NCBI RefSeq assembly: GCF_015169395.1
Contig: NZ_CP063458.1
Coordinates: 6,386,001 to 6,450,000 of the forward strand
Length of the DNA stretch: 64,000 nt
Direction: 5' to 3'
Source of the DNA: Humisphaera borealis
GTDB taxonomy: Bacteria > Planctomycetota > Phycisphaerae > Tepidisphaerales > Tepidisphaeraceae
Shown: one piece after another, positions 1 through 64,000 of the stretch
Numbering within the stretch: position 1 is the first letter of the stretch
Layout of the letters: each line of letters begins with the position of its first letter
Made by a program: the position numbers and the translations under genes
Notes under the pieces: generated by a model
Database searches by the model: none
What the model was told of the DNA's origin: nothing
Seen by the model: only the letters and a program-made list of their open reading frames with translations

Positions 1-1245
1 CGTGGTGACATCCCGTACGATCAGGCCGGTCACGCTGGACCCGATGACCGACGAGATCGTCACCGTTCCCGTAGCGGCAGCATTGGTGCCTGTACCGGCG
101 TTCTCAAGTCGCAGCGCACCTGTGATGTTGATGTCGCTCGTGTTAACCGTGACGCTCCCGCCGTTGCTGCTGATGATGCTCTGAATTGTCAGGTTGTTTG
201 TGCCCGTAATCCCGCCGGTGAGGACGGGATTGGCCGATGCGCCGAGATTGTTGATGGTGAGTACGCCAGTCGTGCCGGAGGCAACGATGATCGGCCGACT
301 GAGCGTAAGGGTGGAGAGGCGCAGGACTGCAGTCGAACTGCCGGAAGTCGCGCCCAGGGTGACGCTGCCGGTCGATCCGAACGCGCTGGCGTTCCGCGCC
401 AAAACGTTGCCGGCGCGGATGAAGGTGTCGCCGGTGTAGGTGTTGATCGAGGTCGCGGTGAAGTCGAGCGACCCTGCACCCAGCTTGGTAATTCCCACGC
501 CCGCATCGCCGCCGACGATGCCGGCAATGACGAGGGTGCTGGCATTGTTGGTCGTAATCGAGCGGCTGGCAGCACCGAGTGAGACGGCGTTGTTGAAAGT
601 GATACTGCCGGTATTGGTGGCGTCGCCGAAAGCCACATCGCCACCGATCGTGATTCCGCCGGCGAACTTTCCCGAGAGGTCGCGTCCGTTCGTGCTGGTG
701 GAGCGGACCGTGCCGCCATTGAGGGTCAGCGCGCCGCCGCTGCCCAGCGCGTTGACGCCGCCGACCGCAACCGTGCCGGCGTTCAGCGTGAATCCGCCGG
801 GGTACAGATTGCCGTTGGACGAAATCCACGTTCCGGCGCCGTTCTTGATGAATCCTGTGCCTGCGGCAGTCGAAATCGACTGGGCGGCGAAGTCGAGCGT
901 CGAACCCGCGCCCACGTCCAGTGTCCTGACCAGTCCGCCGGTGCTGTAGGTTCCTGCGGCAGTCAGGGTGACCGTCGCACCGGCGTCCACCGTGATATCG
1001 CCAACGGGAGTGTTGGTGACATTCGTAATCGACGAATTGGCGGTGAAGCGGGCGGCGGAGTTGTTGGTCCAACCGGCATCAAACGGACCGGCCGCAGTCG
1101 CGCCCCAATTCACCGCCGTCCAGGTGGCGTTGGTGCCATTCGTGTTCCAGAACAGTTGGGCTCGTGCCTCAACCGCGCCGCAACCCATCATCGCAGCGAC
1201 AAGCAACAATCGACCACGTCGGCAGCCTAGCCACTTTGAATACAT
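1..1245 (-). CDS. Autotransporter-associated beta-strand-repeat secreted protein (3' end outside window)
   Basis: The first 415 codons are in the window and the gene continues past the left edge. The ATG at 1245 follows GAGG at close spacing and opens MYSKWLGCRRGRLLLVAAMM, a signal peptide that probably ends near VEARA. The mature part is almost entirely Gly/Ala/Thr/Asn/Ser-rich short strands, with segments such as FTLNAGTVAVGGVNALGSGG, LTLNGGTVRSTSTNGRD and ITKLGAGSLDFTATSINTYT. These match the autotransporter-associated beta-strand (PATR-type) repeat, which folds as a right-handed beta-helix. In planctomycetes such proteins are usually secreted or surface bound, and many end in a PEP-CTERM-like anchor; that end is not visible. 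Exact function unknown. Confidence 0.82.
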   Translation of the reverse strand, partial: MYSKWLGCRRGRLLLVAAMMGCGAVEARAQLFWNTNGTNATWTAVNWGATAAGPFDAGWTNNSAARFTANSSITNVTNTPVGDITVDAGATVTLTAAGTYSTGGLVRTLDVGAGSTLDFAAQSISTAAGTGFIKNGAGTWISSNGNLYPGGFTLNAGTVAVGGVNALGSGGALTLNGGTVRSTSTNGRDLSGKFAGGITIGGDVAFGDATNTGSITFNNAVSLGAASRSITTNNASTLVIAGIVGGDAGVGITKLGAGSLDFTATSINTYTGDTFIRAGNVLARNASAFGSTGSVTLGATSGSSTAVLRLSTLTLSRPIIVASGTTGVLTINNLGASANPVLTGGITGTNNLTIQSIISSNGGSVTVNTSDINITGALRLENAGTGTNAAATGTVTISSVIGSSVTGLIVRDVTT

Positions 1246-1933
1246 CGACCTCGCAACTTTTGACACATCGGAACCTGTACAACCGGACATCAGGCACTTC
1301 TCCCACAGAAGAAAAGACGTTACTCCAAATCGATATGGCACCGAGGCGCCAGAGCGAAAGCTTCACTGCCTGATCGCGCAGCCATCGCACCACCTTAGGA
1401 GTGTTGTTGCCGCGCTAATAGGTTTCGTGATGCGGGCAGATGCAGGCTCAACGAGTGCAGATGCCGCTTTCAAAGCTCGCCTGTCAATCAGCAAGTGGCG
1501 TGCCTACCTGGACGCGATCGCCGCACACACCCCCGTAGTTCTCGGGCGCCGCGGCCGGCAGCTTTCCTGCATCCCCAAGGATGCCGCCCAGAAGTCGCCG
1601 GGCTGATCACGTACCTAGATGCTCTTAGCATTAATCCGCGCTGCCGGCGCCGCCAACCAACGAGTCTCGGCGAGCCTCCCGGCATACGACTGTCGCCCAG
1701 AGGACGCCCGGCCCTCCGCACTTTGCGCCAATTAACACCTACGTGCCGAAGGCTTCCGTCCCCGCGCCCTCCCCTAGGACCATCCCTATCAACACATTCT
1801 TGTGAAATCGCATGAGCCTGGTCGGCGTCGGTAGGGCAGATGCGGATGTTGTTGCGGTCGATGATGACCGCCCGCCGCTATCGGACGTTTCGCCCGGCGT
1901 GTCCTGGCCGTGCGGATTTGTGAGGGATACGGC
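1246..1933. other. 688-nt gap between divergent genes
   Basis: No open frame here looks like a real protein. Promoters for the two divergent genes must lie in this gap, but no clear -35/-10 pair stands out. A small hairpin ATGCT-AAG-AGCAT lies near 1620-1632 on the minus strand and resembles a short piece of the 23S rRNA 3' region; this was judged insufficient for an RNA call. Confidence 0.4.
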
Positions 1934-2917
1934 ATGCGCTTTCGAACTCTCTCCCGTAAGTCGTGTATCGCCAACCCGATCGAGACGCTGGAGCCACGGC
2001 GGCTCTTCAGCGCCGACGTCGGTCGGCTCGCCTCCTGGGCCGAGCCCGGCGTCGTCGACCCCAACTCGTTCCCGCCTGAGGAAGCAATCGTCGTTGACGA
2101 AGGCTCGACCGGCGAGGAAGTCTTCGTCGACACCGACACCGTTGCCTGGCAGCAAGAAGTGCTCCTCACGCCGCTCCCTGGCTATGAAATCGACCCGACG
2201 GTCGTGCTCTTCTTCACCAATGACGCCATCTCAGACGCTGACCCCGGGGCAGAGGATGACGCGACCATCGTCGAAGAAGTGCCCACGGAAGACGAAGCCA
2301 TCGGCGATGAAAACATCGACGACGTCTGGACCGATGCCGACGGCGACTACATCGACCCGGCCGTCTGCTACTTCTTCCCGATGGCCGACGGTGCCGAGAT
2401 TCGCACCCTGGAAGCCGGCGAAACCGACCCGGTCCTGGTCGATCCGATGCCGATCGACTTCGATGCCGACGCAGACCCGGCGGTCGTCGATCCCGCCGTC
2501 TGTTACGCCAGTGGTGCCGATGACGGGCTTGTGTACTTCGGCGGGAGCATCGACGTCGGCGTGGAAACGACCGCGGAACTTGAAGTCGACCCGGCCCTGA
2601 TTGACCCGGCCCCGATCGACCCGGCCGTTTGCTACCCGGTCGGCATCGCCGTCGGCGAGCCGATGGATCTGGAAGTCGTTGACACGAGCCTGGGCGTACC
2701 GGCCGAAGAAGTCCCCGCCACGACCGACGACGAAATCCTGTACACGCTCTACACATCGGACGCGGGCTCGCCCGCTGAGGTGCCCGAGTCGCCCGCGGCA
2801 CACAGCGACGCACTGCCGTTCGTGGCAGGCGCAAAGGCTTACGACGGCATCGATGACGCCGACGACTCGCTTGCCGACCTGGTGTTCTCCGACGCCAACG
2901 ACGACGCGCTGGCCTGA
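1934..2917 (+). CDS. Acidic LEPR-XLL protein with DPAVCY repeats
   Basis: The 327-residue protein starts at the ATG at 1934, six bases after TGAGGGA; an in-frame GTG at 1910 has no such site. Residues about 15-30 carry the planctomycete N-terminal signature IETLEPRRLFSADV. The rest is very rich in Asp, Glu, Pro, Val and Ala. Three repeats contain DPAVCY followed by FFP, ASG or PVG, and a weaker copy reads DPTVVLFF. LDP-, VDP- and IDP-type steps separate the units. No catalytic domain is recognised. The acidic repeats and regularly placed cysteines suggest an extracellular or cell-envelope protein, perhaps metal binding, but this is inference. It is followed by a strong terminator. Confidence 0.75.
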   Translation: MRFRTLSRKSCIANPIETLEPRRLFSADVGRLASWAEPGVVDPNSFPPEEAIVVDEGSTGEEVFVDTDTVAWQQEVLLTPLPGYEIDPTVVLFFTNDAISDADPGAEDDATIVEEVPTEDEAIGDENIDDVWTDADGDYIDPAVCYFFPMADGAEIRTLEAGETDPVLVDPMPIDFDADADPAVVDPAVCYASGADDGLVYFGGSIDVGVETTAELEVDPALIDPAPIDPAVCYPVGIAVGEPMDLEVVDTSLGVPAEEVPATTDDEILYTLYTSDAGSPAEVPESPAAHSDALPFVAGAKAYDGIDDADDSLADLVFSDANDDALA

Positions 2918-3508
2918 ACGGCGGACGCCACAACTGATTAGCTGTACGAGGCCCTGGAGCACGACGATTGTGCGCCGGGGCCTTTCGCTTTGGGGGGAAC
3001 GCCGAGGACTGCCGGCACTTCGCGGATCGAAGTTCAGGGCGGCAGCCGCGGCCACGTGTCGGTGTGTGGATCGCCGGAGAACCCGCACCCGAACGGCGGG
3101 GCAAACGCGGCCAGATCAGCATCTAAAACGCTTGATATCAATATTTTACGAAACCAGCGCCGACGCCCTCAGGTCGCCCTTGCTTGAACTTGCACCGCCT
3201 CATGACCGTACTATCCCCCCGGAGAGAAACCGACGTGAAATGGTGTGCGGGGTGTTGACAGTTTGCGATCGACCCTGCCACACTCCCGCCCCTTCGTCGG
3301 CGGCGAACCGTCCGGATAAACGGTTTCGTCCCTATAGTCGGACTAACCCCGATCGCGGGTCATGCCGATAGGACCGTCGGCGCAGGATGGCAGCCGGTCC
3401 GACAGCAGGGGTCCGCAATCGATCGGATTTCGGACACCTTATATAGATGTCACAGGGCCGCCACCTGTGGGCATCAAAGCCGATCGTAACGCCTCGCACC
3501 AAGGACTC
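2918..3508 (+). other. 591-nt gap upstream of topA
   Basis: After the terminator there is no plausible gene. A TTGACA at 3255-3260 and a TATAGT at 3333-3338 are the only promoter-like hexamers and are not correctly spaced to each other, so no promoter is called. The gap probably contains the topA promoter and a long leader. Confidence 0.4.
2949..2991 (+). terminator. Rho-independent terminator after the acidic LEPR gene
   Basis: AGGCCC at 2949-2954 pairs with GGGCCT at 2978-2983, and inside it GCAC pairs with GTGC around an ACGATT-type loop. A T-rich tract (TTTCGCTTT) follows directly. It lies 32 bases after the TGA of the LEPR gene. Confidence 0.8.
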
Positions 3509-6385
3509 ATGGCCAAAACCACCGCCAACCCCACCACCGCGACCCCCAAGGCCAAGTCGCGCGCCGCCGGCAAAACTGCCAAGGCCAAGGCCGCCACCAA
3601 GGCTGCCGCTCCCGACATGGTGACCGACGATGTCGCCATCGAAGCCAAACCGACCAAGGCCCCGCCCGCCAACGGCAAGCAGCTGGTCATCGTGGAATCC
3701 CCCGCAAAGGCCAAGACCATCAATAAGTACCTGGGCGACGGCTATGTCGTCCGGGCGAGCATGGGGCACGTTCGCGATCTGCCCCGCAGCGGCATGGGCA
3801 TCGATCTGGAAACGTTCGTGCCCGAATACGTGATGATCGAGGAACGCGGCAAGGACAAGGTCGTCAGCGAACTGCGGAAGCTTGCCAAGAACTCTCCCAC
3901 CGTCTGGCTCGCAACCGACTTGGACCGCGAAGGAGAGGCGATCGCGTGGCATCTGAAGGAAGCGCTGCACATTCCCGACAGCCGGGCCCAGCGCGTGATC
4001 TTCAACGCCATCACCAAGAGCGAAATCCAGAAGGCGTTCCAGTCCCCGCGCAAACTGGATATGGATCGCGTGAACGCCCAGCAGGCCCGGCGCATCCTTG
4101 ACCGCATCGTGGGTTACGAGATTTCGCCGCTGCTCTGGCGAAAGGTCGCCAAGGGCCTGAGCGCCGGCCGCGTGCAGAGCGTCGCCGTGCGGCTGGTAGT
4201 GGACCGCGAAGCGGAGATCGAAGCGTTCATTCCCGAGGAATACTGGAAGATCGCCGGCATCTTCACCGCAGAGACCGACTCGTCCAAAACGCGTTCGCTC
4301 TCCGACGCGTGGTACGACTACATCACCAAAACAGGCAACGGCGAGCGGACGAAGATCGAGAAGGAGAAGTGGCTCGCAGAGCACGATGCCTTCGTCGCCG
4401 AGCTGGTTGAACTGGCCGGCAAGAAGTTCGAAGCCGGCAACAAGGCCGACGCCCGCAAGGCCGCCGAACTGCTGGGTTACAAGATCGAGAAGGAAGAGAC
4501 CACCGAAGACGCCGAGGCCAAGGGTCCGGCGAAGCACAACACCAGGTTCGTCGGCCGGCTGGGCATGCCGCCCGACTTTGCCGTCCGGTCGATCGAGAAG
4601 AAGCGGACCACCAGCCGTCCTCCGCCGCCGTTCATCACCAGCACGCTGCAGCAGTCTGCGGCGAGCCGGCTGAGCTTGGGCGCCCAGCGGACGATGCGAC
4701 TGGCGCAGACGCTGTATGAACAGGGCCACATCACCTACATGCGTACCGACTCGACCGCACTGTCGGGCGAGGCGCTGAACATGGTGCGCGGCTATATCGA
4801 AAAGTCCTTCGGCAAGAAATACCTGCCGGAGAAGCCCAACTTCTTCGCCAGCAGCAATAAGAGCGCACAGGAAGCCCACGAGGCGATCCGCCCGACCGAC
4901 GCCGGCCTGACACCCGCCGACGCCCGCGCCAAACTGCCGCCGGACGAAGCCAAGCTGTACCAGTTGATCTGGAACCGCTTCGTGGCGTGCCAGATGCCGC
5001 CGGCGGAGTTTGACCAGACGACCGTGATGATCGCCGCCAAGGCCGGCGCCGAAAAAACCGACGTCGTCTTCAAAGCCACCGGCCGCAAGCTGGTGTTCGA
5101 CGGCTTCATGAAAGTCGCCGGGGTCAGCAGCGACGACCAGTTGCTGCCCGACCTGGCCGAAGGCCGCAAGGTCACGCCGATCGATGTCTCGCCAACGCAG
5201 CACTTCACGCAGCCGCCGGCGCGGTTTACCGAAGCTTCGCTCGTGAAGGAACTCGAACGCCTCGGCATCGGCCGGCCGAGTACGTATGCGAGCATCATCC
5301 AGACGATTCAGGACCGGCAGTACGTGGTTCAGCAGGATCGGCGGTTCTACGCCACGCTGCTGGGCAAGATCGTCACCGAGAAGCTCATCCAAGCGTTCCC
5401 GGAGATTCTCGATGTCGGCTTCACCGCCGGCATGGAACTGAAGCTCGACCAGGTCGAAGAGCAGCACCTCGACTGGATCAAGCTGCTGAAGGATTTCTAC
5501 GGCCCGTTCCACGAAGTGGTCGCGGGTTCGCTGGAAAAGATCGAGCACGCCGGCGGCACCGTCAGCCCGTACATGTGTCCCAAGTGCGGCAAGCCGATGC
5601 TCTACCGCATCAGCAAGAACGGCTTCTTCCTGGCGTGCAGCGACCGCGAATGCGCCACCACACAGCCGGTCGACCCGCAGGGCCGGCCGACGCTTCGCGA
5701 AGTGAGCGAGTTCAAGTGCCCGGTCTGCGGGCGCGAGATGATCAAGCGGAAGGGCCGCTTCGGCGAGTTCCTCGGCTGCTCGGGCTACTCCGTGAAGAAC
5801 GAGAAGGGTGAACCGAGCTGCACGACCATCATCAACCTGGATAAGGAAGGCAATCCGCTTCCGCCCAAACCGCCCCCGATCAAGACGACGGTCGCGTGCG
5901 AGAAGTGTGGCAGCCCGATGCTGCTGCGCGGCAGCAAGCGGGGCCCGTTCCTGGGGTGCAGCACGTTCCCCAAGTGCCGGTCGACGAAGATGATGAAGAA
6001 GCTGACCGGCGACGACCTGAAGCAGGTCGAAGCGCTGCTGCCGCTGCTGGAAGTCGAAGCCGGCAAGGCCGCCGAGATGGCCGCCAAGATCACCGGCAGC
6101 ATGCCCGCCAACGCCGGCACGAAGCCGGCGAATGTGGCGACGGACATCGACTGCGACGAGTGCGGCAAGCCCATGATCATCCGCCAGGGCCGCCGCGGTC
6201 CGTTCCTGGGTTGCAGCGGCTACCCCAAGTGCAAGAACACGGGAGAAGTTCCCGCCAAGCTCTTGGAAGAAATGGGCATCGGCGCCGACGGCAAGCCCAT
6301 CGGCAGCGAAGACGCCGGCAAAGCCAAGAAGCCCGAGACGGAGGTCGAAGACCCGTCCGACGAGCCGGTGGACGTGGAGGCGTGA
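3509..6385 (+). CDS. topA: DNA topoisomerase I
   Basis: Type IA topoisomerase that relaxes negative supercoils by single-strand passage. The 958-residue protein starts at the ATG at 3509, preceded by AAGGA. The first ~45 residues are a Lys/Ala/Thr-rich tail. The TOPRIM domain follows with LVIVESPAKAKTI and the acidic motif ATDLDREGEAIAW. The core contains NAQQARRILDRIVGYEISPL and SAGRVQSVAVRLVVDRE. The active-site tyrosine is Tyr410 in GHITYMRTDS. The C-terminus has four CxxC...C zinc-ribbon repeats (starting CPKCGKPM, CPVCGREM, CEKCGSPM and CDECGKPM) and ends in an acidic tail. Size and domain order are normal for bacterial TopA with a long zinc-finger tail. Confidence 0.97.
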   Translation: MAKTTANPTTATPKAKSRAAGKTAKAKAATKAAAPDMVTDDVAIEAKPTKAPPANGKQLVIVESPAKAKTINKYLGDGYVVRASMGHVRDLPRSGMGIDLETFVPEYVMIEERGKDKVVSELRKLAKNSPTVWLATDLDREGEAIAWHLKEALHIPDSRAQRVIFNAITKSEIQKAFQSPRKLDMDRVNAQQARRILDRIVGYEISPLLWRKVAKGLSAGRVQSVAVRLVVDREAEIEAFIPEEYWKIAGIFTAETDSSKTRSLSDAWYDYITKTGNGERTKIEKEKWLAEHDAFVAELVELAGKKFEAGNKADARKAAELLGYKIEKEETTEDAEAKGPAKHNTRFVGRLGMPPDFAVRSIEKKRTTSRPPPPFITSTLQQSAASRLSLGAQRTMRLAQTLYEQGHITYMRTDSTALSGEALNMVRGYIEKSFGKKYLPEKPNFFASSNKSAQEAHEAIRPTDAGLTPADARAKLPPDEAKLYQLIWNRFVACQMPPAEFDQTTVMIAAKAGAEKTDVVFKATGRKLVFDGFMKVAGVSSDDQLLPDLAEGRKVTPIDVSPTQHFTQPPARFTEASLVKELERLGIGRPSTYASIIQTIQDRQYVVQQDRRFYATLLGKIVTEKLIQAFPEILDVGFTAGMELKLDQVEEQHLDWIKLLKDFYGPFHEVVAGSLEKIEHAGGTVSPYMCPKCGKPMLYRISKNGFFLACSDRECATTQPVDPQGRPTLREVSEFKCPVCGREMIKRKGRFGEFLGCSGYSVKNEKGEPSCTTIINLDKEGNPLPPKPPPIKTTVACEKCGSPMLLRGSKRGPFLGCSTFPKCRSTKMMKKLTGDDLKQVEALLPLLEVEAGKAAEMAAKITGSMPANAGTKPANVATDIDCDECGKPMIIRQGRRGPFLGCSGYPKCKNTGEVPAKLLEEMGIGADGKPIGSEDAGKAKKPETEVEDPSDEPVDVEA

Positions 6386-6434
6386 CGTCGAAGGACGGTG
6401 TTACGCTTCACACGAAACTCATCACGCCGGGGTC

Positions 6435-6513
6435 TGAGGTACTCCGAAGACCCGGATTCTTCTCGCTGCAAAGTCGGCGGTTTGAAGAATCCGGGTCTTC
6501 GCGAGTACGCTCA
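6435..6513. repeat. Intergenic inverted repeat (CCGAAGACCCGG family)
   Basis: The arms at 6435-6462 and 6484-6513 share a perfect 17-nt core (6446-6462 with 6484-6500). The outer part, tgaggtactccgaag, is related to the GTCATCCTGAGGTACTCCGAAGGACC words at 34355 and 38141. It lies between topA and the next gene and may act as a transcript-end hairpin. Confidence 0.8.
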
Positions 6514-6558
6514 GACACCGGCGTAGAATGACCAGCCCGGTACCGCCCGCCCAACCAA

Positions 6559-7356
6559 ATGTCCGTAGCCGTACCTCCCAACCGCCTCCAACTCCTCTTC
6601 CTCGGCTCCGGCACCAGCGCCGGCATTCCGATGATCGGCTGCGACTGCGCCGTCTGCACCAGTGCCGATCCCCTCGACCAGCGCACCCGCACCTCCGTTG
6701 TCATCAGCTACGGCGACACCCGCGTGCTGGTCGATACCACTCCCGAACTCCGCCTGCAGGCGCTGGCGAACAAGGTGCACCGGATCGACGCCGTCGTCTT
6801 CACGCACGCCCACGCCGACCACATCATGGGGCTCGACGACGTGCGGCGGTACAACTACGTCAAAGGCGGCCCACTTGACGTCTTTGCCGACAAGCCGACC
6901 CACGACACACTCGTCCGCTGCTTCGGATACGCGTTCAAAGAGCCTGCCCCCGAGCAGAAGGTGTTCCGCCCGCACCTGATCCATCGCGAGATTACGGGCG
7001 AGTTCGAGATCGCCGGCGTCACCTGGACGCCCATCCCGCTGCTGCACGGCGACATGCCGGTACTGGGGTTCCGCGTGGGCAACCTCGCCTACTGCACCGA
7101 CGTGAGCAGGATCCCCGAGTCGTCATACAAACTGCTCGAAGGGCTCGACGTTCTGATCCTCGACGCGCTGCAAAAGCGCAAACACACGACGCACTTCAAC
7201 CTGGAAGAGGCGATCGAGGAATCGAAGAAGATCGCCGCGAAGCGCACACTTTTCACGCATATCGCCCACGGCCTCGGTCACGCCGCGACGAATGCCGAGC
7301 TGCCGGAGAGGATGGAGTTGGCGTACGACGGGCTGGTCGTCGAGGCATCATTGTAG
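6559..7356 (+). CDS. Metallo-beta-lactamase-fold hydrolase, PhnP-like
   Basis: The 265-residue protein has the metallo-beta-lactamase fold. The N-terminal LFLGSGTSAGIPMIGCDCAVC, with its paired cysteines, is typical of the PhnP/phosphoribosyl cyclic phosphodiesterase and related MBL-fold hydrolase group. The zinc motif is THAHADH (His83, His85, Asp87, His88). Later metal ligands are probably in LLHGDMPVLGFR, in the acidic YCTDVSRIP segment, and in a C-terminal THIAHGLGH. No phn genes are nearby, so the substrate is unknown; a cyclic nucleotide or phosphodiester is a family-based guess. The start has no clear Shine-Dalgarno site. Its TAG stop is the first triplet of an intergenic repeat arm. 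Confidence 0.88.
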   Translation: MSVAVPPNRLQLLFLGSGTSAGIPMIGCDCAVCTSADPLDQRTRTSVVISYGDTRVLVDTTPELRLQALANKVHRIDAVVFTHAHADHIMGLDDVRRYNYVKGGPLDVFADKPTHDTLVRCFGYAFKEPAPEQKVFRPHLIHREITGEFEIAGVTWTPIPLLHGDMPVLGFRVGNLAYCTDVSRIPESSYKLLEGLDVLILDALQKRKHTTHFNLEEAIEESKKIAAKRTLFTHIAHGLGHAATNAELPERMELAYDGLVVEASL

Positions 7357-7510
7357 GGTGGGGTTTACCCCACCGAACCACGTTCGCCAACGAGTTGTGT
7401 ACATCGGCATACGGGCGAAGTGGTTCCAATTCTTTGGTCACCACAGTCCCGTTTCGCGCGGGCACACAACGAGACTTCAATCGCGATGCGGTGGGATAAA
7501 TCCCACCCTA
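7354..7510. repeat. Inverted repeat containing the stop codons of both convergent genes
   Basis: The 21-nt arms (7354-7374 and 7490-7510) differ at two positions, and each arm is itself nearly palindromic (GGTGGGATAAATCCCACC). The left arm begins with the TAG stop of the hydrolase; the right arm ends with CTA, the TAG stop of the SPFH gene read on the minus strand. It could act as a two-way terminator. Confidence 0.85.
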
Positions 7511-8401
7511 CCTTTTCTCCGCATGCCCCGTGTTCACCACCGGCTGCACACTGTGCTCGGCACAGAGCACCACCATCAGGTTCGACACCATCGCCGCCTT
7601 GGTGTTTTCGTCCATGTGGACGACGTTACGCTGTTGGAGTTGCGTGAGCGCCATCTCCACCATTGTCACCGCACCTTCCACGATCTTTGCCCTCGCGGCG
7701 ATCACCGCCGACGCCTGCTGTCTTCGCAGCATCGCCGCGGCGATTTCGGGGGCGTAGGCGAGGTGGCTGATTCTCGCCTCGATCACTTCCACGCCGGCTT
7801 TGAACAGCCGTTCCTGAACCTCGTGTTTCAGTTGCCGGGCGACCTCGTCGATGTTGCCGCGGAGCGAGAGCTGTGCTTCCTGGTGGGCGTCGTAGGGGTG
7901 GTGTGTCGCGAGGTTGCGCAGCGCGGCTTCGGTCTGCACGCGGACGTAGTTCTCGTAGTCGTCCACTTCGAACATCGCCTCGGCCGAATCACGCACCCGC
8001 CAGACGACGATCGCGGCGATTTCGATAGGGTTGCCGTCGTGGTCGTTGACCTTCAGGTGTGTGCTTTCGAAGTTGCGGACGCGAAGGGTGATCTTCGACT
8101 TGGTGTAGATCGGGACGACCCAGTGAAAGCCTTCGGAACGCACCGAGCCCACGTACTTGCCGGCCAATTGAAGCACGATCGCTTCGTTGGGGTTGATGAC
8201 GAACAGGCCCTTGAGCAGGAAGATCATAACGACGCCGGTAGCGATCGCCGGGATCGGCAACCTGCGTCCGAAGACGCCGCCGAACATGAGAGCGACCATG
8301 GTCGCGACGCAAAGCAGGATCAACGCGAGCATGAGCCAGCCGGAGAGCACGCCGGAGAAGGCACGCTCGCGTGACGTCACGTTTTCTTCAGAGTATTGCA
8401 T
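7508..8401 (-). CDS. SPFH/Band 7 (stomatin-prohibitin) membrane protein
   Basis: The 297-residue reading uses the ATG at 8401 (MQYSEENVTSRER); an in-frame start 24 codons upstream adds a basic stretch lying in repeat DNA and is less likely. Two hydrophobic helices (about residues 20-60, in WLMLALILLCVATMVALMF and AIATGVVMIFLLKGLFVI) precede the SPFH domain, which begins NPNEAIVLQLAGKYVGSV and continues through EGFHWVVPIYTKSKI, NFESTHLKVNDHDGNPIEI and VVWRV. A helical region with HEVQERLFKAGVEVIEARI and AAAMLRRQQASAVIAARAKI follows, as in stomatin and prohibitin-like scaffolds. Likely an inner-membrane microdomain scaffold. No NfeD partner is adjacent. Confidence 0.88.
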   Translation of the reverse strand: MQYSEENVTSRERAFSGVLSGWLMLALILLCVATMVALMFGGVFGRRLPIPAIATGVVMIFLLKGLFVINPNEAIVLQLAGKYVGSVRSEGFHWVVPIYTKSKITLRVRNFESTHLKVNDHDGNPIEIAAIVVWRVRDSAEAMFEVDDYENYVRVQTEAALRNLATHHPYDAHQEAQLSLRGNIDEVARQLKHEVQERLFKAGVEVIEARISHLAYAPEIAAAMLRRQQASAVIAARAKIVEGAVTMVEMALTQLQQRNVVHMDENTKAAMVSNLMVVLCAEHSVQPVVNTGHAEKR

Positions 8402-8463
8402 GAGGGCGTTTTCCCGGTGGTTGAAGAAACCTGGACGAACTACGAAGGCGCGTGACTTTTTGA

Positions 8464-8556
8464 GGAGCCGCACGGAGTGTACTCACGGAGTAAGCGGGGA
8501 GCGGACTCCCAACCTCACAACCGCTTACTCCGTGAGTACACTCCGTGCGCGGCTCC
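8464..8556. repeat. Inverted repeat, ggagccgcacg/cggagtaagcggg family
   Basis: The arms at 8464-8498 and 8521-8556 are nearly complementary over 35 nt and surround a 22-nt spacer. The same family recurs at 34200-34313 and as a decayed half near 11577. It lies between two minus-strand genes (sialidase and SPFH). Confidence 0.88.
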
Positions 8557-8603
8557 TTGAAAAGTCGCGATTTCTCACGTTGACGGTGTCTCGTCAGAAA
8601 GCG

Positions 8604-9770
8604 TCACTTCACCCATTCCAAATCGAACGTCGCCAGCGTGAGCCGTGCGTAACCTTTGCCGTCGACACCGCGTTCAAAAAAACAGTGAATCTTTCCGTCG
8701 GCGCCTACGGCCAGATCGCTGTACGCGGCCAGGCCCGGCTCCAGCACTTTGCTGATCGGCCAGGTCTTGCCGTCGTCCTCGCTTAGCTTGATCGCCAGGT
8801 TCTGACGTTTGCGGTCGGTGGGGTTGTGCGGGTTGGAGAACAGGATGAGGTTTTTACCGCTGCTGCCCTTGCCGCCGCTGTAGCGCTGCAACGAGGCGAA
8901 GCAGATGGGTTCCGGAAGGGCGTTGTCGACCTTGAGCGGCGACCAGTTGCCGGCGCCGTCGGAGCTGGTCGTCACCGCCCGACGATGAGTTCCGCCGTGG
9001 TGCCGCAGATTGAGCATGACCCGCCCGTCGCTGAGCTCGACCGCGTTGGTCTCGCTCGCGTCGGGCGCGACAGGGTCGGCCGCCGCGGTGACCAACGCCC
9101 CGGCGTGCCAGGTCTTGCCGTTGTCGTCGCTGTAAACCGTCGTCACGCGGCTGGGCTTGTGGGCGTTGCCCTCCGTGCCGAGCGACAGCCAGACGGGCAC
9201 CAGCAGGCGGCCGGTGGACAGTTGAATGCCATGGCCGGGCCCGGTCGCGAGCACCTTCCAGTCGTACTCGCCGCGCAGCTTTTCGAACGCCGAGGTGATC
9301 TCCGTGCTGGCGCCGAAGGTCTGCCCGTCGTCTTCGCTGCGGCTGTAGAAACACCGGCCGTACTCGATGCAGTAGAGCAGGTGCACGACGCCGGATTTGT
9401 CGGCGATCATGACGGGGTTGTTCATGGTGATCGCGCCGTCTTTCCCCTGCTTGCGGGCGATGGCCGCGGGATTGCGCTGGGCGTCGGCAGGCCGCTTGCC
9501 CACCGGCGCAGGGGCCGACCAGGTTTTTCCGCCGTCGGCACTGCGGCGCATCAGCAGATCGATGTCGCCCCAGTCGCTGCCGGATCGGCGCGCCTCGCAG
9601 TAGACGAGGATCGTCCCCTTGGCGGTCACGACGACGCCGGGAATTCGGTACAACTGGTACCCGCCCTCGCCGGCAGCAAAGAGGTCCTGCCGAACCGGAT
9701 CGGCGGCGAGAGACGGCAGGGCGGCAAAAAGCGCGATAAAAGCGCAACCAATGCGAGCAGCGATTTTCAT
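8604..9770 (-). CDS. Exo-alpha-sialidase (neuraminidase, GH33-like)
   Basis: Predicted to remove terminal sialic acids from glycoconjugates. The 388-residue start at 9770 is fixed by GGAGG five bases upstream and by the signal peptide MKIAARIGCAFIALFAALPS, cut near SLAA. A six-bladed propeller is indicated by the RIP motif YRIPGVVV, where the Arg belongs to the substrate arginine triad, and by Asp boxes SADGGKTW, SEDDGQTF, SDDNGKTW and SEDDGKTW. ALPEPICFASLQRYSG and CFFERG near the end also fit. It stands alone, with no sialic acid uptake or catabolism genes alongside, so it may serve carbohydrate scavenging outside the cytoplasm. Confidence 0.93.
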   Translation of the reverse strand: MKIAARIGCAFIALFAALPSLAADPVRQDLFAAGEGGYQLYRIPGVVVTAKGTILVYCEARRSGSDWGDIDLLMRRSADGGKTWSAPAPVGKRPADAQRNPAAIARKQGKDGAITMNNPVMIADKSGVVHLLYCIEYGRCFYSRSEDDGQTFGASTEITSAFEKLRGEYDWKVLATGPGHGIQLSTGRLLVPVWLSLGTEGNAHKPSRVTTVYSDDNGKTWHAGALVTAAADPVAPDASETNAVELSDGRVMLNLRHHGGTHRRAVTTSSDGAGNWSPLKVDNALPEPICFASLQRYSGGKGSSGKNLILFSNPHNPTDRKRQNLAIKLSEDDGKTWPISKVLEPGLAAYSDLAVGADGKIHCFFERGVDGKGYARLTLATFDLEWVK

Positions 9771-9813
9771 GGTCCTCCGTATTCGTGAGATGTTGACTGA
9801 AGAATACCCGTCT

Positions 9814-9860
9814 GTCCCCTCTGCCGGTACTCCTCCGTCGGTACGCCGGGGCGAGGGGAC
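9814..9860. repeat. Imperfect inverted repeat upstream of the methyltransferase
   Basis: gtcccctctgccggtac (from 9814) is partly complementary to gtacgccggggcgaggggac (9841-9860). Wording is close to the gaccgcaggtcccctc family at 17341. It lies between the divergent sialidase and methyltransferase genes. Confidence 0.5.
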
Positions 9861-9892
9861 CGCAGTCCCTGAGTTGGGGATAAGATGCCGCG

Positions 9893-10687
9893 ATGCCACG
9901 AAAGCCTTACCGCGCTCCCGCTCATTGGTACGACGCCGAGAACGCTCGCCATGACGTGCTGCAACAGGACGTCCCGTTCTTCCTCGGGCAACTCCCGCTG
10001 AAGAAGCAATCGATCCTCGAACTGGCGTGCGGGACCGGACGGGCGGCGATCCCACTGGCACAGGAGGGGCATCGCGTTGTGGGAACTGACTACGCGCCGG
10101 AGATGATCGACCTGGCCGTCCGGAGACGCGATGCGGCCGGCCTGACGAATAAACAACTGTCGCTCGCCGTCGGCGACATGCTCGACCTGGACTTGGGCCA
10201 GACATTCGACTGGGTCTGCGTCTTCTTCAACACCCTGTGCAACTTCACCTCGCTGGAGCTTCAGGACAGGGTCTTCGCCACGGTAGTGCGACACCTTAAG
10301 CCCGGGAAGAATGGCAAAGGCGGCAGGTTCTACACCGATCTGTTCAACCCCGACCCCGGCCTCTGGGCCGAATCCGAAGTCACCGCCCGCGACCCTTACA
10401 TTTTCCGCTCGCCCGATGACGGCCGAACGATCTACTTCTCCACCGACGTCATGCGTAGTAGCGAGCCGCAGGTGCAGCACGTCATCCACCGCTACGAGTG
10501 GTTCGACGACAAGGGCAAACGCAAACGCGCGACGCACGAGTTTGATATGACCAGCATCTACCCGCGCGAGCTGCAATTGCTCGCCGAGCGGCACGGCCTG
10601 GTTGTTGAAGCGATGTGGGGCAACTACGACGGCAGCCCGGTAACACCCGATTCGCCGCGGATCATCGCCCGGTGTTGCCGCAAATGA
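9893..10687 (+). CDS. Class I SAM-dependent methyltransferase
   Basis: The 264-residue protein has the Rossmann methyltransferase fold. Motif I is ILELACGTGRAAIPLA, followed by the acidic strand end VVGTDYAPEMIDLA that binds the ribose of S-adenosylmethionine. VGDMLDLDLGQTFDWVC is motif II/III, and VVRHLKPGKNGKGGRFYTDLF fits the post-motif strand. The C-terminal half (DVMRSSEPQVQHVIHRYEWF, FDMTSIYPRELQLLAERHGL) is typical of small-molecule methyltransferases. The substrate cannot be read from sequence. The promoter must lie in the short gap shared with the divergent sialidase. Confidence 0.88.
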   Translation: MPRKPYRAPAHWYDAENARHDVLQQDVPFFLGQLPLKKQSILELACGTGRAAIPLAQEGHRVVGTDYAPEMIDLAVRRRDAAGLTNKQLSLAVGDMLDLDLGQTFDWVCVFFNTLCNFTSLELQDRVFATVVRHLKPGKNGKGGRFYTDLFNPDPGLWAESEVTARDPYIFRSPDDGRTIYFSTDVMRSSEPQVQHVIHRYEWFDDKGKRKRATHEFDMTSIYPRELQLLAERHGLVVEAMWGNYDGSPVTPDSPRIIARCCRK

Positions 10688-10819
10688 CGAAACGGCCTAC
10701 TCTTAAGCTGTCCGTTTCGCGGTGGCACCGCAGGCGCACGCTTTGATTTTTCCATTCGGAGAAGCGTGCATCTGCCGTGCGATCGCTAAACGGGATCTCA
10801 TACGCACCAGGAACCCGCT

Positions 10820-11575
10820 ATGTCACAAGCTCCCTCCGCGCCAGCCACCCATCCGACAGGCCGACCCGCCGCCACGACCGGCGGGCCTGCCGTCAGCCGG
10901 CAGTTCGTCAACTTCGCGTTCTACAAGCTCGACCCGGCGTTCCGCCGACTCAGCGACAACGAGAAGCTTCAGGCCCGCAGCGAGTTCCTGCAGATCATCG
11001 AGACCAAACGCCAGGGACTGATGTGCATCCCCTACAGCACGGTCGGCGTAAGGGCCGAGACCGACTTCATGCTCTGGCGGATCAGCCTGACCACTGACAC
11101 GTTCCAGGAGCAGAGTGCTGCGATCAACAAGAGCCGGATGGGCGCTTACCTGACGCAGCCGCACTCGTTTCTGTCGATGACCAAGCGGAGCATGTACATC
11201 GACAAGCTCGACCCCTTTCACACCGCCGAGAGCCGCACGCACATCATCCCCGGCAAGCGGAAGTACATCTTCGTCTACCCGTTCATCAAGACGCGCGACT
11301 GGTATCTGCTGCCGCAGGAGAAGAGGCAGGAGATCATGGACGAGCACATCAAGGTCGGGAACAAGTATCCGAGCATCAAGCTTAATACGACCTACAGCTT
11401 CGGCCTGGATGATCAGGACTTCGTGGTAGCGTTCGAGAGTGAAGAGCCGAAGGATTTCCTGGACCTGGTGATGGAGCTGCGCGAGACGCAGAGCAGCAAG
11501 TACACGGTGCGTGACACGCCGACGCTCACGTGCGTCCAGATGCCGATGGGGAACGTGCTGGATCAGTTGTTTTGA
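10820..11575 (+). CDS. hemQ: Coproheme decarboxylase / chlorite dismutase-family protein (HemQ/ChdC)
   Basis: The 251-residue member of the chlorite dismutase superfamily probably makes the last step of the coproporphyrin-dependent heme pathway, the H2O2-dependent conversion of coproheme to heme b. The first ~27 residues are a Pro/Ala/Thr-rich tail. The core has AETDFMLWRISLTTDTFQEQ in the first ferredoxin-like half. In the second half, KYIFVYPFIKTRDWYLLP contains Tyr153 in the position of the radical-forming tyrosine, and MDEHIKVG contains the likely proximal heme ligand His176. The distal position has no chlorite dismutase-type Arg that can be assigned with certainty, so HemQ is favoured. 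AGGA lies nine bases before the ATG. No other heme genes are nearby. Confidence 0.86.
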   Translation: MSQAPSAPATHPTGRPAATTGGPAVSRQFVNFAFYKLDPAFRRLSDNEKLQARSEFLQIIETKRQGLMCIPYSTVGVRAETDFMLWRISLTTDTFQEQSAAINKSRMGAYLTQPHSFLSMTKRSMYIDKLDPFHTAESRTHIIPGKRKYIFVYPFIKTRDWYLLPQEKRQEIMDEHIKVGNKYPSIKLNTTYSFGLDDQDFVVAFESEEPKDFLDLVMELRETQSSKYTVRDTPTLTCVQMPMGNVLDQLF

Positions 11576-11576
11576 A

Positions 11577-11732
11577 GGAGCCGCGCACGAAGTAAGCGGG
11601 AATGAGCTTGTAGGGTCCGCCTTGGCGGACGCGGTGTCGCCCGCGACGACACGCTGCGTCGAACGCGTCCGCCAAGGCGGAACCTACAAGTGAAGTTCTG
11701 CTTGGAACGCGTCCGCCAAGGCGGAACCTACC
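11577..11732. repeat. Composite repeat: GTAGGGTCCGCCTTGGCGGACGC inverted pair plus a third copy
   Basis: A decayed half of the ggagccgcacg family (11577-11602) is followed by arms cttgtagggtccgcc... (11607-11633) and its complement (11664-11690), then by a third, direct copy of the right arm (11704-11732). The third copy ends one base before the ATG of the next gene, leaving no room for a normal Shine-Dalgarno site. The same family occurs at 21095-21164. Confidence 0.88.
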
Positions 11733-11733
11733 T

Positions 11734-12918
11734 ATGACGCTTCAGGACACCATCTCCGCCCACGCCCCGCGCCTCGCGGAGCTGCGCCATGCGCTGCACC
11801 AGATCCCCGAACTGGGTTACGAAGAGTTCGAAACCGCCAAGGCCATCCGCGCCGAGCTCGATCGCCTGAAGATCCCCTACGTCGCCGGCGTGCCCGAAGC
11901 GCCGACGGCGACCGTTGCCTGGATCGGCGACACCTCCAAGCCCTGCGTCGCACTGCGGGCCGATATCGACGCGCTGCCGATCGCCGAGCAGACCGGCCTG
12001 CCCTACGCCAGCCGAACGCCCGGCCGCATGCACGCCTGCGGGCATGACGGGCACACGACGACCCTGCTCGGCACCGCGGCGGTGCTGAAGGCGATGGAGA
12101 AAGACCTCCCCGTCTGCGTGAAGTTCCTCTGGCAGCCGGCCGAAGAAGGCGGCGGCGGGGGAGAGATCCTCTGCAAGGCCGGCGTCATCGACGGGCGGCT
12201 GGGGCCAAAAGTGTCCGCCATCTTCGGGCTCCACGGCTGGCCCACCCTGAAGGTCGGCACCATCGCGACCAAGCCGGGGTCTCTGCTGGCGGCGAGCGAC
12301 AACTTTACCGTCACCTTCACCGGCCGCGGCTGTCACGGCGCGTTCCCACACGCCGGGATCGACCCCATCGTCACCGCGTGCGAAGCGGTGCTGAACCTGC
12401 AGCAGGTCATCACCCGCGAGCTGGAGCCGACCGAGCCGGCGGTCATCACCGTCGGCAAGTTCAACGCCGGCACGGCGACCAACATCATCCCCGACACGGC
12501 GACGATCGAAGGCACCGCACGCACGCTTTCGCCGCAGGCCCGCGACCAGGTGCGGACGGCGATGAAGCGACGGTGCGAAGGCATCGCCGCCGCCAACGGG
12601 TGCACCGCAACCTTCGAGTGGCACGAAGGCTACCCGCCGATGATTAACGACCCGAAGATGGCGGCCTACGTCGCCAAGGTCGCGAAGCAGGTCGTCGGCT
12701 TGGACCGCTATTACGAGGTTCCACGCCCCAGCATGGGCGGTGAGGATTTCGCTTACTACCTGCAGGAAGTGCAGGGGTGTTTTTTCCTGATTGGCGTGCA
12801 GCCGGTGGCGGCCAGCGGCTACCCGCCGTTGCACAGCGACCGGTTTGATTTCACAGACGAGGCGATCGCGACGGGGGTGCGAATGTTCGTGGAGCTGGTG
12901 CTGCAATACGGGCGTTAA
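11734..12918 (+). CDS. M20 family metallo-amidohydrolase (N-acyl amino acid/hippurate hydrolase type)
   Basis: The 394-residue protein matches M20D amidohydrolases, which remove acyl groups from N-acyl amino acids. Metal-site motifs are ALRADIDALPIAEQTGLPYA, GRMHACGHDGHTTTLLGTA, QPAEEGGGGGEIL and, at the end, PRPSMGGEDFAYYL with the last ligand region. The dimerisation lid domain starts at LLAASDNFTVTFTGRGCHGA and includes HAGIDPI. FGLHGWPTLKVGTIATKPG is typical of the family. The protein is full length with no signal peptide, so it is likely cytoplasmic. The ATG directly abuts a repeat copy and has no Shine-Dalgarno site. Confidence 0.94.
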   Translation: MTLQDTISAHAPRLAELRHALHQIPELGYEEFETAKAIRAELDRLKIPYVAGVPEAPTATVAWIGDTSKPCVALRADIDALPIAEQTGLPYASRTPGRMHACGHDGHTTTLLGTAAVLKAMEKDLPVCVKFLWQPAEEGGGGGEILCKAGVIDGRLGPKVSAIFGLHGWPTLKVGTIATKPGSLLAASDNFTVTFTGRGCHGAFPHAGIDPIVTACEAVLNLQQVITRELEPTEPAVITVGKFNAGTATNIIPDTATIEGTARTLSPQARDQVRTAMKRRCEGIAAANGCTATFEWHEGYPPMINDPKMAAYVAKVAKQVVGLDRYYEVPRPSMGGEDFAYYLQEVQGCFFLIGVQPVAASGYPPLHSDRFDFTDEAIATGVRMFVELVLQYGR

Positions 12919-12978
12919 GGAACCCGGCACATGACGTTGCTTGTTCCAAGCGCAGCAATCCGGGAAGTATCGACGCCA

Positions 12979-13566
12979 CTACAAGTTCTCTACCGTTCGC
13001 TCCACCGAATTTGCCGCCGTATCGATCACTGCGTAGCTCGGCAGTCCCATCTTCCGCCAGAGTTCGAATCCGTTTCCCACACCATTGCCCGCCCCGTTCT
13101 TCATCCCGTACTTCGCCAGCAGAAGCGCGATCACCGTTCCGTGCGAGACGACTGCGACGTTCTGGTCGGGGTATCGGGCGAGGACGCCTTGAAGCGCCAG
13201 TTCGAACCGCGACAACGCCTGCACGGCCGACTCCCGCCCGAGCACCAGCTCTTTCGGCTTGCGGAAAAACAGCTCGACGAGCGAGATGAACTCCCGGCTC
13301 TGCAGGTGCGGCACGTTGGATCGATCGTGCTCATGCAGTCCGGCGACGGTGGCGAAGGGAACTTTCAGCTCGCCGGCGACGATTTCGCCAGTCTGCGCCG
13401 CCTTGGGTTCCAAGCTCGTCAGGACGACCGCGGGTGCGAGCGGACGAATCGCCTCGGCGAGCGGCTTGCACTGCTGACGCCCCTTGTCCGACAGCGCCCA
13501 GGTTTCCGGCGGAAGCCCGGGCTTCACCTGCGGGGCGGCGTGCTTGATGAGGATGAGTTTGGGCAT
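12979..13566 (-). CDS. Histidine phosphatase family protein (phosphoglycerate mutase-like)
   Basis: The 195-residue protein begins MPKLILIKHAAPQVKPG and has the histidine phosphatase layout: the N-terminal phospho-acceptor His9, ALSDKGRQQCKPLAEAI, a SSxxxRAxQT-like equivalent in LTSLEPKAAQTGEI, LHEHDR for the acid, and VAVVSHGTVIALLL for the second catalytic histidine. The usual RHG is IKHA here, with Lys replacing the conserved Arg. The start is supported by GGAAGG eight bases upstream. It converges on the M20 amidohydrolase, with 60 bases between the stops. Substrate unknown. Confidence 0.86.
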   Translation of the reverse strand: MPKLILIKHAAPQVKPGLPPETWALSDKGRQQCKPLAEAIRPLAPAVVLTSLEPKAAQTGEIVAGELKVPFATVAGLHEHDRSNVPHLQSREFISLVELFFRKPKELVLGRESAVQALSRFELALQGVLARYPDQNVAVVSHGTVIALLLAKYGMKNGAGNGVGNGFELWRKMGLPSYAVIDTAANSVERTVENL

Positions 13567-13597
13567 GACAAGACCTTCCTGATGTCAGGAAATGCGG

Positions 13598-13731
13598 ACC
13601 ACCACGAACGGCACCGAGAGCACAGAGAAATCACAGAAAATTCGCCATCCCGTGATCGGCGCACTCTCCAAATCGAGAAAGTTTCGCTTTCTCCGTCTTC
13701 ATCTCCGTGAACTCCGTGCCCTCCGTGGTGG
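13598..13731. repeat. Inverted repeat of the caccacgg/ccgtggtgg family
   Basis: accaccacgaacggcaccga (13598-13617, continuing to 13627) is imperfectly complementary to ctccgtgaactccgtgccctccgtggtgg (13702-13731). It is related in wording to the repeats at 25616, 31738 and 38088. It fills the gap between two minus-strand genes. Confidence 0.75.
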
Positions 13732-13740
13732 AATTTCGGG

Positions 13741-14340
13741 CTACACCGCTGGCAGATTCAGGATCCCTCGCAGCCGCTGCTCGTGCGGCCCGACCGGCTC
13801 GCATTCGGGCCAGGGGAGCCAGATCGCGTCGCGAACGCCGTCCTGCCGCAGCAGCAGCAGGCGGACGCGTGTTGGGCGGAAGAACGTCGCCGGGCGGAGC
13901 GAGAAACGAACCTCTGCGATGTGCTGACGTTCCCAGCAGACGGTCTGATCGACGTCATCGCGGCCGGCCAGTTGTGTCACTTCAAGCGAACCCGGCGACA
14001 CCCGCAACTCGACGGTTGCGACCGTTCCACCACGTGCCTGGCGGATGCACCGCACGACGACCCACACCCAGATGCCGATCGCAAGAAAGCCGACGGCGAT
14101 CGCCGAGATCGCCTCCGTCCGCTGGTCGGGCCCGAGCGACCGTCCGACATAGACGACAAACGCCACCACGCAAATCATAAAGAATGTCGCCGCCATCAGT
14201 CCCGCGGCGTGCTCGAGCAGCGGCGACCAGTTCGACGCGTGCGGCAGCATCAGCACCGCGTCGCCGTCGGGGTCTTCCCGCCAGCCGAACGGTTGATCGC
14301 CGGTGTAAGACAGGACGGGCGTGGGGCGGGGGGCGGCCAT
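13741..14340 (-). CDS. Two-helix membrane protein of unknown function
   Basis: This 199-residue protein is not recognised. A polar N-terminus of about 45 residues precedes two membrane helices, around LMAATFFMICVVAFVVYVG and ISAIAVGFLAIGIWVWVVV. A soluble C-terminal part of about 95 residues follows (VELRVSPGSLEVTQLAG, ERQHIAEVRFSLRP, VRLLLLRQDG), which looks like a small beta-rich module in the style of bacterial PH-like or DUF-type membrane-attached domains. It lies 35 bases downstream of the DUF4026-like gene on the same strand and may be co-transcribed with it. Confidence 0.68.
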   Translation of the reverse strand: MAAPRPTPVLSYTGDQPFGWREDPDGDAVLMLPHASNWSPLLEHAAGLMAATFFMICVVAFVVYVGRSLGPDQRTEAISAIAVGFLAIGIWVWVVVRCIRQARGGTVATVELRVSPGSLEVTQLAGRDDVDQTVCWERQHIAEVRFSLRPATFFRPTRVRLLLLRQDGVRDAIWLPWPECEPVGPHEQRLRGILNLPAV

Positions 14341-14375
14341 GGGCTGTCATCCTGGTCACCCGCAACCGGGCGCTA

Positions 14376-15719
14376 TCAGGTGTTGCTCTCCTGCTGTTCC
14401 AAAGCGCGGATTTCCTTCATCGCCTCGCGGAACTTGTCGATGTTCTCGCGAATCCGCCTCAGCGGCGTTGTATTGCGTGGCGTGATCATGCCGATCGGGG
14501 TGATGATCGCCCAGTCGGTCAGCCGTTCCAGCGGATGGCGACGCCGGTCGCCGGGCTTCATCGCGGCGATGTCAAAGGGCTGGCTGTCGAGGGTCGCCTC
14601 GACGTCGGCGTCGCGGGCATTGTTGACGGAGAACCAGAGGTGCTCGCGGCCACCGCCGGTGTCAGTCTCGTAGCCGATCTTAGCGATGACCGGGAACGCG
14701 AATTCGGCCAGTTCGGCCGACCAGTCGCGAAACTTGGCCCAGGTGGCCCTTGCCCGCTCTGCCATCAGGTCGGTCGCCGAATCGGGAAAGTAGAGCAGGA
14801 GATTGCCGTCCCCGACTTCCTGCTGCAGCCATTGGGAAGGCTTGGGGCGATCGAACAGTTTGCCAAGAAAGCCCCCGGGCGGTTCGCACAGAACCACACG
14901 ACTGACGTTGTGCGATTCGTCGGCCCCGATTCTCATCGCGATGTCGGCCGCGGCGGCCTTGCGATTAAACCTCGCGACGTCTACCAGTCGAACGTCGCCG
15001 CCACCGCCGGCCACGGTGAATCGTTCCATTCCTGACGTCGCCTTACCTTCCAGAATCCCGAACGCCATCACCCGCAGCGCATCGAACCCGCCCTGGCTGG
15101 TGATCGATTCGTGGGGCGACAGCACGTCGAAGTCGAAGAATCCGATCTCCGCCAGTCCGTGCGTGTGCAGCCAGAGGGCAGGCGTATCGGTCCCCTCAGG
15201 CGCGTCTTCTGGAACATCGTCGGTAATGACGTGCGTCGTAAACAGCGACTCGACGTCCAGATCGGCATTATGCGCCAGTTCATCGTCCAGACCCGCACGC
15301 GACCAAAACCGCTGTGCGGTGTGGTCCATCGCCACCAGTCCGTCGTCGGCCATCAGCACGCGCAGGAACCGCAGCAGCGATTTGCGATCGCGCAGCACGT
15401 CGTTCTTGCCGCCCTGGACGACCACACTCACCACGCAGCCGGCTTCCTTGGCCAGTTGCCGCTCCTGCTCGTTGAGGTGCGGGTCCAGGTCGATCAGGAA
15501 CGGCGGCGGGGCACCGAGGTCGCGGAGGCAGATTGCCTTGGCCGTCCCCCAATCGGCGTGTTTAAGCTCGGCGGCCCAGTGGTGTCCCTGCGCGTCCACC
15601 TTCTGACCGCCGACGCGCGCCGCCTTGAGCGCCGGTGCGAACTCCGACAATCGAGGCGGCATCCCACCACGAAAGAGGATTGATCCCGTGCACTCGACCG
15701 AACGATGTCTCCAGCCCAT
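14376..15719 (-). CDS. DUF4026/DUF2314-like protein
   Basis: The 447-residue start at 15719 follows GAGGGG six bases upstream; MPPRLSEFAP at 15662 is an alternative. The protein has an N-terminal half with PFLIDLDPHLNEQERQLAKE and VVVQGGKNDVLRDRKSLLRF, a middle part with DTPALWLHTHGLAEIGFFDF, and a C-terminal REHLWFSVNNARDADVEATL followed by RHPLERLTDWAIITPIGMI. The latter resembles DUF2314, and the whole fits the DUF4026 arrangement. No biochemical function is known. It begins 24 bases past the stop of proS on the same strand, suggesting an operon with proS and the following membrane protein gene. Confidence 0.72.
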   Translation of the reverse strand: MGWRHRSVECTGSILFRGGMPPRLSEFAPALKAARVGGQKVDAQGHHWAAELKHADWGTAKAICLRDLGAPPPFLIDLDPHLNEQERQLAKEAGCVVSVVVQGGKNDVLRDRKSLLRFLRVLMADDGLVAMDHTAQRFWSRAGLDDELAHNADLDVESLFTTHVITDDVPEDAPEGTDTPALWLHTHGLAEIGFFDFDVLSPHESITSQGGFDALRVMAFGILEGKATSGMERFTVAGGGGDVRLVDVARFNRKAAAADIAMRIGADESHNVSRVVLCEPPGGFLGKLFDRPKPSQWLQQEVGDGNLLLYFPDSATDLMAERARATWAKFRDWSAELAEFAFPVIAKIGYETDTGGGREHLWFSVNNARDADVEATLDSQPFDIAAMKPGDRRRHPLERLTDWAIITPIGMITPRNTTPLRRIRENIDKFREAMKEIRALEQQESNT

Positions 15720-15743
15720 AGTTGCCCCTCGGCCAGTTGTGAA

Positions 15744-17270
15744 TCAGTACGCCTGCGCGAACAGCACCTGCGTCGTCGTCTCTTCGCCGCTGTAGATGCA
15801 CTTGCCGCTCGTGCCGGGTTGGGCGAACGGAATGCACCGCACCGTCGCCTTGGTCTGCTCCTTGATCTTCGCCTCGGCGGCACGGTCGGGCTTGAAGAAG
15901 CACCGCACGAAACCGCCCTGGCCTTTGATGATCTCTTTCAGCTCGTCGTAGGTCGCGGCGTCGCGCGTATTGGCTTCACGATAGGCGACGGCTTTCTGGA
16001 ACAGCGCGTCATGGGCGGCATCCAGCCGTGCTTTCAGCCAGCCGGGCTGAAGGTCTTCCAGCTTGATGATCTCTTTCGTCCCGCCGATACGGCTCTTCAG
16101 GACGAACGCGCCGCCGTCGACGTCTCTCGGACCGACTTCGATGCGGAACGGCACGCCACGCTGCTCCCAGTGGTACTGCTTGTCGCCGGGGCGGGCGTCG
16201 CGGAAGTCGGCGAGGATCCGCTGCTCGTTGGCGGTGTTGTAAACGTACCGCTCCAGGCCGTGATGTGCGGTCTTGGCGGCGCTGGCGTCTCCCGTAAGCG
16301 CGGCGACCAGCTTGTCCACGAACCCGCGCACCTTCGCCTCGTCCTCCGGCGTCTTGAAGATCGGCACGATCGCGACAACGTCCGGTGCCACGCGCGGCGG
16401 CAGCACCAGGCCCTCGTCGTCGCTGTGGGCCATGATCACCGCGCCAATCAGCCGCGTGCTCACGCCCCAGCTCGTCGTCCAGGCGAACTCCTGTTGCTGA
16501 GTGCGGCCGAGGAACTTGATCTCGAACGCCTTGCTGAAATTCTGCCCCAGGTTGTGGCTCGTGCCCATCTGCAGCGCCTTGCCGTCCTGCATCAGGCCCT
16601 CGATGCAGTAGGTGGTTACCGCGCCGGGGAACTTCTCGCTGTCGGTCTTGGCGCCCCGGACCACCGGCACCGCCAATACGTTCTCGGCGAAGTCGGCGTA
16701 GACGTCGAGCATCTTGAGCGTCTCTTCCTGCGCCTCGGCCTCGGTCTCGTGGGCGGTGTGGCCTTCCTGCCAGAGGAACTCACTGGTGCGCAGGAACAGC
16801 CGGGTGCGCATCTCCCAGCGCATCACGTTGCACCACTGGTTGATCAGCAGCGGCAGATCGCGGTAGCTCTGCACCCACTCGCTGTACATGTGCCCGATGA
16901 TCGTCTCGCTCGTCGGGCGGATGATCAGCGGTTCCTCGATTGGCGACGCCGGCCGCAGCTTGCCTTCGCCGTCCTTCTCCAGCTTGGAATGAGTGACGAC
17001 GGCACATTCCAGGGCAAAGCCTTCGACGTGCTGCGCTTCCTTGGTCAGGAAGCTCTGCGGGATGAGCAGGGGGAAGTAGGCGTTCACGTGCCCGGTCGCT
17101 TTGAACCGACGGTCCAGGTCGCGCTGGATGGCCTCCCAGATCGCGAAACCTTCGGGGCGGATCACCATGCACCCGCGCACCGGCGAATGGTCGGCGAGCT
17201 TGGCCGCCTTGATCACGTCGAGGTACCACTGGGCATAGTCGTCGGAACGCTTTTTGATGTTCTTGGCCAT
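15744..17270 (-). CDS. proS: Prolyl-tRNA synthetase, archaeal/eukaryotic (type 3) form
   Basis: Charges tRNA-Pro with proline. The 508-residue start at 17270 (MAKNIKKRSDDYAQWYLDVI) is typical for the short type 3 enzyme; the longer upstream frame runs through repeat DNA. Class II motifs include RPTSETIIGHMYSEWVQSYR and the motif 2 region VMRWEMRTRLFLRTSEFLWQ with EGHTAH. HNLGQNFSKAFEIKFLG and WTTSWGVSTRLIGAVIMAHS form motif 3 and its surroundings. The anticodon domain includes HWEQRGVPFRIEVGPRD. The C-terminal domain has Cys residues in VRCFF, VRCIPF and GKCIYSG and ends with the family's terminal Tyr (FAQAY). There is no bacterial-type editing insertion. Confidence 0.96.
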   Translation of the reverse strand: MAKNIKKRSDDYAQWYLDVIKAAKLADHSPVRGCMVIRPEGFAIWEAIQRDLDRRFKATGHVNAYFPLLIPQSFLTKEAQHVEGFALECAVVTHSKLEKDGEGKLRPASPIEEPLIIRPTSETIIGHMYSEWVQSYRDLPLLINQWCNVMRWEMRTRLFLRTSEFLWQEGHTAHETEAEAQEETLKMLDVYADFAENVLAVPVVRGAKTDSEKFPGAVTTYCIEGLMQDGKALQMGTSHNLGQNFSKAFEIKFLGRTQQQEFAWTTSWGVSTRLIGAVIMAHSDDEGLVLPPRVAPDVVAIVPIFKTPEDEAKVRGFVDKLVAALTGDASAAKTAHHGLERYVYNTANEQRILADFRDARPGDKQYHWEQRGVPFRIEVGPRDVDGGAFVLKSRIGGTKEIIKLEDLQPGWLKARLDAAHDALFQKAVAYREANTRDAATYDELKEIIKGQGGFVRCFFKPDRAAEAKIKEQTKATVRCIPFAQPGTSGKCIYSGEETTTQVLFAQAY

Positions 17271-17340
17271 AAGGGACGGATAGGGTACGCGGAGCGCGGG
17301 ATGCGGCAAAGGGGCGTTGCCACGGCTTTGACCTGCCCGA

Positions 17341-17423
17341 TTAGCGGGAGGACCGCAGGTCCCCTCTTCATTGGCGATTGTTTCTGCGTACGAAGAAGAG
17401 GAGACCTGCGGTCCACCCGCTAA
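17341..17423. repeat. Inverted repeat, gcgggaggaccgcaggtc family
   Basis: ttagcgggaggaccgcaggt (from 17341, to 17369) pairs with gaagaggagacctgcggtccacccgctaa (to 17423), leaving about 22 bases between the arms. It lies just upstream of the proS start on the minus strand. Confidence 0.85.
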
Positions 17424-17437
17424 ACCGGTGCGCCATA

Positions 17438-17476
17438 CGGAAAAGGGCAAGTCGGCACACTTGCCGACTTGCCCTT
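17438..17476 (-). terminator. Terminator hairpin after the desaturase gene
   Basis: A perfect 15-bp stem (17443-17457 with 17462-17476) has a 4-nt loop. On the minus strand the stem runs into TTTT from the AAAA at 17441-17444. It sits about 80 bases after the desaturase stop and upstream of proS. Confidence 0.78.
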
Positions 17477-17557
17477 CTTGATTTTCGGTGTCGTTGATCG
17501 ACGTCGTCCGCGTTTCCGCGCTCCCCTTCGGGTCGCGGCTAACCGATGTCGCTTGCC

Positions 17558-18736
17558 CTACATCGCCGGTGTCACTTCCGGTTGGCCCATCTTTTTCAGC
17601 CAGCGGTAGTGCGACGCGACGCCCGAGCGGAACGTCTTGTGTTCGCTGAACCGTACGCCGAACTCCTTGCACGTCTGTTCGACGACCTTTGACATCTCGG
17701 GGTAGTTGATATGGCAGATCTTGGGGAACAGGTGATGTTCGATCTGGAAGTTCAGTCCGCCCATCAGCCACGAACAGATCTTGCTGTCACGGGCGAAGTC
17801 GACCGTGGTTTCGATCTGGTGTACCGCCCAGGCGTTTTCCATCTTGTTGGTGTCGCCGACGGGCATGGGGAACTCGGCATCTTCGACCACGTGGGCCAGC
17901 TGGAAGACCACCGACATCGCAACGCCCATGCAGAACATCGCGACCACATACAGCCCGAGCACACTGAGCACCGGGTGCAGCAGCATTGGAATGACGAACA
18001 TGAACGTGTACGCGACGAGCTTGCCGGCGACGAAGATGAACAGGTCCTTGCCCCGTGGCCGGCGGACTTTATGCTCGCCAATCCGGCCGCGAATGATGTC
18101 GTTCCAGTCGTCGAAGATCTGCCACTTCATCGCCAGCATGCCATAGAGCGGCCAGAGGTAGATGTGCTGGAAACGGTGGAACCAGTAGCGGGGCTGCTGG
18201 GGGCTCAGGCGGCCGAGGATGCCGGTTTCAATGTCGGTGTCGTGGCCGCTGATGTTGACATAGGTGTGGTGGAAGACGCCATGCTTCCAGTGCCACTGGA
18301 ACGAGCTTCCACCGATGAGATCAAACGACATCGCGGCGATCTTGTTGATCCACCCCTTCTCGGAGTAGCCGTTGTGACCGCCGTCGTGACCGATATTGAA
18401 CCCGATGCCGGCCAGGACAAGGCCCAGGAAAGCGGCGATCGGCACGGCCTGCCACCAGGTGGTGACGACGAACAGCAGCGCCAGGTAGGACGTGACAAAC
18501 GCCGTCATCAGGACGGCCGACTTCACGTACATCTGCCAGCAGTCGCGTTTGCGGCGACCTGTACCTTCGAAGAGCGCGTCGATGCGCTTTCGGAGGGTGT
18601 GCATGAACTCGTTCTCCGCCGCAAACTTCAGCGGCGGGGCGGACTTCGGCGTTGTCACGGCTGCGGTCGCTGGCGTCGCTTCTTCTGGCTGAATGCGGGC
18701 GAACGATGGGATGGTCGGTTGCTGGATAGATGTCAT
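17558..18736 (-). CDS. Membrane fatty acid desaturase (acyl-CoA/acyl-lipid, Delta6-like family)
   Basis: The 392-residue membrane desaturase introduces a double bond into fatty acyl chains with a di-iron centre and O2. All three histidine boxes are present: GHDGGHNGY, HWKHGVFHHTY and QIEHHLFP. The last, with Gln in the first position, is typical of linoleoyl-CoA/Delta6-type enzymes. Hydrophobic pairs lie near SAVLMTAFVTSYLALLFVV, WWQAVPIAAFLGLVLAGIGF and GKLVAYTFMFVIPMLLHPVL. The N-terminus has no cytochrome b5 domain, so the electron donor must be separate. It is probably involved in membrane lipid adjustment. Confidence 0.93.
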   Translation of the reverse strand: MTSIQQPTIPSFARIQPEEATPATAAVTTPKSAPPLKFAAENEFMHTLRKRIDALFEGTGRRKRDCWQMYVKSAVLMTAFVTSYLALLFVVTTWWQAVPIAAFLGLVLAGIGFNIGHDGGHNGYSEKGWINKIAAMSFDLIGGSSFQWHWKHGVFHHTYVNISGHDTDIETGILGRLSPQQPRYWFHRFQHIYLWPLYGMLAMKWQIFDDWNDIIRGRIGEHKVRRPRGKDLFIFVAGKLVAYTFMFVIPMLLHPVLSVLGLYVVAMFCMGVAMSVVFQLAHVVEDAEFPMPVGDTNKMENAWAVHQIETTVDFARDSKICSWLMGGLNFQIEHHLFPKICHINYPEMSKVVEQTCKEFGVRFSEHKTFRSGVASHYRWLKKMGQPEVTPAM

Positions 18737-19051
18737 GCAGTGCTCGATAGCTCAGTGCGTAATTGGCCGGCGTCGCTAAATCCTTACACCGGAAGGCTCC
18801 GGAGGTTCGCCGTCCCACCATCGGCGACCTGACACCAGTCATACGAGTCTAATCGTTCGTCGGTGCGTCTACACCGAACGTTCGGTTCAAATCTACCGAA
18901 AATTACGTTCGTAGGGGTTAAATCGGGAAATTCCCAGCGCAATGTCAACGATCTGTTCAAAAAGGTCAACCCGTGAACCAGCCTTGACGCTCAGACCAGT
19001 CGTGCCGGTTCAAAACGGGCACGATCCGTAAAACCCACGGTCACTATCGGC
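18737..19051. other. 315-nt gap upstream of the desaturase gene
   Basis: No gene. The stretch is more AT-rich than its surroundings at 18880-18960 and contains the candidate promoter above. Also present is an imperfect palindrome around ccgaacgttcggttc (18879-18893), whose core CCGAACGTTCGG is a perfect 12-nt palindrome and might be an operator. Confidence 0.4.
18919..18948 (-). promoter_or_regulatory. Possible promoter for the desaturase gene
   Basis: Read on the minus strand, TTGACA (18948-18943) is followed after 18 bases by GATTTA (18924-18919). The -35 match is perfect but the -10 match is poor. It would give a leader of about 180 nt before the desaturase ATG. Confidence 0.28.
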
Positions 19052-20176
19052 TTATTTCACCGTACTAAGCGAATGAATCACGTGGCCCCCGACGTCGAAC
19101 CCCCCGACGTTATCGTTCCACTGCCAGGCATCCATCATGCCGATGAACATCCGCGTCGCCCCGGCAGGCACGACAAACTGCTGGACTTCGCCGTTGTCCC
19201 GCCGGCCGTTGCCGACGAAGAACGGCTGCTTGAGCAGAGGCGCCAGCGTCTGGAAGTCGCGGCTCGCGGCCGAGTCGAAATCCAGCGCCGCCGGGGCGGA
19301 GGTCGTGTTTGGGGCGTTCCCATCGAGAAATACCGCGATCAGCGACCCGATTGGAGCGCGAATGTTCGCGATCCCGTTGTCCGACTTCGTCAGCGCCGAT
19401 GTGTAATTCGTCGCCGTGCTGCCATGGCACACCAGGAACCCCGAATTGCCGTCGGCACCCAGCGGGTTTCCCCCGTCGTACGTTGCGCTGCCCTGGACGC
19501 CGTCAAAACTGATGCTGCTGCCAGGGGTAACGAGTGCAGAGTTGGTAACGACCTGCGGCGATTGCCGGTTTGCCGCCGAGCCGGCGGTATCCCACACCCA
19601 GTTGTTCGACGGCTGCAGGTTCTTGGTCACGGTGCCATCGGGCATCCCGGCGAGCCAGAGATTACCCTTCGCCGGTGCATAGAACGTCTCTGACGTCACG
19701 TCCACCATCGCAATCGCGCTCTTGCTGATCTGCGTATTGCGCGAACCGAAGATCGGTGCGAAGGTCAGGGGTAATCGCCCGTTTCCAAACGTGTGGGAGA
19801 TGGTCACGCGAACCGCATTGGACGAGGAGATCGCCACGTTCGCGGTAAACGTCTTGCTCTGGGCGTCCCAGTAGCCGGTCTCGGTAACGCATTGAGAAGA
19901 CGAAATGGATTGTCCGTCGAGCTGGTTTAACATCGCGATCGCCAGTGCGTTCGACGATGCGGCGGACTGCCCCAGCAGGGTGTTTTTCAGACCGGCGGCA
20001 CCATAACGGGCGGCGGCGTCGGCGGCGGCCTGAGCTTCCGTCTTGGCGAGCTCGACCCGGCCATAATCCACGGCAAAGACGCCGATCCCCATTAGCACGG
20101 TCATTAGAACGGTGGCGTAGACGAGAACTCCTCCCCGCCGCCTGAGCCCCGCGACTCGCACTTCCGTGTAACGCAT
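19052..20176 (-). CDS. TadG-like pilus-assembly protein
   Basis: The N-terminus of this 374-residue protein, RRGGVLVYATVLMTVLMGIG followed by VFAVDYGRVELAKTEAQAAA, is the TadE/TadG-like signature: a single membrane helix followed by a Tyr/Arg step and an Ala-rich amphipathic helix (DAAARYGAAGL). The remainder is extracytoplasmic, Gly/Ser/Asn-rich and beta-rich (GDNG-type loops, SFDGVQGSATYDGGNPLGAD). In other bacteria TadG is a minor pilus-associated protein. Here it is 23 kb away from the main tad operon and on the other strand. It could be an orphan subunit of that pilus or serve another surface structure. Confidence 0.78.
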   Translation of the reverse strand: MRYTEVRVAGLRRRGGVLVYATVLMTVLMGIGVFAVDYGRVELAKTEAQAAADAAARYGAAGLKNTLLGQSAASSNALAIAMLNQLDGQSISSSQCVTETGYWDAQSKTFTANVAISSSNAVRVTISHTFGNGRLPLTFAPIFGSRNTQISKSAIAMVDVTSETFYAPAKGNLWLAGMPDGTVTKNLQPSNNWVWDTAGSAANRQSPQVVTNSALVTPGSSISFDGVQGSATYDGGNPLGADGNSGFLVCHGSTATNYTSALTKSDNGIANIRAPIGSLIAVFLDGNAPNTTSAPAALDFDSAASRDFQTLAPLLKQPFFVGNGRRDNGEVQQFVVPAGATRMFIGMMDAWQWNDNVGGFDVGGHVIHSLSTVK

Positions 20177-20293
20177 ACAACAAATCCGCGTCCCGAACGA
20201 CCGACAGGCCGGTCCCTATTTCGGTCATCGGCCGCCCTCGGACCTTGGATTACTGGATCGGCTGCCCCGGCAGTGATCTATCTTCAGGTAGCG

Positions 20294-20938
20294 TTAACCC
20301 ACAGGCGTGACATTGACTTGGAACGACAACTGCTCCAACGAAACCGCCACATCAACGCTGTTGAGCGCGATGTCCGGCGGGACCGTCAGCGAACACGGCG
20401 CAAAGTTCAGAACGCCACGCACACCGGCCTCGACCACGCGATCGGCGACGTCCTGTGCGGCGTCGGCCGGGACGGCGATGATCGCCAGCCTGATAGAATG
20501 AGCCGCGACGGTCTTCTGAAGATCATCGTACGACTGAATCGTGAACGCCCCCAGCTTTCGACCCACCTTCGAGGGATCGTTGTCGAACACCGCGACGAGC
20601 TTGAACCCCTTGGAATTAAACCCTTTATAACTCGACAGCGCCTTGCCGATGTTGCCCGCGCCCACCAGCAATACGTTCCACGTCTTGTCGGTCCCCAGGA
20701 TCTTCCGCAACTGCTGGATCAGGTCGTCTACGCGGTACCCAATCCCGGGATGGCCGAACTGTCCGAAGTATCCCAGATCCTTGCGAACCTGCGCGTCGGT
20801 CAGGCCCAGGCTTTCCCCAACTGCTTGCTGGAGATGGTCCGGCGATCCTTCCGTCGGAACGCGTCGAGTTGGCGCAAGTAGAGACTCAGCCGCTTGACGG
20901 CAGGGTTCGGTATGGACTCCAGTCGAAAGTTCTCCATG
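20294..20938 (-). pseudogene. rex: Redox-sensing transcriptional repressor Rex, broken by a -1 frameshift
   Basis: Rex senses the NADH/NAD+ ratio and represses respiratory or fermentative genes. From the ATG at 20938 the winged-helix part reads normally (NPAVKRLSLYLRQLDAFRRK, RRTISSKQLG), then stops within six codons. The next frame resumes at once with SLGLTDAQVRKDLGYFGQFG and HPGIGYRVDDLIQQLRKILG. The Rossmann domain follows, with VLLVGAGNIGKALSSYKGF, VAVFDNDPSKVG and GVLNFAP. One added base in the run of four Gs at 20816-20819 (minus strand) restores QLGESLGLTD. All domains are otherwise conserved, so this is either a recent mutation or a homopolymer sequencing error. Confidence 0.9.
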
Positions 20939-21307
20939 CGTTCCTTGGAACCGGTGGTCGTCCGACTATAGCGGCGGGTTGCCGGATCGCGGCGCGATTA
21001 TTCCCGACCGGGTTGGCCGGTCAAGACAATCAATCAGCGGAATCCCACGATATTGCTGGTATGGTCGCCCGAAGCGTTACCTTGGATAGCACTTGTAGGG
21101 TCCGCCTTGGCGGACGCGGCGCTGCGAAACCCAGGACCACTGCGTCCGCCAAGGCGGACCCTACGAGCGCATTCCCCTCACTTGTTGACGGACCAGGATG
21201 TGTTGAAGTGGCGACGGCATTGCGTACCGTCTTTTCCTTGACACTGTTGCATAACGTCTGCTACGGTCGAAGCCAACGCGCGTTCAGCGGATCAGCGCGC
21301 GGGTTTT
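20939..21307. other. 369-nt gap between divergent rex and an exported-protein gene
   Basis: The gap holds the inverted repeat at 21095-21164 and otherwise no recognised element. No ORF in it has a family match. No clear Rex operator is visible. Confidence 0.45.
21095..21164. repeat. Inverted repeat, GTAGGGTCCGCCTTGGCGGACGC family
   Basis: The 23-nt arms at 21095-21117 and 21142-21164 are perfectly complementary and enclose 24 bases. Each arm has an inner palindrome, GTCCGCCTTGGCGGAC. Same family as 11607-11732. Confidence 0.93.
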
Positions 21308-22603
21308 ATGTTCCCGATGGGTCAGGTGTTCGCGTCCGCTGGCTGGAGAGAGGCCTTGAAGCACTTCGTCGCACACTACCGTCCGGCCCGTTGGCTCCGC
21401 CTGAGCGTTCTGGCTTTGGCGTCGCTGGTCGTCGTTCCGTCGGGGCTGGTGGCCCAGACCACGCCGGCAACCAAACCGGTCATCAAGCGTGGCGGGCCGA
21501 CACCGCCGCCGAGCGTTCGCGGTACGCCGAACCTGACGGCACCGCAGGTGGCAGAGATCAAGCGGTGGGTATCGACCGAAGCCGCTGCGATGACGGCGGG
21601 GGACCCGGCGGTCCTGGCATCGGCAAGGGGCAACATCATCGGTGCCGCGGCGATCCCCGTTCCCGGCAACACCAAGGCCCCATCAACGCCCGCATCGCCG
21701 GCCTATCAGACCGCCTACGCAACCTCGCTTGAAGCGGAACTCCTCAAGCAACTGGCGAGCAAAGATGCCCGCATCCGCCTGAATGCCGCCGTCACGCTGG
21801 CGAAGGTCGCGGCGAGCATGAACCAGGGCACGACCCTGCTCGCGTCCACCGAGAAAGCGATCGGCGACTCGTCCGAGGCGGTGTCGATGTGGGGTGTCCG
21901 AGCCGCGAAGGATGTCTATCCGAACCTGCTGGGCATCAATCAGCCCGGCGCGACCAAGTTGTCGACCGCGGTCATCGGCGCGGTCAAGGCGCACCCGACG
22001 TCGGCGGCGATCGCCGAAGACGCGTATGCGACGCTCGCGGGAACGAATGTCACCGGCAACGCCCAGCGGGCCGGGGCCGGTCTGGACGCGATCATCGCCC
22101 TGATCCAGGCACGGGCTCAGCTCTATTCGAAGGTAGACCCGGCCAATCTGCCCGAGCAGGATCCGAACTTCCCCGCCCGCCCCGAACTCGACGCCCCGGT
22201 GGTCACCTACCTGGCGATCAGCGGCTGGCGCGCGATGACTCCGGCTCAGAAGGCCAAGGCCGGCCGGGCGATTTACGACCAGACCAACGAACTAATTCGC
22301 ATCGGACCGCTGCTGCCGCCGGGCGGACCGGGGATCGTTCAGACCCGGCTCAATGACCTGATGAAAGAGCTCAAGAACATGAGCGGCGCGCTGCAGGTCA
22401 TCCTGACTGCCGAAAAATCGACGGCCGGATCAACTGCGGCCAGAACGCTGAACGGGATGGCGACGAATCAGCCCGCTCAGCCCTTGATGATTGCGGAACT
22501 GGCGAAGGTTGAAGCCGAGATGATCAAGGTCAAGATTCTGGAATCCCCGGCGACACCCCCGGCCGGTGCCGCCACCGGCACGCCGGCAGCGTTGAACAAG
22601 TAG
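21308..22603 (+). CDS. Exported helical protein of unknown function
   Basis: Not recognised. The 431-residue frame starts at 21308, with a second ATG 12 bases on. The N-terminus has an Arg-rich stretch then LRLSVLALASLVVVPSGLVA and QTTPA, a signal peptide. The mature part is Ala-rich and predicted helical, with LEAELLKQLASKDARIRLNA followed by AVTLAKVAASM and EDAYATLAGTN, which looks like HEAT-type solenoid repeats. Pro/Thr- and Ala/Gly-rich tails bound it. Such repeats bind other proteins, but a partner cannot be named. It stands upstream of the ABC transporter cluster, separated by an inverted repeat. Confidence 0.65.
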   Translation: MFPMGQVFASAGWREALKHFVAHYRPARWLRLSVLALASLVVVPSGLVAQTTPATKPVIKRGGPTPPPSVRGTPNLTAPQVAEIKRWVSTEAAAMTAGDPAVLASARGNIIGAAAIPVPGNTKAPSTPASPAYQTAYATSLEAELLKQLASKDARIRLNAAVTLAKVAASMNQGTTLLASTEKAIGDSSEAVSMWGVRAAKDVYPNLLGINQPGATKLSTAVIGAVKAHPTSAAIAEDAYATLAGTNVTGNAQRAGAGLDAIIALIQARAQLYSKVDPANLPEQDPNFPARPELDAPVVTYLAISGWRAMTPAQKAKAGRAIYDQTNELIRIGPLLPPGGPGIVQTRLNDLMKELKNMSGALQVILTAEKSTAGSTAARTLNGMATNQPAQPLMIAELAKVEAEMIKVKILESPATPPAGAATGTPAALNK

Positions 22604-22632
22604 TCCCGGCAGAAAAGTGCCTGGTGCCACAA

Positions 22633-22700
22633 GTCGCCGGTACGCCGGAGACTCGTGCCGAACCGTACACTAGGACACGGGTCTCCGGAGTACCGGCGAC
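22633..22700. repeat. Inverted repeat, gtcgccggtacgccggagac family
   Basis: The left arm at 22633-22657 and right arm at 22676-22700 are complementary over about 25 nt with a few mismatches. The 18-nt spacer is unique. It lies between the exported-protein gene and the first solute-binding protein gene and may be a terminator. Confidence 0.85.
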
Positions 22701-22783
22701 CCGTCGCACCAACATCGATCGCCGCGACGTTGAATGATACTCTCGGTTGAATCGGACGCTCCGACGCCTTCAAAAGTCCCCGC

Positions 22784-24496
22784 ATGGCCCGACTGCTCTT
22801 GATCCCCGCCGCGATGCTTGTCCTGCTGATCGGGGCGCTCGTCTGGTCCGGCGGTGGAACCCAATCGAGGGCTGACCTCACCTTCATCAACCGCGGCGAG
22901 ATCGGCACCCTCGATCCCAACCGCATGGCCTGGATGCAGGACATCCGGGTCGGCTACTGCATCTTCGAAGGGCTCTACACCCTCGACCCCGCGACGCTCA
23001 ATGCCGTCCCCGGCGCTTCGGAGCCGGCCGAGATCTCCGCCGACAAAACTGTCTACACCTTCCGCATCCGCCCGAACGCCCGGTGGAGCAACGGCGACCC
23101 CGTCACCACCGCCGACTTTGTCTTCGCGTGGAAGCGGATGCTGCAGGAGCCCGGCGACTACACCTCGCTGCTGTACTACATCAAGGGTGCCCGCGAGTAC
23201 ATGAAGGCATTCGCCGAGTGGGGCAAGGCCCGGTCCGAGGCGACCGCCAAAGCCGACCCATCGGCCGCCATACCCGCCGAGCCGGGCTTCGCCGGCGTGG
23301 GTATCGAGCCGCTCGACAGCCGTACGCTGCGTGTGACGCTCAACCATCCGGTCGGCTTCTTTCTGGACATCATCGCGTTTCCCTGCTGCTTCCCGCTGCA
23401 CGAGAAGTCGATGCAGCCGTTCATCGACAAAGACGTGCGCAAGGCGACGGGCAAGATCGTCTACGACAAGCGATTCACCCTTCCGCCGAACCTGCTCACC
23501 AACGGCGCTTACGAACTGACGTCGTGGGACTTCAAACGGCGGATTCGCTTGACCGCCAGCCAGTACTGGTGGAACAAGGATGCTGTCAAAACCAAGTCGA
23601 TCGATGTCGTCTCGGCCGACGACTACCTCTGGGCTCTGACGATCTACGACACCGGCGGGGTGGACTGGCTGACCGACATGTCCGGCGAACTGGCCGCGGA
23701 CCTGCTGAAGAAAGGCCGCAAAGACGTTCACGTCTATCCCGGCTTCGGCACGTACTTCTACACCTTCAACTGCAAGGAAAAACTCGCCGACGGCCGGAAG
23801 AACCCGTTTGCCGATGTGCGCGTGCGGCAGGCGTTCTCGATGGCGGTGAACAAGCAGGTGATCGTGGACAACGTCACCCGGCTGGGCGAGCCGATCACCA
23901 CGCAGTACATCCCGCCTTACGCATTCGAAAAGTACCCCAGCCCCAAAGGACTTGGGTACAACGTGGAACGCGCCAAGCAGCTGATGGCCGAGGCCGGATA
24001 TCCCGGCGGCAAAGGCTTCCCCGACATCACGCTGCTGTTCAACAGCGAAGGCCAGCACGGGCCGATCGCCCAGATCGTCCGCCGGCAGTGGCAGGAAGCG
24101 CTGGGCGTCGATCTGCGGCTGGAAAGCATCGAGATCAACACCTTCCGCCAGCGCCTGCACAACAAGGAATACGCCGTCGCCCGCGCCAGCTGGTACGGCG
24201 ACTACAACGACCCTTCCACCTTCACCGACAAGTACAAGAGCGAGAGCGACAACAACGACTCGGCATGGATCAACCCCGAGTACGATGCGCTGTGCGCCAA
24301 AGCCGACCGCGAACGCGACGACGGCGAACGCCTGAAGTTGTTCGCGCAGGCCGAGAAGCTCCTGCTCGAGGAGGCGCCGATCCTCCCGATGTACCACTAC
24401 ATGAACGTCTACCTGTATCGCCCCGAGCAGGTCCACGGCATGATGCACCACTCGCGGAACCACCAGGTGATGTGGCCGATCGAGGTGAAGCGTTGA
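22784..24496 (+). CDS. Peptide ABC transporter solute-binding protein 1 (OppA-like)
   Basis: Family 5 extracellular solute-binding protein of 570 residues. The N-terminus LLLIPAAMLVLLIGALVW is a membrane anchor or uncleaved signal, with no lipobox Cys. The mature domain starts DLTFINRGEIGTLDPNRMAW, and the family pattern is clear in YTFRIRPNARWSNGDPVTTA, DFVFAWKRML, NPFADVRVRQAFSMAVNKQV and FPDITLLFNSEG. WYGDYNDPSTFTDKYKSESD is the usual late motif of OppA. It opens the cluster, followed directly by a permease pair. It likely delivers oligopeptides. Confidence 0.93.
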   Translation: MARLLLIPAAMLVLLIGALVWSGGGTQSRADLTFINRGEIGTLDPNRMAWMQDIRVGYCIFEGLYTLDPATLNAVPGASEPAEISADKTVYTFRIRPNARWSNGDPVTTADFVFAWKRMLQEPGDYTSLLYYIKGAREYMKAFAEWGKARSEATAKADPSAAIPAEPGFAGVGIEPLDSRTLRVTLNHPVGFFLDIIAFPCCFPLHEKSMQPFIDKDVRKATGKIVYDKRFTLPPNLLTNGAYELTSWDFKRRIRLTASQYWWNKDAVKTKSIDVVSADDYLWALTIYDTGGVDWLTDMSGELAADLLKKGRKDVHVYPGFGTYFYTFNCKEKLADGRKNPFADVRVRQAFSMAVNKQVIVDNVTRLGEPITTQYIPPYAFEKYPSPKGLGYNVERAKQLMAEAGYPGGKGFPDITLLFNSEGQHGPIAQIVRRQWQEALGVDLRLESIEINTFRQRLHNKEYAVARASWYGDYNDPSTFTDKYKSESDNNDSAWINPEYDALCAKADRERDDGERLKLFAQAEKLLLEEAPILPMYHYMNVYLYRPEQVHGMMHHSRNHQVMWPIEVKR

Positions 24497-24498
24497 AT

Positions 24499-24602
24499 GC
24501 TGAGTTCAAAGTGCCGGGTGTCGAGTGCTGAGCAGAAATGCGACGCACAGGCCGTCCGCCGAAGTCTGATACTGAGCACTCAGCACTTTCAACCCGGCAC
24601 TC
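24499..24602. repeat. Inverted repeat with heptamer-phased arms (GTGCTGA words)
   Basis: The left arm 24499-24534 reads as seven-base steps (gttcaaa gtgccgg gtgtcga gtgctga). The right arm 24571-24602 is the complement with shuffled words (gagcactcagcactttcaac). It lies between the oppA- and oppB-like genes. Confidence 0.8.
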
Positions 24603-24639
24603 CTTTTTCGCCCTTTTCGCGTATAGTCCCCGCCAACGC

Positions 24640-25575
24640 ATGGGCACCTACATCGCCATCCGCCTGCTCCAGTTCCCCCTGATCCTCGGGGTGATCTACG
24701 TCGCGACCTTTTTGCTCGCGTGGGTGGCACCCGGCGATCCCTTCCAGCAGACCGACCGCACGCTCCCGCCCGAAGTACTCGCCCAGCTCCGCGAACGATT
24801 CCACGCCGAAAGCGCCTGGGAGTTTCTGACCTACTACCCCTGGCAACTGATCCAGGGCGACTTCGGCCCGAGCCTGATCCACCAGGGCTGGTCGGTAAAC
24901 CAGATCCTGGGTGCATCGCTGCCGGTGTCGATCACGATCGGCCTGTTCGCGCTGATCGTGGCGATGGTCGTCGGAGTGACGCTGGGCGCGCTCGCCGGCG
25001 TTCGCCGGGGCGGCCCGGTGGACTGGGCGAGTTTGTCGGTCAGCCTGATCGGCATCAGCCTGCCGGGGTTTGTGACCGCCGCGCTGCTGTTCGCGGCGTT
25101 CTGCGTTCATCTGCGATGGTTCCCGATCGGCCACTGGGGCTCTCTGCGGGATGTCGTGCTTCCGGGGCTGGCGTTGTCGCTCATGCCGATGGCGTATATC
25201 GCCCGGCTGACGCGGGTCTCGATGATCGACACCCTCGGCAGCGACTACATCCGCACCGGCCGGGCCAAGGGCCTGGCCCGCAACACCGTCATCTGGAAAC
25301 ACGCCCTGCGCAACGCGCTGCTGCCGGTGCTAAGCTACATCGGCCCGGCGGCGGCGGCGACGCTGACGGGGTCGTTCGTGGTCGAGAAGGTCTTCAACCT
25401 GCCGGGCCTCGGACAGCATTTCGTCGGATCGGTGCTCAATCGCGACCAGACGCTGATCCTGGGCACCGTCATGGTCTACTCCCTGTTCCTGCTGTCGCTG
25501 AACCTGCTGGTGGACATCGGCTACGCCCTGGTCGACCCGCGCATCGACGTGACGGCCAAAGGGGCCGGCGCATAA
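24640..25575 (+). CDS. Peptide ABC transporter permease 1 (OppB-like)
   Basis: The 311-residue permease starts at the ATG at 24640 (MGTYIAIRLLQFPLILGVIY); the longer in-frame ORF runs back through the repeat. OppB/DppB features include the first helix, the periplasmic loop with FHAESAWEFLTYYPWQLIQG and DFGPSL, and six membrane segments. The coupling-helix region that contacts the ATPase reads DTLGSDYIRTGRAKGLARNT. Ends with VDIGYALVDPRIDV, standard for the family. Forms a heterodimer with the OppC-like product of the next gene. Confidence 0.92.
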   Translation: MGTYIAIRLLQFPLILGVIYVATFLLAWVAPGDPFQQTDRTLPPEVLAQLRERFHAESAWEFLTYYPWQLIQGDFGPSLIHQGWSVNQILGASLPVSITIGLFALIVAMVVGVTLGALAGVRRGGPVDWASLSVSLIGISLPGFVTAALLFAAFCVHLRWFPIGHWGSLRDVVLPGLALSLMPMAYIARLTRVSMIDTLGSDYIRTGRAKGLARNTVIWKHALRNALLPVLSYIGPAAAATLTGSFVVEKVFNLPGLGQHFVGSVLNRDQTLILGTVMVYSLFLLSLNLLVDIGYALVDPRIDVTAKGAGA

Positions 25576-25897
25576 TGCCACTCGTGCGAAACATCCTGCG
25601 CCGCCCGAAGGAGAACACCACGGAGGCACGGAGGCACGGAGGCACGGAGGGCAACTTGAACGATCTGTGTCTGCAGCCAATCCAGAGCGATCCGGCTCAG
25701 GCAGGACAGGAATGAAGCTTGTGGAAAGACTTGAAACTCCGCGTACTGGCACGCCAGGATTGTCGGATCACCGAGTATCCCTCCGTGTCTCCGTGCCTCC
25801 GTGGTGGCTTTGTTTCCGCGCAGGAGTTTATTCCACGCCTTTGACTGCCAGCCATTGAACGCGAGCCCCTTCCCGTGATAAGACCTGACAGCCGGAC
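25576..25897. other. 322-nt gap inside the transporter cluster
   Basis: The gap between the two permease genes is filled mainly by the octamer-word inverted repeat at 25616-25807. No gene seen. Confidence 0.6.
25616..25807. repeat. Inverted repeat with octamer-phased arms (cggaggca words)
   Basis: The left arm at 25616-25651 has three or more exact repeats of cggaggca. The right arm at 25779-25807 ends ctccgtgcctccgtggtgg. The arms are about 130 bases apart, much further than in most elements here. Confidence 0.88.
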
Positions 25898-26872
25898 ATG
25901 AGCACGATCAGCAGCCCCATCTCCGCCGAGCCGCTTGCGAGCAACACGTCTCGCGTCGCCCCCGACACAATCCGCGGGCGAATGCTTCGGAGCGGGCGGA
26001 TTCTCATCGGCGGCGGCGTACTGCTCGTCGTTGTCGCGACCTGCCTGCTGACGTTGCCCATGACGCTGGGCAGCCAGAGCACTTTCTATTACGACGGTCA
26101 GAACCCGGCCCTCAGCCGGGCAGCACCGGCCGGCAGTGTGAACCTCTGGTTCGGCACCGACATGCTCGGCCGTAGCCTGCTCGGCCGCTGCCTGCTCGGC
26201 GGGGCGATCAGCCTGCTGGTCGGCATCGTCGCAGCCACCATCTCCGTCGTTCTCGGCGTCAGCGTGGGCCTGATCTCAGGATATCGCGGCGGATGGATCG
26301 ATTCGGTCCTGATGCGCTTCGTCGATATCATGTACGGCCTGCCTTACATCCTGCTGATCATCCTCTTCAAGCTCGCGCTCGAGCCGTTCCTGGCGACCAA
26401 GCTGGGCTTCAGCATCCAGGCGGCCAACCTTTGTGTGCTGTTCCTGGCGATCGGCCTGGTGAGCTGGCTGACGATGGCCCGCGTCGTCCGCGGCCAGGTG
26501 CTGAGCCTTCGGGCGCAGCCCTTCATCGAAGCCTGCCGCGCCAGCGGCCTGCCCGAATGGCGGATCTTCACCCGCCACCTGCTGCCCAACCTCATCGGCC
26601 CGATCACCGTCTACGCCACGCTGACCGTCCCCCAGGCGATCCTGCAGGAAAGCTTCCTGAGCTTCCTCGGCATCGGCATTCAGCAGCCCATGCCGACCTG
26701 GGGCGCGCTCGCCAGCGAAGGCCTGCTGCCATCATTGAACACCGTCGAGCCGCGCTGGTGGCTGCTGACATTCCCCTGCGTACTGCTGGCGATCACGCTG
26801 CTGAGCCTGAACTTCCTCGGCGACGGGTTGCGAGACGTCTTCGACCCCAAGCGCGAGGCGGCTAAGATTTGA
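25898..26872 (+). CDS. Peptide ABC transporter permease 2 of pair 1 (OppC-like)
   Basis: The 324-residue OppC/DppC-type permease has an N-terminal cytoplasmic segment, a first helix at ILIGGGVLLVVVATCLLTLP, and the family motif LWFGTDMLGRSLLGRCLLGG. SLLVGIVAATISVVLGVSVG and LISGYRGGWIDSVLMRFVDI follow. The ATPase-contact loop is ARVVRGQVLSLRAQPFIEAC followed by RASGLPEWRIFTRHLLPNLI. QESFLSFLGIGIQQPMPTWG near the end is characteristic. It pairs with the upstream OppB-like protein. Confidence 0.92.
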   Translation: MSTISSPISAEPLASNTSRVAPDTIRGRMLRSGRILIGGGVLLVVVATCLLTLPMTLGSQSTFYYDGQNPALSRAAPAGSVNLWFGTDMLGRSLLGRCLLGGAISLLVGIVAATISVVLGVSVGLISGYRGGWIDSVLMRFVDIMYGLPYILLIILFKLALEPFLATKLGFSIQAANLCVLFLAIGLVSWLTMARVVRGQVLSLRAQPFIEACRASGLPEWRIFTRHLLPNLIGPITVYATLTVPQAILQESFLSFLGIGIQQPMPTWGALASEGLLPSLNTVEPRWWLLTFPCVLLAITLLSLNFLGDGLRDVFDPKREAAKI

Positions 26873-27038
26873 CGTTCGTGTTTCGGCTGAAGCGACGGTT
26901 GGAACGTGGAATTTCAATCGTCCGTTATAGATGTGTGCTCGGACGTGTGTACTCCGATCGCACCTTTTAGCGCCCGCCCGCAGGGCGGGGTGACGCCGCT
27001 CCAAGAACACGTGCACCGATCGACCACCGAGGTTTGTG

Positions 27039-28955
27039 ATGGAAAACCGATTCGGGATCAAAGACCTGTTCCTGTTCCTCCTGATCGGAGCGCTTCTGGT
27101 CATCGTCGCGCTGGCGATGTGGCAGTTCGACCGCCAGTTCAGCGAGATTCGCAACATCAAGCAGCAGAACACGGAACTGACCGCCGACCTGACGCGCGTT
27201 AAGACCGCCGTCGCCGGCATCGCCGACACGCTGGACGACATCAAGAAGCGTCCCGTCGTCGTGGGCCCGGCGCAAGGCACCGCCGGCACGCAGCAGGCCG
27301 TCGCTCCCGCCGCTACGCCGACCGCCGACGCCTTCACCCGCCTGAAAGAAGCCGAGAAGCAGCCCGGCTTTGCCCGCGGCGACTGGCTGATCGACAACTT
27401 CGCCACCAAGATTGGCAAGCTTACGCCGCTGGTCTCGTCCGACGTCTATCAGACCTGGGTCGAGTACCAGGTGATGGAAGGGCTGGCCGTCCGCGATCCC
27501 GATACGCTGGAATACGTTCCGCGATTGGCGCGCAACTGGACGATCAGCGAAGACGGCCTGACGATGACCTTCACGCTGCGGCGGGGCGTCAGCTTCTCCG
27601 ACGGTGCCCCGATGACCGCCGACGACGTCGTCTTCACGCTCGACTGGGTGCGGAACCCCGCCGTCAACGCCGACCGCGTGCGGTCCTACCTCACCAAGCT
27701 GACGTCGGTGAAGAAGATCGATGACCTGACGGTCGAGTTCAAGTTCAGCGAGTACTACTACCTCAACTTCGGAACGATCGTCGATCTGACGATCATGCCC
27801 AAGCACTTTTACGGAAAGTTCACGCCCGACCAGTTCAACGAGAAGACCGGCCTGCTGATGGGCACCGGGCCCTACCGGCTTGAGAACCCCGAGACGTGGT
27901 CGCCGGGCGAACGGGTCGTGCTGCTCCGCAATCCGCGCTACTGGGGAACGCCGCCCACCTTCAATCGCATTGTGTTCAACGAGATCGAAGGGGAGAACAC
28001 CGAGATGGTTCGCTTCGGCAACCAGGAACTCGACCTGATCCGCTGCGTTCCCGCCCAGTTCGAAAAGCTCCGCAATGACCCGCGCATCATGGCCTTCAGC
28101 AATGCCGTGTCTTACGACAACATGTACGGCGGGTACACCTATGTCGCCTGGAACCAGATGCTCACCAAGGACGGCAAGGAGACCCCCACGCCGTTCGCCG
28201 ACAAGCGGGTTCGCCAGGCGATGACGATGCTCCTGGATCGCGAGCGGATCCTCAGCGAAATCTACCTGGGCTACGGGTCGGTCGCGTCGGGCCCGTTCGG
28301 CCCCAAGAGCAAGCAGTACAACCCCGCGATCAAGGCCTGGCCGCACAGCCCAGACGAAGCCAAGAAGCTTCTCGCCGAAGCCGGCTATATCGATCGCAAT
28401 GGCGACGGCATCGTCGAAAGCGACAAAGGCGTACCGCTCAAGTTCAAGCTCACTTATCCCTCCGGCAATGAGTCCACCGAGAAGGTCGTCCTGTTCATGA
28501 AGGACAATTTCACGCGGGGCGGTGTGGTGATGGAGCCCGATCGCGTCGACTGGCCGGTCCTGGTTCAGAAGCTTAACCAGACCGATTTTGAAGCCGTCAC
28601 GCTGGGCTGGAGTTCGACGCCGGAGTCGGACCCGTACCAGGTTTTCCATTCCTCACAGATCACCGGGCAGGGGGATAACCGCACGCACTACATCAACAAA
28701 GAACTCGACAAGCTGATCGAGCAGGCCCGCGGCACCGTCAAAACCGACGACCGCATGAAGCTGTGGCAGAAGGTTCACGCCATTTTGCACGAAGACCAGC
28801 CCTACACCTTCCTCTTCAACCGCAAGGCACTGCGACTGTTCAACAACCGAATCCAGAACATCAAGCCGGCCGCCATCGGGTTGAACTTCGAATACCTCAA
28901 CGGCGACATGTTCCCCTGGTACGTCCCGGCCGCTCAGCAGAAGTACAAGGACTGA
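27039..28955 (+). CDS. Peptide ABC transporter solute-binding protein 2, anchored by a helix plus coiled coil
   Basis: The ATG at 27039 follows GAGG by six bases, giving 638 residues. Residues about 9-25 (LFLFLLIGALLVIVALAMW) form a single membrane anchor. They are followed by a ~45-residue coiled coil (RQFSEIRNIKQQNTELTADL, TRVKTAVAGIADTLDDI) and a Pro/Ala/Thr linker. The binding domain shows TFTLRRGVSFSDGAPMTADD, YSAN-like and KRVRQAMTMLLDRERILSEI motifs, all family 5. The anchor-plus-coiled-coil arrangement is unusual; such proteins normally have a lipobox Cys. The domain may be held away from the membrane or form oligomers. Confidence 0.92.
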   Translation: MENRFGIKDLFLFLLIGALLVIVALAMWQFDRQFSEIRNIKQQNTELTADLTRVKTAVAGIADTLDDIKKRPVVVGPAQGTAGTQQAVAPAATPTADAFTRLKEAEKQPGFARGDWLIDNFATKIGKLTPLVSSDVYQTWVEYQVMEGLAVRDPDTLEYVPRLARNWTISEDGLTMTFTLRRGVSFSDGAPMTADDVVFTLDWVRNPAVNADRVRSYLTKLTSVKKIDDLTVEFKFSEYYYLNFGTIVDLTIMPKHFYGKFTPDQFNEKTGLLMGTGPYRLENPETWSPGERVVLLRNPRYWGTPPTFNRIVFNEIEGENTEMVRFGNQELDLIRCVPAQFEKLRNDPRIMAFSNAVSYDNMYGGYTYVAWNQMLTKDGKETPTPFADKRVRQAMTMLLDRERILSEIYLGYGSVASGPFGPKSKQYNPAIKAWPHSPDEAKKLLAEAGYIDRNGDGIVESDKGVPLKFKLTYPSGNESTEKVVLFMKDNFTRGGVVMEPDRVDWPVLVQKLNQTDFEAVTLGWSSTPESDPYQVFHSSQITGQGDNRTHYINKELDKLIEQARGTVKTDDRMKLWQKVHAILHEDQPYTFLFNRKALRLFNNRIQNIKPAAIGLNFEYLNGDMFPWYVPAAQQKYKD

Positions 28956-29015
28956 CCGTTTGGTTTGCTGTCTGCGTCGCGCTGACTCTTTTCCCCTCCG
29001 TCGCCGGTCGCCAGG

Positions 29016-30230
29016 ATGTTCAGTTACCTCCTCCGACGAATCCTGCTCTTCTTCCCGACGCTGATCGGCGCAACCGCCGTCATCTTCATGGTGATGTCGC
29101 TGGCCCCCATCAGCATCGTGGACGTGCTGCTGCCGCCGGGCGGCGACCTGCTGCCCGGGCAGCGGGCGGTCCGTGAGCAGTACATCCAGGAGCGTTACGG
29201 CCTGAACAAGCCGGCGTACGTGCAGTACTTTCGCTGGCTCAACAAGATCAGCCCCGTCGGCTTTGAAACCTGGAAGCGCGACGACCCCGAAGTCGTCGCG
29301 GTCAAACAGCAGGAGCAGGAACAGCGCAAGGCCCGCATCAAGGAACTGATGGCGACCGGCATCGCCGAGCCGGCGGCGACCGAACAGGCCCGCAAGATCG
29401 ACCTCAGCCCCGACCCCGGCGACCTGCGGCTTAACAAGCCCACCTTCAAATCGCCGGACCTCGGCACCAGCATTATCCAATCGCGCCCCGCGGTCGATCG
29501 CATCCGCGAAGCGCTGCCCGTCTCGATCATCCTCGAATTGCTCTCGCTGCCGCTGTCGCTGGCGATCGCCGTCTACACGGGCATTCGCGCGGCACGCGTC
29601 CGCGGCCAGCTTCAGGACAAGGGCATTGGTTTTGTGCTGCTGGCGCTTTACTCGCTCCCGGTCATATGGGTCGCCGTGATGCTCCAGGGTTACCTGGCCA
29701 ACGTCGAGTACCTCAAGTGGTTCCCGACCGACGGCCTGCACGAACTGCGATCCGAAGAGATGAACTTCCTGCCGACCTTCTCCGGCGGCTTCCAGCGGGG
29801 CTACCTGCTCGACGGGCTCTGGCACCTGGTGCTTCCGGTGATCGCACTGAGCTACGGATCGGTCGCGTACTACTCCAAGCTCACGCGGACGTCGCTGCTG
29901 GAGGTCCTCGGCGCCGACTTTGTCCGCACCGCCCGGGCCAAGGGCCTGCCGGATAACGTCGTGACCTACCGCCACGCGTTCCGAAACAGCCTGCTGCCGC
30001 TGATCACCGTCTCGGCGAGTTTTCTGCGCTACCTGGTCACCGGGTCGATCGTGGTCGAGACCATCTTCGGCATTAACGGCATGGGCCGGCTCGTCGTCAT
30101 GTCGCTGATGGCCAATGACTTCGAGCTGTTCCTCAGCACCTCGGTGATCATTCTGGTTCTGCAGCTCGTCGGCAATCTGCTCGCCGACGTGCTATATGTC
30201 ATCGCCGACCCGCGGGTGACCTATGACTAG
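29016..30230 (+). CDS. Peptide ABC transporter permease 1 of pair 2 (DppB-like)
   Basis: The 404-residue permease is longer than usual (about 310-340). It starts MFSYLLRRILLFFPTLIGAT. Its periplasmic region is expanded and charged (VKQQEQEQRKARIKELMATG, KSPDLGTSIIQSRPAVDRIR). The membrane core is regular, including ALPVSIILELLSLPLSLAIA, GLWHLVLPVIALSYGSVAYY and the contact loop EVLGADFVRTARAKGLPDNV. FLPTFSGGFQRGYLLDG is a second insertion. The stop overlaps the start of the next gene by eight bases (ATGACTAG), indicating translational coupling. Confidence 0.92.
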   Translation: MFSYLLRRILLFFPTLIGATAVIFMVMSLAPISIVDVLLPPGGDLLPGQRAVREQYIQERYGLNKPAYVQYFRWLNKISPVGFETWKRDDPEVVAVKQQEQEQRKARIKELMATGIAEPAATEQARKIDLSPDPGDLRLNKPTFKSPDLGTSIIQSRPAVDRIREALPVSIILELLSLPLSLAIAVYTGIRAARVRGQLQDKGIGFVLLALYSLPVIWVAVMLQGYLANVEYLKWFPTDGLHELRSEEMNFLPTFSGGFQRGYLLDGLWHLVLPVIALSYGSVAYYSKLTRTSLLEVLGADFVRTARAKGLPDNVVTYRHAFRNSLLPLITVSASFLRYLVTGSIVVETIFGINGMGRLVVMSLMANDFELFLSTSVIILVLQLVGNLLADVLYVIADPRVTYD

Positions 30231-31710
30231 CGCCGCCAACCCCAGCTACGCACCCGTCCCGCCCGCGACCGACGACGCCCCATCCGGGCGTCGCGGCAAG
30301 CCGCAGTTTCGTTCCCTGCTCGGCCAGGCGATCTACGACACCTTCGGCGATACCGGGGCGCGATTCGGCGCGATCTGGATCGCGTTTATCGCCGTCATTG
30401 CCGTCTTCGCGCCGTTCATCGCCAACACGCACCCGTTCATCCTCCGCCTCAAGGGCGGCGGACTCGAGTTTCCGCTGTTCCGCCATCTCCAGGCCGTCGA
30501 CCTGATCCTGCTGATGGTTTTCGTACATTCACTTTTCGTGATCGTGCGCAAACCGGGATCGGGGCTGGTCCTGGCGCTGATCTCTTGGCCCATCGCGGTC
30601 GTTGGAATCGTTACCGCCATCGTCAAATTCGGGCTCGCGATCGTCACGATCAGCATCTACCGCCCGGCGACCGTCGACCCCTCCACCGGAATGGTGCTCG
30701 GCTGGGTCATCTGCATCGTGATTCATCTGGTCCTGCTGGCGCTTTTTGTCGTCGGCGCATGGACCCTATGGATCGCGTCCAAAAAGCTCGCCGCCGAGAC
30801 CATCCTCGACGGCAACCACCAGGCGCTCTGGATCAGCGCGGTCGTCCTGATCGGCCTGTCGCTCGTCGCCGTCTACAAGGTCAGGCCGCCGGCCGACGGG
30901 ATCTATGAACGTTACCGTGACGCCGAGCGGGCCGGGCAGGTCGAGACGATCGTTCGAACCATCATCCCCTACAGCGCCAACGACCGCCTGCGCGACACGC
31001 CCGAGGACACCCTGACCGGCCCGAGCCGTCGGCACTGGCTCGGCACGACCAACTTCAGCGAGGACATGCTCAGCCGCATGATCCACGCCTGCCGCGTAAC
31101 CCTCGCGATCGGCCTAATCGCCACGTCGATCTCCACGATGATCGGCATCGCGATCGGCGGCCTGATGGGGTACTACGCCGGCTGGCTCGACCTCATCGGC
31201 ATGCGGCTGATCGAAATCTTCGAAGCCATTCCCACGCTGGTGCTCCTGCTGATCGTCACCGTCGCGATCGGGCGGAATCTGTACCTCATCATGGTGGTCA
31301 TCGGCCTGCTGTCGTGGATGTCGGATGCCCGGTTTATTCGCGCCGAGTTCCTGCGCATCCGCAAGCTCGACTACGTGCAGGCCGCCGTCGCGGCGGGCCT
31401 CGGCCGCATGAGCATCATCTTCCGCCACATGCTGCCCAACGGCGTATCGCCGGTGTTCGTGAACGCCAGCTTCGGTATCGCCGGTGCCATTCTGCTCGAG
31501 AGCACGCTCAGCTTTCTGGGCCTAGGCCTCGGAGCCGAAGACCCGAGCTGGGGCCAGTTGCTGAACCAGGCGCGTTCCGGCGGCACCGGTTTCGTCTGGT
31601 GGATCGCCGTCTTCCCCGGATTCGCTATCTTCCTGACCGTGTTCTCGTACATTCTCATCGGCGAGGCGATGCGCGACGCGATCGACCCGAAGCTGAAGAA
31701 GTCGCAATGA
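30223..31710 (+). CDS. Peptide ABC transporter permase 2 of pair 2 (DppC-like), long N-terminal membrane region
   Basis: The 495-residue permease is about 190 residues longer than a usual DppC. The added N-terminal half contains three or four more hydrophobic segments ([72 protein letters not shown]). The core then follows with the [20 protein letters not shown] motif, [40 protein letters not shown] and [20 protein letters not shown]. It is translationally coupled to the preceding permease gene. The extra helices have no assigned role. Confidence 0.92.
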
Positions 31711-31737
31711 AGCGGCGGCCTCAGGACATACTTACAA

Positions 31738-31889
31738 CCACGGAGCACACGGAGAGCACGGAGAAAAGCAAAGACTGAGAAGAGACCATGAAACCACCTG
31801 CACGTTTCGATCAATCTCGCCACTCGCGCCAATTACCTATGGCGGTCGTCTCTGTGTCTTCCTCCGTGCTCTCCGTGTCCTCCGTGGTT
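31738..31889. repeat. Inverted repeat, ccacggagcacacggagagc family
   Basis: The left arm at 31738-31775 has repeated cacggag words; the right arm at 31851-31889 is the complement (ctccgtgctctccgtgtcct, ending ccgtggtt). It separates the permease genes from the ATPase genes. Confidence 0.85.
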
Positions 31890-31918
31890 CATTCTTCTCT
31901 GCCGCAAGAGGCATTTTG

Positions 31919-33090
31919 ATGCAGACACCCCTCCTCGAAATCCGCGACCTCAACATCGGCTTTGACACCAGCCGCGGGCAGGTGCGGCCGGTGCGCGACG
32001 TCTCGTACACCGTCTTCCCCGGCCAGACGCTCGCCGTCGTCGGGGAATCGGGGTGCGGCAAGTCCGTCACTGCGTTGTCCATCCTCCGCCTGATCCCCGA
32101 ACCGCCGGGCCAGGTGCTCGGCGGGCAGATCCTGCTGAACGGCCGCGACCTGCTCGCCCTCAGCGAGAAGGAGATGCGGTCGGTTCGCGGCCGGGAGATC
32201 GCGATGATCTTCCAGGAGCCGATGACCAGCCTGAACCCGGTCTACACCATCGGCGACCAGATCGTCGAAGCTGTCACCCTCCACCAGCACGTTGGCACGA
32301 AAGAGGCCTACGCGATCGCCGAGAAGGCGCTGAACGACGTCGGCATCGCCGACGCCCACCGGCGGCTCAACGAATACCCGCACCAGATGTCCGGCGGTAT
32401 GCGACAGCGGGTGATGATCGCGATGGCCCTCTCCTGCCAGCCCAAGCTGCTGATCGCCGACGAGCCGACCACCGCGCTCGACGTCACCATCCAGGCGCAG
32501 ATTTTGGAGCTGCTCCAGAAGCTGCAGCGCGAGCGCGGCATGTCGATCGTGCTGATCACGCACGACCTCGGCGTCGTCGCCGAAAACGCCGACGTCGTCG
32601 CCGTCATGTACGCCAGCCGGGTGGTCGAGTACGCCAAGGTCGAAGAGCTGTTCGACAACCCGCTGCACCCGTACACCGAAGGGCTGTTTTTGTCGGTGCC
32701 GAAGCTGGGCGAATCGCACGACCGGCTCAACACCATCCGCGGCACGGTACCGAACCCGGCTTCGTTCCCGACCGGGTGCAAGTTCCACACCCGCTGCGCC
32801 CGCACGTGCGAAAAAGCCGCCGCCGCGACGCCGTCCGACGTCGTCTCGATCACCGTGGAAGGGGAACCCGTGAAGGTGCTGCGCCGCTGCACGGTGGATG
32901 AGCCGACGCTGCGACAGATCGCACCAAGCCACTGGGCGGCATGTCATCAGCTCGACGGCTACGATAAGGCGCCCGCGCCCCGGCCGTCGCTCACCCACCG
33001 CCGCGAGTCGGAAGCCAACTTCGTCGACGTCGGCGGGGGAGATGTACGGGCCGGCCAGACAGCCATTCCCTACGCCAAGGAGGCGGCCAA

Positions 33091-33094
<4 letters not shown>
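31919..33094 (+). CDS. oppD: Peptide ABC transporter ATP-binding protein (OppD-like)
   Basis: The ATG at 31919 follows AAGAGG; an in-frame TTG one codon earlier is ignored. The 391-residue ATPase has Walker [17 protein letters not shown]-loop [17 protein letters not shown], signature [15 protein letters not shown], Walker [14 protein letters not shown] and the switch histidine in [16 protein letters not shown]. The C-terminal oligopeptide-binding extension contains [14 protein letters not shown] and [17 protein letters not shown], a Cys cluster that binds an iron-sulfur or metal centre in some family members. It ends with a further ~75 residues ([19 protein letters not shown]). Expected to power one or both permease pairs upstream. 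Confidence 0.95.
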
Positions 33095-34182
<1,088 letters not shown>

Positions 34183-34199
34183 CGCGGGGGGCTTCCAAA

Positions 34200-34313
34200 G
34201 GAGCCGCACGAAGTGTACTCACGGAGTAAGCGGGAAGACCCTGAACCGTCAAGGTTGCCGGTTACTGGCACGGATCCCGCTTACTCCGTGAGTACACTTC
34301 GTGCGCGGCTCCT
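34200..34313. repeat. Inverted repeat, ggagccgcacg/cggagtaagcggg family
   Basis: The left arm 34200-34234 and right arm 34276-34313 are almost identical to the arms at 8464-8556; the 41-base spacer is unrelated. It lies just after oppF and may end the transporter transcript. Confidence 0.92.
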
Positions 34314-34354
34314 CGACGGCTGATCGGTGTTCGTTGCGTCTTCTGGCTTCGCTA

Positions 34355-34383
34355 CCAGGTCCTTCGGCGTACCTCAGGATGAC
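34355..34383. repeat. Single copy of the GGTCCTTCGGxGTACCTCAGGATGAC word
   Basis: This 29-nt word matches the inner arms of the nested element at 38141-38277 with one change (C for A). Only one arm is present, so it looks like half of a decayed element. Confidence 0.75.
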
Positions 34384-34439
34384 AACGGGGAGAGACCGAC
34401 CTCTTAACCCCATCACTCCTCCACCCCGACACCTCCCCA

Positions 34440-35537
34440 TCAGTCTCTGAACTTCGCGTGGCACGACTTGCAGGTCTGCGTGACCACTTTGAACTGCTTG
34501 TCCAGATCGGCTGGTGCCACGCCGGGTCCCTGGGTCAGCATCTCTTCCAGCGCGGTCGCGTCTTTGTTGGCCTCCTGCATCAGTTGCAGATACGCTGGCG
34601 GACGGGCGGTGGTGTCTTTGTCGCCGATCAGAAACCGGTAGTAGTCGGCCAGCTTGCCGGCTTCGGCGGCGGGGGCGAGCGCGGGGTGATCGTTCGGCAC
34701 CTTCCAACCGGATTTCTGGATCAGCTTCAGGTTCTCCGTCGCGACGTCGATCTCGACCATCGTCCGGGTCGTCCCCTGCGGGCGGACGACTTCGGGGAAG
34801 TTGCCGTCGATCGCATCGAGAATCGCCGGCATGACCTTGGTGGCATTGGCGGTGCAGGCGTACAGGCCTTTGTAATCTGGTGCGGTGCCGGAGACTTTCA
34901 TGCGTTCGACCGCATCGACCGGCGACATCCACCCCAGCGTCACCACCGCCGACCCGAGCGCCCCGGCGCTGCGGTGCTTGCCGTGATGACAGTGCATGTA
35001 GAGCGGCTTGGGCAGATCGCGAACCGCCCGGGCCAGTTCGAGCTTGCGCTTCTCGTCGAACCCGGCGTAGGTGATCGGCAGGTGGATGTACTTCAGGCCG
35101 TACTGGGTCGCCTTGTCGAGTTCGGGTTCCGATCCGTCGACAGAGACGATCGTCTTGATGCCCATCTTCTGGAGGGTCGCGAACCCTTCGTCACCCTCGG
35201 GGACCGAGCCCGAATAGACGTTGGGCGCGTAGGCAACGACGTTGTGCAGGCCGGGGTAGTCGAGTGGCCTGTTGTCGGCGAGCGTGGGAACGCCCGCCGC
35301 CCCCGTGAAACCCGCCGGCTTGCCGGCGGCAACGGAGGGTTTGGTATCCGCCGTTGCGGTGTGTGCCTCGACAGGGTTCGTCGCAGGCGAGCTTGCAACA
35401 TTCTGCGCCGGGGCCTGCGCTGGGCCGGACGGAGGCGTCGGCCCGCCACACGCACCGATGCCGAGCGACGCGACCGCCGCGACCGCGACGCGCCAGAAGC
35501 TGGCAGGGCGACGGCCGATGTTCCCAAAACTCTTCAT
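34440..35537 (-). CDS. Lipoprotein fusing a protein-tyrosine-phosphatase-like domain to a cytochrome c'-type heme site
   Basis: 365 residues from the ATG at 35537 (a start 15 bases upstream is possible). A lipoprotein signal peptide ends VASLGIGACGG. After a Pro/Ala/Thr linker comes a phosphatase-like domain: APNVYSGSVPEGDEGFATLQ, GIKTIVSVDGSEPELDKATQ, YIHLPI, then the P-loop HCHHGKHRSAG with nucleophile Cys183 and Arg189 (CX5R). The C-terminal ~150 residues look helical and end TCKSCHAKFRD, where CxxCH at 356-360 followed by a KFR tail is the covalent heme site of cytochrome c'. Both parts should face the periplasm. The domain pairing suggests redox or gas sensing linked to phosphate chemistry, but this is inference. 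No partner gene is adjacent. Confidence 0.85.
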   Translation of the reverse strand: MKSFGNIGRRPASFWRVAVAAVASLGIGACGGPTPPSGPAQAPAQNVASSPATNPVEAHTATADTKPSVAAGKPAGFTGAAGVPTLADNRPLDYPGLHNVVAYAPNVYSGSVPEGDEGFATLQKMGIKTIVSVDGSEPELDKATQYGLKYIHLPITYAGFDEKRKLELARAVRDLPKPLYMHCHHGKHRSAGALGSAVVTLGWMSPVDAVERMKVSGTAPDYKGLYACTANATKVMPAILDAIDGNFPEVVRPQGTTRTMVEIDVATENLKLIQKSGWKVPNDHPALAPAAEAGKLADYYRFLIGDKDTTARPPAYLQLMQEANKDATALEEMLTQGPGVAPADLDKQFKVVTQTCKSCHAKFRD

Positions 35538-35936
35538 GTGCACGTTCCCCATCGGTTCTGATCCGGGCGACCATCCCTACGACGATCCGCGGAGCAGACG
35601 GTAACGACCTTACGGTTCCCGATGCAAGGCAATCGCGCGATGTCTGCTCAATCGGACATGGCGAGGCGCGAAAGCTCTGTTCGCAAACAGCACTTGCAAA
35701 TTTTCGCCATAGACTTAACATATACCGTACATATGCACGGACGTCGGTACGGTCCTGGCAAGACGTGCCGTCGATCCTTCTCCGTGCGCCGGCAGGCGGG
35801 TGTGATCCGTTGGCCTGGCGTGAACTCCACGGGGACGCATGAAAACTGGCCGGACTCGGGCGATCGCCGTCGATTGCGCCGGGTGTTCTTCATTTGAGCC
35901 CGCGCACGCCGTGGCCGGGCCGCGAGGAGGTGTTCC

Positions 35937-36294
35937 TGGGTTCGTTCGGCGAATCCGTCTTGGGTTCGTTCGGCGGATCGGTCCTGGGTTCGTTCGGCGG
36001 ACGCTTCTTGGGTTCGTTCGGCGAAGTCGACAACGCAGACGCGGAAAGCCGTCCAGAGAACCTCCTTGCGGTTTCGCCAAAGCAGCGACGTCGGTCTGTC
36101 GCATTGACCCGGGCATTCTCGGGTTCGTTCGGCCAGATGGCGCAGGCCCGGGCGGGACGGCCGTACCACGACGATCTCGGGTTCGTTCGGCAGACAAGCC
36201 GACGGCGCAGCGTACTCGCGGAGCCTCGGGTCCCGCCGGTCTCGACTGGCGCGGGTTTGAGGGGTCCCGGGAGGATTCCTCGGGTTCGTTCGGC
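35937..36294. repeat. Seven copies of a GGGTTCGTTCGGC word, four in exact 24-nt phase
   Basis: tgggttcgttcggc starts at 35937, 35961, 35985 and 36009, an exact 24-nt period. Further copies of cgggttcgttcggc start at 36120, 36178 and 36281 with irregular spacing. Bases between copies are variable. On the other strand the word is GCCGAACGAACCC. Confidence 0.93.
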
Positions 36295-36367
36295 AATCCG
36301 AGCAGGAGGCGCCAGTCGCATGAGTCAACCGTTCGGGACATCGGTAGACCCCGAAGGGGTCAGCGAT

Positions 36368-36589
36368 GCTTGCCACGGGTGGAGCGAAGGCGGCGAAGCC
36401 GACGTCGCGGAACCCGTGGATCGCGATCTGAGATATCCCTCTACCCCGGCGGGGCAGACGATCGGTCGATCGGCGGAACGCCTTCCACATGTGACGGCTC
36501 GTCCGCCCCAGCCGGGGCGGTGGAGAGGATGTCCGTCACCACGGGTTCCGCGGCGTCGGCTTCGCCGACTCGCTCCACCCGTGGCAAGC
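36368..36589. repeat. Long inverted repeat with ~52-nt arms
   Basis: The left arm 36368-36419 (from gcttgccacgggtggagcga) and right arm 36539-36589 differ at only four or five positions. The spacer is about 119 nt and carries a smaller gcccca/gccggggc complementarity. Each arm has its own inner palindrome (GTCGGCGAAGCCGAC). Confidence 0.92.
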
Positions 36590-36762
36590 GGCGTCGGCCC
36601 CGCCGGGGCCAAAGACTAAAGGACGACGGTATATGGTGACGTCACGACCGCCGGCCGAAACTTGTCGTCACGTGGACATGCAGGGGATGGGACGCGTGAA
36701 CCTTTCGTCATCCTTGTGCACTATATCCATGGGACTGCTCATACTTTCCAATGGAGACCGCC

Positions 36763-38025
36763 ATGCTTCGAACCATTCTGACCTGCCTAGCCGTCGCTGC
36801 GATTCTGATGCAAAGCATCGGATGCGCAAGTGCAATGTCTTTCGATAGCGGGAAAGTGTTTCAGGAGACGCAGACGGTCGTCCAAGAATCGCCAACGTTC
36901 ATCCCCGGATCGACATCCGCAGTGCCCGGGGCCATCGGAAGCGACGTCCGAGCGACCGGTAGCTTTGAACTGTCACGTCCGACACTGGTGTCAAATTGGA
37001 TCGATCCTAGCCAGTTGGAGGCAAAAGAGATTCGGCCGATCCACGCCGTCGCCGACGCCAAACCTGTCGACCCACGCCTCGTCATCTACTCGGCGTCCTT
37101 CAAAATCGTCGTTGCAGACGTCGCCGGCACGTTGCGGTCCCTTCAAGCGACCGCCGACAAGCTCGGCGGGTACATGCAGGAGATCGGCGGTTCTGTCATT
37201 ACCTTCCGCATCCCCGCGGCGAAGTTCCAGGAGGCCTGCAAGCTCGTCGAAGACTCCGGCGAGGTCGTCGATCGGCAGGTGCGGGCGCAAGACGTCACCG
37301 AAGAGATGCGCGATCTCGGCATCCGCCTGGACAACGCCGAGAAGCTGCGCGAGCGTCTGCTGGAACTGCTTAAGAAGGCCGACAAGGTCGAGGACACGAT
37401 CAAGATTGAAGCCGAGCTGACGCGGGTCGTCGAACAGATCGAGCAGACCAAGGGGAAGATCCGCTACCTGACGTCGCAACTGGCGATGAGCACGATCCGC
37501 GTGGAGCTCAATTCGCCGGTCCCGCAGAACGCCCGCGGCACCGGGCCGAAGCTGCCGTTCAGTTGGGTGGAAGAGCTGGGCGACGGGCTGGTGGCGGGGC
37601 AGGTGCAGCAGCAGACGCGGAAGCTCGGCTATTTCTCGACCGGCCCGAAGTTCGCCCCGCCGGCCGGGTTCGTTCGGTATTACGAGCAGTCGACAGAAGT
37701 CGAAGCGATGGACGCCGAGGGACTGCGCCTGCGCGTCCTGCGCCGCCCGAACGTCGACAAGGCGGCGCTGAGCTTCTGGCAGGCGCTGGCCCGCAAGTCG
37801 CTCGTGGAAGGCCGGGCTCTGGCGGTCGGCAAGCAGGAGGGAGATGCAAACTACTACTTCCTTAGCGGCACGCGAGAGGTCGGCGGTCATTCGCTGGGCT
37901 ATGTCCTGGGCATCAAGCGCAGTGACGACCATGTCGCAGTGTTTGAAGCATGGGGACCGAAAGACCAGGTCGAGAAGGCGGCGGCAGAGCTGCGGAAGTC
38001 GGCGTTAAGTGTGGATGCCCGGTGA
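36763..38025 (+). CDS. DUF4349 lipoprotein
   Basis: The start at 36763 is supported by GGAG six bases upstream; the ATG at 36751 is an in-frame alternative. 420 residues. A lipoprotein signal ends LMQSIGCAS. The DUF4349 core starts at DPRLVIYSASFKIVVADVAG and includes TADKLGGYMQEIGGSVITFR, IPAAKFQEACKLVEDSGEVV, a long coiled coil (LDNAEKLRERLLELLKKADK, IKIEAELTRVVEQIEQTKGK) and LAMSTIRVELNSP. Unlike many DUF4349 proteins it has no C-terminal membrane helix; instead it has ~150 extra residues (VLRRPNVDKAALSFWQALAR, HSLGYVLGIKR). Envelope function unknown. Confidence 0.85.
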   Translation: MLRTILTCLAVAAILMQSIGCASAMSFDSGKVFQETQTVVQESPTFIPGSTSAVPGAIGSDVRATGSFELSRPTLVSNWIDPSQLEAKEIRPIHAVADAKPVDPRLVIYSASFKIVVADVAGTLRSLQATADKLGGYMQEIGGSVITFRIPAAKFQEACKLVEDSGEVVDRQVRAQDVTEEMRDLGIRLDNAEKLRERLLELLKKADKVEDTIKIEAELTRVVEQIEQTKGKIRYLTSQLAMSTIRVELNSPVPQNARGTGPKLPFSWVEELGDGLVAGQVQQQTRKLGYFSTGPKFAPPAGFVRYYEQSTEVEAMDAEGLRLRVLRRPNVDKAALSFWQALARKSLVEGRALAVGKQEGDANYYFLSGTREVGGHSLGYVLGIKRSDDHVAVFEAWGPKDQVEKAAAELRKSALSVDAR

Positions 38026-38366
38026 GGTGCGGGTGATCGGGGGGTGATGTCCCGTGATCAAGGGCGTGTTGGTCGACGAATGGAGGATTCACCACGAAGG
38101 CACGAAGAACTCGAAGTGCCACGAAGAAGACATAAAGGCTGTCATCCTGAGGTACTCCGAAGGACCTTGTAGCCGAACCAAGAGGCGCTCGGCCACGGAT
38201 GCCCGGTCGAAGGGCGATCAATCATCGATCACTTCTTCGCCTCGGACACCAGGTCCTTCGGAGTACCTCAGGATGACAATTTCGCGACTGCTCTCGCTTT
38301 CTTCGTGCTCCTCCGTGCTCTTCGTGCCTTCGTGGTGAATCCGGAATCCGGCCGGCCGCCGGTTCA
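38026..38366. other. 341-nt gap between convergent genes, filled by a nested repeat
   Basis: Apart from the nested inverted repeat listed separately, nothing gene-like is seen. The DUF4349 gene and the Calx-beta gene converge on this gap, so its hairpins may stop both transcripts. Confidence 0.6.
38088..38339. repeat. Nested inverted repeats: caccacgaaggcacgaag outside, GTCATCCTGAGGTACTCCGAAGGACCT inside
   Basis: Outer arms 38088-38129 and 38301-38339 are built from octamer words (cacgaagg, cacgaaga). Within them the inner arms 38141-38167 and 38251-38277 are perfectly complementary over 27 nt. The inner family also occurs at 34355 and, in altered form, at 6435. Confidence 0.92.
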
Positions 38367-40424
38367 CTACGCGTCGTCGTTCGCCACGATGACCTTCGCC
38401 GAATCGCTGGCGAAGACGCCGTTCTTGATCGACAGGAGGCTGAGATGAAAGTCTTCGTCGGCTTCGATCGTCGAGTCGCCTTTGACTTCGACGGTGATCG
38501 TCTTGCTCGTCGGCCCGCCGGGGGCGAACGCGAGCTTGCCGGCGGCATGCTTGTAGTCGGTGCCGCTGACGGCCGAGCCGTTGGCGGTGGCGTACTTCAG
38601 CTTGACCGTCTTGGCGGGGCTGCGGTCGATCGACACGTTGAACGTCACCAGCTGCGTACCGGCGTTGCCTTCGACCACGCTCACCAAGGCCGGCGAGATG
38701 CTGATGATCGGCAAGTCCGAAGCGCCCGCGGCGGGGATCGACTTGGCACCGGCCGACGGCGGATGAACGCCGTTGTCCTGGATCGTGATCGTCGAGACGC
38801 CGGCACCGATGTCGGCGTTCTTCGCGTCGAACAGGTTGACGCTGAAGTTCTCGTCGGCCTCGGCGACCTGGTCGCTCTTGACCATCACGGTGATCGTCTT
38901 GCTCGTCTGCCCCGGCTCGAACTTGAGCTGGCCGACCGCTTTCACGAAGTCCGCGCCGCGGACCGCGCCGCCGTTGGGGGTGCTGAAGCGAACCTTCACC
39001 TTCTGGCTGGACGCCTCGCTCAGCGAGACGGTCAGTTGGACGGCTTTCTGGCCCGAGATCGCTTCGACGACCGTCTGCGAGCCCGGCGTGATGGAGACGA
39101 CCGGCACGCCGGTCGTCACCGGGGGAACCGTCGGCGGAACGGCGGGGGGCACGGCCGGCGGAACAGTCGGTGGGACCGTCGGCGGGACGACCGGTGGAAC
39201 AGTGGGCGGAACGGTCGGCGGAATTGTCGGGGGTACGGTCGGCGGTGTCGGGGGCGGAACCACCGGCGGGACGGCCGGGGGAATCGTGGGTGGAACGGCC
39301 GGCGGCGTGACGACCGAGCCGGCCGGCATGATGTTCGTCACGATGTAGATGTTGTCCTGGAAATCGTAGTTGGGCACGCTTCCCGACACCGGGATGCTGT
39401 AGTCCTGCACCATGAAGAACGTGCCGGCGATCGCGTTGCCGAAGTGATCGCGCACCGGGAAGAACCGCACTTCATGGCCGCCGCCGAACTGCGGGCGGGC
39501 GTTCTTCGTGTCGTCGCTGAAGCTGTTGTCGACCTTGAAACCGAACGGGCTGTTCGTCGTAAAGCTGCCGGCGGCGGGGGCCGTGCCGCCAAGGATGTTC
39601 GGCAACAGCGTCTGGCTGGCGGCGCCGTCGTGGCGGAAGATCAGGTTGTTGGTGTTCGAGCCCTGGTTGAACCAGCTCACCGGTACGTTCTGCCCCTGGC
39701 CGTGATACGCGGCGATCTGTCGCACGCCGACCGACTTGGCAGGGTTCACGCGCTGCCAGTAGCCGCTGACGACTTCTTCGCCGTAGTACTGAGCTTCGCT
39801 GCCCTGGCTGAGGAAAGTCGTGTGCGGCGGCGCGATGTTGGTCTTGTAATCCAGCAGCAGATTGATCGTCGTCTGCAGCGAGGGCTCGTTGTTCTTTTCC
39901 GAGTGCGTCTGGAACCAGCCGGCGAGGCCTTCGGTGAAGGTGGCGTTGGCGGCGTCGTTGGTCGCGAAGGTGAGCGAACCAATGTGCGCGCCCGCCTGCG
40001 TCTGGTTCGTCAGCCCGGCGGTCTGGTTGTAGGTGAAGGCCGGCGGCGTCGTCGCGTTGAACTTCACCGTCACGTTCGCCGACGCGCCTGGCGCGATCGC
40101 CGTCGGGAACGATCCGACGATCTGGAACGGGCCGCTGACGTTGAGGTTCGAAAGCTCCAGCGGTTCGTCGCCGACGTTCTTGAGCTTCAGGATGCCCTTG
40201 TCTTTGAAGGTGTTCGGCGTGTTCTGGTCGAGGTTGGCGATCTTGGTGAAGACCATCCGCTCGTAGCCGGGGACGATGTCGAGGTTCTCGACGACCAGGC
40301 TCGCGGACATGAGCTGGCGGCCTTCCAGCGGTTCGACGACGCAGGAAGGGATCGCGGCGACAACCGCCTGCGAACGAAGGGCCGACGACCGGGACTTGGA
40401 GGATGTAGACCGCTTGCCGAACAC
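38367..40424 (-). CDS. Secreted Calx-beta repeat protein with LEGR signature and Pro-rich linker (paralogue A)
   Basis: 685 residues from a GTG at 40424, six bases after AAGGAG. Residues ~28-44 carry VVEPLEGRQLMSASLVVENL, the planctomycete N-terminal motif. An Ig-like domain similar to choice-of-anchor D/ASPM-type modules follows (LKLKNVGDEPLELSNLNVSG). A conserved middle region includes FRHDGAASQTLLPNILGGT and HEVRFFPVRDHFGNAIAGTF. Next is a long PPTVPPxVPP linker, then two Calx-beta domains with VRFSTPNGGAVRGADF, EADENFSVNLFDAK, LKYATANGSAVSGTDY and EADEDFHLSLLSIKNG. Calx-beta domains bind Ca2+. Probably exported and adhesive. Its neighbour at 40677 is a close paralogue. Confidence 0.88.
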   Translation of the reverse strand: MFGKRSTSSKSRSSALRSQAVVAAIPSCVVEPLEGRQLMSASLVVENLDIVPGYERMVFTKIANLDQNTPNTFKDKGILKLKNVGDEPLELSNLNVSGPFQIVGSFPTAIAPGASANVTVKFNATTPPAFTYNQTAGLTNQTQAGAHIGSLTFATNDAANATFTEGLAGWFQTHSEKNNEPSLQTTINLLLDYKTNIAPPHTTFLSQGSEAQYYGEEVVSGYWQRVNPAKSVGVRQIAAYHGQGQNVPVSWFNQGSNTNNLIFRHDGAASQTLLPNILGGTAPAAGSFTTNSPFGFKVDNSFSDDTKNARPQFGGGHEVRFFPVRDHFGNAIAGTFFMVQDYSIPVSGSVPNYDFQDNIYIVTNIMPAGSVVTPPAVPPTIPPAVPPVVPPPTPPTVPPTIPPTVPPTVPPVVPPTVPPTVPPAVPPAVPPTVPPVTTGVPVVSITPGSQTVVEAISGQKAVQLTVSLSEASSQKVKVRFSTPNGGAVRGADFVKAVGQLKFEPGQTSKTITVMVKSDQVAEADENFSVNLFDAKNADIGAGVSTITIQDNGVHPPSAGAKSIPAAGASDLPIISISPALVSVVEGNAGTQLVTFNVSIDRSPAKTVKLKYATANGSAVSGTDYKHAAGKLAFAPGGPTSKTITVEVKGDSTIEADEDFHLSLLSIKNGVFASDSAKVIVANDDA

Positions 40425-40560
40425 GCTGAGCTCCTTGTGAGTTACATCAGGCGTCTGGCGGAGAACCGCCAGTGCCGCACTGATTGAGACACCGGTACCT
40501 ACGGAAAGGCGTGCCGCGTCCGGATGGCGGGAACAGGGCTGACCTGATTAGGGCATGATC

Positions 40561-40676
40561 AGTAGGCAGTACGCAGTAAGCAGTACGCAGTGAGGAAAAG
40601 AAGAAAGAGTGGCGACCATCCAAGCTGGCCGCCACTCTTGTCTTTTCTGCGTACTGCTTACTGCGTACTGCCTGCT
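40561..40676. repeat. Inverted repeat with heptamer-phased arms (GCAGTAC words), abutting a stop codon
   Basis: The left arm 40561-40613 contains gcagtac gcagtaa gcagtac gcagtga in exact seven-base phase, followed by a gaaaagaagaaagagtggc part. The right arm 40628-40676 is its complement, ending one base before the TAA (minus strand) of paralogue B. Confidence 0.92.
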
Positions 40677-42731
40677 TTATGCGTCGTCGTTTTGAATGAT
40701 GCCCTGCGCCGAATCGGTGGCGAAGACGCCATTCTTGATCGCGAACAGACTGACGATGAACGCCTCGTCGGGTTCGGCAACGGTATCGCCTTTAACGGCG
40801 ACAGTAATTGTTCGCGTCGTCGGGCCGCCGGGCGCGAACACGAGGCTGCCGGACTTGGGCTTGAAGTCGCTGCCCTTGGTCGCGGTACCGCTGGCGGCGG
40901 CGTACTTCAGGGTGACTTTCTTCAGCGGCGCGCGGTCGACCGCTACGTTGAACGCGTACAACTGCACGCCGGTGTTACCCTCGGCGAGCAGCGGGACGGC
41001 GGAAGTGATGCTGACGATCGGCAGATCGGTACCCTCGGCGGGGATCGCCTTGCCGCCGCCGGTGGTCGGCTGAACGCCGTTGTCCTGGATCGTCACCGTG
41101 GATTGGGCGGTTCCGATCTGGGCATTGGACGGCTCGGAGAGAGTCACCATGAACGACTCACTGGCTTCGGCCACCTTGTCGCTCTTGACCAGCATCTTGA
41201 TGGTCTTGGTCGTCTGGCCGACCCCGAACTTGATCACGCCGGTCGCCTTGCCCGTGTAATCGGAGCCTCGCTTGGCTTCAATGTCGGTGGTCGAAAAGCG
41301 AACCTTCGTCTTGTAGCTGACCGGCTGACTGAGCGAAATCGTCAGCTCGACCTTCTGCTTGCCCTTGAGTCCTTCGACGACGGACATCGCCGGCGGAGAC
41401 AGGGAGATCGTCGGGGGTACCGGCTCAATGACGATCGGTGGCGGCGGCGGAACCGACGGGGGAACCGTCGGCGGAACGGTCACCACCGGAGGAACGGTGG
41501 GCGGCACGGTCGGTGGGACCACAGGAGGTACCGTGGGCGGGACGGTCGGTGGGACCTCCGGCGGAACCGTTGGCGGTACGACCGGCGGCACCACGGGTGG
41601 AACGGTCACCGGCGGTGGCACCGCACCGTTGGCCGGCGTGATGTTCGTGACGATGTACAGGTTGTCCTGGAAATCGAAGTTCGGCGGCGACCCGTTCACC
41701 GGGACGGCGTAGTCCTGGACCAGGAAGTAGGTGTTGGCGAGCACGTTCCCGAAGTGATCTCGCACCGGGAAGAAGCGAATCTCGTGACCACCGCCGTATT
41801 CGGGCTTCTTGTTCCTCGTATCGTCGCTGTAGCTGTTGTCGACCCGGAAGCCGAACGTGCTGTTCGTCGAGAAACTGCCGGCCGCCGCGCCGGTACCGCC
41901 CAGGATGTTGGGCAGCAGGGTCTGGCTTGCGGCACCGTCGTGGCGGAACAGGAGGTTGTTGGCACCACCCTGGCTGTGCCAGTAGATGGGCACGTCATTC
42001 CCCTGACCGTGATACGCGGCAATCTGCCGGACGCTGACCGACTTTGCCGGGTTGGCTCGATTCCAGTACGCGCTGACCACCTCTTCGCCGTAGTACTTGG
42101 GGGTGTCGGCCTGTTCGAGCAGAACGGTCTTGGGCGGCGCGATCACGGTTTTGTAATCGAGCAGCAGGTTCACAATGGTCTGAAGCCCGGGCTCGTTGTT
42201 CCGCTCCGAGTAGACCTGGTACCAGCCGGCCAGGCCCTCGGTGAAGGTGGGGTTTGCCGGGTCGTTGGTCTTGAAGGTGAGCGACCCAATGTGCGCTCCG
42301 CCACGCCGGGGCTCGGTGATTCCGGAAGTCTGGTTGTAGGTGTAGGTCGGCGTCGAGGTGGCGGTGAACTGGAGGGTAACTTCTGCCGACCCGCCCGGCG
42401 CGATGGACGTCGGAAAACTGCCGACCACCTTGAACGGACCGCTGAAGGTGATGTTGCTGAACGTCAGAGGCTCGTCGCCGATGTTGCGCAACTTCAGGAC
42501 GCCGGTCTCTTTAACCTTGTTCGGCGTCGTCTCGTCGGGGTTGCCGATCTTGGTGAAGACCATCCGCTCGTAGCCGGGGATGACGTCCAGGTTTTCCACC
42601 TGAAGGCTGGCGGACAGGAGCTGGCGGCATTCCAGGGTCTCAACAACGCATCGGGGCGTCGACACAAGGGCGGCGCGCATCCGTGCGGCATTGACAAACG
42701 AGGGACTGGAATGGGACCGCATCGACATCAC
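40677..42731 (-). CDS. Secreted Calx-beta repeat protein with LECR signature and Pro-rich linker (paralogue B)
   Basis: The GTG at 42731 is chosen because AGGAG lies six bases upstream and the site aligns with the start of paralogue A, giving 684 versus 685 residues. The signature here is VVETLECRQLLSASLQVENL, with Cys in place of Pro/Gly. Domain order matches paralogue A: Ig-like (LKLRNIGDEPLTFSNITFSG), middle region (FRHDGAASQTLLPNILGGT, HEIRFFPVRDHFGNVLANTY), PPTVPP linker, and two Calx-beta domains (VRFSTTDIEAKRGSDYTGKA, EASESFMVTLSEPSNA, LKYAAASGTATKGSDF, EPDEAFIVSLFAIKNG). This is a tandem duplication with conserved architecture. Confidence 0.9.
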   Translation of the reverse strand: MMSMRSHSSPSFVNAARMRAALVSTPRCVVETLECRQLLSASLQVENLDVIPGYERMVFTKIGNPDETTPNKVKETGVLKLRNIGDEPLTFSNITFSGPFKVVGSFPTSIAPGGSAEVTLQFTATSTPTYTYNQTSGITEPRRGGAHIGSLTFKTNDPANPTFTEGLAGWYQVYSERNNEPGLQTIVNLLLDYKTVIAPPKTVLLEQADTPKYYGEEVVSAYWNRANPAKSVSVRQIAAYHGQGNDVPIYWHSQGGANNLLFRHDGAASQTLLPNILGGTGAAAGSFSTNSTFGFRVDNSYSDDTRNKKPEYGGGHEIRFFPVRDHFGNVLANTYFLVQDYAVPVNGSPPNFDFQDNLYIVTNITPANGAVPPPVTVPPVVPPVVPPTVPPEVPPTVPPTVPPVVPPTVPPTVPPVVTVPPTVPPSVPPPPPIVIEPVPPTISLSPPAMSVVEGLKGKQKVELTISLSQPVSYKTKVRFSTTDIEAKRGSDYTGKATGVIKFGVGQTTKTIKMLVKSDKVAEASESFMVTLSEPSNAQIGTAQSTVTIQDNGVQPTTGGGKAIPAEGTDLPIVSITSAVPLLAEGNTGVQLYAFNVAVDRAPLKKVTLKYAAASGTATKGSDFKPKSGSLVFAPGGPTTRTITVAVKGDTVAEPDEAFIVSLFAIKNGVFATDSAQGIIQNDDA

Positions 42732-43446
42732 GCTCATCTCCTGGAACTTACACCGAGTGTGCCGAGTTCGTCGGCACGGGGGTACATCTTCTGACACAGC
42801 GTAGAGCCTCGACAATGGCAATTACATCCGGTAACGACCGAATTGCCCTGTTTAGGGCAGTAAATCCTTGCGTTCGAAGCCTGCCACGCCCGGGCGATCA
42901 GGCCCGCTGGCCGGATCGCCGGACGGTGCCCGCCGCTGTCGTTATAGGTAGCGGTGGCCGGTCGTGGCGACTGAAAATTCCCGCTCGGGGCGATTTTAAT
43001 CGTTTTGCCGACCCGAACCGAGGCTCCAAAGGTACGCAATTCGAGTCCCCGCCGTTCGATACAAACCGGAAATCGCCAGTCCGACGCCGGTTAAACGTCA
43101 CAAACTGACCGATTACCCCAGACGTCCGGGAAAACGGGGCAGGAAACGGAGGTTTGTCCGCTGTTTCACAACCGACGTGCTTAAGGGGGTGCTCAGCGGG
43201 GTCGATGCAATGCGTGCAGTCGGAAGTTTCTCGATCAGGTGGTGGCCGGAAGGCCTTACCAAGACCTGACGGGAAGCGGCCGGCCCGACGGGTCGCGTGT
43301 GGGCGGTCAGTCGGGGCGCAGTTGCGCCGCACTCGTGCAAGATCCCCCAGCCGGGCGGGCCTCCGCCCCGGAACTGGCCTGTAAGGGCAATCGGGGCGGA
43401 ATCGTGCCGAGAGACAGTGGGTCGCCTTTTAGAACAGGAGTTTCCA
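42732..43446. other. 715-nt gap between paralogue B and the pilin genes
   Basis: The divergent promoters for paralogue B and the tad operon should be here. A 16-nt palindrome TGCCCTGTTTAGGGCA at 42843-42858 could be an operator. No convincing ORF, tRNA or known riboswitch is seen. Confidence 0.5.
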
Positions 43447-43617
43447 ATGAAGGCGATGAAGAAGTTGGTGTCGAAGCTGGTTCGGGATGAGCAGGGTGGC
43501 GAGGTTCTCGAGTACGCCCTGATTGCCGGTCTGATCGTCGTGGCCGCGATTGCCGCGATCACCTCGGTCGGCAGCAAGGTGCTTGCTCGCTGGACGTCGT
43601 TGAACTCGTCGCTGTAA
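43447..43617 (+). CDS. flp: Flp family type IVb pilin 1
   Basis: The 56-residue prepilin starts at the ATG at 43447, with AGGAG seven bases upstream. Leader MKAMKKLVSKLVRDEQG is cut before GEVLEYALIAGLIVVAAIAA, matching the Flp motif G/XXXXEY. The mature pilin is 39 residues: a hydrophobic helix followed by a short basic/polar tail (RWTSLNSSL). It is the major candidate for the tad pilus filament. A strong terminator lies directly after it, so it is probably transcribed in excess over the assembly genes. Confidence 0.93.
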   Translation: MKAMKKLVSKLVRDEQGGEVLEYALIAGLIVVAAIAAITSVGSKVLARWTSLNSSL

Positions 43618-43647
43618 GCGACAACTCACGCGACGCACGCAAGACAC

Positions 43648-43686
43648 GTCGCGCCCATGGCCAACTGCTGTGGGCGCGACTTTTCG
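43648..43686 (+). terminator. Terminator between the two pilin genes
   Basis: GTCGCGCCCA (43648-43657) pairs with TGGGCGCGAC (43671-43680) around a 13-nt loop and runs into TTTT at 43681-43684. It is placed to reduce read-through from the first pilin gene into the rest of the tad operon. Confidence 0.85.
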
Positions 43687-43797
43687 TTATCGGCCGTCGT
43701 GACTTGTCATGGGCATGTTCCCCCGCCCGTGGTCACCGACGACTTGAATGCAAGGGGCATCGGCGGTTGGCCATGCCATGCGCGAAAGGTGGAGATC

Positions 43798-43977
43798 GTG
43801 AACGCTCGGAAAATCCAATCCGTTGTTGTCCGCCTGATCCGCGACGAGTCGGGTGCCGAAGTCATGGAGTACGTCCTGATCGCCGGCCTGATCATCGTCG
43901 GCACGATCGCCACCATCGCGGGCCTGGGCACCAAAGTGCTCGGCCGGTGGACGTCGGTGAAAAACTCATCGCTTTGA
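43798..43977 (+). CDS. Flp family type IVb pilin 2
   Basis: A 59-residue prepilin starts at the GTG at 43798, with GGAG just upstream (an ATG start further up is possible but reads through unlikely sequence). The leader ends RLIRDESG, followed by AEVMEYVLIAGLIIVGTIAT and ending GRWTSVKNSSL. The leader and core are clearly related to pilin 1 but differ at many positions. Probably a second subunit of the same pilus, perhaps a minor or alternative pilin. Confidence 0.9.
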   Translation: MNARKIQSVVVRLIRDESGAEVMEYVLIAGLIIVGTIATIAGLGTKVLGRWTSVKNSSL

Positions 43978-43992
43978 GCCGATAGCAGCCAC

Positions 43993-44550
43993 ATGAAGAC
44001 GCTTGTGCCCTTCCTTCCTTACGCGCCATTGCTGGCCCTGCTGGTCTGGGCCGCGATTGTTGACGTACGTCATCGCCTCATTCGCAACTGGCTGACCGCG
44101 TCACTGGTGATCGGGGGGCTGATGCAGAGCTGCTTCGCCGGCGGGACCATTTCCCCGTGGCAGTCGCTGCTGGGCATACTCACCGCTTTCGCACTGCTGA
44201 TCCTGCCGTTCGCACTCGGCGCCGTCGGCGGCGGCGACCTGAAGCTGATGGCGGGCATCGCAGCCTGGGTGGGCCCCGTCCCGGTGATCGCAATCTTTCT
44301 TGCCGAAAAAGTCATCGGGCTTGGGATCGTCCTGGTGCAGGCGTCGGCGGCGGGGCGGCTGCGCGAGTTGTTCCGCAACTCTGCAGTCCTGGCCGTCAAC
44401 ATTGCCCACGTGAATTCGCTGGGGGTCGAACACACCCAGGAGACGGGCCGACAGTTCCGCAGCATCGACCGTCCGCTGCCTTATGCCGTACCGACCCTGG
44501 TCGCGACGGCGATGTACCTGCTTTACACCGTCGGAGGGCTCAAGCTGTGA
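43993..44550 (+). CDS. cpaA: Prepilin peptidase TadV/CpaA (A24 family)
   Basis: The 185-residue membrane aspartic peptidase cleaves Flp and pseudopilin leaders. The two catalytic aspartates are in AAIVDVRHRLIRNWL and in GGGDLKLMAG, the GxGD motif. Hydrophobic segments include LLALLVWAAIV, LLGILTAFALLILPFALGAV and VPTLVATAMYLLYTVGG. It lacks the N-terminal methylase domain of larger PilD enzymes, as normal for TadV. It begins 15 bases after pilin 2 and overlaps tadE by four bases. Confidence 0.92.
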   Translation: MKTLVPFLPYAPLLALLVWAAIVDVRHRLIRNWLTASLVIGGLMQSCFAGGTISPWQSLLGILTAFALLILPFALGAVGGGDLKLMAGIAAWVGPVPVIAIFLAEKVIGLGIVLVQASAAGRLRELFRNSAVLAVNIAHVNSLGVEHTQETGRQFRSIDRPLPYAVPTLVATAMYLLYTVGGLKL

Positions 44551-45002
44551 CCAACCTCATGCAACAGATCAAGCGCAATCGTTCCGCACGCCGCGTACGC
44601 CGCGGCAATGGCGTGCTCGAGGCGGCGCTGGTGCTGCCGGTCCTCCTGGCCCTGAGCATGGGCATGGTGGAGTTCGGGCAGTTCTTCTACATGAAGCACA
44701 CGATCCAGGCCGCCAGCCGCGACGGCGCCCGGACCGCCATCCTCAGCAGCACGACACATTCGGCCGCCCAGACCGCGATCACGAACACGATGAACTCGGC
44801 GAATGTCGCCAGCAACAAGTACACGGTCACGTTTACGAACGCCTCGACCAGCGCGACGATCAGCGACGTCGGTTCCGTCGCCAAGGGAACGGGGATCAAG
44901 GTCACCGTCTCGGCGACCGCAGGCACCGTGAGCGTCCGCCCGCTCGGGGTGATCCCGGCGAACAAGGCGATCGTCGGCGTGACGACCATGATCAAGGAAT
45001 AG
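44547..45002 (+). CDS. tadE: TadE-like pseudopilin
   Basis: The GTG at 44547 overlaps the prepilin peptidase stop (GTGA) and has GGAGG upstream. 151 residues. The N-terminus RRVRRGNGVLEAALVLPVLL followed by ALSMGMVEFGQFFYMKH is the TadE signature: a prepilin-like cut before GVLE or VLEAAL, a membrane helix, and a conserved polar patch (IQAASRDGARTAI). The outer part is Thr/Ser/Asn-rich and beta-rich. In other tad systems TadE is processed by TadV and needed for pilus formation. A strong hairpin follows the gene. Confidence 0.9.
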   Translation: MTNLMQQIKRNRSARRVRRGNGVLEAALVLPVLLALSMGMVEFGQFFYMKHTIQAASRDGARTAILSSTTHSAAQTAITNTMNSANVASNKYTVTFTNASTSATISDVGSVAKGTGIKVTVSATAGTVSVRPLGVIPANKAIVGVTTMIKE

Positions 45003-45032
45003 TCAAAGCGATGTGTTGGAGCCGAACGCAAC

Positions 45033-45065
45033 CACCCACGGACGATCGTCCGTGGGTGTTGCCGT
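45033..45065 (+). terminator. Perfect palindrome after tadE
   Basis: A 26-nt perfect palindrome (13-bp arms, 45033-45058, centre GACGATCGTC) is followed by TTGCCGTTT. The T-tract is weak, so it may be a partial terminator or a transcript-stabilising hairpin between tadE and cpaB. Confidence 0.6.
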
Positions 45066-45278
45066 TTGTCACTGGTCACTGGTCTCTGCCCCTATAACGA
45101 AAATCGCCGCTCGCCGTCACGTCCGTTACCGATACCCGAGACAGAAATCCCAGAAGGCGCATCACAGGTCGTAAAGGTATCCCGAATCCGCGCCGAAGCA
45201 GAATCTAGCTGGAATCCTGTCATCGGGGTGTTGCGTTGTGACGCGAACGAATCCCGCCTGACGCGAAGTGGAGCTGCC

Positions 45279-46274
45279 ATGAACGTGAAGAGTTTCATCC
45301 CCCTGATCGCCGCGGTGCTGCTGGGCCTCATCGCCCTGGTTGTGGCTCGCAGCGCGCTGAACAAGTCCGGCACGGCTCAGACGAAGGACCCGGTCATCGG
45401 GATCGTCGTTGCCACCAAGGACCTTCCGCCGGGCAAGGAACTGGCCACCGACGACCTGGTCGTCACCCGACTGCCGGCCGAATCGATGCCGAGCGGCTCG
45501 TTCCGCACGGTCCAGGAGTTGATCGGCCGCACGACATTGCAGCCGCTGGTTAAGGGCCAGTCGATCGTCGAGCCGCTGCTGGCACCGACCGGTGCCAAGG
45601 GTGGTCTGATGGGACTGATTCCGAGCGGCCACCGCGCGATGACCGTCGAGGTCAACGAGTTCAGCGGTCTGGCCGGCATGCTCCAGCCAGGGGCACGCGT
45701 CGACGTGGTCGCCGCGCTTCGGGACGAGAAGGGCCAATCCGCAACCCGCACGATCCTGCAGAACCTGGAGGTTCGCGCGGTCGGTCGGAACATCAACCCC
45801 GCGCCCGTGGTCGAAGGCGCTCCGCCGCCGCCGCCGAGCAACAACGTCACGCTCCTGGTCACACCACGACAGGCCCAGATCATGAACCTCGCGACGCAGA
45901 ACGGTCGGCCGTGGCTGGTGCTGCGTAACAACCTGGACAAGGAAACGCCGGACTCGGAACTGGTCACGCTCGCCGAACTGACATCGGGCAGCGGCCGGTC
46001 GAAGTCGCCGCAGGACGATGTGATGACGCCGGCCACCAAGCCGACGCTCACGATGGCTGACATCTTCACGTCGGTCACGCCGCCGCCGTCGCGTTCTGCC
46101 GCCCGCGTGGTGCAGGTGATCCGCGGTGGTGTCGAGTCGACGGTGAAGTTCGACGAGGAGCGCGCCGAGCACAAGCCCGCGGCAACGCCGGCGACCAAGC
46201 CCGTCGCGCCGCCGTCACTGTTCGGCCAGGGTCGTGCCATCACCGGCACGGACTCTGAAAGCAAACAGGACTAG
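45279..46274 (+). CDS. cpaB: Tad pilus assembly protein CpaB/RcpC
   Basis: The ATG at 45279, after GGAG, gives 331 residues. One N-terminal membrane helix (KSFIPLIAAVLLGLIALVVA) leads into a SAF domain (VATKDLPPGKELATDDLVVT, LVKGQSIVEPLLAPTGA) and the CpaB core (HRAMTVEVNEFSGLAGMLQP, GARVDVVAAL, NNVTLLVTPRQAQIMNLATQ). The C-terminal ~90 residues are Pro/Thr/Lys-rich and probably unstructured. In Tad systems CpaB lies in the periplasm and helps the secretin channel. It directly precedes the secretin gene. Confidence 0.92.
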   Translation: MNVKSFIPLIAAVLLGLIALVVARSALNKSGTAQTKDPVIGIVVATKDLPPGKELATDDLVVTRLPAESMPSGSFRTVQELIGRTTLQPLVKGQSIVEPLLAPTGAKGGLMGLIPSGHRAMTVEVNEFSGLAGMLQPGARVDVVAALRDEKGQSATRTILQNLEVRAVGRNINPAPVVEGAPPPPPSNNVTLLVTPRQAQIMNLATQNGRPWLVLRNNLDKETPDSELVTLAELTSGSGRSKSPQDDVMTPATKPTLTMADIFTSVTPPPSRSAARVVQVIRGGVESTVKFDEERAEHKPAATPATKPVAPPSLFGQGRAITGTDSESKQD

Positions 46275-46368
46275 CGTGGGCTTGACCTGAACATCCAATC
46301 CGTCGTCGTCAAAAGCAAACAGAACGTCCGCCGCAGTGGGGAGCCGAAACAGAAAGGCACGAAGCAAC

Positions 46369-48132
46369 ATGTCGACCTTCAATCAGAACAACGATCTTTC
46401 GAACCAGAAGACGCTCGATGAGGCCTCGAACGTGTCCGATGAACGCAAGCGGTCCAGGCGTCGCCTGCGGGTCGCCGCGGCGATCGGCGCCGCGCTGCTC
46501 GTGCCGTACGTCATTTACGCCGACGACAGCAGTCCGGTCGTCAACCCGCCGGCGATTGAACTGCCGGCCGGCGACGCGCTTCCGGAGTCCGCTCCGGTGA
46601 CGCCGATCGTGCTGGCCGAACCGGCAACGCCCGCCCCGGCCGCCGCGCCGGCGACGGCACCGGCAACACCTGCCACGGCACCGTCGGCTGTCACGCCAAT
46701 CGCGGCTCCCATGCTCCCGGGCACACCCGTGATCGCCACGACACCCGCCACCCGCCCGGCCGACGCCGTCGCCAGCCTCTTCGAAAACGTTTCCGGCAGC
46801 GGCCCGGTCAAGATGCTGGTCGGCCGCAGCATGGTCCTTAAGACCAAGGCGCCGTTTAAACGAATGAGCCTCACCCAGCCCGAAGTGGTCGGGGATAACC
46901 TGGTCGATCCCACGAGCATCCTGTTGACGGCCAAGAAGGCCGGCGTCAGCCAGCTCATCGTCTGGGACGACAAGGACCGCAGCGAAGTCCTCGATATCGT
47001 TGTTGACGTTGACCTCAAGCTACTGAGCGAACTGGTCAAGACGCATTTCCCGACCGCGACCGTCGAACTCTCGGCCGTCAATGGCACGCTGGTCGCCCGC
47101 GGCCGGGTTCCCAACCTTCAGACCGCCGAGCAGATCACCGAGATGCTGGGCGCGTACGGCAAGGTGCTGAACTTCCTGGAGATGGCCGGCGGACAGCAGG
47201 TCATGCTGCAGGTTCGCTTCGCGGAAGTGTCCCGCACCGCCAGCACCGAGCTGGGCGTCAACTTCGGCATGAACGACGGCACCGGCAAGTTCCAGGTGCC
47301 GATCGGCGGCACGCTCGCCAAGGCGGCCGGCGGCAACGTCACGCTGATCGGCGGGGGCAGCATCGGCAGCACCCAGTTCGACATCCTGGTGTCCGCACTC
47401 CGCAACAACAGCCTGCTCCGCATGCTCGCCGAGCCCAACCTTGCCACCCTCAGCGGCAAGGAAGCCGAGTTCCTGGCCGGCGGCGAAATCCCGATTCCGG
47501 TTCCGCAGTCGGGCGGCGGCAACGGCACCACCATCACCATCGAATACAAGCAGTTCGGCATTCGCCTGGCCTTCACGCCCATCGTCCTGGGCGACGGGAA
47601 GATCCGAATCCAAGCGTCGGCCGAGGTGTCGGAACTGGACTACACCAAGAGCGTGTCGGTCGCCGGCACCCAGGTTCCCGGCCTCTCGAAGCGCACCGTC
47701 ACCACGACGATTGAGCTGAGCGAAGGCCAGACCTTCTCTCTTGCCGGCCTGCTGAACAACAAGGTCACCGCCAACAAGTCGGCTGTGCCGCTGCTGGGCG
47801 ATATCCCGATCCTGGGCGCCCTGTTCCGCTCGGTGAAGTACGAGCGTAACGAGACCGAACTGGTCGTGCTGGTGACGCCGCGTCTCGTCGAAGCCATGAA
47901 CCCGAGCCAGGTTCCGGAACTCCCCGGCGAGCGTTGGAACTATCCGAGCGAGAGCGACCTGTTCATCAAGCAGTACCTCGGCGGCCCGGGAACGGATCCC
48001 GGCTCGGCGAACAAGCCCGCACCGTCGGCTTTCCGCGGACCCTACGGATTCGTGCCCGTTAGCAATCCCGTGACATCGGGTGCGGCTGGGCAGCGGGTGA
48101 CGAGCGTCAATCAGGATGCGCGCCCGGAATAA
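46369..48132 (+). CDS. cpaC: Tad secretin CpaC/RcpA
   Basis: The ATG at 46369 is preferred (587 residues); the GTG 33 bases upstream is possible. The N-terminus has a basic region, a hydrophobic segment (LRVAAAIGAALLVPYVIYAD) and a long Ala/Pro/Thr linker. Next is the pilus N0-like domain (VKMLVGRSMVLKTKAPFKRM, VGVSQLIVW-type strand in AKKAGVSQLIVWDDKDR), then a BON-like stretch (AVNGTLVARGRVPNLQTAEQ). The secretin domain starts at QQVMLQVRFAEVSRTASTEL and includes LRMLAEPNLATLSGKEAEFL, AGGEIPIPVP and SVPLLGDIPILG-type SAVPLLGDIPILGALFRSVK. Forms the outer-membrane pore for pilus exit. Confidence 0.94.
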   Translation: MSTFNQNNDLSNQKTLDEASNVSDERKRSRRRLRVAAAIGAALLVPYVIYADDSSPVVNPPAIELPAGDALPESAPVTPIVLAEPATPAPAAAPATAPATPATAPSAVTPIAAPMLPGTPVIATTPATRPADAVASLFENVSGSGPVKMLVGRSMVLKTKAPFKRMSLTQPEVVGDNLVDPTSILLTAKKAGVSQLIVWDDKDRSEVLDIVVDVDLKLLSELVKTHFPTATVELSAVNGTLVARGRVPNLQTAEQITEMLGAYGKVLNFLEMAGGQQVMLQVRFAEVSRTASTELGVNFGMNDGTGKFQVPIGGTLAKAAGGNVTLIGGGSIGSTQFDILVSALRNNSLLRMLAEPNLATLSGKEAEFLAGGEIPIPVPQSGGGNGTTITIEYKQFGIRLAFTPIVLGDGKIRIQASAEVSELDYTKSVSVAGTQVPGLSKRTVTTTIELSEGQTFSLAGLLNNKVTANKSAVPLLGDIPILGALFRSVKYERNETELVVLVTPRLVEAMNPSQVPELPGERWNYPSESDLFIKQYLGGPGTDPGSANKPAPSAFRGPYGFVPVSNPVTSGAAGQRVTSVNQDARPE

Positions 48133-48193
48133 TTGATGTAATCGTCAGCACAGTAGGAAAGTCCCTGTCGATTCGGGGCGATAGCTCAATGTG

Positions 48194-48238
48194 GGAAGGT
48201 CCGTGCCGCGATAGGGCGGCAAAACCCCGGACCTAGAC
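48194..48238 (+). promoter_or_regulatory. Structured 5' leader hairpin upstream of tadZ
   Basis: aaGGTCCG TGCCGC gatag GGCGGCA aaacc CCGGACC folds as two stacked stems (GGTCCG/CGGACC and TGCCGC/GCGGCA) with an asymmetric aaacc bulge. It ends about 12 bases before the tadZ ATG and could affect translation. No known riboswitch class was matched. Confidence 0.45.
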
Positions 48239-48249
48239 GAGAGATCGCT

Positions 48250-49386
48250 ATGTTTGTCCAACTGACCTGTGCAATCGTCGATGCCGACGCCTCCAATCGC
48301 CAGGAGATGGCGGCATTCCTGTCCCGGTTCGGGATACCCGTCATCGCCCAGTTGGCGACCGTGGACGGATTGCCTGCACTGCTCGGGCGTTCGGAAGCGC
48401 CGCAACTGGTGATTGTCAATCTCGACCCCAATGCGCCGGCGGCGCTTCGCGCCATCGGTCATCTGCCGCGCCAGAATCCCGGCGTCAGTTTCTTCGTGAT
48501 GTCCCAGCTGCTCGACGCGAACCTCCTGATGGAGGCGATGCACCTGGGCGTGAAGGAATTCATCCCGCTCCCGATGAGCGAGGAAAAGTTCTCCAACGCG
48601 ATCGAACGCGTCGCCACCGCCCACGGCGCGGGCAAGAAAGCCCGGATCATTCATGTCGTGCCAACGGTCGGCGGATGCGGCTCGACAACCGTCGCGTGCA
48701 ACGTCGCCGCATCGCTCGCCAAGAGCGGCAAGACCGTCCTGGTGGACCTCGACCTGATGCGCGGCGGTGTGGCAAGCTGCTTCGACACGCGGCCCCGCTT
48801 CACAATCGCCGACGTCATGGAAGCCGCGGAGAAGCTGGACAAGACGCTGCTCGACAACGCACTGGCGGTTCACGCCAACAGCAAGGTCGCGCTGCTGGCC
48901 CGTCCCGAGCTTCCTGAAGACACACAGCGCGTCAACGGCCCTGGCGTCAGCCGGCTGCTAAACCTGCTCGGCCGGCTTTTCGACTACGTGGTGATCGACT
49001 CGGTGATGAGCATCGACCCGATCTACTCGGCCGCGATCGCCGCCGCCGACGTCAACATCCTGACCATGCAGCTCAACATCCCCAGCGCCAAGAACGCCGA
49101 GCGATTCGTCGGCGCGATGCGGCGGATGGGCGTCGAGGCGAACAAGATCAAGATTGTCGTCAATCGCTATGTGAAGAAGGGGAACGACATCGAGCCTGAA
49201 GAAGTCGAACGGGCCCTGGGACTGAAGGTCTCCTGGACCGTTCCCAACGACTTCAAGAACGCGATTCAGGCAATCAACTTCGGCGAGCCGGTCGTGCTTC
49301 GGGCACCGAGGTCTGACATCAGCCTGGGCCTGACGGCGCTGGCTCAAGGGCTGGACAATCGTGCCGGCAAGGCATTGGCGGCCTGA
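48250..49386 (+). CDS. tadZ: TadZ/CpaE-like localisation ATPase with degenerate Walker A
   Basis: 378 residues. An N-terminal receiver-like domain (CAIVDADASNRQEMAAFLSR, LVIVNLDPNAP) precedes a MinD/ParA-type domain (RIIHVVPTVGGCGSTTVACN, TVLVDLDLMRGGVASCF, YVVIDSVMSIDPIYSAAIAA). The deviant Walker A KGGxGKTT is V140-G-G-C-G-S-T-T147 here, so both conserved lysines are missing. Some TadZ proteins are known to have atypical ATPase sites; binding without hydrolysis is plausible. In other bacteria TadZ places the pilus machine at a cell pole. The gene lies between the secretin and the motor ATPase, the usual order. Confidence 0.9.
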   Translation: MFVQLTCAIVDADASNRQEMAAFLSRFGIPVIAQLATVDGLPALLGRSEAPQLVIVNLDPNAPAALRAIGHLPRQNPGVSFFVMSQLLDANLLMEAMHLGVKEFIPLPMSEEKFSNAIERVATAHGAGKKARIIHVVPTVGGCGSTTVACNVAASLAKSGKTVLVDLDLMRGGVASCFDTRPRFTIADVMEAAEKLDKTLLDNALAVHANSKVALLARPELPEDTQRVNGPGVSRLLNLLGRLFDYVVIDSVMSIDPIYSAAIAAADVNILTMQLNIPSAKNAERFVGAMRRMGVEANKIKIVVNRYVKKGNDIEPEEVERALGLKVSWTVPNDFKNAIQAINFGEPVVLRAPRSDISLGLTALAQGLDNRAGKALAA

Positions 49387-49448
49387 TAGGCCAGCACGTC
49401 ATCCCGGGGTGATCCCGGCTGCGTGCCTCTGACGTAACGGGAGATTCG

Positions 49449-50918
49449 ATGGGTCTGTTCAGTCGCAGCAATTCCTCGGCCCCGGTCATCGACGCTCCGG
49501 CGCCCCTGATCGCATCGCCCGCCTCCACCGAACCCAAGCCGGCGGCAATGCCGGTCATCGCGCCGCCGGCCTCGAACCTGCGCATGGGCGCGGCCGTCGC
49601 CAACTCGATGGCGTCGTCCATCGCGCCGGTGCAGAGCGAACGTCAGCTCTACCTCAATCAGCTCAAGGTCAAGATCCATCAGAAGCTGGTGGAGCGGCTC
49701 GACGTGCAGAACCTGCGCACGCTGCCGCCCGATACCGTCCGCGCCGAAGTCCGACTGCTCGTCCGCGAGCTGTGCCAGTCCGAAAAGGGACTGATCAGCA
49801 GCCAGGACCAGGAACGGCTGATGGACGACATCATGGACGAGACTTTCGGCCTGGGCCCGCTGGAGGCCCTGCTGAAAGACCCGACCATCAGCGACATCAT
49901 GGTCAACCGCGCCGACCGGATTTTCGTCGAGCGCAAGGGCCGTATCGAACTGGTTGATACGCGTTTCCGCGACAACGCCCACCTGCGGCAGATCATCGAT
50001 CGCATCGTCGGCCTGGTCGGCCGGCGCGTGGATGAAACAAGCCCGATGGTGGACGCCCGACTGACCGACGGCAGCCGCGTCAATGCGATCATTCCACCGC
50101 TGGCCCTTGATGGTCCGGCGATGAGCATTCGGCGGTTCGGTTCCAAGCCGATGCAGTTGGAAGACCTGATTCGCCACGGCGCATTTCCGCCGGCGGTGAT
50201 GGACTTCCTGTCGTCGGCCGTGCAGGCACGGGCCAACGTGTTGATCTCCGGCGGTACCGGCTCGGGCAAGACGACGCTGCTCAACTGTCTGAGCCGCTAC
50301 ATCCCGGCCGACGAGCGCGTCATCACGATCGAAGACGCCGCCGAACTTCAGTTGCAGCAGCCGCACGTGGTTCGCCTCGAAACCCGCCCGATGAACGTCG
50401 AAGGCAAGGGTGAGGTCAACCAGCGCGACCTGATCAAGAACTGTCTGCGTATGCGGCCGGACCGAATCATCATCGGCGAGTGTCGCGGTGCCGAGGCGCT
50501 GGACATGCTCCAGGCTATGAACACCGGTCACGAAGGGTCGATGACGACCGTCCACGCCAACAACGTCCGCGACGCCCTGGGCCGGTTGGAAGTGATGGTG
50601 GCGATGTCCGGATTCGACATCCCCGCCAAGGCGATGCGCACGCAGATTGCCAGCGCGATTCAGATCGTCATCCAGGCCCGGCGTCTGACCGGCGGTCGCC
50701 GCAAGGTGACGACGGTCAGCGAGATCAGCGGGATGGAAGGGGAGAACATCCAGATGCACGACCTGTTCGTGTTCGAACAGTCGGGCGTCGATGGGGACGG
50801 GCACGCGACAGGGCGGTTTGTCTGCACGGGTATTCGACCGCGATGTGCCGAGCGCATCGAACACCGCGGGATCCGTCTGCCGGCGGACCTGTTCATGCGA
50901 CGCGTGATCGACATCTGA
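49449..50918 (+). CDS. tadA: Tad pilus motor ATPase TadA/CpaF
   Basis: 489 residues of the secretion ATPase superfamily that powers Flp pilus extension and retraction. A ~60-residue Ala/Pro linker comes first. The N-terminal domain includes [20 protein letters not shown] and [20 protein letters not shown]. The ATPase core has Walker [10 protein letters not shown] (Lys274), the Asp box [11 protein letters not shown], Walker [13 protein letters not shown] and the His box [13 protein letters not shown]. It lacks the C-terminal zinc site of PilB, normal for TadA. Confidence 0.95.
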
Positions 50919-50964
50919 TTGATTCGGGAACAAGAGACTTCAGAACAGACGTTGCGAGCTAACC

Positions 50965-51930
50965 ATGGACATCGAATCACTCATCCTCCCCGGCCTGATC
51001 GCAATGGCGGTCGGATTGGCCATCTGGGGTGCTTTCAGCCTGGCTGGCGGGCAGAACCGCGAGAAAAAGCGGCTCTCCCAGCGTCTGGGCAACGAATCGA
51101 GCACCGAGCAGCAGATCACCGACCAGTTCAAGCCGCTTCTGCGGGTCACCGCCGTCTCCGGCGTGCCGCAGTTCCTGGCCAACAAGTCGTTCATCCAGTC
51201 GCTGAACCGCAAGCTTCTCCAGGCCAGCCCGGGCTCGAGCCTCGGCAAGCTCTTTTCGCTCGCATTCATCCTGGCATTTGTCACGTTCTTCGTCGCGTTT
51301 GCGGTCGGCGGATCGCTGGCCGTCTCGGCGGTCGGCGCGGCAATCGCCGGCTACCTGCCGTTCTTTCACCTCAACGGCAAATGCAACAAGCGTCAGCGGC
51401 AGATGGCCGACCAACTGCCCGAAGCGCTCGATTTCCTGTCCCGCGTTCTTCGTGCCGGTCACAGTTTCAGCACCGGCCTGCAGATGATGGCCGACGAGCT
51501 CCCGCAGCCGCTGGCCGGCGAGTTCCGCCGCTGCTACGACCAGCACAGCCTCGGACAGCCGCTCGACGAATCACTCAAAGACACGGCCGGCCGTGTCGAT
51601 AACACCGACTTCTCCTTCTTCGTGACGGCACTGCTGATTCAGCGTCAGACCGGTGGCGACCTGTCGGAAGTGCTCGGCAACATCAGCCACATGATCCGCG
51701 GCCGAATCCGCCTGCAGAACCAGGTCCGCGCCAAGACCGCCGAAGGTCGGTTTACCGGGTACATCCTGGTCGCGTTCCCGGCGGTGATGTTCGGCCTGGT
51801 CTACACGCAGAACCCTGAGTACTGCCACAAGCTGCTGACCGGCGACGGTCGCTACCTGCTGGGCATCGCACTGGGCCTGCAGATGGCCGGTTTGTTCACG
51901 ATCAAGAAGATCACGACGATCAAGGTGTAG
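50965..51930 (+). CDS. tadB: Tad pilus platform protein TadB
   Basis: The 321-residue inner-membrane protein has the GspF-like domain (DQLPEALDFLSRVLRAGHSF, STGLQMMADELPQPLAGEFR, FVTALLIQRQTGGDLSEVLG). Membrane segments are at LILPGLIAMAVGLAIWGAFS, LAFILAFVTFFVAFAVGGSL, AVGAAIAGYLPFFHL, GYILVAFPAVMFGLVYTQ and near the end. It begins 46 bases after tadA. It acts with TadC as the base that couples the motor to pilin addition. Confidence 0.93.
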   Translation: MDIESLILPGLIAMAVGLAIWGAFSLAGGQNREKKRLSQRLGNESSTEQQITDQFKPLLRVTAVSGVPQFLANKSFIQSLNRKLLQASPGSSLGKLFSLAFILAFVTFFVAFAVGGSLAVSAVGAAIAGYLPFFHLNGKCNKRQRQMADQLPEALDFLSRVLRAGHSFSTGLQMMADELPQPLAGEFRRCYDQHSLGQPLDESLKDTAGRVDNTDFSFFVTALLIQRQTGGDLSEVLGNISHMIRGRIRLQNQVRAKTAEGRFTGYILVAFPAVMFGLVYTQNPEYCHKLLTGDGRYLLGIALGLQMAGLFTIKKITTIKV

Positions 51931-51939
51931 GGGGGCGGC

Positions 51940-52013
51940 GAAGTCAGAAGTCAGGAGTCGAAAGTCAGAAAGACGTTCGATTCCCACCTTCCGACTTCCG
52001 ACTCCTGACTTCG
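51940..52013. repeat. Inverted repeat with heptamer-phased arms (GAAGTCA words) between tadB and tadC
   Basis: The left arm reads gaagtca gaagtca ggagtcg aaagtca in exact seven-base phase (51940-51973). The right arm (51989-52013) is the complement, ccgacttccgactcctgact. It interrupts what is otherwise a tight operon. Confidence 0.92.
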
Positions 52014-52041
52014 GCCTCGAAGAGGCCCCCAAGAGGTCACT

Positions 52042-52971
52042 ATGGACGAACTTACTCTCCTCATCCTCTGCGGTGCCGGCTCGATCGGCCTGATCGGCTT
52101 CTTCGTGATGAAGATGGCGATGGGCGGCGGCGGCGAAAACAAGCTGCGCAATCGTCTGGCCAAGGGGCCGACCGATGCCGAAACGCTCGCGTCCAAGAAG
52201 ACCTCTTTCAAAAGCGATCTCAAGGGCGCGTTCACCCGGCTTGGCCAGGCCGCGGCCGAACCCTTCATGCCCAAGAGCCGGGAGAAGATCTCCGGCTTGC
52301 GACAGTCTTTGAACAAGGCCGGCCTTTACAACCCATCTACGCTGCGAACCATGATGGGCGCCAAGCTCATCTTCCTCATCGTCGGCGTGGTGGGGGGCTA
52401 TGTCATCGGCGTCACCACCGACAAACTGATGATGATGCTCTCGCTCGGCGGCATCATCGGTTACATGGCGCCACAGTTGTGGCTGCGGCTGCGTATCACC
52501 GCCAACCAGAAAGCCCTGACCTTCGGCCTTCCCGACGCGCTGGACCTGATGGTGGTTTGCGTGGAAGCCGGCCTGACCGTGGACGCCGCGATGCAGCGCG
52601 TTGGCCAGGAACTGGGCCTGGCCCATCCGGCAATCGCCCGGGAGTTCGGCATTGCCCACATGGAAACCCGCGTCGGCCTGACGCGTGGCGATTCACTTAA
52701 GAACATCGGTACCCGCACGGGCAACTCGGGCCTTCAGTCGCTGGCCGCGATGCTCGTGCAGGCCGACCGCTTCGGTACCAGCATCGCCCAGGCACTGCGG
52801 GTACACGCCGAGACGCTCCGCCTGAACCGCCAGCACGCCGCCGAAGAGCTGGCTGCCAAGGCGTCGGTCAAGATCAGCTTCCCGCTGGTGCTGTTTATCT
52901 TCCCCTCGACGTTCATCGTGCTCTGCGGACCGGTGATCATCGAGCTGATGAGCAGTTCCCTCTACAAGTGA
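52042..52971 (+). CDS. tadC: Tad pilus platform protein TadC
   Basis: 309 residues, the second GspF-type platform subunit. N-terminal helix LLILCGAGSIGLIGFFVM, then LRQSLNKAGLYNPSTLRTMM, two helices (AKLIFLIVGVVGGYVIGVTT, MMLSLGGIIGYMAPQLWLRL), the GspF domain (LPDALDLMVVCVEAGLTVDA, LRTGNSG-type TRTGNSGLQSLAAMLVQADR) and a final helix (KISFPLVLFIFPSTFIVLCG). Expected to pair with TadB. Confidence 0.93.
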   Translation: MDELTLLILCGAGSIGLIGFFVMKMAMGGGGENKLRNRLAKGPTDAETLASKKTSFKSDLKGAFTRLGQAAAEPFMPKSREKISGLRQSLNKAGLYNPSTLRTMMGAKLIFLIVGVVGGYVIGVTTDKLMMMLSLGGIIGYMAPQLWLRLRITANQKALTFGLPDALDLMVVCVEAGLTVDAAMQRVGQELGLAHPAIAREFGIAHMETRVGLTRGDSLKNIGTRTGNSGLQSLAAMLVQADRFGTSIAQALRVHAETLRLNRQHAAEELAAKASVKISFPLVLFIFPSTFIVLCGPVIIELMSSSLYK

Positions 52972-53038
52972 TGTGCCGAATCGGCCGAAAGCGGAAGAGT
53001 GGAATGTGGATCGTCAAAGGCATGGGGTGGCGATCCGC

Positions 53039-53117
53039 GGTCTGAAATCTGCGATTTGAGATTTGAGATCGACGCTTCGAGATTGAACTCCGAGATTCAA
53101 AGTCCGAAATCCGAAAG
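53039..53117. repeat. Heptamer tandem repeat without a paired arm
   Basis: About eleven seven-base steps of the type atttgag, atccgaa, gtctgaa, cttcgag run from 53039 to 53117. The composition is more AT-rich than surrounding DNA. No inverted partner was found, so this is a single-arm element between tadC and the lipoprotein gene. Confidence 0.75.
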
Positions 53118-53132
53118 GCTCAAGGTAACGCT

Positions 53133-53693
53133 ATGACCAACACACCCAACAACATCAGGTCAGTAATGCTCAAGGTCCTGGTCGGCGCGGCGATGCTGGC
53201 ATCGCTGCCGACGATGACGGGTTGCAGCAAGTCGCAGCCGCAGCAGGCCGACAAAGACCTGACCGGCATCGCCGGCGAACAATTCACGTCGCCGGATGAA
53301 CCTCGCCAGGTGCACCGCGTGTTTGACGCCGCCGCCGCCAGCGGCGCCCGCGCCGACGCGACGCTGCACGCCTGCCATTTCGACGCCGGCAATCCCACCG
53401 CCCTCAATTCGCTGGGCGAGAACAAGCTCGACCTGATGATGTCGGACGACGACGCGCTTCCGATGGCGATCTACCTGAACGTCTCCGGCGATGAGAAGCT
53501 CGCCGGCTGCGAACAGTCCGTTCGCGTGTACCTTCGCGATCGCGGCCTCACCGACCAGCAGGTCAAGATCGTCGCCGGCCGCAACCCCGGCGGTTACTCC
53601 CCGACCGCTCCCAGGATCAAGGACGCCCAAGCCGCCGCGGCCAAGGCTCCGGTGCTCAACGGCAGTGTGACTTCAGGCGGGGCCGCCAAGTAA
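53133..53693 (+). CDS. Small lipoprotein at the end of the tad operon (possible CpaD-like role)
   Basis: 186 residues. The signal ends MLASLPTMTGCSKS, a lipobox with Cys in position +1. The mature protein includes RVFDAAAASGARADATLHAC, FDAGNPTALNSLGENKLDLM, MAIYLNVSGDEKLAGCEQSV and RVYLRDRGLTDQQVKIVAGR, an alpha/beta pattern reminiscent of OmpA- or CpaD-type periplasmic domains. No direct family match is claimed. Its place after tadC fits the outer-membrane lipoprotein (CpaD/RcpB) slot of Tad loci, which otherwise looks empty here. Confidence 0.7.
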   Translation: MTNTPNNIRSVMLKVLVGAAMLASLPTMTGCSKSQPQQADKDLTGIAGEQFTSPDEPRQVHRVFDAAAASGARADATLHACHFDAGNPTALNSLGENKLDLMMSDDDALPMAIYLNVSGDEKLAGCEQSVRVYLRDRGLTDQQVKIVAGRNPGGYSPTAPRIKDAQAAAAKAPVLNGSVTSGGAAK

Positions 53694-53772
53694 TCGTGGT
53701 GTCTTCCGGAGAGAGAATGCCAAGGCCCGCCTGAGAAGCCGCGGTCATCGACAGACCGGGCACGAAAATAAG

Positions 53773-53815
53773 ACGCCGGGACGAGTTGGAGAGGCTCGTC
53801 CCGGCGTTATGTTTT
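53773..53815 (+). terminator. Terminator at the end of the tad operon
   Basis: ACGCCGGGACGAG (53773-53785) pairs perfectly with CTCGTCCCGGCGT (53795-53807) around a 9-nt loop and is followed by TATGTTTT. Confidence 0.9.
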
Positions 53816-53819
53816 AGGC

Positions 53820-53872
53820 GATTGTCGAACGAGGGCCGTCGGAAAACGGATATCGGCTTCCGTTCGACAATC
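53820..53872. repeat. Short inverted repeat between the tad operon and sdhB
   Basis: GATTGTCGAACG (53820-53831) is perfectly complementary to CGTTCGACAATC (53861-53872), with 29 bases between. It lies just beyond the sdhB stop on the minus strand. Confidence 0.75.
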
Positions 53873-53897
53873 AACGATCGACTTTCGAACCGGGCGA

Positions 53898-54716
53898 TCA
53901 CTTCATGAAAAACTTCTTGAGCGAGTACACGGTCGCCTGCCGCTGAACCGCGGCGATGCTTTCCAGCAGGGGGATTTCCTTCGGGCACACTTCGGCGCAG
54001 TTCCCGGCCTTGCCGCAATCACCGACGCCGCCTTCGCCCATCAGTGCTTCGAGGCGTTCTTCCTTCAGCGCCTTGCCGGTCGGGTGCTCGTTGAAGAGCC
54101 GGGCCTGGCTGATCACCGCCGCACCGACGAAGTGATTGCTGGGCGTGTATTGCGGGCAGGCCTCCAGGCAGCAGCCGCAACTCATGCAGCGGCTCAGCGG
54201 ATAGGCCGTCTCCTGCGACTTCTGCGAAACCGCCGGCCCTTTGCCCAGATCGTAGGTGCCGTCGATCGGCACCCAGGCCTTCACGCGCTTCAGATCGTTA
54301 AACAGCCGCGACCGATCGACGAACAGGTCGCGAATGAGGGGGAACTTGCCCATCGGCTCGAGCGTGATCGGCTGGCCGGGTTCGCCCACCCGATCCACCA
54401 GCGCCGAACAGGCCTGACGAGCCTTGCCGTTGATGACCATCGTGCAGGCACCACACACTTCTTCAAGGCAACCACTGTCCCACACGGGGGTAGTGGTCTC
54501 TTTACCGGCCGTGGTCTGCGGGTTGGCCGCGATGTACTGCAGGCATGAGATGATGTTCATCTGCGGCCGATGCGGCACTGAGAACTCCTCCCAGCGCTGC
54601 GTGCCAGGCTTGTCGGGGGCGTCCTGTCGTCGGATGCGAATCGTCACCATCCGATCGCTTGCAGTCCTGCCGTTGGCGGGGGAAGTCATTGTCGATTTGG
54701 ATTCAGTGGCGTTCAT
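53898..54716 (-). CDS. sdhB: Succinate dehydrogenase/fumarate reductase iron-sulfur subunit
   Basis: 272 residues carrying electrons from the flavoprotein to the membrane subunit. The 2Fe-2S site is in WDSGCLEEVCGACTMVINGK with ARQAC; the 4Fe-4S and 3Fe-4S ligands lie in RCMSCGCCLEACPQYTP and GDCGKAGNCAEVCPKEIPLL. The usual CxxCGxC pattern of the N-terminal ferredoxin is slightly varied but complete. The first ~20 residues (MNATESKSTMTSPANGR) are extra, and an internal ATG at 54689 is possible. No sdhA or sdhC is adjacent on either side. Confidence 0.94.
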   Translation of the reverse strand: MNATESKSTMTSPANGRTASDRMVTIRIRRQDAPDKPGTQRWEEFSVPHRPQMNIISCLQYIAANPQTTAGKETTTPVWDSGCLEEVCGACTMVINGKARQACSALVDRVGEPGQPITLEPMGKFPLIRDLFVDRSRLFNDLKRVKAWVPIDGTYDLGKGPAVSQKSQETAYPLSRCMSCGCCLEACPQYTPSNHFVGAAVISQARLFNEHPTGKALKEERLEALMGEGGVGDCGKAGNCAEVCPKEIPLLESIAAVQRQATVYSLKKFFMK

Positions 54717-54797
54717 CGTGATCTATCGTAGAAGCGCGGGCGGAGGCGTACAAGCGGGCACGTCACAGGCACCGAGCTGTCACCAGAATTGAAGGCC

Positions 54798-54843
54798 CTG
54801 AAAACACGACAGGCGACGCCGGTGGTCGGCGACGCCCGTCGTG
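54798..54843 (-). terminator. Terminator of the pilM-like operon
   Basis: On the minus strand a 16-bp stem with two mismatches (54843-54828 with 54820-54805) and a 7-nt loop runs into TTTTC (from the AAAA at 54801-54804). It lies just past the last gene of the operon at 54882. Confidence 0.75.
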
Positions 54844-54881
54844 GAAGGACGCGTCGGTGATGCGTTGCCTTCCCTTGGAAC

Positions 54882-56768
54882 TTACGAGTCGGGTGTAAAG
54901 CCCCGGCCCGGCGGTGGACGGCGGGGTGGAGTGCCCGGGGGGACACCCGGAGCGCCCGGTGGCGGAACACCTTCCAGGCTCGGGCCGACGGCAGGCGTTT
55001 CGGGAATCCCGGCCCGTTCGCGATGCTTGGGATCGTCCAGGTCGGTTTGCAGGTCGCGTCGCTGGATCTGGCCGTTGATATCGGTCAGCACCACCTCGTA
55101 CTTGTTGTCCTTGCTCTTGCGGATGTCCACCAGCGACCACCCGCTGTTGCCGTCGCCCTTGGCGATCTGATCGCCCGGTGCGACCTTCACCTTTTCCTGC
55201 TTCCAACCGGCGGCGGCGGCGACGAAGACATCAAACTCTGCATCCTCGACAACGCCACGGTTCTCGTTGACCTTGTTCACCCAGAACTCGACCCGAGCCG
55301 CAACGGTGAACTCTTTCGACCAGTCCGAGTAGTCGCTCACGAGCGCCAGCTTGTTGGCATACTCGGGCTTGACCCGTTCCATCAGGAACAGGGGATTCCG
55401 GAGCAGGTACTTCACCCGGTACTGGTAGGTCTTGCCGGGCTGTACGGTGATGTCATGGGCGTAGATCACCGCCTTGAAGTCCGGCAGGGCCTGTCCCACC
55501 GCCTGCTGCACCAGGAGATCGGGGTTGAAGACGCCTTCCGGATCGCCCGCGCCGGGCACGCCGCTGGCGTCGCCGGGTGCGGTGCCGAAACCCGGAACCG
55601 GCGTGCTGCCGTCGTCACGCGTGAAACCCGGCTGCGGAACGGCCGGTGCGAAGCCGCGGTCGCTCGGTTGACCGAATGCCGGGCCCGACATCGCAAACAT
55701 CATCGGATAAGGGCGGCCCCGCGCGGGCAGCAGGGCGGCCGGACCACGCGGCCCGACCGGCGGCGGCATACGCGGCACAAACCCCGGCACGGCACCGGGA
55801 GCAGGAACGCCCGGCAAACCTGGCGCGCCCGGCACAGGAACCGCACCCGGATCATTCTGATTCACCTTTGCCGGCGGCGGCGTACCCGGGGCGTACCACG
55901 GATCACCCGCCACCACCTGGGGGAACGGCGGCTGAACCAGCATCACCACGTTTTGCGCCGCCCAGGACATGAACTCGGCCTTCACCGGCCTGGTGGCGTT
56001 GTCGGCCGGTAGCGACTTCAACTGTGGAAGGTACTCGGGGAGCGCGGCGATCCGAGTCTCCGGGCCCCACTTGCCATCCAACTGCTTTTCCTGACGGTAG
56101 AGTTCAACACCCAGAAACGCCGACTTGAACTCGGCAGGATTCTGCGGATCAAGTTTTGCCGCTTTCAACGCAGCCGTGAGCTGCGCCATGCTCAGTTCGA
56201 ACTTACCTGTCCACCAGCCGAACTCCTGCTGGATCATCTGCGTCGCGACGCCGCCGGCAGGATTGAACGGCACAGCGGCCGGCACGCCCGCGCCGGGCGG
56301 CACACCCGGAGCCCCCGGGACAGCGGCCGGCGGCGGCTGCCACTTGGCCCATTGATAGAGGCCCCAGCCGTTGCTCATGTCGGTATACATCGCCTTGGGC
56401 AGCGTCGGGATCGTTGCGTCCTCGGCAACGGTCTTGACCGGCCCCTGCTCCGGGCCTTTCCTGCCTCCCAGATCCGGGACAGGCACCGGGCGATTGATTT
56501 CGGAGAGCAGGGCGGCCGCGACCGGTGTGATCTGCCCCGGTTTCGGTGCGCCGTTCTTGCTCGCCATCGCATCGACCAATGCCCCCAAGTCCGGGCTCTT
56601 TTTGATGGCCGGATCGACTGCACTGGGCGCAAGTTGCTCGGTCCCCAGTGGGACAGACACCGGCGACTTGACGGCATAGCTATAGCCCATCAGCGCCATG
56701 AAGAGTGCCCCGATACCCAGGGCGATCCACTCCACGTACTTTTCGAGAATCGGAAGAATCTTGTCCAT
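54882..56768 (-). CDS. Large single-span protein in the PilP position, Gly/Pro-rich
   Basis: 628 residues. One N-terminal helix (YVEWIALGIGALFMALMGYS) is followed by ~120 residues, a Gly/Pro/Ala-rich segment (PGAPGVPPGAGVPAAVPFNP), a globular part (WGLYQWAKWQ, FELSMAQLTAALKAA), another Gly/Pro-rich stretch, and a beta-rich domain (DITVQPGKTYQYRVKYLLRN, FTVAARVEFWVNKVNENRGV). It ends GRGFTPDS. The motif GFTRDDGS also occurs mid-protein; similar GFT-Asp motifs are in the PilM-like protein. It is the last gene of a three-gene operon and likely plays the PilP/GspC-like linking role, though no direct homology is evident. Confidence 0.75.
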   Translation of the reverse strand: MDKILPILEKYVEWIALGIGALFMALMGYSYAVKSPVSVPLGTEQLAPSAVDPAIKKSPDLGALVDAMASKNGAPKPGQITPVAAALLSEINRPVPVPDLGGRKGPEQGPVKTVAEDATIPTLPKAMYTDMSNGWGLYQWAKWQPPPAAVPGAPGVPPGAGVPAAVPFNPAGGVATQMIQQEFGWWTGKFELSMAQLTAALKAAKLDPQNPAEFKSAFLGVELYRQEKQLDGKWGPETRIAALPEYLPQLKSLPADNATRPVKAEFMSWAAQNVVMLVQPPFPQVVAGDPWYAPGTPPPAKVNQNDPGAVPVPGAPGLPGVPAPGAVPGFVPRMPPPVGPRGPAALLPARGRPYPMMFAMSGPAFGQPSDRGFAPAVPQPGFTRDDGSTPVPGFGTAPGDASGVPGAGDPEGVFNPDLLVQQAVGQALPDFKAVIYAHDITVQPGKTYQYRVKYLLRNPLFLMERVKPEYANKLALVSDYSDWSKEFTVAARVEFWVNKVNENRGVVEDAEFDVFVAAAAGWKQEKVKVAPGDQIAKGDGNSGWSLVDIRKSKDNKYEVVLTDINGQIQRRDLQTDLDDPKHRERAGIPETPAVGPSLEGVPPPGAPGVPPGTPPRRPPPGRGFTPDS

Positions 56769-56845
56769 GAAACACCTCGATCCGCAGACGGACGATCCTG
56801 TTCTTCAACGCGCCTCAGCGCCGACCGCGACACCCCCGACGAACA

Positions 56846-58210
56846 CTACTGCTGAACAACCGCATCAGGCTGCGGAGCCGGGACCGCAGCCGGCGGCGGA
56901 GCCACCCTCAGCATGGTGCGAACCGACTGCGGCATCGGGCCGTTGTTGTATGCCGTCCATTCCCGCAGGAACAGCGACTCACACTTCACCCGCAGTTCCA
57001 CCACCGGCCTCGACCCGTAGTCGTAACCCTGGCTTACCGCATCGTCCAGATCGATATTCTGCATATCGGTATCAAGAACGGCGATGAACCTGCCGAACTG
57101 CAGTTGCTCCAGGAAGTCCTTGATGTACTGGCGATCGACGACGACCACCAGTTCGAACTGCACCACGTCGTAAAGCGGGTTGCAGACCCGGCCGGTCGGC
57201 GACAGCGCAAAATCCTTGCCCACCGCGGCCGGTGCGGCACCGGCGTCCGCGGGAGCCTCGCCGCCATCCGAACTCGGTGCGGCCGCCACGGCCGGCGCGG
57301 CGGCGAGTCCGCCGGGCACGACATACATCGACGAGTCCTGCCGAACGTCCACCGCCACCAGGTGCTTCACCACCGACGCCGGGATGTTGGTCGACCTGGC
57401 GTTCATGCGGGCGATCGCGGCGCAGACGTCCTGCTGAACCCACAATGACATCTGGGCGAACCAGATATCCTCCGCCGCCGGGGCTGTCCTGCCCGCCAGA
57501 TCGAGTCGCGGCGAAATCGCCAGCGCGTTCGGCTCAAGGTAAACCTTAAAGCTCATCGCCCGCTTGCGTCGGAACTCTTCCTCGAACTTCGCCGTCGCCC
57601 GCAGGAACTCGCTGACCACTTCTTTCTGATTCACGGGCACGCCATTGACCATGATCAGCTTCGGGAAATGCTCGTCCTTCCAGAGCTTGTTCTTGGCGTC
57701 GAGGATCTCGGCGTCGGTGGGGGGGACGGCCGACTGAAGGATGTCGTCGGCGAGATTGACGACCGGGTTCTTGGTGTCGAACGTTTTGGGCTTGCCGCCC
57801 GGCTTCAGCACCAGGTTGTACTGCTCGCGGAACTCGTACTTCCGCGGGTCGGTCGGCATCGGGAGCGATTCCGGGACGATCAGGTTGTAGGGTTGGCGGT
57901 TGATGCGGACGGCCTGCTCGACCAGGCCCTTGGCCTGGGCGGCCAACTGGTTGACCAGGCCTTCGGCATCCTTGATCGCCTTCTCGTTGGGGAAGCGCTC
58001 AAGCTTGACCGGTGGCGCGTCGCTGATGGTGGGCATCACGTACTCGGCCGACCGAAGGTTCTTCAGTTCGGCCTGCTTGGCAGCGCGTGCCTTGCCCTTG
58101 GTTTCCAGGTCGGAAAAGCCGCCGGACGTGACGACGAAGTGAAAGATGATCGCCGCCAGCGCCACCACGCCGCAGATGATGCTCAGGATGTTTTTCTTGA
58201 CCAGTTCCAT
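56846..58210 (-). CDS. PilO-like protein
   Basis: 454 residues from the ATG at 58210 (an upstream TTG is rejected). The N-terminal helix is NILSIICGVVALAAIIFHFV, followed by a charged helical region (KGKARAAKQAELKNLRSAEY) as in PilO, where it forms a coiled coil. Later parts include EEFRRKRAMSFKVYLEPNAL and a C-terminal ferredoxin-like half (PLYDVVQFELVVVVDRQYIK, DFLEQLQFGRFIAVLDTDMQ) that matches the second half of PilO. The length (PilO is about 200 residues) shows insertions, including an Ala/Pro-rich linker. Identity is based on topology, the C-terminal part and its place after the PilM-like gene. Confidence 0.78.
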   Translation of the reverse strand: MELVKKNILSIICGVVALAAIIFHFVVTSGGFSDLETKGKARAAKQAELKNLRSAEYVMPTISDAPPVKLERFPNEKAIKDAEGLVNQLAAQAKGLVEQAVRINRQPYNLIVPESLPMPTDPRKYEFREQYNLVLKPGGKPKTFDTKNPVVNLADDILQSAVPPTDAEILDAKNKLWKDEHFPKLIMVNGVPVNQKEVVSEFLRATAKFEEEFRRKRAMSFKVYLEPNALAISPRLDLAGRTAPAAEDIWFAQMSLWVQQDVCAAIARMNARSTNIPASVVKHLVAVDVRQDSSMYVVPGGLAAAPAVAAAPSSDGGEAPADAGAAPAAVGKDFALSPTGRVCNPLYDVVQFELVVVVDRQYIKDFLEQLQFGRFIAVLDTDMQNIDLDDAVSQGYDYGSRPVVELRVKCESLFLREWTAYNNGPMPQSVRTMLRVAPPPAAVPAPQPDAVVQQ

Positions 58211-58303
58211 GGATTGCCTGTCCAAACGATTGTGATCTTAGAACCCTCGAAGGCCCGCCGGGGTCGAGGGAACGACTCCGGCCATTGCGGCTACGACAGT
58301 TGA

Positions 58304-60682
58304 CTACTGAGGTTGATCGCCGGACGAACCGTCGGCGGGAGCCTCGGCGGCCGGGGCGGCGGGAACTGCCGCGTGTGGATCGAGCACGACGGCAATCAGC
58401 ACCGTCAGCTCCCAGTCGTCCTGCAGCGACTCCTTGGTGACAGGGTCGACCAGTAGCGCGTTGGCCGCGGCCTGTTGAGCGGCTACGTCCTGGGCAGTCG
58501 AACCGGTGCCACCGGGAAGACCCGGAAGCCCCACGCCGCCCGGCAGTCCCGGCACGCCGGGTACGCCCGGAACACCGCCGCCGTCATCGGGCGTGAACCC
58601 ACGCAGATCCAGGCGACCGGCACCGCCGGCACCACCGCCGATATCCAGCGACTGCGGCTGCTGGGCCAACTCGCGGGCCTGCGCGGCCTGGGCCTTGGCG
58701 ATCAAGGCCTGCTTGCGGGCTTCATCGTACTTCAACTGTTGTGCGGAGGAGATCGAAACGCGGGCCACGCTGTAAGAGATATGCGGCAGCGGGCCGGTGA
58801 GCCCCTGCGCGGCGAGCTGGGCCTTGGCCTGCTCGTAGATCTTGGTTCGCGTCGATTCCTGGTCGAGGAATGCCTTGACCACGGTGTCTTCGATGAACTT
58901 GGTGCCGCCAACATTGGGCGTCGTCAGGTGCAGCGTCAGCAGGTAGCCCCGTTTCTGGCCGGGGGCACTGGCGTCGCCACTGGCGACCGGACCCACCGAG
59001 CTGCCACCCGGACTGAACGGCACCGGGCTGCCGGCATCGTCGCGGGTAAATCCTCCCGGGGCGGCGGCACCAGGGACCACACCTGGAGCCGCACCTGCAC
59101 CGATACCGGGCCGGCGGGATCGCAGTCCTGCCATTGCCATCGGATCGCGCTTGCCGGCCCGCTCATTGAAGGAGGTCGCCGGCAGCAGGTAACGTCCGTC
59201 CGGGCCCTTCTCGACCAGTTGGGCCATCGCCGGGACGTACTCGACTTCCATGTCTTCGAGCCGGACCTCTTTGCGTTGCCCACGCGGCGGGGCATTGGCC
59301 GGGCGGGTGGCCGGGGGCATGGGCACGGCCGCGTCCACTTCGGCAATCAGTTTCGGCCACACGTCGCGGCTTTCCGACAGGCTGGTCATTTCCTTGATCT
59401 TGGCCCGGTCCGCCTCACCGCGGCCGGAGACCTCTTTAAACCGTCCCGCGACACCCGTCGCTTCGGCGAGCACGCGGTCGATCTCCCCGCGGGTCGATTC
59501 CTGTTCGTTGAACGCCGACTTCTCCATCTGGTACGTGCCGAACGCGATGCCGGAGCCGACAACGAACGCGGCTGCCGTCGCCGCAAACCACTTGGTCTTC
59601 TCCTGCCACATCCGCTCCTTCTGGATCGCGGCCGGCAGCAGCGAACTGGTGATCTTCGCGTCGCCCAGCGCCTGCAACGCCAGGCCGTAGGCGCTGGCTG
59701 ACGAGAGGGCATTCTCGCTGAGCGCGGCGGCGATCTTGGGATCGCTCGGCGGTTCAAGGCCGATGCCATCGAGCTTGTGCAGTTCCAAGCCGAGATTCTG
59801 CTGAAGGTACTTCTGCAACCCCGGCAGCTTGAACGTGCCGCCGAGCACGATGACCCGGGCAATGCGCGAATCGCGATGGGTCGAAGAGTAGAACCCGATC
59901 GACCGCTGGATTTCGGACACCAGGTCGGCGAACACCGGCCGCATCGCCTGGAGAATCCGCCGCCCGTGCGGGCTCGTGGCGGTGGTGCGCTTGAGCTCTT
60001 CGGCCCGCTCGAACCGGAGCTTGAAATCCCGGACCAGGGCATCGGTGAAGTGATTCCCGCCGATCGGGATGCTGCGCATCCAGACCGACTCTCCTTCGGC
60101 GATGAGCAGGTCGGCGTTTTCGGCGCCGAGGTCGATGATCATCGTCGTCCCCTTGATCTTGTCGTCGTACGCCAGCGCGTTGTAGACGGCCAAGGGGTTC
60201 ATCTGGACGACCTGCACGTTCACGCCCGACGCGGTGAAGTACGCCAGGTGCTGGTTCACCAGTTCCTTGCGCATCGCGAAGATGCCGACTTCGATGTCGG
60301 GGCTGGCTTCGTCGCGGAAGAGCTGGTAGCTCCACTCGACTTCATCGAGCGGGAACGGGATCTGCTGGATGGCTTCGAACTTGACGATCTGCGGGATCTG
60401 CTTTTCTTCGACCGGCGGCAGCTTGATGAACCGTGCGAAGCTCGATTGGCCGCTTACACCGACCGCAGCGGGAAGCCCCTTCAGGTTGTGCTTGCCCTGG
60501 AACAGCGCCAGTGCCGTCTGGATCAGCGTTTCGCGATTGTCGCCGGCATTGGACAGCAGGTTTTCATGCTCGATGACGTCGTAGTCATCGATCTTGACCC
60601 CGGTGGCGGTGCGTACGAGCTTGACCGCCTTGAGCGCGCGGTTGCCGATATCGATACCCCAGGCGACGCGGGGAGTGGCCAT
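58304..60682 (-). CDS. pilM: PilM-PilN fusion protein
   Basis: 792 residues; PilM alone is about 350. Residues ~1-350 are an actin-like PilM/GspL cytoplasmic domain: VAWGIDIGNRALKAVKLVRT, TTMIIDLGAENADLLIAEGE, VIVLGGTFKLPGLQKYLQQN. A membrane helix at ~365-385 (WFAATAAAFVVGSGIAFGTY) and a helical stretch (FNEQESTRGEIDRVLAEATG) then follow the PilN pattern. The ~400-residue periplasmic part includes a ferredoxin-like region and Gly/Pro-rich segments with GFTRDDAGS and GFTPDDGGG. In standard systems PilM and PilN are separate and bind through the PilN N-terminus. It opens the operon. Confidence 0.9.
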   Translation of the reverse strand: MATPRVAWGIDIGNRALKAVKLVRTATGVKIDDYDVIEHENLLSNAGDNRETLIQTALALFQGKHNLKGLPAAVGVSGQSSFARFIKLPPVEEKQIPQIVKFEAIQQIPFPLDEVEWSYQLFRDEASPDIEVGIFAMRKELVNQHLAYFTASGVNVQVVQMNPLAVYNALAYDDKIKGTTMIIDLGAENADLLIAEGESVWMRSIPIGGNHFTDALVRDFKLRFERAEELKRTTATSPHGRRILQAMRPVFADLVSEIQRSIGFYSSTHRDSRIARVIVLGGTFKLPGLQKYLQQNLGLELHKLDGIGLEPPSDPKIAAALSENALSSASAYGLALQALGDAKITSSLLPAAIQKERMWQEKTKWFAATAAAFVVGSGIAFGTYQMEKSAFNEQESTRGEIDRVLAEATGVAGRFKEVSGRGEADRAKIKEMTSLSESRDVWPKLIAEVDAAVPMPPATRPANAPPRGQRKEVRLEDMEVEYVPAMAQLVEKGPDGRYLLPATSFNERAGKRDPMAMAGLRSRRPGIGAGAAPGVVPGAAAPGGFTRDDAGSPVPFSPGGSSVGPVASGDASAPGQKRGYLLTLHLTTPNVGGTKFIEDTVVKAFLDQESTRTKIYEQAKAQLAAQGLTGPLPHISYSVARVSISSAQQLKYDEARKQALIAKAQAAQARELAQQPQSLDIGGGAGGAGRLDLRGFTPDDGGGVPGVPGVPGLPGGVGLPGLPGGTGSTAQDVAAQQAAANALLVDPVTKESLQDDWELTVLIAVVLDPHAAVPAAPAAEAPADGSSGDQPQ

Positions 60683-61085
60683 AAAAACTCCGAGGTGAGC
60701 CGAGCCCGTGCCGCACTCATCAGAGTAGCGGAACCGAGGGCCCGGCGTTCACAACTGATCCAACTGTTCGTTCGACACTCGATGGCGATCCGCATCCAGC
60801 AGTGCGGCCGATGGGAGGCAGGATTCCTCTCTCGCGAGTCGTCCTCGCATTGGGCGCTTCGGTCGCGACCAACTCCTCATCACGCCCGCTCCGACGGCCG
60901 AAAAAACACCCGGCCGGTCAGATCGCCAGCGTCATGTTTACCCTCAAACCGTTCGCGGCTCAATGTTTCCTGCAAGTATCTGCCTAGCGCGGAACTTAAC
61001 ACATCGCCTTGGCGACGCGTGCCGCTTATAGTCTTTCGCCCGGCACTGCCCTGCGGTTCGCCCTACTTGTCCCGAATTCGCTCCA
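60683..61085. other. 403-nt gap between divergent pilM and mtaB genes
   Basis: No gene. Promoters for both should be here, but none is clear; a TTATAGT at about 61025-61031 lacks a well-spaced -35. Four consecutive lines of sequence show no inverted repeat, making this one of the few large gaps without a repeat. Confidence 0.45.
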
Positions 61086-62807
61086 ATGGCTCCTCGGACC
61101 TTTTCCATCCAGACGCTCGGTTGCCGCGTCAACCAGTACGAGGCGGAACAACTCGCCCAGTTGCTCCGCGATCGCGGCCTGGTTTCCGCCGGCGACGCCC
61201 CGGCCGACCTTCGCCTGGTCCATACGTGCAGCGTGACCATCCAGGCCGCCGGCAAAAGCCGGCAAACCGCCCGGCGATCGACGCTCAGCTTGCCTGTCTT
61301 AACAGGCACGTCGGAACCCGAACCGACGGAGCAGGCCAACCAACCCGCGGCGACAGGCCAGACGGCCCGCGTCATCCTGACCGGATGCTGGGCGACCAGC
61401 GATCCCGCCGCCGCACGGGCAATCCCCGGCGTAGACGCCGTCATCACTCATCACGACGACGTCGCCTCGGAGATCGATCGGCTGCTGAGTGCCTGGGCGT
61501 CACCCGCTGACGAATCTCATTCGGTCAATCCAACCATCGGGCATGGGGCAAACGTCGGCGGGGATCAGATCGACGGACTCCGGGATGACCAAAACAACTC
61601 GACCTACCCTCGTCCGGACACTTCGGCACTTCCGCAACAACTGGCCGAATCGGAAGGAAACCAGAAGTCGTTCAATAGACCGACTGTGAGTGTGACAGTC
61701 AACGGGAAAATCGACCGCCGACCGACCCGCCGTGCAGGCTTTGCGTCATTGCCCCTGCTCGGCCAGCACCAGACCGGCCGACAGCGTGCACTCCTGAAGA
61801 TCCAGGACGGCTGCGACGCCCACTGCACCTACTGCATCATTCCCCAGCTTCGACCGACGCTCTGGAGCAAGCCGATCGACGACACCGTCGAAGAAGCCCG
61901 CCGGCTGGTCGATTCGGGCCATGTCGAACTCGTTCTGACCGGCATTTTCCTGGGCGCTTACGGGCACTCGACGGCGCTGCGCCGTCGACAGAACGTCGCT
62001 ACCCCAGCCGAGGCGACCGCGCACGCGCGGAGTTCAGGGTTCGACGTCGGATCGGGGACCGATGCCAGGTCCGTCCGTTCGCCGCTTGCGAACCTGGTCG
62101 ATGCACTCTGCACGCGCGTGCCCGGATTGCGACGGCTGCGTCTTTCCAGCCTCGAACCCGGCGACCTCGCCGGCGACCTGCTTTCGGCCCTGAAGTCCCA
62201 CGAGCAGGTCGTGCCGCACTTTCATCTGCCGCTGCAAAGCGGCTCGGACCGCCTGCTTCGTAAAATGAACCGGCAATACACGCGATCGGATTTCCTCCGC
62301 ATGGCCGACGAGGTGCGCGAGGCGTTCGACCGGCCGGCGCTGACAACCGATGTGATCGCCGGCTTTCCCGGCGAGGACGACGCCGCGTTTGCCGATACGG
62401 CACAGGTCGTCCGCGACGTGGGCTTTATTCACGTGCATGCGTTCCACTTTTCGCCCCGTCCCCGGACGGCGGCGGCACGTTGGCAGAAGGACTTCATTCG
62501 CGGCCCGGTGGTGGGGGAGCGCATCGAAACCCTCCGCGCGATCGCCGACGAAAACAGCCTGGCGTTCCGGCGGTCGTTCGTCGGAGAGACGGTCGAGTTG
62601 CTCGTCGAACACGACGCCGTAGCATCGCCGAGCGAGACACTGCGCCACGGTCGGTGCGAACGGTACTTCGACGTTTGGTTCGACGACGCAACCGCGCAGC
62701 CGGGTGATTTTGTGCGGGCCTGTGTGGACAGCGTGACGAAGACGCGAACCACTGGCTCCGTGCTGTCGCCTCACCCAGTGCTCAGCGGAGAGCAATCAAC
62801 GCCATGA
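61086..62807 (+). CDS. mtaB: tRNA (t6A37) methylthiotransferase MtaB-like, with insertions
   Basis: Radical SAM methylthiotransferase of the MiaB/MtaB group, expected to make ms2t6A at position 37 of ANN-decoding tRNAs. N-terminal cluster cysteines are in IQTLGCRVNQYEAEQ, LVHTCSVT and LTGCWAT. The radical SAM site is GCDAHCTYCIIP (Cys243, Cys247, Cys250), followed by LVLTGIFLGAYG and FHLPLQSGSDRLLRKMNRQY. The protein has 573 residues against about 430 normally. Extra, low-complexity segments lie around residues 75-100, 135-205 and 285-325. A start at 61086 has no strong Shine-Dalgarno. It overlaps dtd by four bases. Confidence 0.9.
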   Translation: MAPRTFSIQTLGCRVNQYEAEQLAQLLRDRGLVSAGDAPADLRLVHTCSVTIQAAGKSRQTARRSTLSLPVLTGTSEPEPTEQANQPAATGQTARVILTGCWATSDPAAARAIPGVDAVITHHDDVASEIDRLLSAWASPADESHSVNPTIGHGANVGGDQIDGLRDDQNNSTYPRPDTSALPQQLAESEGNQKSFNRPTVSVTVNGKIDRRPTRRAGFASLPLLGQHQTGRQRALLKIQDGCDAHCTYCIIPQLRPTLWSKPIDDTVEEARRLVDSGHVELVLTGIFLGAYGHSTALRRRQNVATPAEATAHARSSGFDVGSGTDARSVRSPLANLVDALCTRVPGLRRLRLSSLEPGDLAGDLLSALKSHEQVVPHFHLPLQSGSDRLLRKMNRQYTRSDFLRMADEVREAFDRPALTTDVIAGFPGEDDAAFADTAQVVRDVGFIHVHAFHFSPRPRTAAARWQKDFIRGPVVGERIETLRAIADENSLAFRRSFVGETVELLVEHDAVASPSETLRHGRCERYFDVWFDDATAQPGDFVRACVDSVTKTRTTGSVLSPHPVLSGEQSTP

Positions 62808-63274
62808 TCTGCATCGTTCAACGCGTTCTCGAAGCGCACGTCTCGGTCGGCCATGAGGTGGTCGGCCGGATCGGCTCCGGTCTGGTTGTCCTGGCCGCGG
62901 TGCAGCGCCGCGACACGGAAGCCGACATCACCTGGACGGCCGGCAAGCTCACGACACTGCGCATCTTCCCGAGTGCCGATGGTCAGAAGAACTTCGACCG
63001 CGACGTGAAGGAGATCGGCGGAGGGATTCTTCTGGTGAGCAATTTCACGGTCGCCGCCGCGACAGCCAAGGGGCGTCGACCCAGCCTCGATAACGCGGCC
63101 GACCCGGCAGCAGGGCGGGTGATGTTCGACAAGCTTCTGGCAGCGGTCGCCGCCACCGGCATCCCCACCGCAACCGGCCGCTTCGGCGCGGACATGGCGG
63201 TTCATCTCGTCAACGACGGACCGGTGACGATGATCGTCGAATCGCCGATTCGGGCGACGGCCCAAGAGACTTAG
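62804..63274 (+). CDS. dtd: D-aminoacyl-tRNA deacylase
   Basis: The 156-residue DTD enzyme hydrolyses D-aminoacyl-tRNAs and Gly-tRNA-Ala. It opens MICIVQRVLEAHVSV and continues GSGLVVLAAVQRRDTEADIT, LRIFPSADGQKNFDRDVKEI and VMFDKLLAAV. The active-site motifs are slightly unusual: SNFTV in place of SQFTL, and NDGPVTMIVESP for the Gly-cisPro loop. Overlaps the mtaB stop by four bases (ATGA). The pairing with a tRNA-modifying gene fits a translation-quality operon. Confidence 0.95.
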   Translation: MICIVQRVLEAHVSVGHEVVGRIGSGLVVLAAVQRRDTEADITWTAGKLTTLRIFPSADGQKNFDRDVKEIGGGILLVSNFTVAAATAKGRRPSLDNAADPAAGRVMFDKLLAAVAATGIPTATGRFGADMAVHLVNDGPVTMIVESPIRATAQET

Positions 63275-63293
63275 GACACGGGGGATAAAATGG

Positions 63294-63396
63294 AATGAAG
63301 AATGCAAAACATGCAATGAAAAATGCAAAATGATCAGTTCCCGTGACTGCTTACTGACATTTTGCATTTTTCATTGCATGTTTTGCATTCTTCATT
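63294..63396. repeat. Perfect 39-nt inverted repeat with heptamer-phased arms (AATGCAA words)
   Basis: The arms 63294-63332 and 63358-63396 are perfectly complementary over 39 nt and enclose 25 bases. Each arm reads in seven-base steps (aatgaag aatgcaa aacatgc aatgaaa aatgcaa). It is strikingly AT-rich beside the surrounding genes and lies between the convergent dtd and membrane protein genes. Confidence 0.97.
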
Positions 63397-63417
63397 TCCG
63401 CAGCTTCCGCACATGAG

Positions 63418-64000
63418 TCAATCTGGCTCCAGGTTTCCTGACGACGGATTCGTCCCCGCGCTCTTCCCGGACGGAATCACTTCGAAGGCCCTCGTCGGCG
63501 TCGTGGCAAAAGGACGCGACGAATCGTCCTTGCCTTCCACAAGGTCCTGGAACGAATCCATGATGTGGTCGTAAACCGCCGCGTGCTGAGTGCCTTCGAA
63601 CGCCTTGAGGTTCTTCCAGACGGACAGGTTCAGCATCATGAACAGGTCGATCGCGACGGCCGTCACGAACACCGATTTGGCGGAATAGGCGATCAGGAAA
63701 GTCATCACTTCCCACGTGAATCGCCCGACGCCAATCAGGGCGGTCGGTTCGGGTGGTACCGCTTCGGTATTGCCGACCACGGGCTTACCCATAACCTTCA
63801 GCGTGAACACGTAGGTCAGGAGCAGAGCCATGCCGATCAGAATCGTCGCCACATAAACGACCTGCAGTGCCTCGATCCGCCGCCGTTCCTTCTCTTCGAT
63901 CACCGGCTTGACCAGCAGGTCGGTACGTATGAGAAACACCGCCGGCGACGCCATGATCAGCAACACGCCGCCCACCAGCAGAAGATTGCCGGCCACCTGG
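63418..64000 (-). CDS. Membrane protein of unknown function (5' end may lie outside window)
   Basis: At least 192 residues are visible and the frame remains open at the right edge, so the true start may be outside. Three hydrophobic segments are clear: LLLVGGVLLIMASPAVFLI, VVYVATILIGMALLLTYVFT, and MTFLIAYSAKSVFVTAVAID. A charged cytoplasmic part (EEKERRRIEALQ) lies between the first two; the C-terminal ~55 residues are polar (YDHIMDSFQDLVEGKDDSSR). No family is recognised. Confidence 0.65.
   Translation of the reverse strand, partial: QVAGNLLLVGGVLLIMASPAVFLIRTDLLVKPVIEEKERRRIEALQVVYVATILIGMALLLTYVFTLKVMGKPVVGNTEAVPPEPTALIGVGRFTWEVMTFLIAYSAKSVFVTAVAIDLFMMLNLSVWKNLKAFEGTQHAAVYDHIMDSFQDLVEGKDDSSRPFATTPTRAFEVIPSGKSAGTNPSSGNLEPD

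Follow-up and report, generated by a model that had tools for sequence, protein, structure and literature searches.

A lipoprotein of Planctomycetota that joins a cysteine-phosphatase-type domain to a class II c-type cytochrome domain

The gene, its surroundings and its relatives

We analysed a 64,000-nucleotide window of the Humisphaera borealis genome (contig NZ_CP063458.1, positions 6,386,001 to 6,450,000), and positions are those of this window unless a locus is named. The gene under study is located on the minus strand, and its open reading frame runs from an ATG at 35537 to a stop codon at 34442-34440, encoding a protein of 365 amino acids. Another in-frame ATG, five codons upstream at 35552, is a possible start. 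The initial annotation had located the gene correctly and had given no strand. It had also assigned the P-loop HCHHGKHRSAG (Cys183, Arg189) and the C-terminus TCKSCHAKFRD to one lipoprotein with the signal ASLGIGAC, exactly as we read them in the translation. The features of the gene are summarized in Table 1. The lipobox IGAC with Cys30 marks the product as a bacterial lipoprotein. A simple, permissive pattern detected a lipobox-like site in 73 of 111 relatives, and the remainder mostly carry a hydrophobic export signal.

Table 1 Positions of the lipoprotein gene, its encoded features and two split gene pairs.
Feature	Position	Strand	Description	Basis
Whole gene	34440..35537	-	365-aa lipoprotein, DSP/PTP-type domain and class II c-type cytochrome domain	translation, Pfam, homologues
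Signal peptide	35448..35537	-	lipobox IGAC, lipidated Cys30	sequence
Linker	35268..35447	-	residues 31-90, Pro/Ala-rich, variable in the family	alignment
DSP/PTP-fold domain	34854..35261	-	residues about 93-228	AlphaFold and structure matches
Phosphate-binding loop	34965..34994	-	HCHHGKHRSA, residues 182-191, nucleophile Cys183, Arg189	family conservation
Asp134	35136..35138	-	in SVDG motif, nearly invariant (141/143)	family conservation
Ala158	35064..35066	-	position of TpbA general acid Asp105	alignment, register counted by hand
YxGL motif	34863..34874	-	residues 222-225, between both domains	alignment
Four-helix heme domain	34443..34802	-	residues 246-365, PF01322 superfamily	AlphaFold of the domain alone, PDB matches
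Met260	34758..34760	-	predicted distal heme ligand, invariant	143/143; model residue 15 = b562 Met7
Heme-attachment motif	34458..34472	-	CKSCH, residues 356-360, His360 proximal ligand	143/143
Split pair, locus L149	PTP about 911-1564, cytochrome frame to about 2079	+	PTP lipoprotein and cytochrome	
Split pair, locus L150	PTP 1416-2072, cytochrome 973-1443	-	PTP lipoprotein and cytochrome	

Pfam matched the protein to DSP-PTPase families (E 5e-5 to 7e-4) and to Cytochrom_C_2 (E 6e-5), both weakly and just under the curated cut-offs. No name for the whole protein was obtained above cut-off from NCBIfam or PADLOC. An AlphaFold model built from a 96-sequence alignment had a mean pLDDT of 96.6 and a pTM of 0.85.

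The tail-to-tail neighbour of the gene is an oligopeptide ABC transporter gene (33091-34182, plus strand). Between the two lies a perfect inverted repeat of 31 bp around a 39-nt loop (34205-34305), which has about 30 copies scattered through the genome and might be MITE/REP-like or a bidirectional terminator. The motif GGTCCTTCGGMGTACCTCAGGATGAC (34358-34383) occurs 29 times in the genome at up to two mismatches and not at all in the reversed control, and its copies often form inverted pairs about 110 bp apart. A 24-bp tandem repeat of 3.7 copies (35937-36025) is situated in a 1.2-kb upstream stretch that has no clear coding gene. Rfam, promoter and terminator scans near the gene returned nothing useful. 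When the nearest upstream and downstream open reading frames of about 105 loci were compared using Pfam, no family recurred at more than three loci, a count based on home-made gene calling in GC-rich contigs that may miss reading frames; the gene therefore appears to be a loner. No NO-, CO-, sulfur- or arsenic-related genes were conserved near the relatives in the same survey (about 105 loci, Pfam). Apart from the fusion, the Humisphaera genome yielded a single PF01322 protein, a stand-alone class II cytochrome lipoprotein of 183 amino acids, encoded 34 kb from the fusion gene and 4.4 kb past the window end (G000:C1:6454382-6454534; L169:1156-1704).

Full-length homologues with both active sites are encoded in a genome of the same genus (G001, 54% identity) and in one of the same family (G015, 37%). 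Among 392 sampled Planctomycetota genomes, a profile search matched 209, end-to-end in about 130 among the matches listed. A scan of 84,980 species yielded 425 encoded relatives; the best 80 of these 425 are complete or almost complete, and every one falls within, or clusters with, Planctomycetota. The oddly named MAGs that were checked are 60-94% identical to planctomycete members. Full-length members span many families of the phylum, and the two-domain pairing of this lipoprotein is conserved across Planctomycetota and is not a one-off. It is this family evidence, more than the weak Pfam matches, that shows the pairing to exceed chance. Most relatives come from metagenome-assembled genomes, as would suit an artefact in which a sequencing or assembly error joined two genes or produced a spurious reading frame. 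We rejected this explanation, whose probability is negligible: the Humisphaera gene is located in a single-contig genome of 7.19 Mb, and the same continuous architecture is present in other single-contig genomes (G388, G404 and G397 among them) and on RefSeq planctomycete plasmids.

Cys183, Gly186, Arg189, Tyr157, Met260, Cys356, Cys359 and His360 are invariant in the 143 full-length members aligned to one profile, and His188 and Arg364 are each kept in 142; as the set includes close relatives, these counts are of non-independent events. The P-loop Cys and Arg are kept in all 164 relatives when 21 partial sequences are added. Median pairwise identity in the non-redundant set is 58% for the PTP domain and 42% for the heme domain. 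The invariance of both active sites in the 143 members argues against decay of either domain.

The phosphatase-fold domain

A fold search with the AlphaFold model retrieved 50 PTP/DSP entries at Z 13.7-15.8, indicating a DSP/PTP fold. Over its first 170 residues the model resembles TpbA, DUSP23/VHZ, Siw14, AtPFA-DSP1 and archaeal PTPs (Z 14-16), and the best solved matches are TpbA (Z 15.8), DUSP23 (Z 15.8) and Siw14 (Z 15.7). The loop HCHHGKHR has the HCX5R form of the Cys-based PTP/DSP superfamily. The best Pfam phosphatase score was 24.2 bits against a cut-off of 27, and placement in the superfamily therefore rests on fold and motif. The initial annotation had set the protein apart on the ground that tyrosine phosphatases are normally cytoplasmic; this is a weak contrast, as the nearest solved relative, TpbA, is periplasmic (PMC4409338).

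The Asp of the WPD/general-acid loop is absent from the Humisphaera protein, which has Ala158 at this position. Among the 143 relatives, the position is D in 76, N in 40, S in 16 and A in 4, the last including the Humisphaera protein. In TpbA, the general acid is Asp105 (PMC4409338). PFA-DSP1 is reported to be active without a protein general acid (PMC9038691). The residue following the loop Arg is Ser in 105 of 143 members and Gly in 36 (HCHHGKHRGPA type).

Members of the heme-linked clade are recognised by a His just before the P-loop Arg. The clade was delimited with FastTree, whose deep supports were modest (0.78 for the grouping of fused and PTP-only members). In Planctomycetota, exported DSPs that stand alone mostly have Asp in place of this His (GxDRTG) and are not adjacent to a heme protein. 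The PTP-only members of the clade also contain the YxGL motif; one of them (L151:1-1453, reverse strand; loop HCHHGKHRGG) carries an apparent second, cysteine-less PTP-like repeat after the first. The most divergent member, L129, has the loop TCETGRDR, in which Cys and Arg are still present.

The Siw14 family has the loop HCxRGKHRT, and its His before Arg is reported to be important for catalysis (PMC10653929; His155 in PMC9038691). Fission yeast Siw14 hydrolyses pNPP, pyrophosphate, polyphosphate and inositol pyrophosphates (PMC10653929). Membership of the Siw14/PFA-DSP family was rejected, as the loop HCHHGKHR(S/G) shares GKHR and lacks both the Arg at the third X and the Thr after Arg. By analogy, a Siw14-like mechanism is nevertheless plausible for the domain, because GKHR is shared and PFA-DSP1 works without a protein general acid. 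We also rejected membership of the Blh/DUF442 sulfur transferases. Blh was matched by 41 of 96 members and TIGR01244 by 21 of 96, in every case far under the cut-off, and the CX5R loop of all 164 relatives differs from the six-residue CX4R loop, CRTGTR, of the DUF442 sulfurtransferases (PMC8533005).

The PTP domain is likely to be an active phosphatase. The phosphatase-like function suggested initially thus stands as a prediction, with the qualification that the general-acid position is not conserved. That variable position, the minority clade with Gly after Arg and the lack of an obvious substrate partner would also suit a domain that binds phosphate or phosphopeptides without turnover, on a protein that acts as a tethered class II cytochrome electron shuttle. 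We consider such a binding module improbable, since Cys183 and Arg189 are invariant in full-length and partial members, even in L129, whereas pseudophosphatases usually lose Cys or Arg, and Siw14-type enzymes are active without a protein general acid (PMC9038691).

The heme domain

In the AlphaFold model, the C-terminal region forms four helices (residues 255-275, 289-304, 314-335 and 342-363; pLDDT mostly > 95), and the domain folded alone again gave four helices (pLDDT 95.5). This is the four-helix bundle expected by the initial annotation, which had proposed modelling the region as a check. The closest PDB matches were Kusta0087 (Z 12.7), cytochromes c' (Z 12.6, Shewanella among them) and many cytochromes cb562 (Z about 12); such values are close to what unrelated helical bundles may attain, and part of the weight is therefore carried by the CxxCHxx(Y/F)R ending and the profile hits. 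Less than one Z unit lies between the b562 rows and the c' rows, too little to tell the two apart, and the top rank of Kusta0087 is a tie. A profile of the domain matched cytochromes c' and b562. Its matches to designer PPR proteins were discarded as helix-repeat noise.

The CxxCH on the last helix, present in 143 of 143 members and followed by Arg364, is the arrangement of class II c-type cytochromes. PF01322 scored the protein at 24.5 bits against a cut-off of 26.5, and at 26.8 when the frame was scored in the genome; 85 of 96 relatives matched it at E 0.01. The host genome encodes ResB and CcsA, the System II machinery for heme attachment in the exported compartment, and we infer that heme is covalently attached at the CxxCH. 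Together with the AlphaFold model, these genes support the earlier description of a CX5R phosphatase-type domain fused to a C-terminal heme bundle of the class II (c'-superfamily) type.

More than 30 b562 rows aligned model residues 9-119 with chain residues 1-106. A gap-free alignment of helices A and D would place model residue 15 (Met260) on b562 residue 7 and model residue 115 (His360) on residue 102; an alignment to b562 by sequence only is shifted by three residues relative to this structural register. Met7 and His102 are the two known heme ligands of b562. The separate cytochrome at locus L149 also has a Met at the position equivalent to Met260. Because the invariant Met260 lies on Met7 and His360 on His102, the likeliest heme is a Met/His six-coordinate one of the c556/b562 electron-transfer type, rather than an open c' site that binds NO or CO. 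Strict cytochromes c' are five-coordinate with an open distal site, and vary at the distal position (Leu, Phe, Tyr or Met). The c' of R. molischianum has a Met close to its sixth site and is still five-coordinate, which means that Met by itself is no proof of ligation.

These results weaken the NO/CO binding ascribed to the domain at the outset, and regulation of the phosphatase by gas is not supported. A five-coordinate c' domain that switches a periplasmic phosphatase on sensing NO or CO would agree with the PF01322 match, with the c' structures among the best folds and with the R. molischianum precedent, and the fused phosphatase would be its natural output. We judge this sensor quite unlikely in view of the 143 of 143 conservation and b562 superposition of Met260, of His360 on His102, and of the neighbourhoods, where NO- and CO-related genes are not conserved.

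Linkage of the domains, proposed function and known systems

The distances of the PTP and heme domains co-vary across the relatives (Spearman 0.71), as expected under joint inheritance. In genomes G041 and G168 the protein is split: the gene for an exported protein of the PTP clade is directly followed by that for a class II cytochrome, which has a signal sequence of its own and is likewise exported (Table 1). The separate cytochromes of L149 and L150 were recognised by Pfam (E 6e-5 and 1e-3) and by profile comparison (E 9e-8 and 2e-6). Two related genomes encode a triple fusion of glutathione peroxidase, PTP and class II cytochrome (L020:826-2361 and L022:913-2400, both plus strand), in one open reading frame with the peroxidase domain in front (E values of 8e-41 and 2e-39 for glutathione peroxidase); it is a redox clue for the family. 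Two further fusions were each seen in one genome, a PTP-cytochrome pair behind a Na+ nucleoside transporter (L131:1415-3772, plus strand) and the diverged pair with the TCETGRDR loop behind a Na+/Ca2+ exchanger (L129:2482-4473, minus strand). The pTM of the Humisphaera model is higher than expected for freely linked domains, suggesting that the two domains may be packed together.

Starting from the export signal, both folds, the invariant active sites, the fusion and the two-gene coupling, which the computations demonstrate, we tentatively propose that the protein acts as a heme-coupled cysteine phosphatase, anchored in the envelope and with an activity that depends on the heme redox state (probability about 0.45). 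The lipoprotein would be exported and tethered through Cys30 on a flexible linker. In the HCHHGKHR loop of its DSP-fold domain, a phosphoryl group would be bound and then cleaved via a Cys183-phosphate intermediate. Candidate substrates, by conjecture, are a periplasmic phosphoprotein or a phosphoanhydride (pyrophosphate-like) compound, because the loop chemistry is closest to that of TpbA and of the Siw14/PFA-DSP kind. The covalent heme, with His360 and probably Met260 as ligands, would pass one electron to or from periplasmic partners, the direction of flow being a guess. The redox state of the heme might set phosphatase activity through tight packing of the domains, or might do so by keeping the catalytic thiol reduced. 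The invariant active sites, the pTM of the model, the fold matches to active Cys-phosphatases, the GKHR loop, the CX5R loop length, the His that sets the heme-linked clade apart from stand-alone DSPs, the co-varying domain distances, the split pairs, the triple fusion and ResB/CcsA favour this proposal. The variable general acid, Gly after Arg in about a quarter of members, the absence of a conserved partner gene (about 105 loci) and the matches to sulfur-transferase models count against it.

Some of the same evidence would fit a different chemistry, in which Cys183 binds an oxyanion or sulfur species (thiosulfate, persulfide or arsenate) for redox chemistry and the heme relays single electrons to the periplasmic respiratory chain. 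As an electron carrier, a Met/His heme suits a redox reaction better than a sensor, and the glutathione peroxidase fusion, the missing general acid and the absence of Ser/Thr after Arg from some members agree with such a chemistry. Related DUF442 PTP-fold domains are sulfur transferases (PMC5823870, PMC8533005), in line with the Blh and TIGR01244 matches, and arsenate is reduced in vitro by Cdc25 enzymes of the rhodanese fold, whose loop is likewise HCX5R (PMC10135228). However, the CX5R loop, the low sulfur-transferase scores, the better fold and sequence matches to known-active Cys-phosphatases and the lack of conserved sulfur or arsenic genes nearby make this reading, the main alternative, somewhat unlikely. 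A further reading is unlikely as well: the protein might represent an undescribed class of redox enzyme, with the CX5R cysteine and the Met/His heme as one active unit in the envelope that couples PTP-loop oxyanion chemistry (phosphoryl, arsenate or sulfur) to single-electron transfer.

Both halves belong to known superfamilies; what is new is the phylum-wide domain architecture. In the open-access literature, we found no published description of a PTP and cytochrome c combination. To our knowledge, no link between cysteine-phosphatase chemistry and c-type heme has been reported. RefSeq plasmid records name the gene 'dual specificity protein phosphatase' or 'hypothetical protein', and annotation pipelines thus hide the heme half of a protein whose architecture is kept, with invariant active sites, by about a third of the sampled Planctomycetota genomes. 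Should the heme control the phosphatase, the protein would connect respiratory redox state directly with extracytoplasmic dephosphorylation. Electron exchange between the loop cysteine and the heme, if this is what takes place, would represent new enzyme chemistry.

Among known systems, TpbA of Pseudomonas aeruginosa, a periplasmic dual-specificity phosphatase (PDB 4r0s, 2m3v), is the best solved sequence match (E 4e-9 with the family profile) as well as the best fold match, and is likewise exported with an HCX5R loop. It differs in having no heme domain, in its general acid Asp105 and in its loop, HCKHGNNRT (PMC4409338). The Siw14/PFA-DSP inositol pyrophosphate phosphatases (PDB 6byf, 7mom) share the fold (Z about 15), the GKHR half-loop including the His before Arg, and the absence of a strict protein general acid, but are eukaryotic; their loop Arg is His in the Humisphaera family and their Thr is Ser or Gly. 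The Blh/DUF442 proteins resemble it in their PTP-like fold and through weak profile matches, and differ in their six-residue loop and in being fused to a metallo-beta-lactamase dioxygenase, not to a cytochrome. The heme half resembles class II c-type cytochromes (c', c556; PF01322) in its CxxCHxx(Y/F)R on the last helix of a four-helix bundle, and b562 in the Met260/His360 pair. All class II cytochromes known to us are stand-alone carriers or gas binders, whereas the bundle here forms the C-terminal half of a lipoprotein with a phosphatase fold. Its nearest structure, Kusta0087 of the Kusta0087/Kusta0088 complex from the anammox planctomycete Kuenenia (PDB 6r6m-6r6o), aligns over 103 residues at 2.6 A, tied with c' and cb562 chains; sequence identity is 11%, and the solved complex has no phosphatase domain.

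Follow-up and report, generated by a model that had tools for sequence, protein, structure and literature searches.

A 13-nt word array of Humisphaera borealis belongs to a dispersed family of mosaic, apparently transcribed elements

In the 64,000-nt stretch of the Humisphaera borealis chromosome analyzed here (herein referred to as the window), a 13-nt word, GGGTTCGTTCGGC, is repeated on the + strand, and the question raised by this locus is what kind of element such an array is and what the word does in it. The word occurs in seven exact copies, the first four at an exact 24-nt start-to-start spacing, both as claimed in an earlier note made from the sequence alone; the following spacings are 111, 58, and 103 nt. 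All the copy starts given in that note were one base too low (the first word starts at 35938). At up to two mismatches, 16 matches to the word were found in the window versus 4.69 ± 2.36 in shuffled sequences, and none of the 100 shuffles reached 16. The nearest additional match to the array is a single copy with one mismatch at 37666, located within a coding gene. A chance origin of the word cluster is ruled out by these shuffles together with the genome-wide counts and the clustering given below.

The feature is larger than the region 35937-36294 considered previously, and a promoter, a structured leader, reused modules, and a protein family with the same words were all absent from the earlier description. 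In the window, the unit begins with the promoter-like element (35694) and reaches at least as far as the end of the last word (36294); its 3' boundary may lie as far downstream as 36608, where the inverted-repeat block ends (Table 1). Relatives of this block, with 75–84% identity, were found at the loci L069, L083, and L033, in the last of these between the words of the array. The segment that includes word 6 and the start of the following GGCGCAGCGTACTCGCGGAGCCTCGGGT module has approximately 82–95% identity (blastn) to many other arrays, for example L060, L067, L078, L083, and L106. No gene over the array was found by the hexamer gene caller, and no Pfam match was found for the two longest + strand ORFs. 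No known RNA family was recognized, and no Rfam family scored above its gathering score in the window; at E ≤ 1, the only Rfam match over the unit was MIR1858 (45 bits versus a cut-off of 137), located on the palindrome. The unit is directly followed by a gene for a DUF4349 protein. Two further genes noted in the window lie on the − strand. One of them encodes a protein with weak matches to DSP/tyrosine-phosphatase and cytochrome c', all below the Pfam cut-offs. The protein encoded by the other contains many consecutive VPPTVPP-type repeats, after which the sequence presumably resembles Calx-beta repeats.

Table 1. Coordinates of the features in the window and of the IS4-family genes at other word-array loci (locus coordinates where a locus is named).
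Feature	Position	Strand	Basis or description
Promoter-like head: TTGCAA 35694-35699, 16-nt spacer, TAACATATA 35716-35724 (TAACAT at 35716)	35694-35724	+	sequence
Structured leader RNA domain: P1a, 3' bulge, P1b, P2 with conserved GTGTGAT, P3	35771-35894	+	covariance model R1
GGGTGTGATCCGT, leader conserved core	35798-35810	+	≤2 mismatches in 32 array loci
Word copy 1	35938-35950	+	exact GGGTTCGTTCGGC
Word copy 2	35962-35974	+	exact GGGTTCGTTCGGC
Word copy 3	35986-35998	+	exact GGGTTCGTTCGGC
Word copy 4	36010-36022	+	exact GGGTTCGTTCGGC
Word copy 5	36121-36133	+	exact GGGTTCGTTCGGC
Word 6 and start of following GGCGCAGCGTACTCGCGGAGCCTCGGGT module, common to other arrays	36175-36235	+	blastn
Word copy 6	36179-36191	+	exact GGGTTCGTTCGGC
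Word copy 7, last	36282-36294	+	exact GGGTTCGTTCGGC
Inverted-repeat block 3' of last word, arms 36349-36419 and 36539-36608	36345-36610	.	repeat analysis
Gene with DSP/tyrosine-phosphatase and cytochrome c' matches	34440-35552	−
DUF4349 gene	36751-38025	+
VPPTVPP-repeat gene	38367-40424	−
IS4-family transposase gene	L031 3489-4649
IS4-family transposase gene	L032 3428-4588
IS4-family transposase gene	L079 1539-2699
IS4-family transposase gene	L084 3226-4386
IS4-family transposase gene	L091 3221-4381
IS4-family transposase gene	L106 3342-4502

In total, 367 exact words were found on the single-contig chromosome of 7,189,892 bases, 217 on the forward and 150 on the reverse strand; the word read backwards has no copies on the same chromosome. 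The cluster analysis, in which words within 1 kb formed one cluster, included 342 of the 367 words in 91 chromosome stretches, and the same placed set contains a further 156 words with a one-base difference. Of the 93 clusters obtained, 13 were single words and 80 contained two or more. None of the clusters was mixed in strand, and each of the 80 multi-word clusters has a single orientation. The extended consensus of the word is CTYGGGTTCGTTCGGCRR; the 13 bases of the word are kept genome-wide and the short spacers are variable. The random distribution with no clusters elsewhere that the earlier note had envisaged was not observed, and the readings of the locus as a multi-copy oriented array and as an intergenic repeat expansion are both supported. 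The majority of the arrays are located outside the genes found by our own, crude hexamer caller. Among 85 clusters analyzed with this caller, the downstream gene has the same direction as the words in 45 cases and the opposite direction in 40, by which the array is rejected as the 5' UTR of the downstream gene as a rule. The upstream gene points away from the cluster in 51 cases and along it in 34.

A promoter-like head is present at many of the arrays. The elements TAACATATA or TACAATATA were sought within 600 nt upstream of the words and in the same sense as these; exact copies precede 45 of the 87 arrays, and 58 arrays are reached at one mismatch, leaving 29 arrays with no such element. In the controls, the upstream antisense strand had no exact copies and four at one mismatch, and the downstream regions had none of either kind on either strand. 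In the logo of the 58 units, a TTG precedes the element by approximately 22 nt. This combination resembles a sigma-70 promoter, and the head looks like a putative promoter of that type.

Between the promoter and the first word, the core GGGTGTGATCCGT was found at up to two mismatches in 32 loci. For 17 of them, a structure consisting of P1a, a 3' bulge, P1b, P2, and P3 was proposed, with 93.5% of cells paired versus 32–41% in slid versions, a control that favors the first figure since the structure was named from the same sequences. The covariation score was above those of all 500 shuffles, and the pairs changed on both sides numbered two, no more than in the shuffles. The leader of the window matches the covariance model with 88.4 bits (chromosome positions 6421771-6421894) and is itself one of the 17 rows from which the model was built. 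Fifteen loci had been left out of the model, namely 11 with another stem sequence type that were not aligned in register, and L053, L097, L103, and L104. Five of these 15 were recovered at full length at E ≤ 0.05 (L097, L103, L069, L104, and L068), L074 was recovered in part, eight were recovered by the conserved core alone, and L053 gave nothing; thus, support for the fold is strongest in loci of the main type. A search of its own genome with the model at E ≤ 0.1 gave 27 hits, which fall in 25 loci, and every one of these loci has a word array. Four of these loci (L117–L120) were previously unknown, and all four hold words. A search of 297 other genomes of the class, run with tighter filters and with only 12 candidates from each genome scored, gave no hit at E ≤ 0.01. 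Taken by itself, the leader of the window folds no better than shuffled sequences (z +0.57). The 917-nt unit folds better than 20 shuffles (z −8.77), which is ascribed to its palindromes.

A promoter followed by a structured leader and co-oriented words could belong to a decoy RNA. CsrB-type decoy RNAs are promoter-driven RNAs with many copies of a short motif; by analogy, the words of the transcripts would be presented to an RNA-binding protein, perhaps the KHGL protein described below, which would also bind the words present in its own mRNAs. However, in the computed folds of 68 arrays the words were not preferentially unpaired (0.296 unpaired, compared with 0.302 elsewhere in the arrays and 0.279 when a permuted word was taken), approximately ninety separate loci are many for a decoy, and the word-bounded modules described below would be left unexplained. 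We regard decoy RNAs as an unlikely explanation of the arrays.

In some cases, the array overlaps a gene at its 3' end; these genes encode an uncharacterized protein with the motif NGA(K/R)SRGP...KHGL, herein referred to as KHGL. A protein search in the own genome found 11 places, ten at 53–100% identity to the query and an eleventh at 35%. In all ten close KHGL genes, words with the same sense as the gene are located at its 3' end or immediately beyond it, and the eleventh place has none. The array promoter precedes seven of the ten genes (six exact, one with a mismatch) and is absent from three. The copies L151–L153 are homologous from about the −35 region to within approximately 35 nt of the last word. 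No KHGL protein scored above a Pfam cut-off or matched NCBIfam, and these searches tied no recombinase or transposase to the word. The window array itself is noncoding, as the earlier note had argued from its translations; the argument does not extend to the ten KHGL genes, where the word lies in or adjoins coding sequence. In the KHGL tails, the word encodes LGSFG in one group and SRVRSA in another, and it could be supposed that the arrays are coding repeats of a protein family. Such a reading is hardly tenable, since two frames are used, the reading frame is not kept across spacings of, for example, 19 and 23, and most arrays are outside called genes. The use of two frames indicates that DNA or RNA letters are kept and not a peptide. 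The fixed orientation of the words to the promoter, in leader and KHGL units alike, suggests that the word acts in a transcript or is laid down through one.

The segments between the words were analyzed in 87 arrays with at least two words at up to one mismatch, comprising 489 words and 402 inter-word segments. The segments span from 5 nt to more than 200 nt and recur between arrays; lengths of 11, 6, and 10 nt account for 104, 30, and 17 of them, respectively, and 202 have a length of at least 30 nt. When membership in a module family required word-to-word homology covering 70% or more of each segment of a pair, 129 of the 202 long segments belonged to 20 reused families, some exceeding 160 in length and following differing orders in different arrays. 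The remaining 73 have no partner at this threshold, the three long segments of the window included, although one of these, the module after word 6, has the blastn matches in many other arrays described above. Thus, the statement of the earlier note that the bases between words vary holds locally in the window, and genome-wide many long spacers are recurring modules. Homology inside the arrays ends at a word for 73% of right ends and 72% of left ends versus 35% expected, an expectation computed for right ends; the pairs compared are not independent. Such exchange of modules at the words suggests a junction role for the word. No direct repeats flanking the units were found (4.36 versus 4.31 shuffled). 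Together with the absence of extra unpairedness of the words, this supports neither a simple displayed motif nor a classical transposon that duplicates its target.

The core of one module, CACGGSYTGGAARSCCGTG, is a palindrome that occurs 135 times across the genome, and many copies are located outside the arrays as inverted pairs. Among the first 100 copies listed, inverted pairs approximately 70–80 nt apart are frequent, an arrangement that is REP-doublet-like and independent of the words. Six identical IS4-family transposase genes (386 aa) are located in or adjoin word arrays (Table 1), several of them splitting an array, and apparently lie near the palindrome CACGGCTTGGAAAGCCGTG. This location is consistent with the REP-targeting IS elements documented in PMC1525189.

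The arrays might also be neutral mosaic repeats, accumulated and shuffled by homologous recombination or gene conversion with neither a function nor a dedicated enzyme. This would agree with the reused modules and the homology that ends at words, with tandem duplicates such as those of 117-nt period in L034, and with the IS copies in the same arrays. It would not account for a 13-base word kept genome-wide while the short spacers vary, for the one orientation of all multi-word clusters, or for a conserved promoter and leader upstream, and appears rather improbable to us.

The clusters are uniformly distributed along the chromosome (KS p 0.998), and with approximately ninety arrays spread in this way the iteron-like set suggested in the earlier note, in the sense of a replication origin, is not supported. 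A third suggestion of the note was a DNA-binding array for chromosome organization, with which the uniform coverage and the unusually even spacing would agree: for 84 clusters obtained after merging within 5 kb, the gap CV was 0.589 versus 0.925 simulated, and none of 3000 simulations was as even. An unrelated control palindrome, however, is also fairly even (CV 0.748; 54 gaps, among the copies listed), so the evenness is not specific to the arrays and may simply result from selection against repeats that lie close together. The strands are only weakly grouped along the map (34 runs versus 45.9 expected, z −2.58), and neither the promoter nor the leader would be needed for such a role, which we consider very unlikely.

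At least one word was found in 81 of the 298 genomes of the class, the own genome included, which is the chance level for a 13-mer; the highest count among the 297 others was four. In 392 genomes of the phylum, TTGGGTTCGTTC has 123 copies in the own genome and six in the next one. Wide conservation of the word is rejected on these counts, and the same class and phylum scans did not bear out the idea that ERTQ, NEPN, or RTNP tails derived from the word core are common in related phyla. A 65% complete genome of the same genus had no words, and an empty-site comparison with 20 of its contigs established no matching intergenic pair. No tandem words at 10–12 nt spacing were found in the named genomes; at 5–35 nt spacing, eight stretches were found in five organisms. 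One Isosphaeraceae MAG has three exact words on each of three of its four contigs (L121, L126, and L127), located in the PNEP-rich tail of a protein and antisense to the host gene, a reading that for L121 is based on the similarity of its DNA to L126 and L127. The words of L123 have another context. The likeness of the PNEP tail to the KHGL C-terminus (43% over 30 aa; E 1e-05, from one comparison) is weak and is thus not relied on. A single-sequence search found relatives of KHGL in 6 of 293 other genomes and a profile search in 32 of 391, and none of the 29 such loci inspected has a word at 0–1 mismatch. Viral contigs contained neither KHGL relatives nor a tandem word pair, and blastn against plasmids gave no match. 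In the literature covered, which included few subscription papers, there was no match for GGGTTCGTTCGG or NGAKSRGPVT and nothing relevant on planctomycete intergenic repeats.

The anatomy of the arrays is firmly established: their genome-wide number, single orientation, promoter-like head, leader, reuse of modules, and words at KHGL 3' ends. The window array is one copy of a dispersed family of approximately ninety mosaic elements, which are apparently transcribed. A typical element starts with the sigma-70-like promoter, which is followed by the structured leader RNA; in about ten elements the KHGL gene takes the place of the leader. The element ends with 2 to 10 direct CTYGGGTTCGTTCGGCRR copies, between which are short spacers (mostly 11, 6, or 10 nt) or reusable modules, many of them palindromic. 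The word would serve for oriented recognition, as the site where modules and elements join or exchange. The leader-RNA copies would need a protein from another locus, in all likelihood KHGL, as non-autonomous elements depend on autonomous ones. We favor this whole chain, with the word as recognition and exchange site and KHGL as the partner, only tentatively. A further step is conceivable, though we hold it doubtful: the KHGL genes and some eighty dependent leader-RNA units may form one mobile transcribed system that evenly populates a single chromosome and for which the 13-nt word serves both as oriented end and as place of exchange, a bacterial counterpart of autonomous/non-autonomous pairs. 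If the proposed reading is true, a transcribed element that has not been described before is present in approximately ninety copies in one genome, and both its RNA fold and its protein partner, which has no name, are new as well. This would provide a tractable case for the origin of bacterial mosaic repeats, in which the head, the end, the modules, and a candidate protein are all defined and can be tested.

Compared with known systems, the word arrays differ from CRISPR arrays, whose spacers are unique and of near-constant length, in that the segments vary widely in length and recur, and from iteron-type origins, where an array lies near a rep gene and the origin, in the uniform spread of the 93 clusters over the chromosome. 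They are similar to CsrB in having a promoter-headed unit, a putative RNA, with many short-motif copies, and differ from it in the number of loci and in the words not being displayed unpaired in computed folds. In eukaryotic SINE/LINE pairs, transcribed RNA elements share an end with a protein-coding partner, and the RNA-type units similarly share an end with the protein-coding KHGL units; unlike those pairs, KHGL has no recognized domain, no reverse transcriptase was seen, and target-site duplications were absent. REP/BIME and RAYT-associated REPs are described as high-copy interspersed intergenic repeats in PMC2817692 and PMC3116915, and REPs as IS targets in PMC1525189. The palindromic modules of the arrays are REP-like, and the IS4-like copies may show comparable targeting; the word, in contrast, is not palindromic, and its orientation does not alternate. 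In Neisseria NIME, which consist of dRS3 and RS units, hundreds of short-repeat copies separate reusable units of 30–160 bp, and the arrays are intergenic and hundreds of bases long, with the short repeat proposed as a recombination site (PMC3898611). The dRS3 repeat is 20 bp long with 6-bp terminal inverted repeats, ATTCCC(N8)GGGAAT (same source), whereas GGGTTCGTTCGGC is asymmetric and does not have this form, and the word arrays are single-orientation, headed by a promoter with a leader, and linked to a protein family. With reusable units likewise placed between short repeats, the neisserial NIME are the closest in layout to the word arrays.
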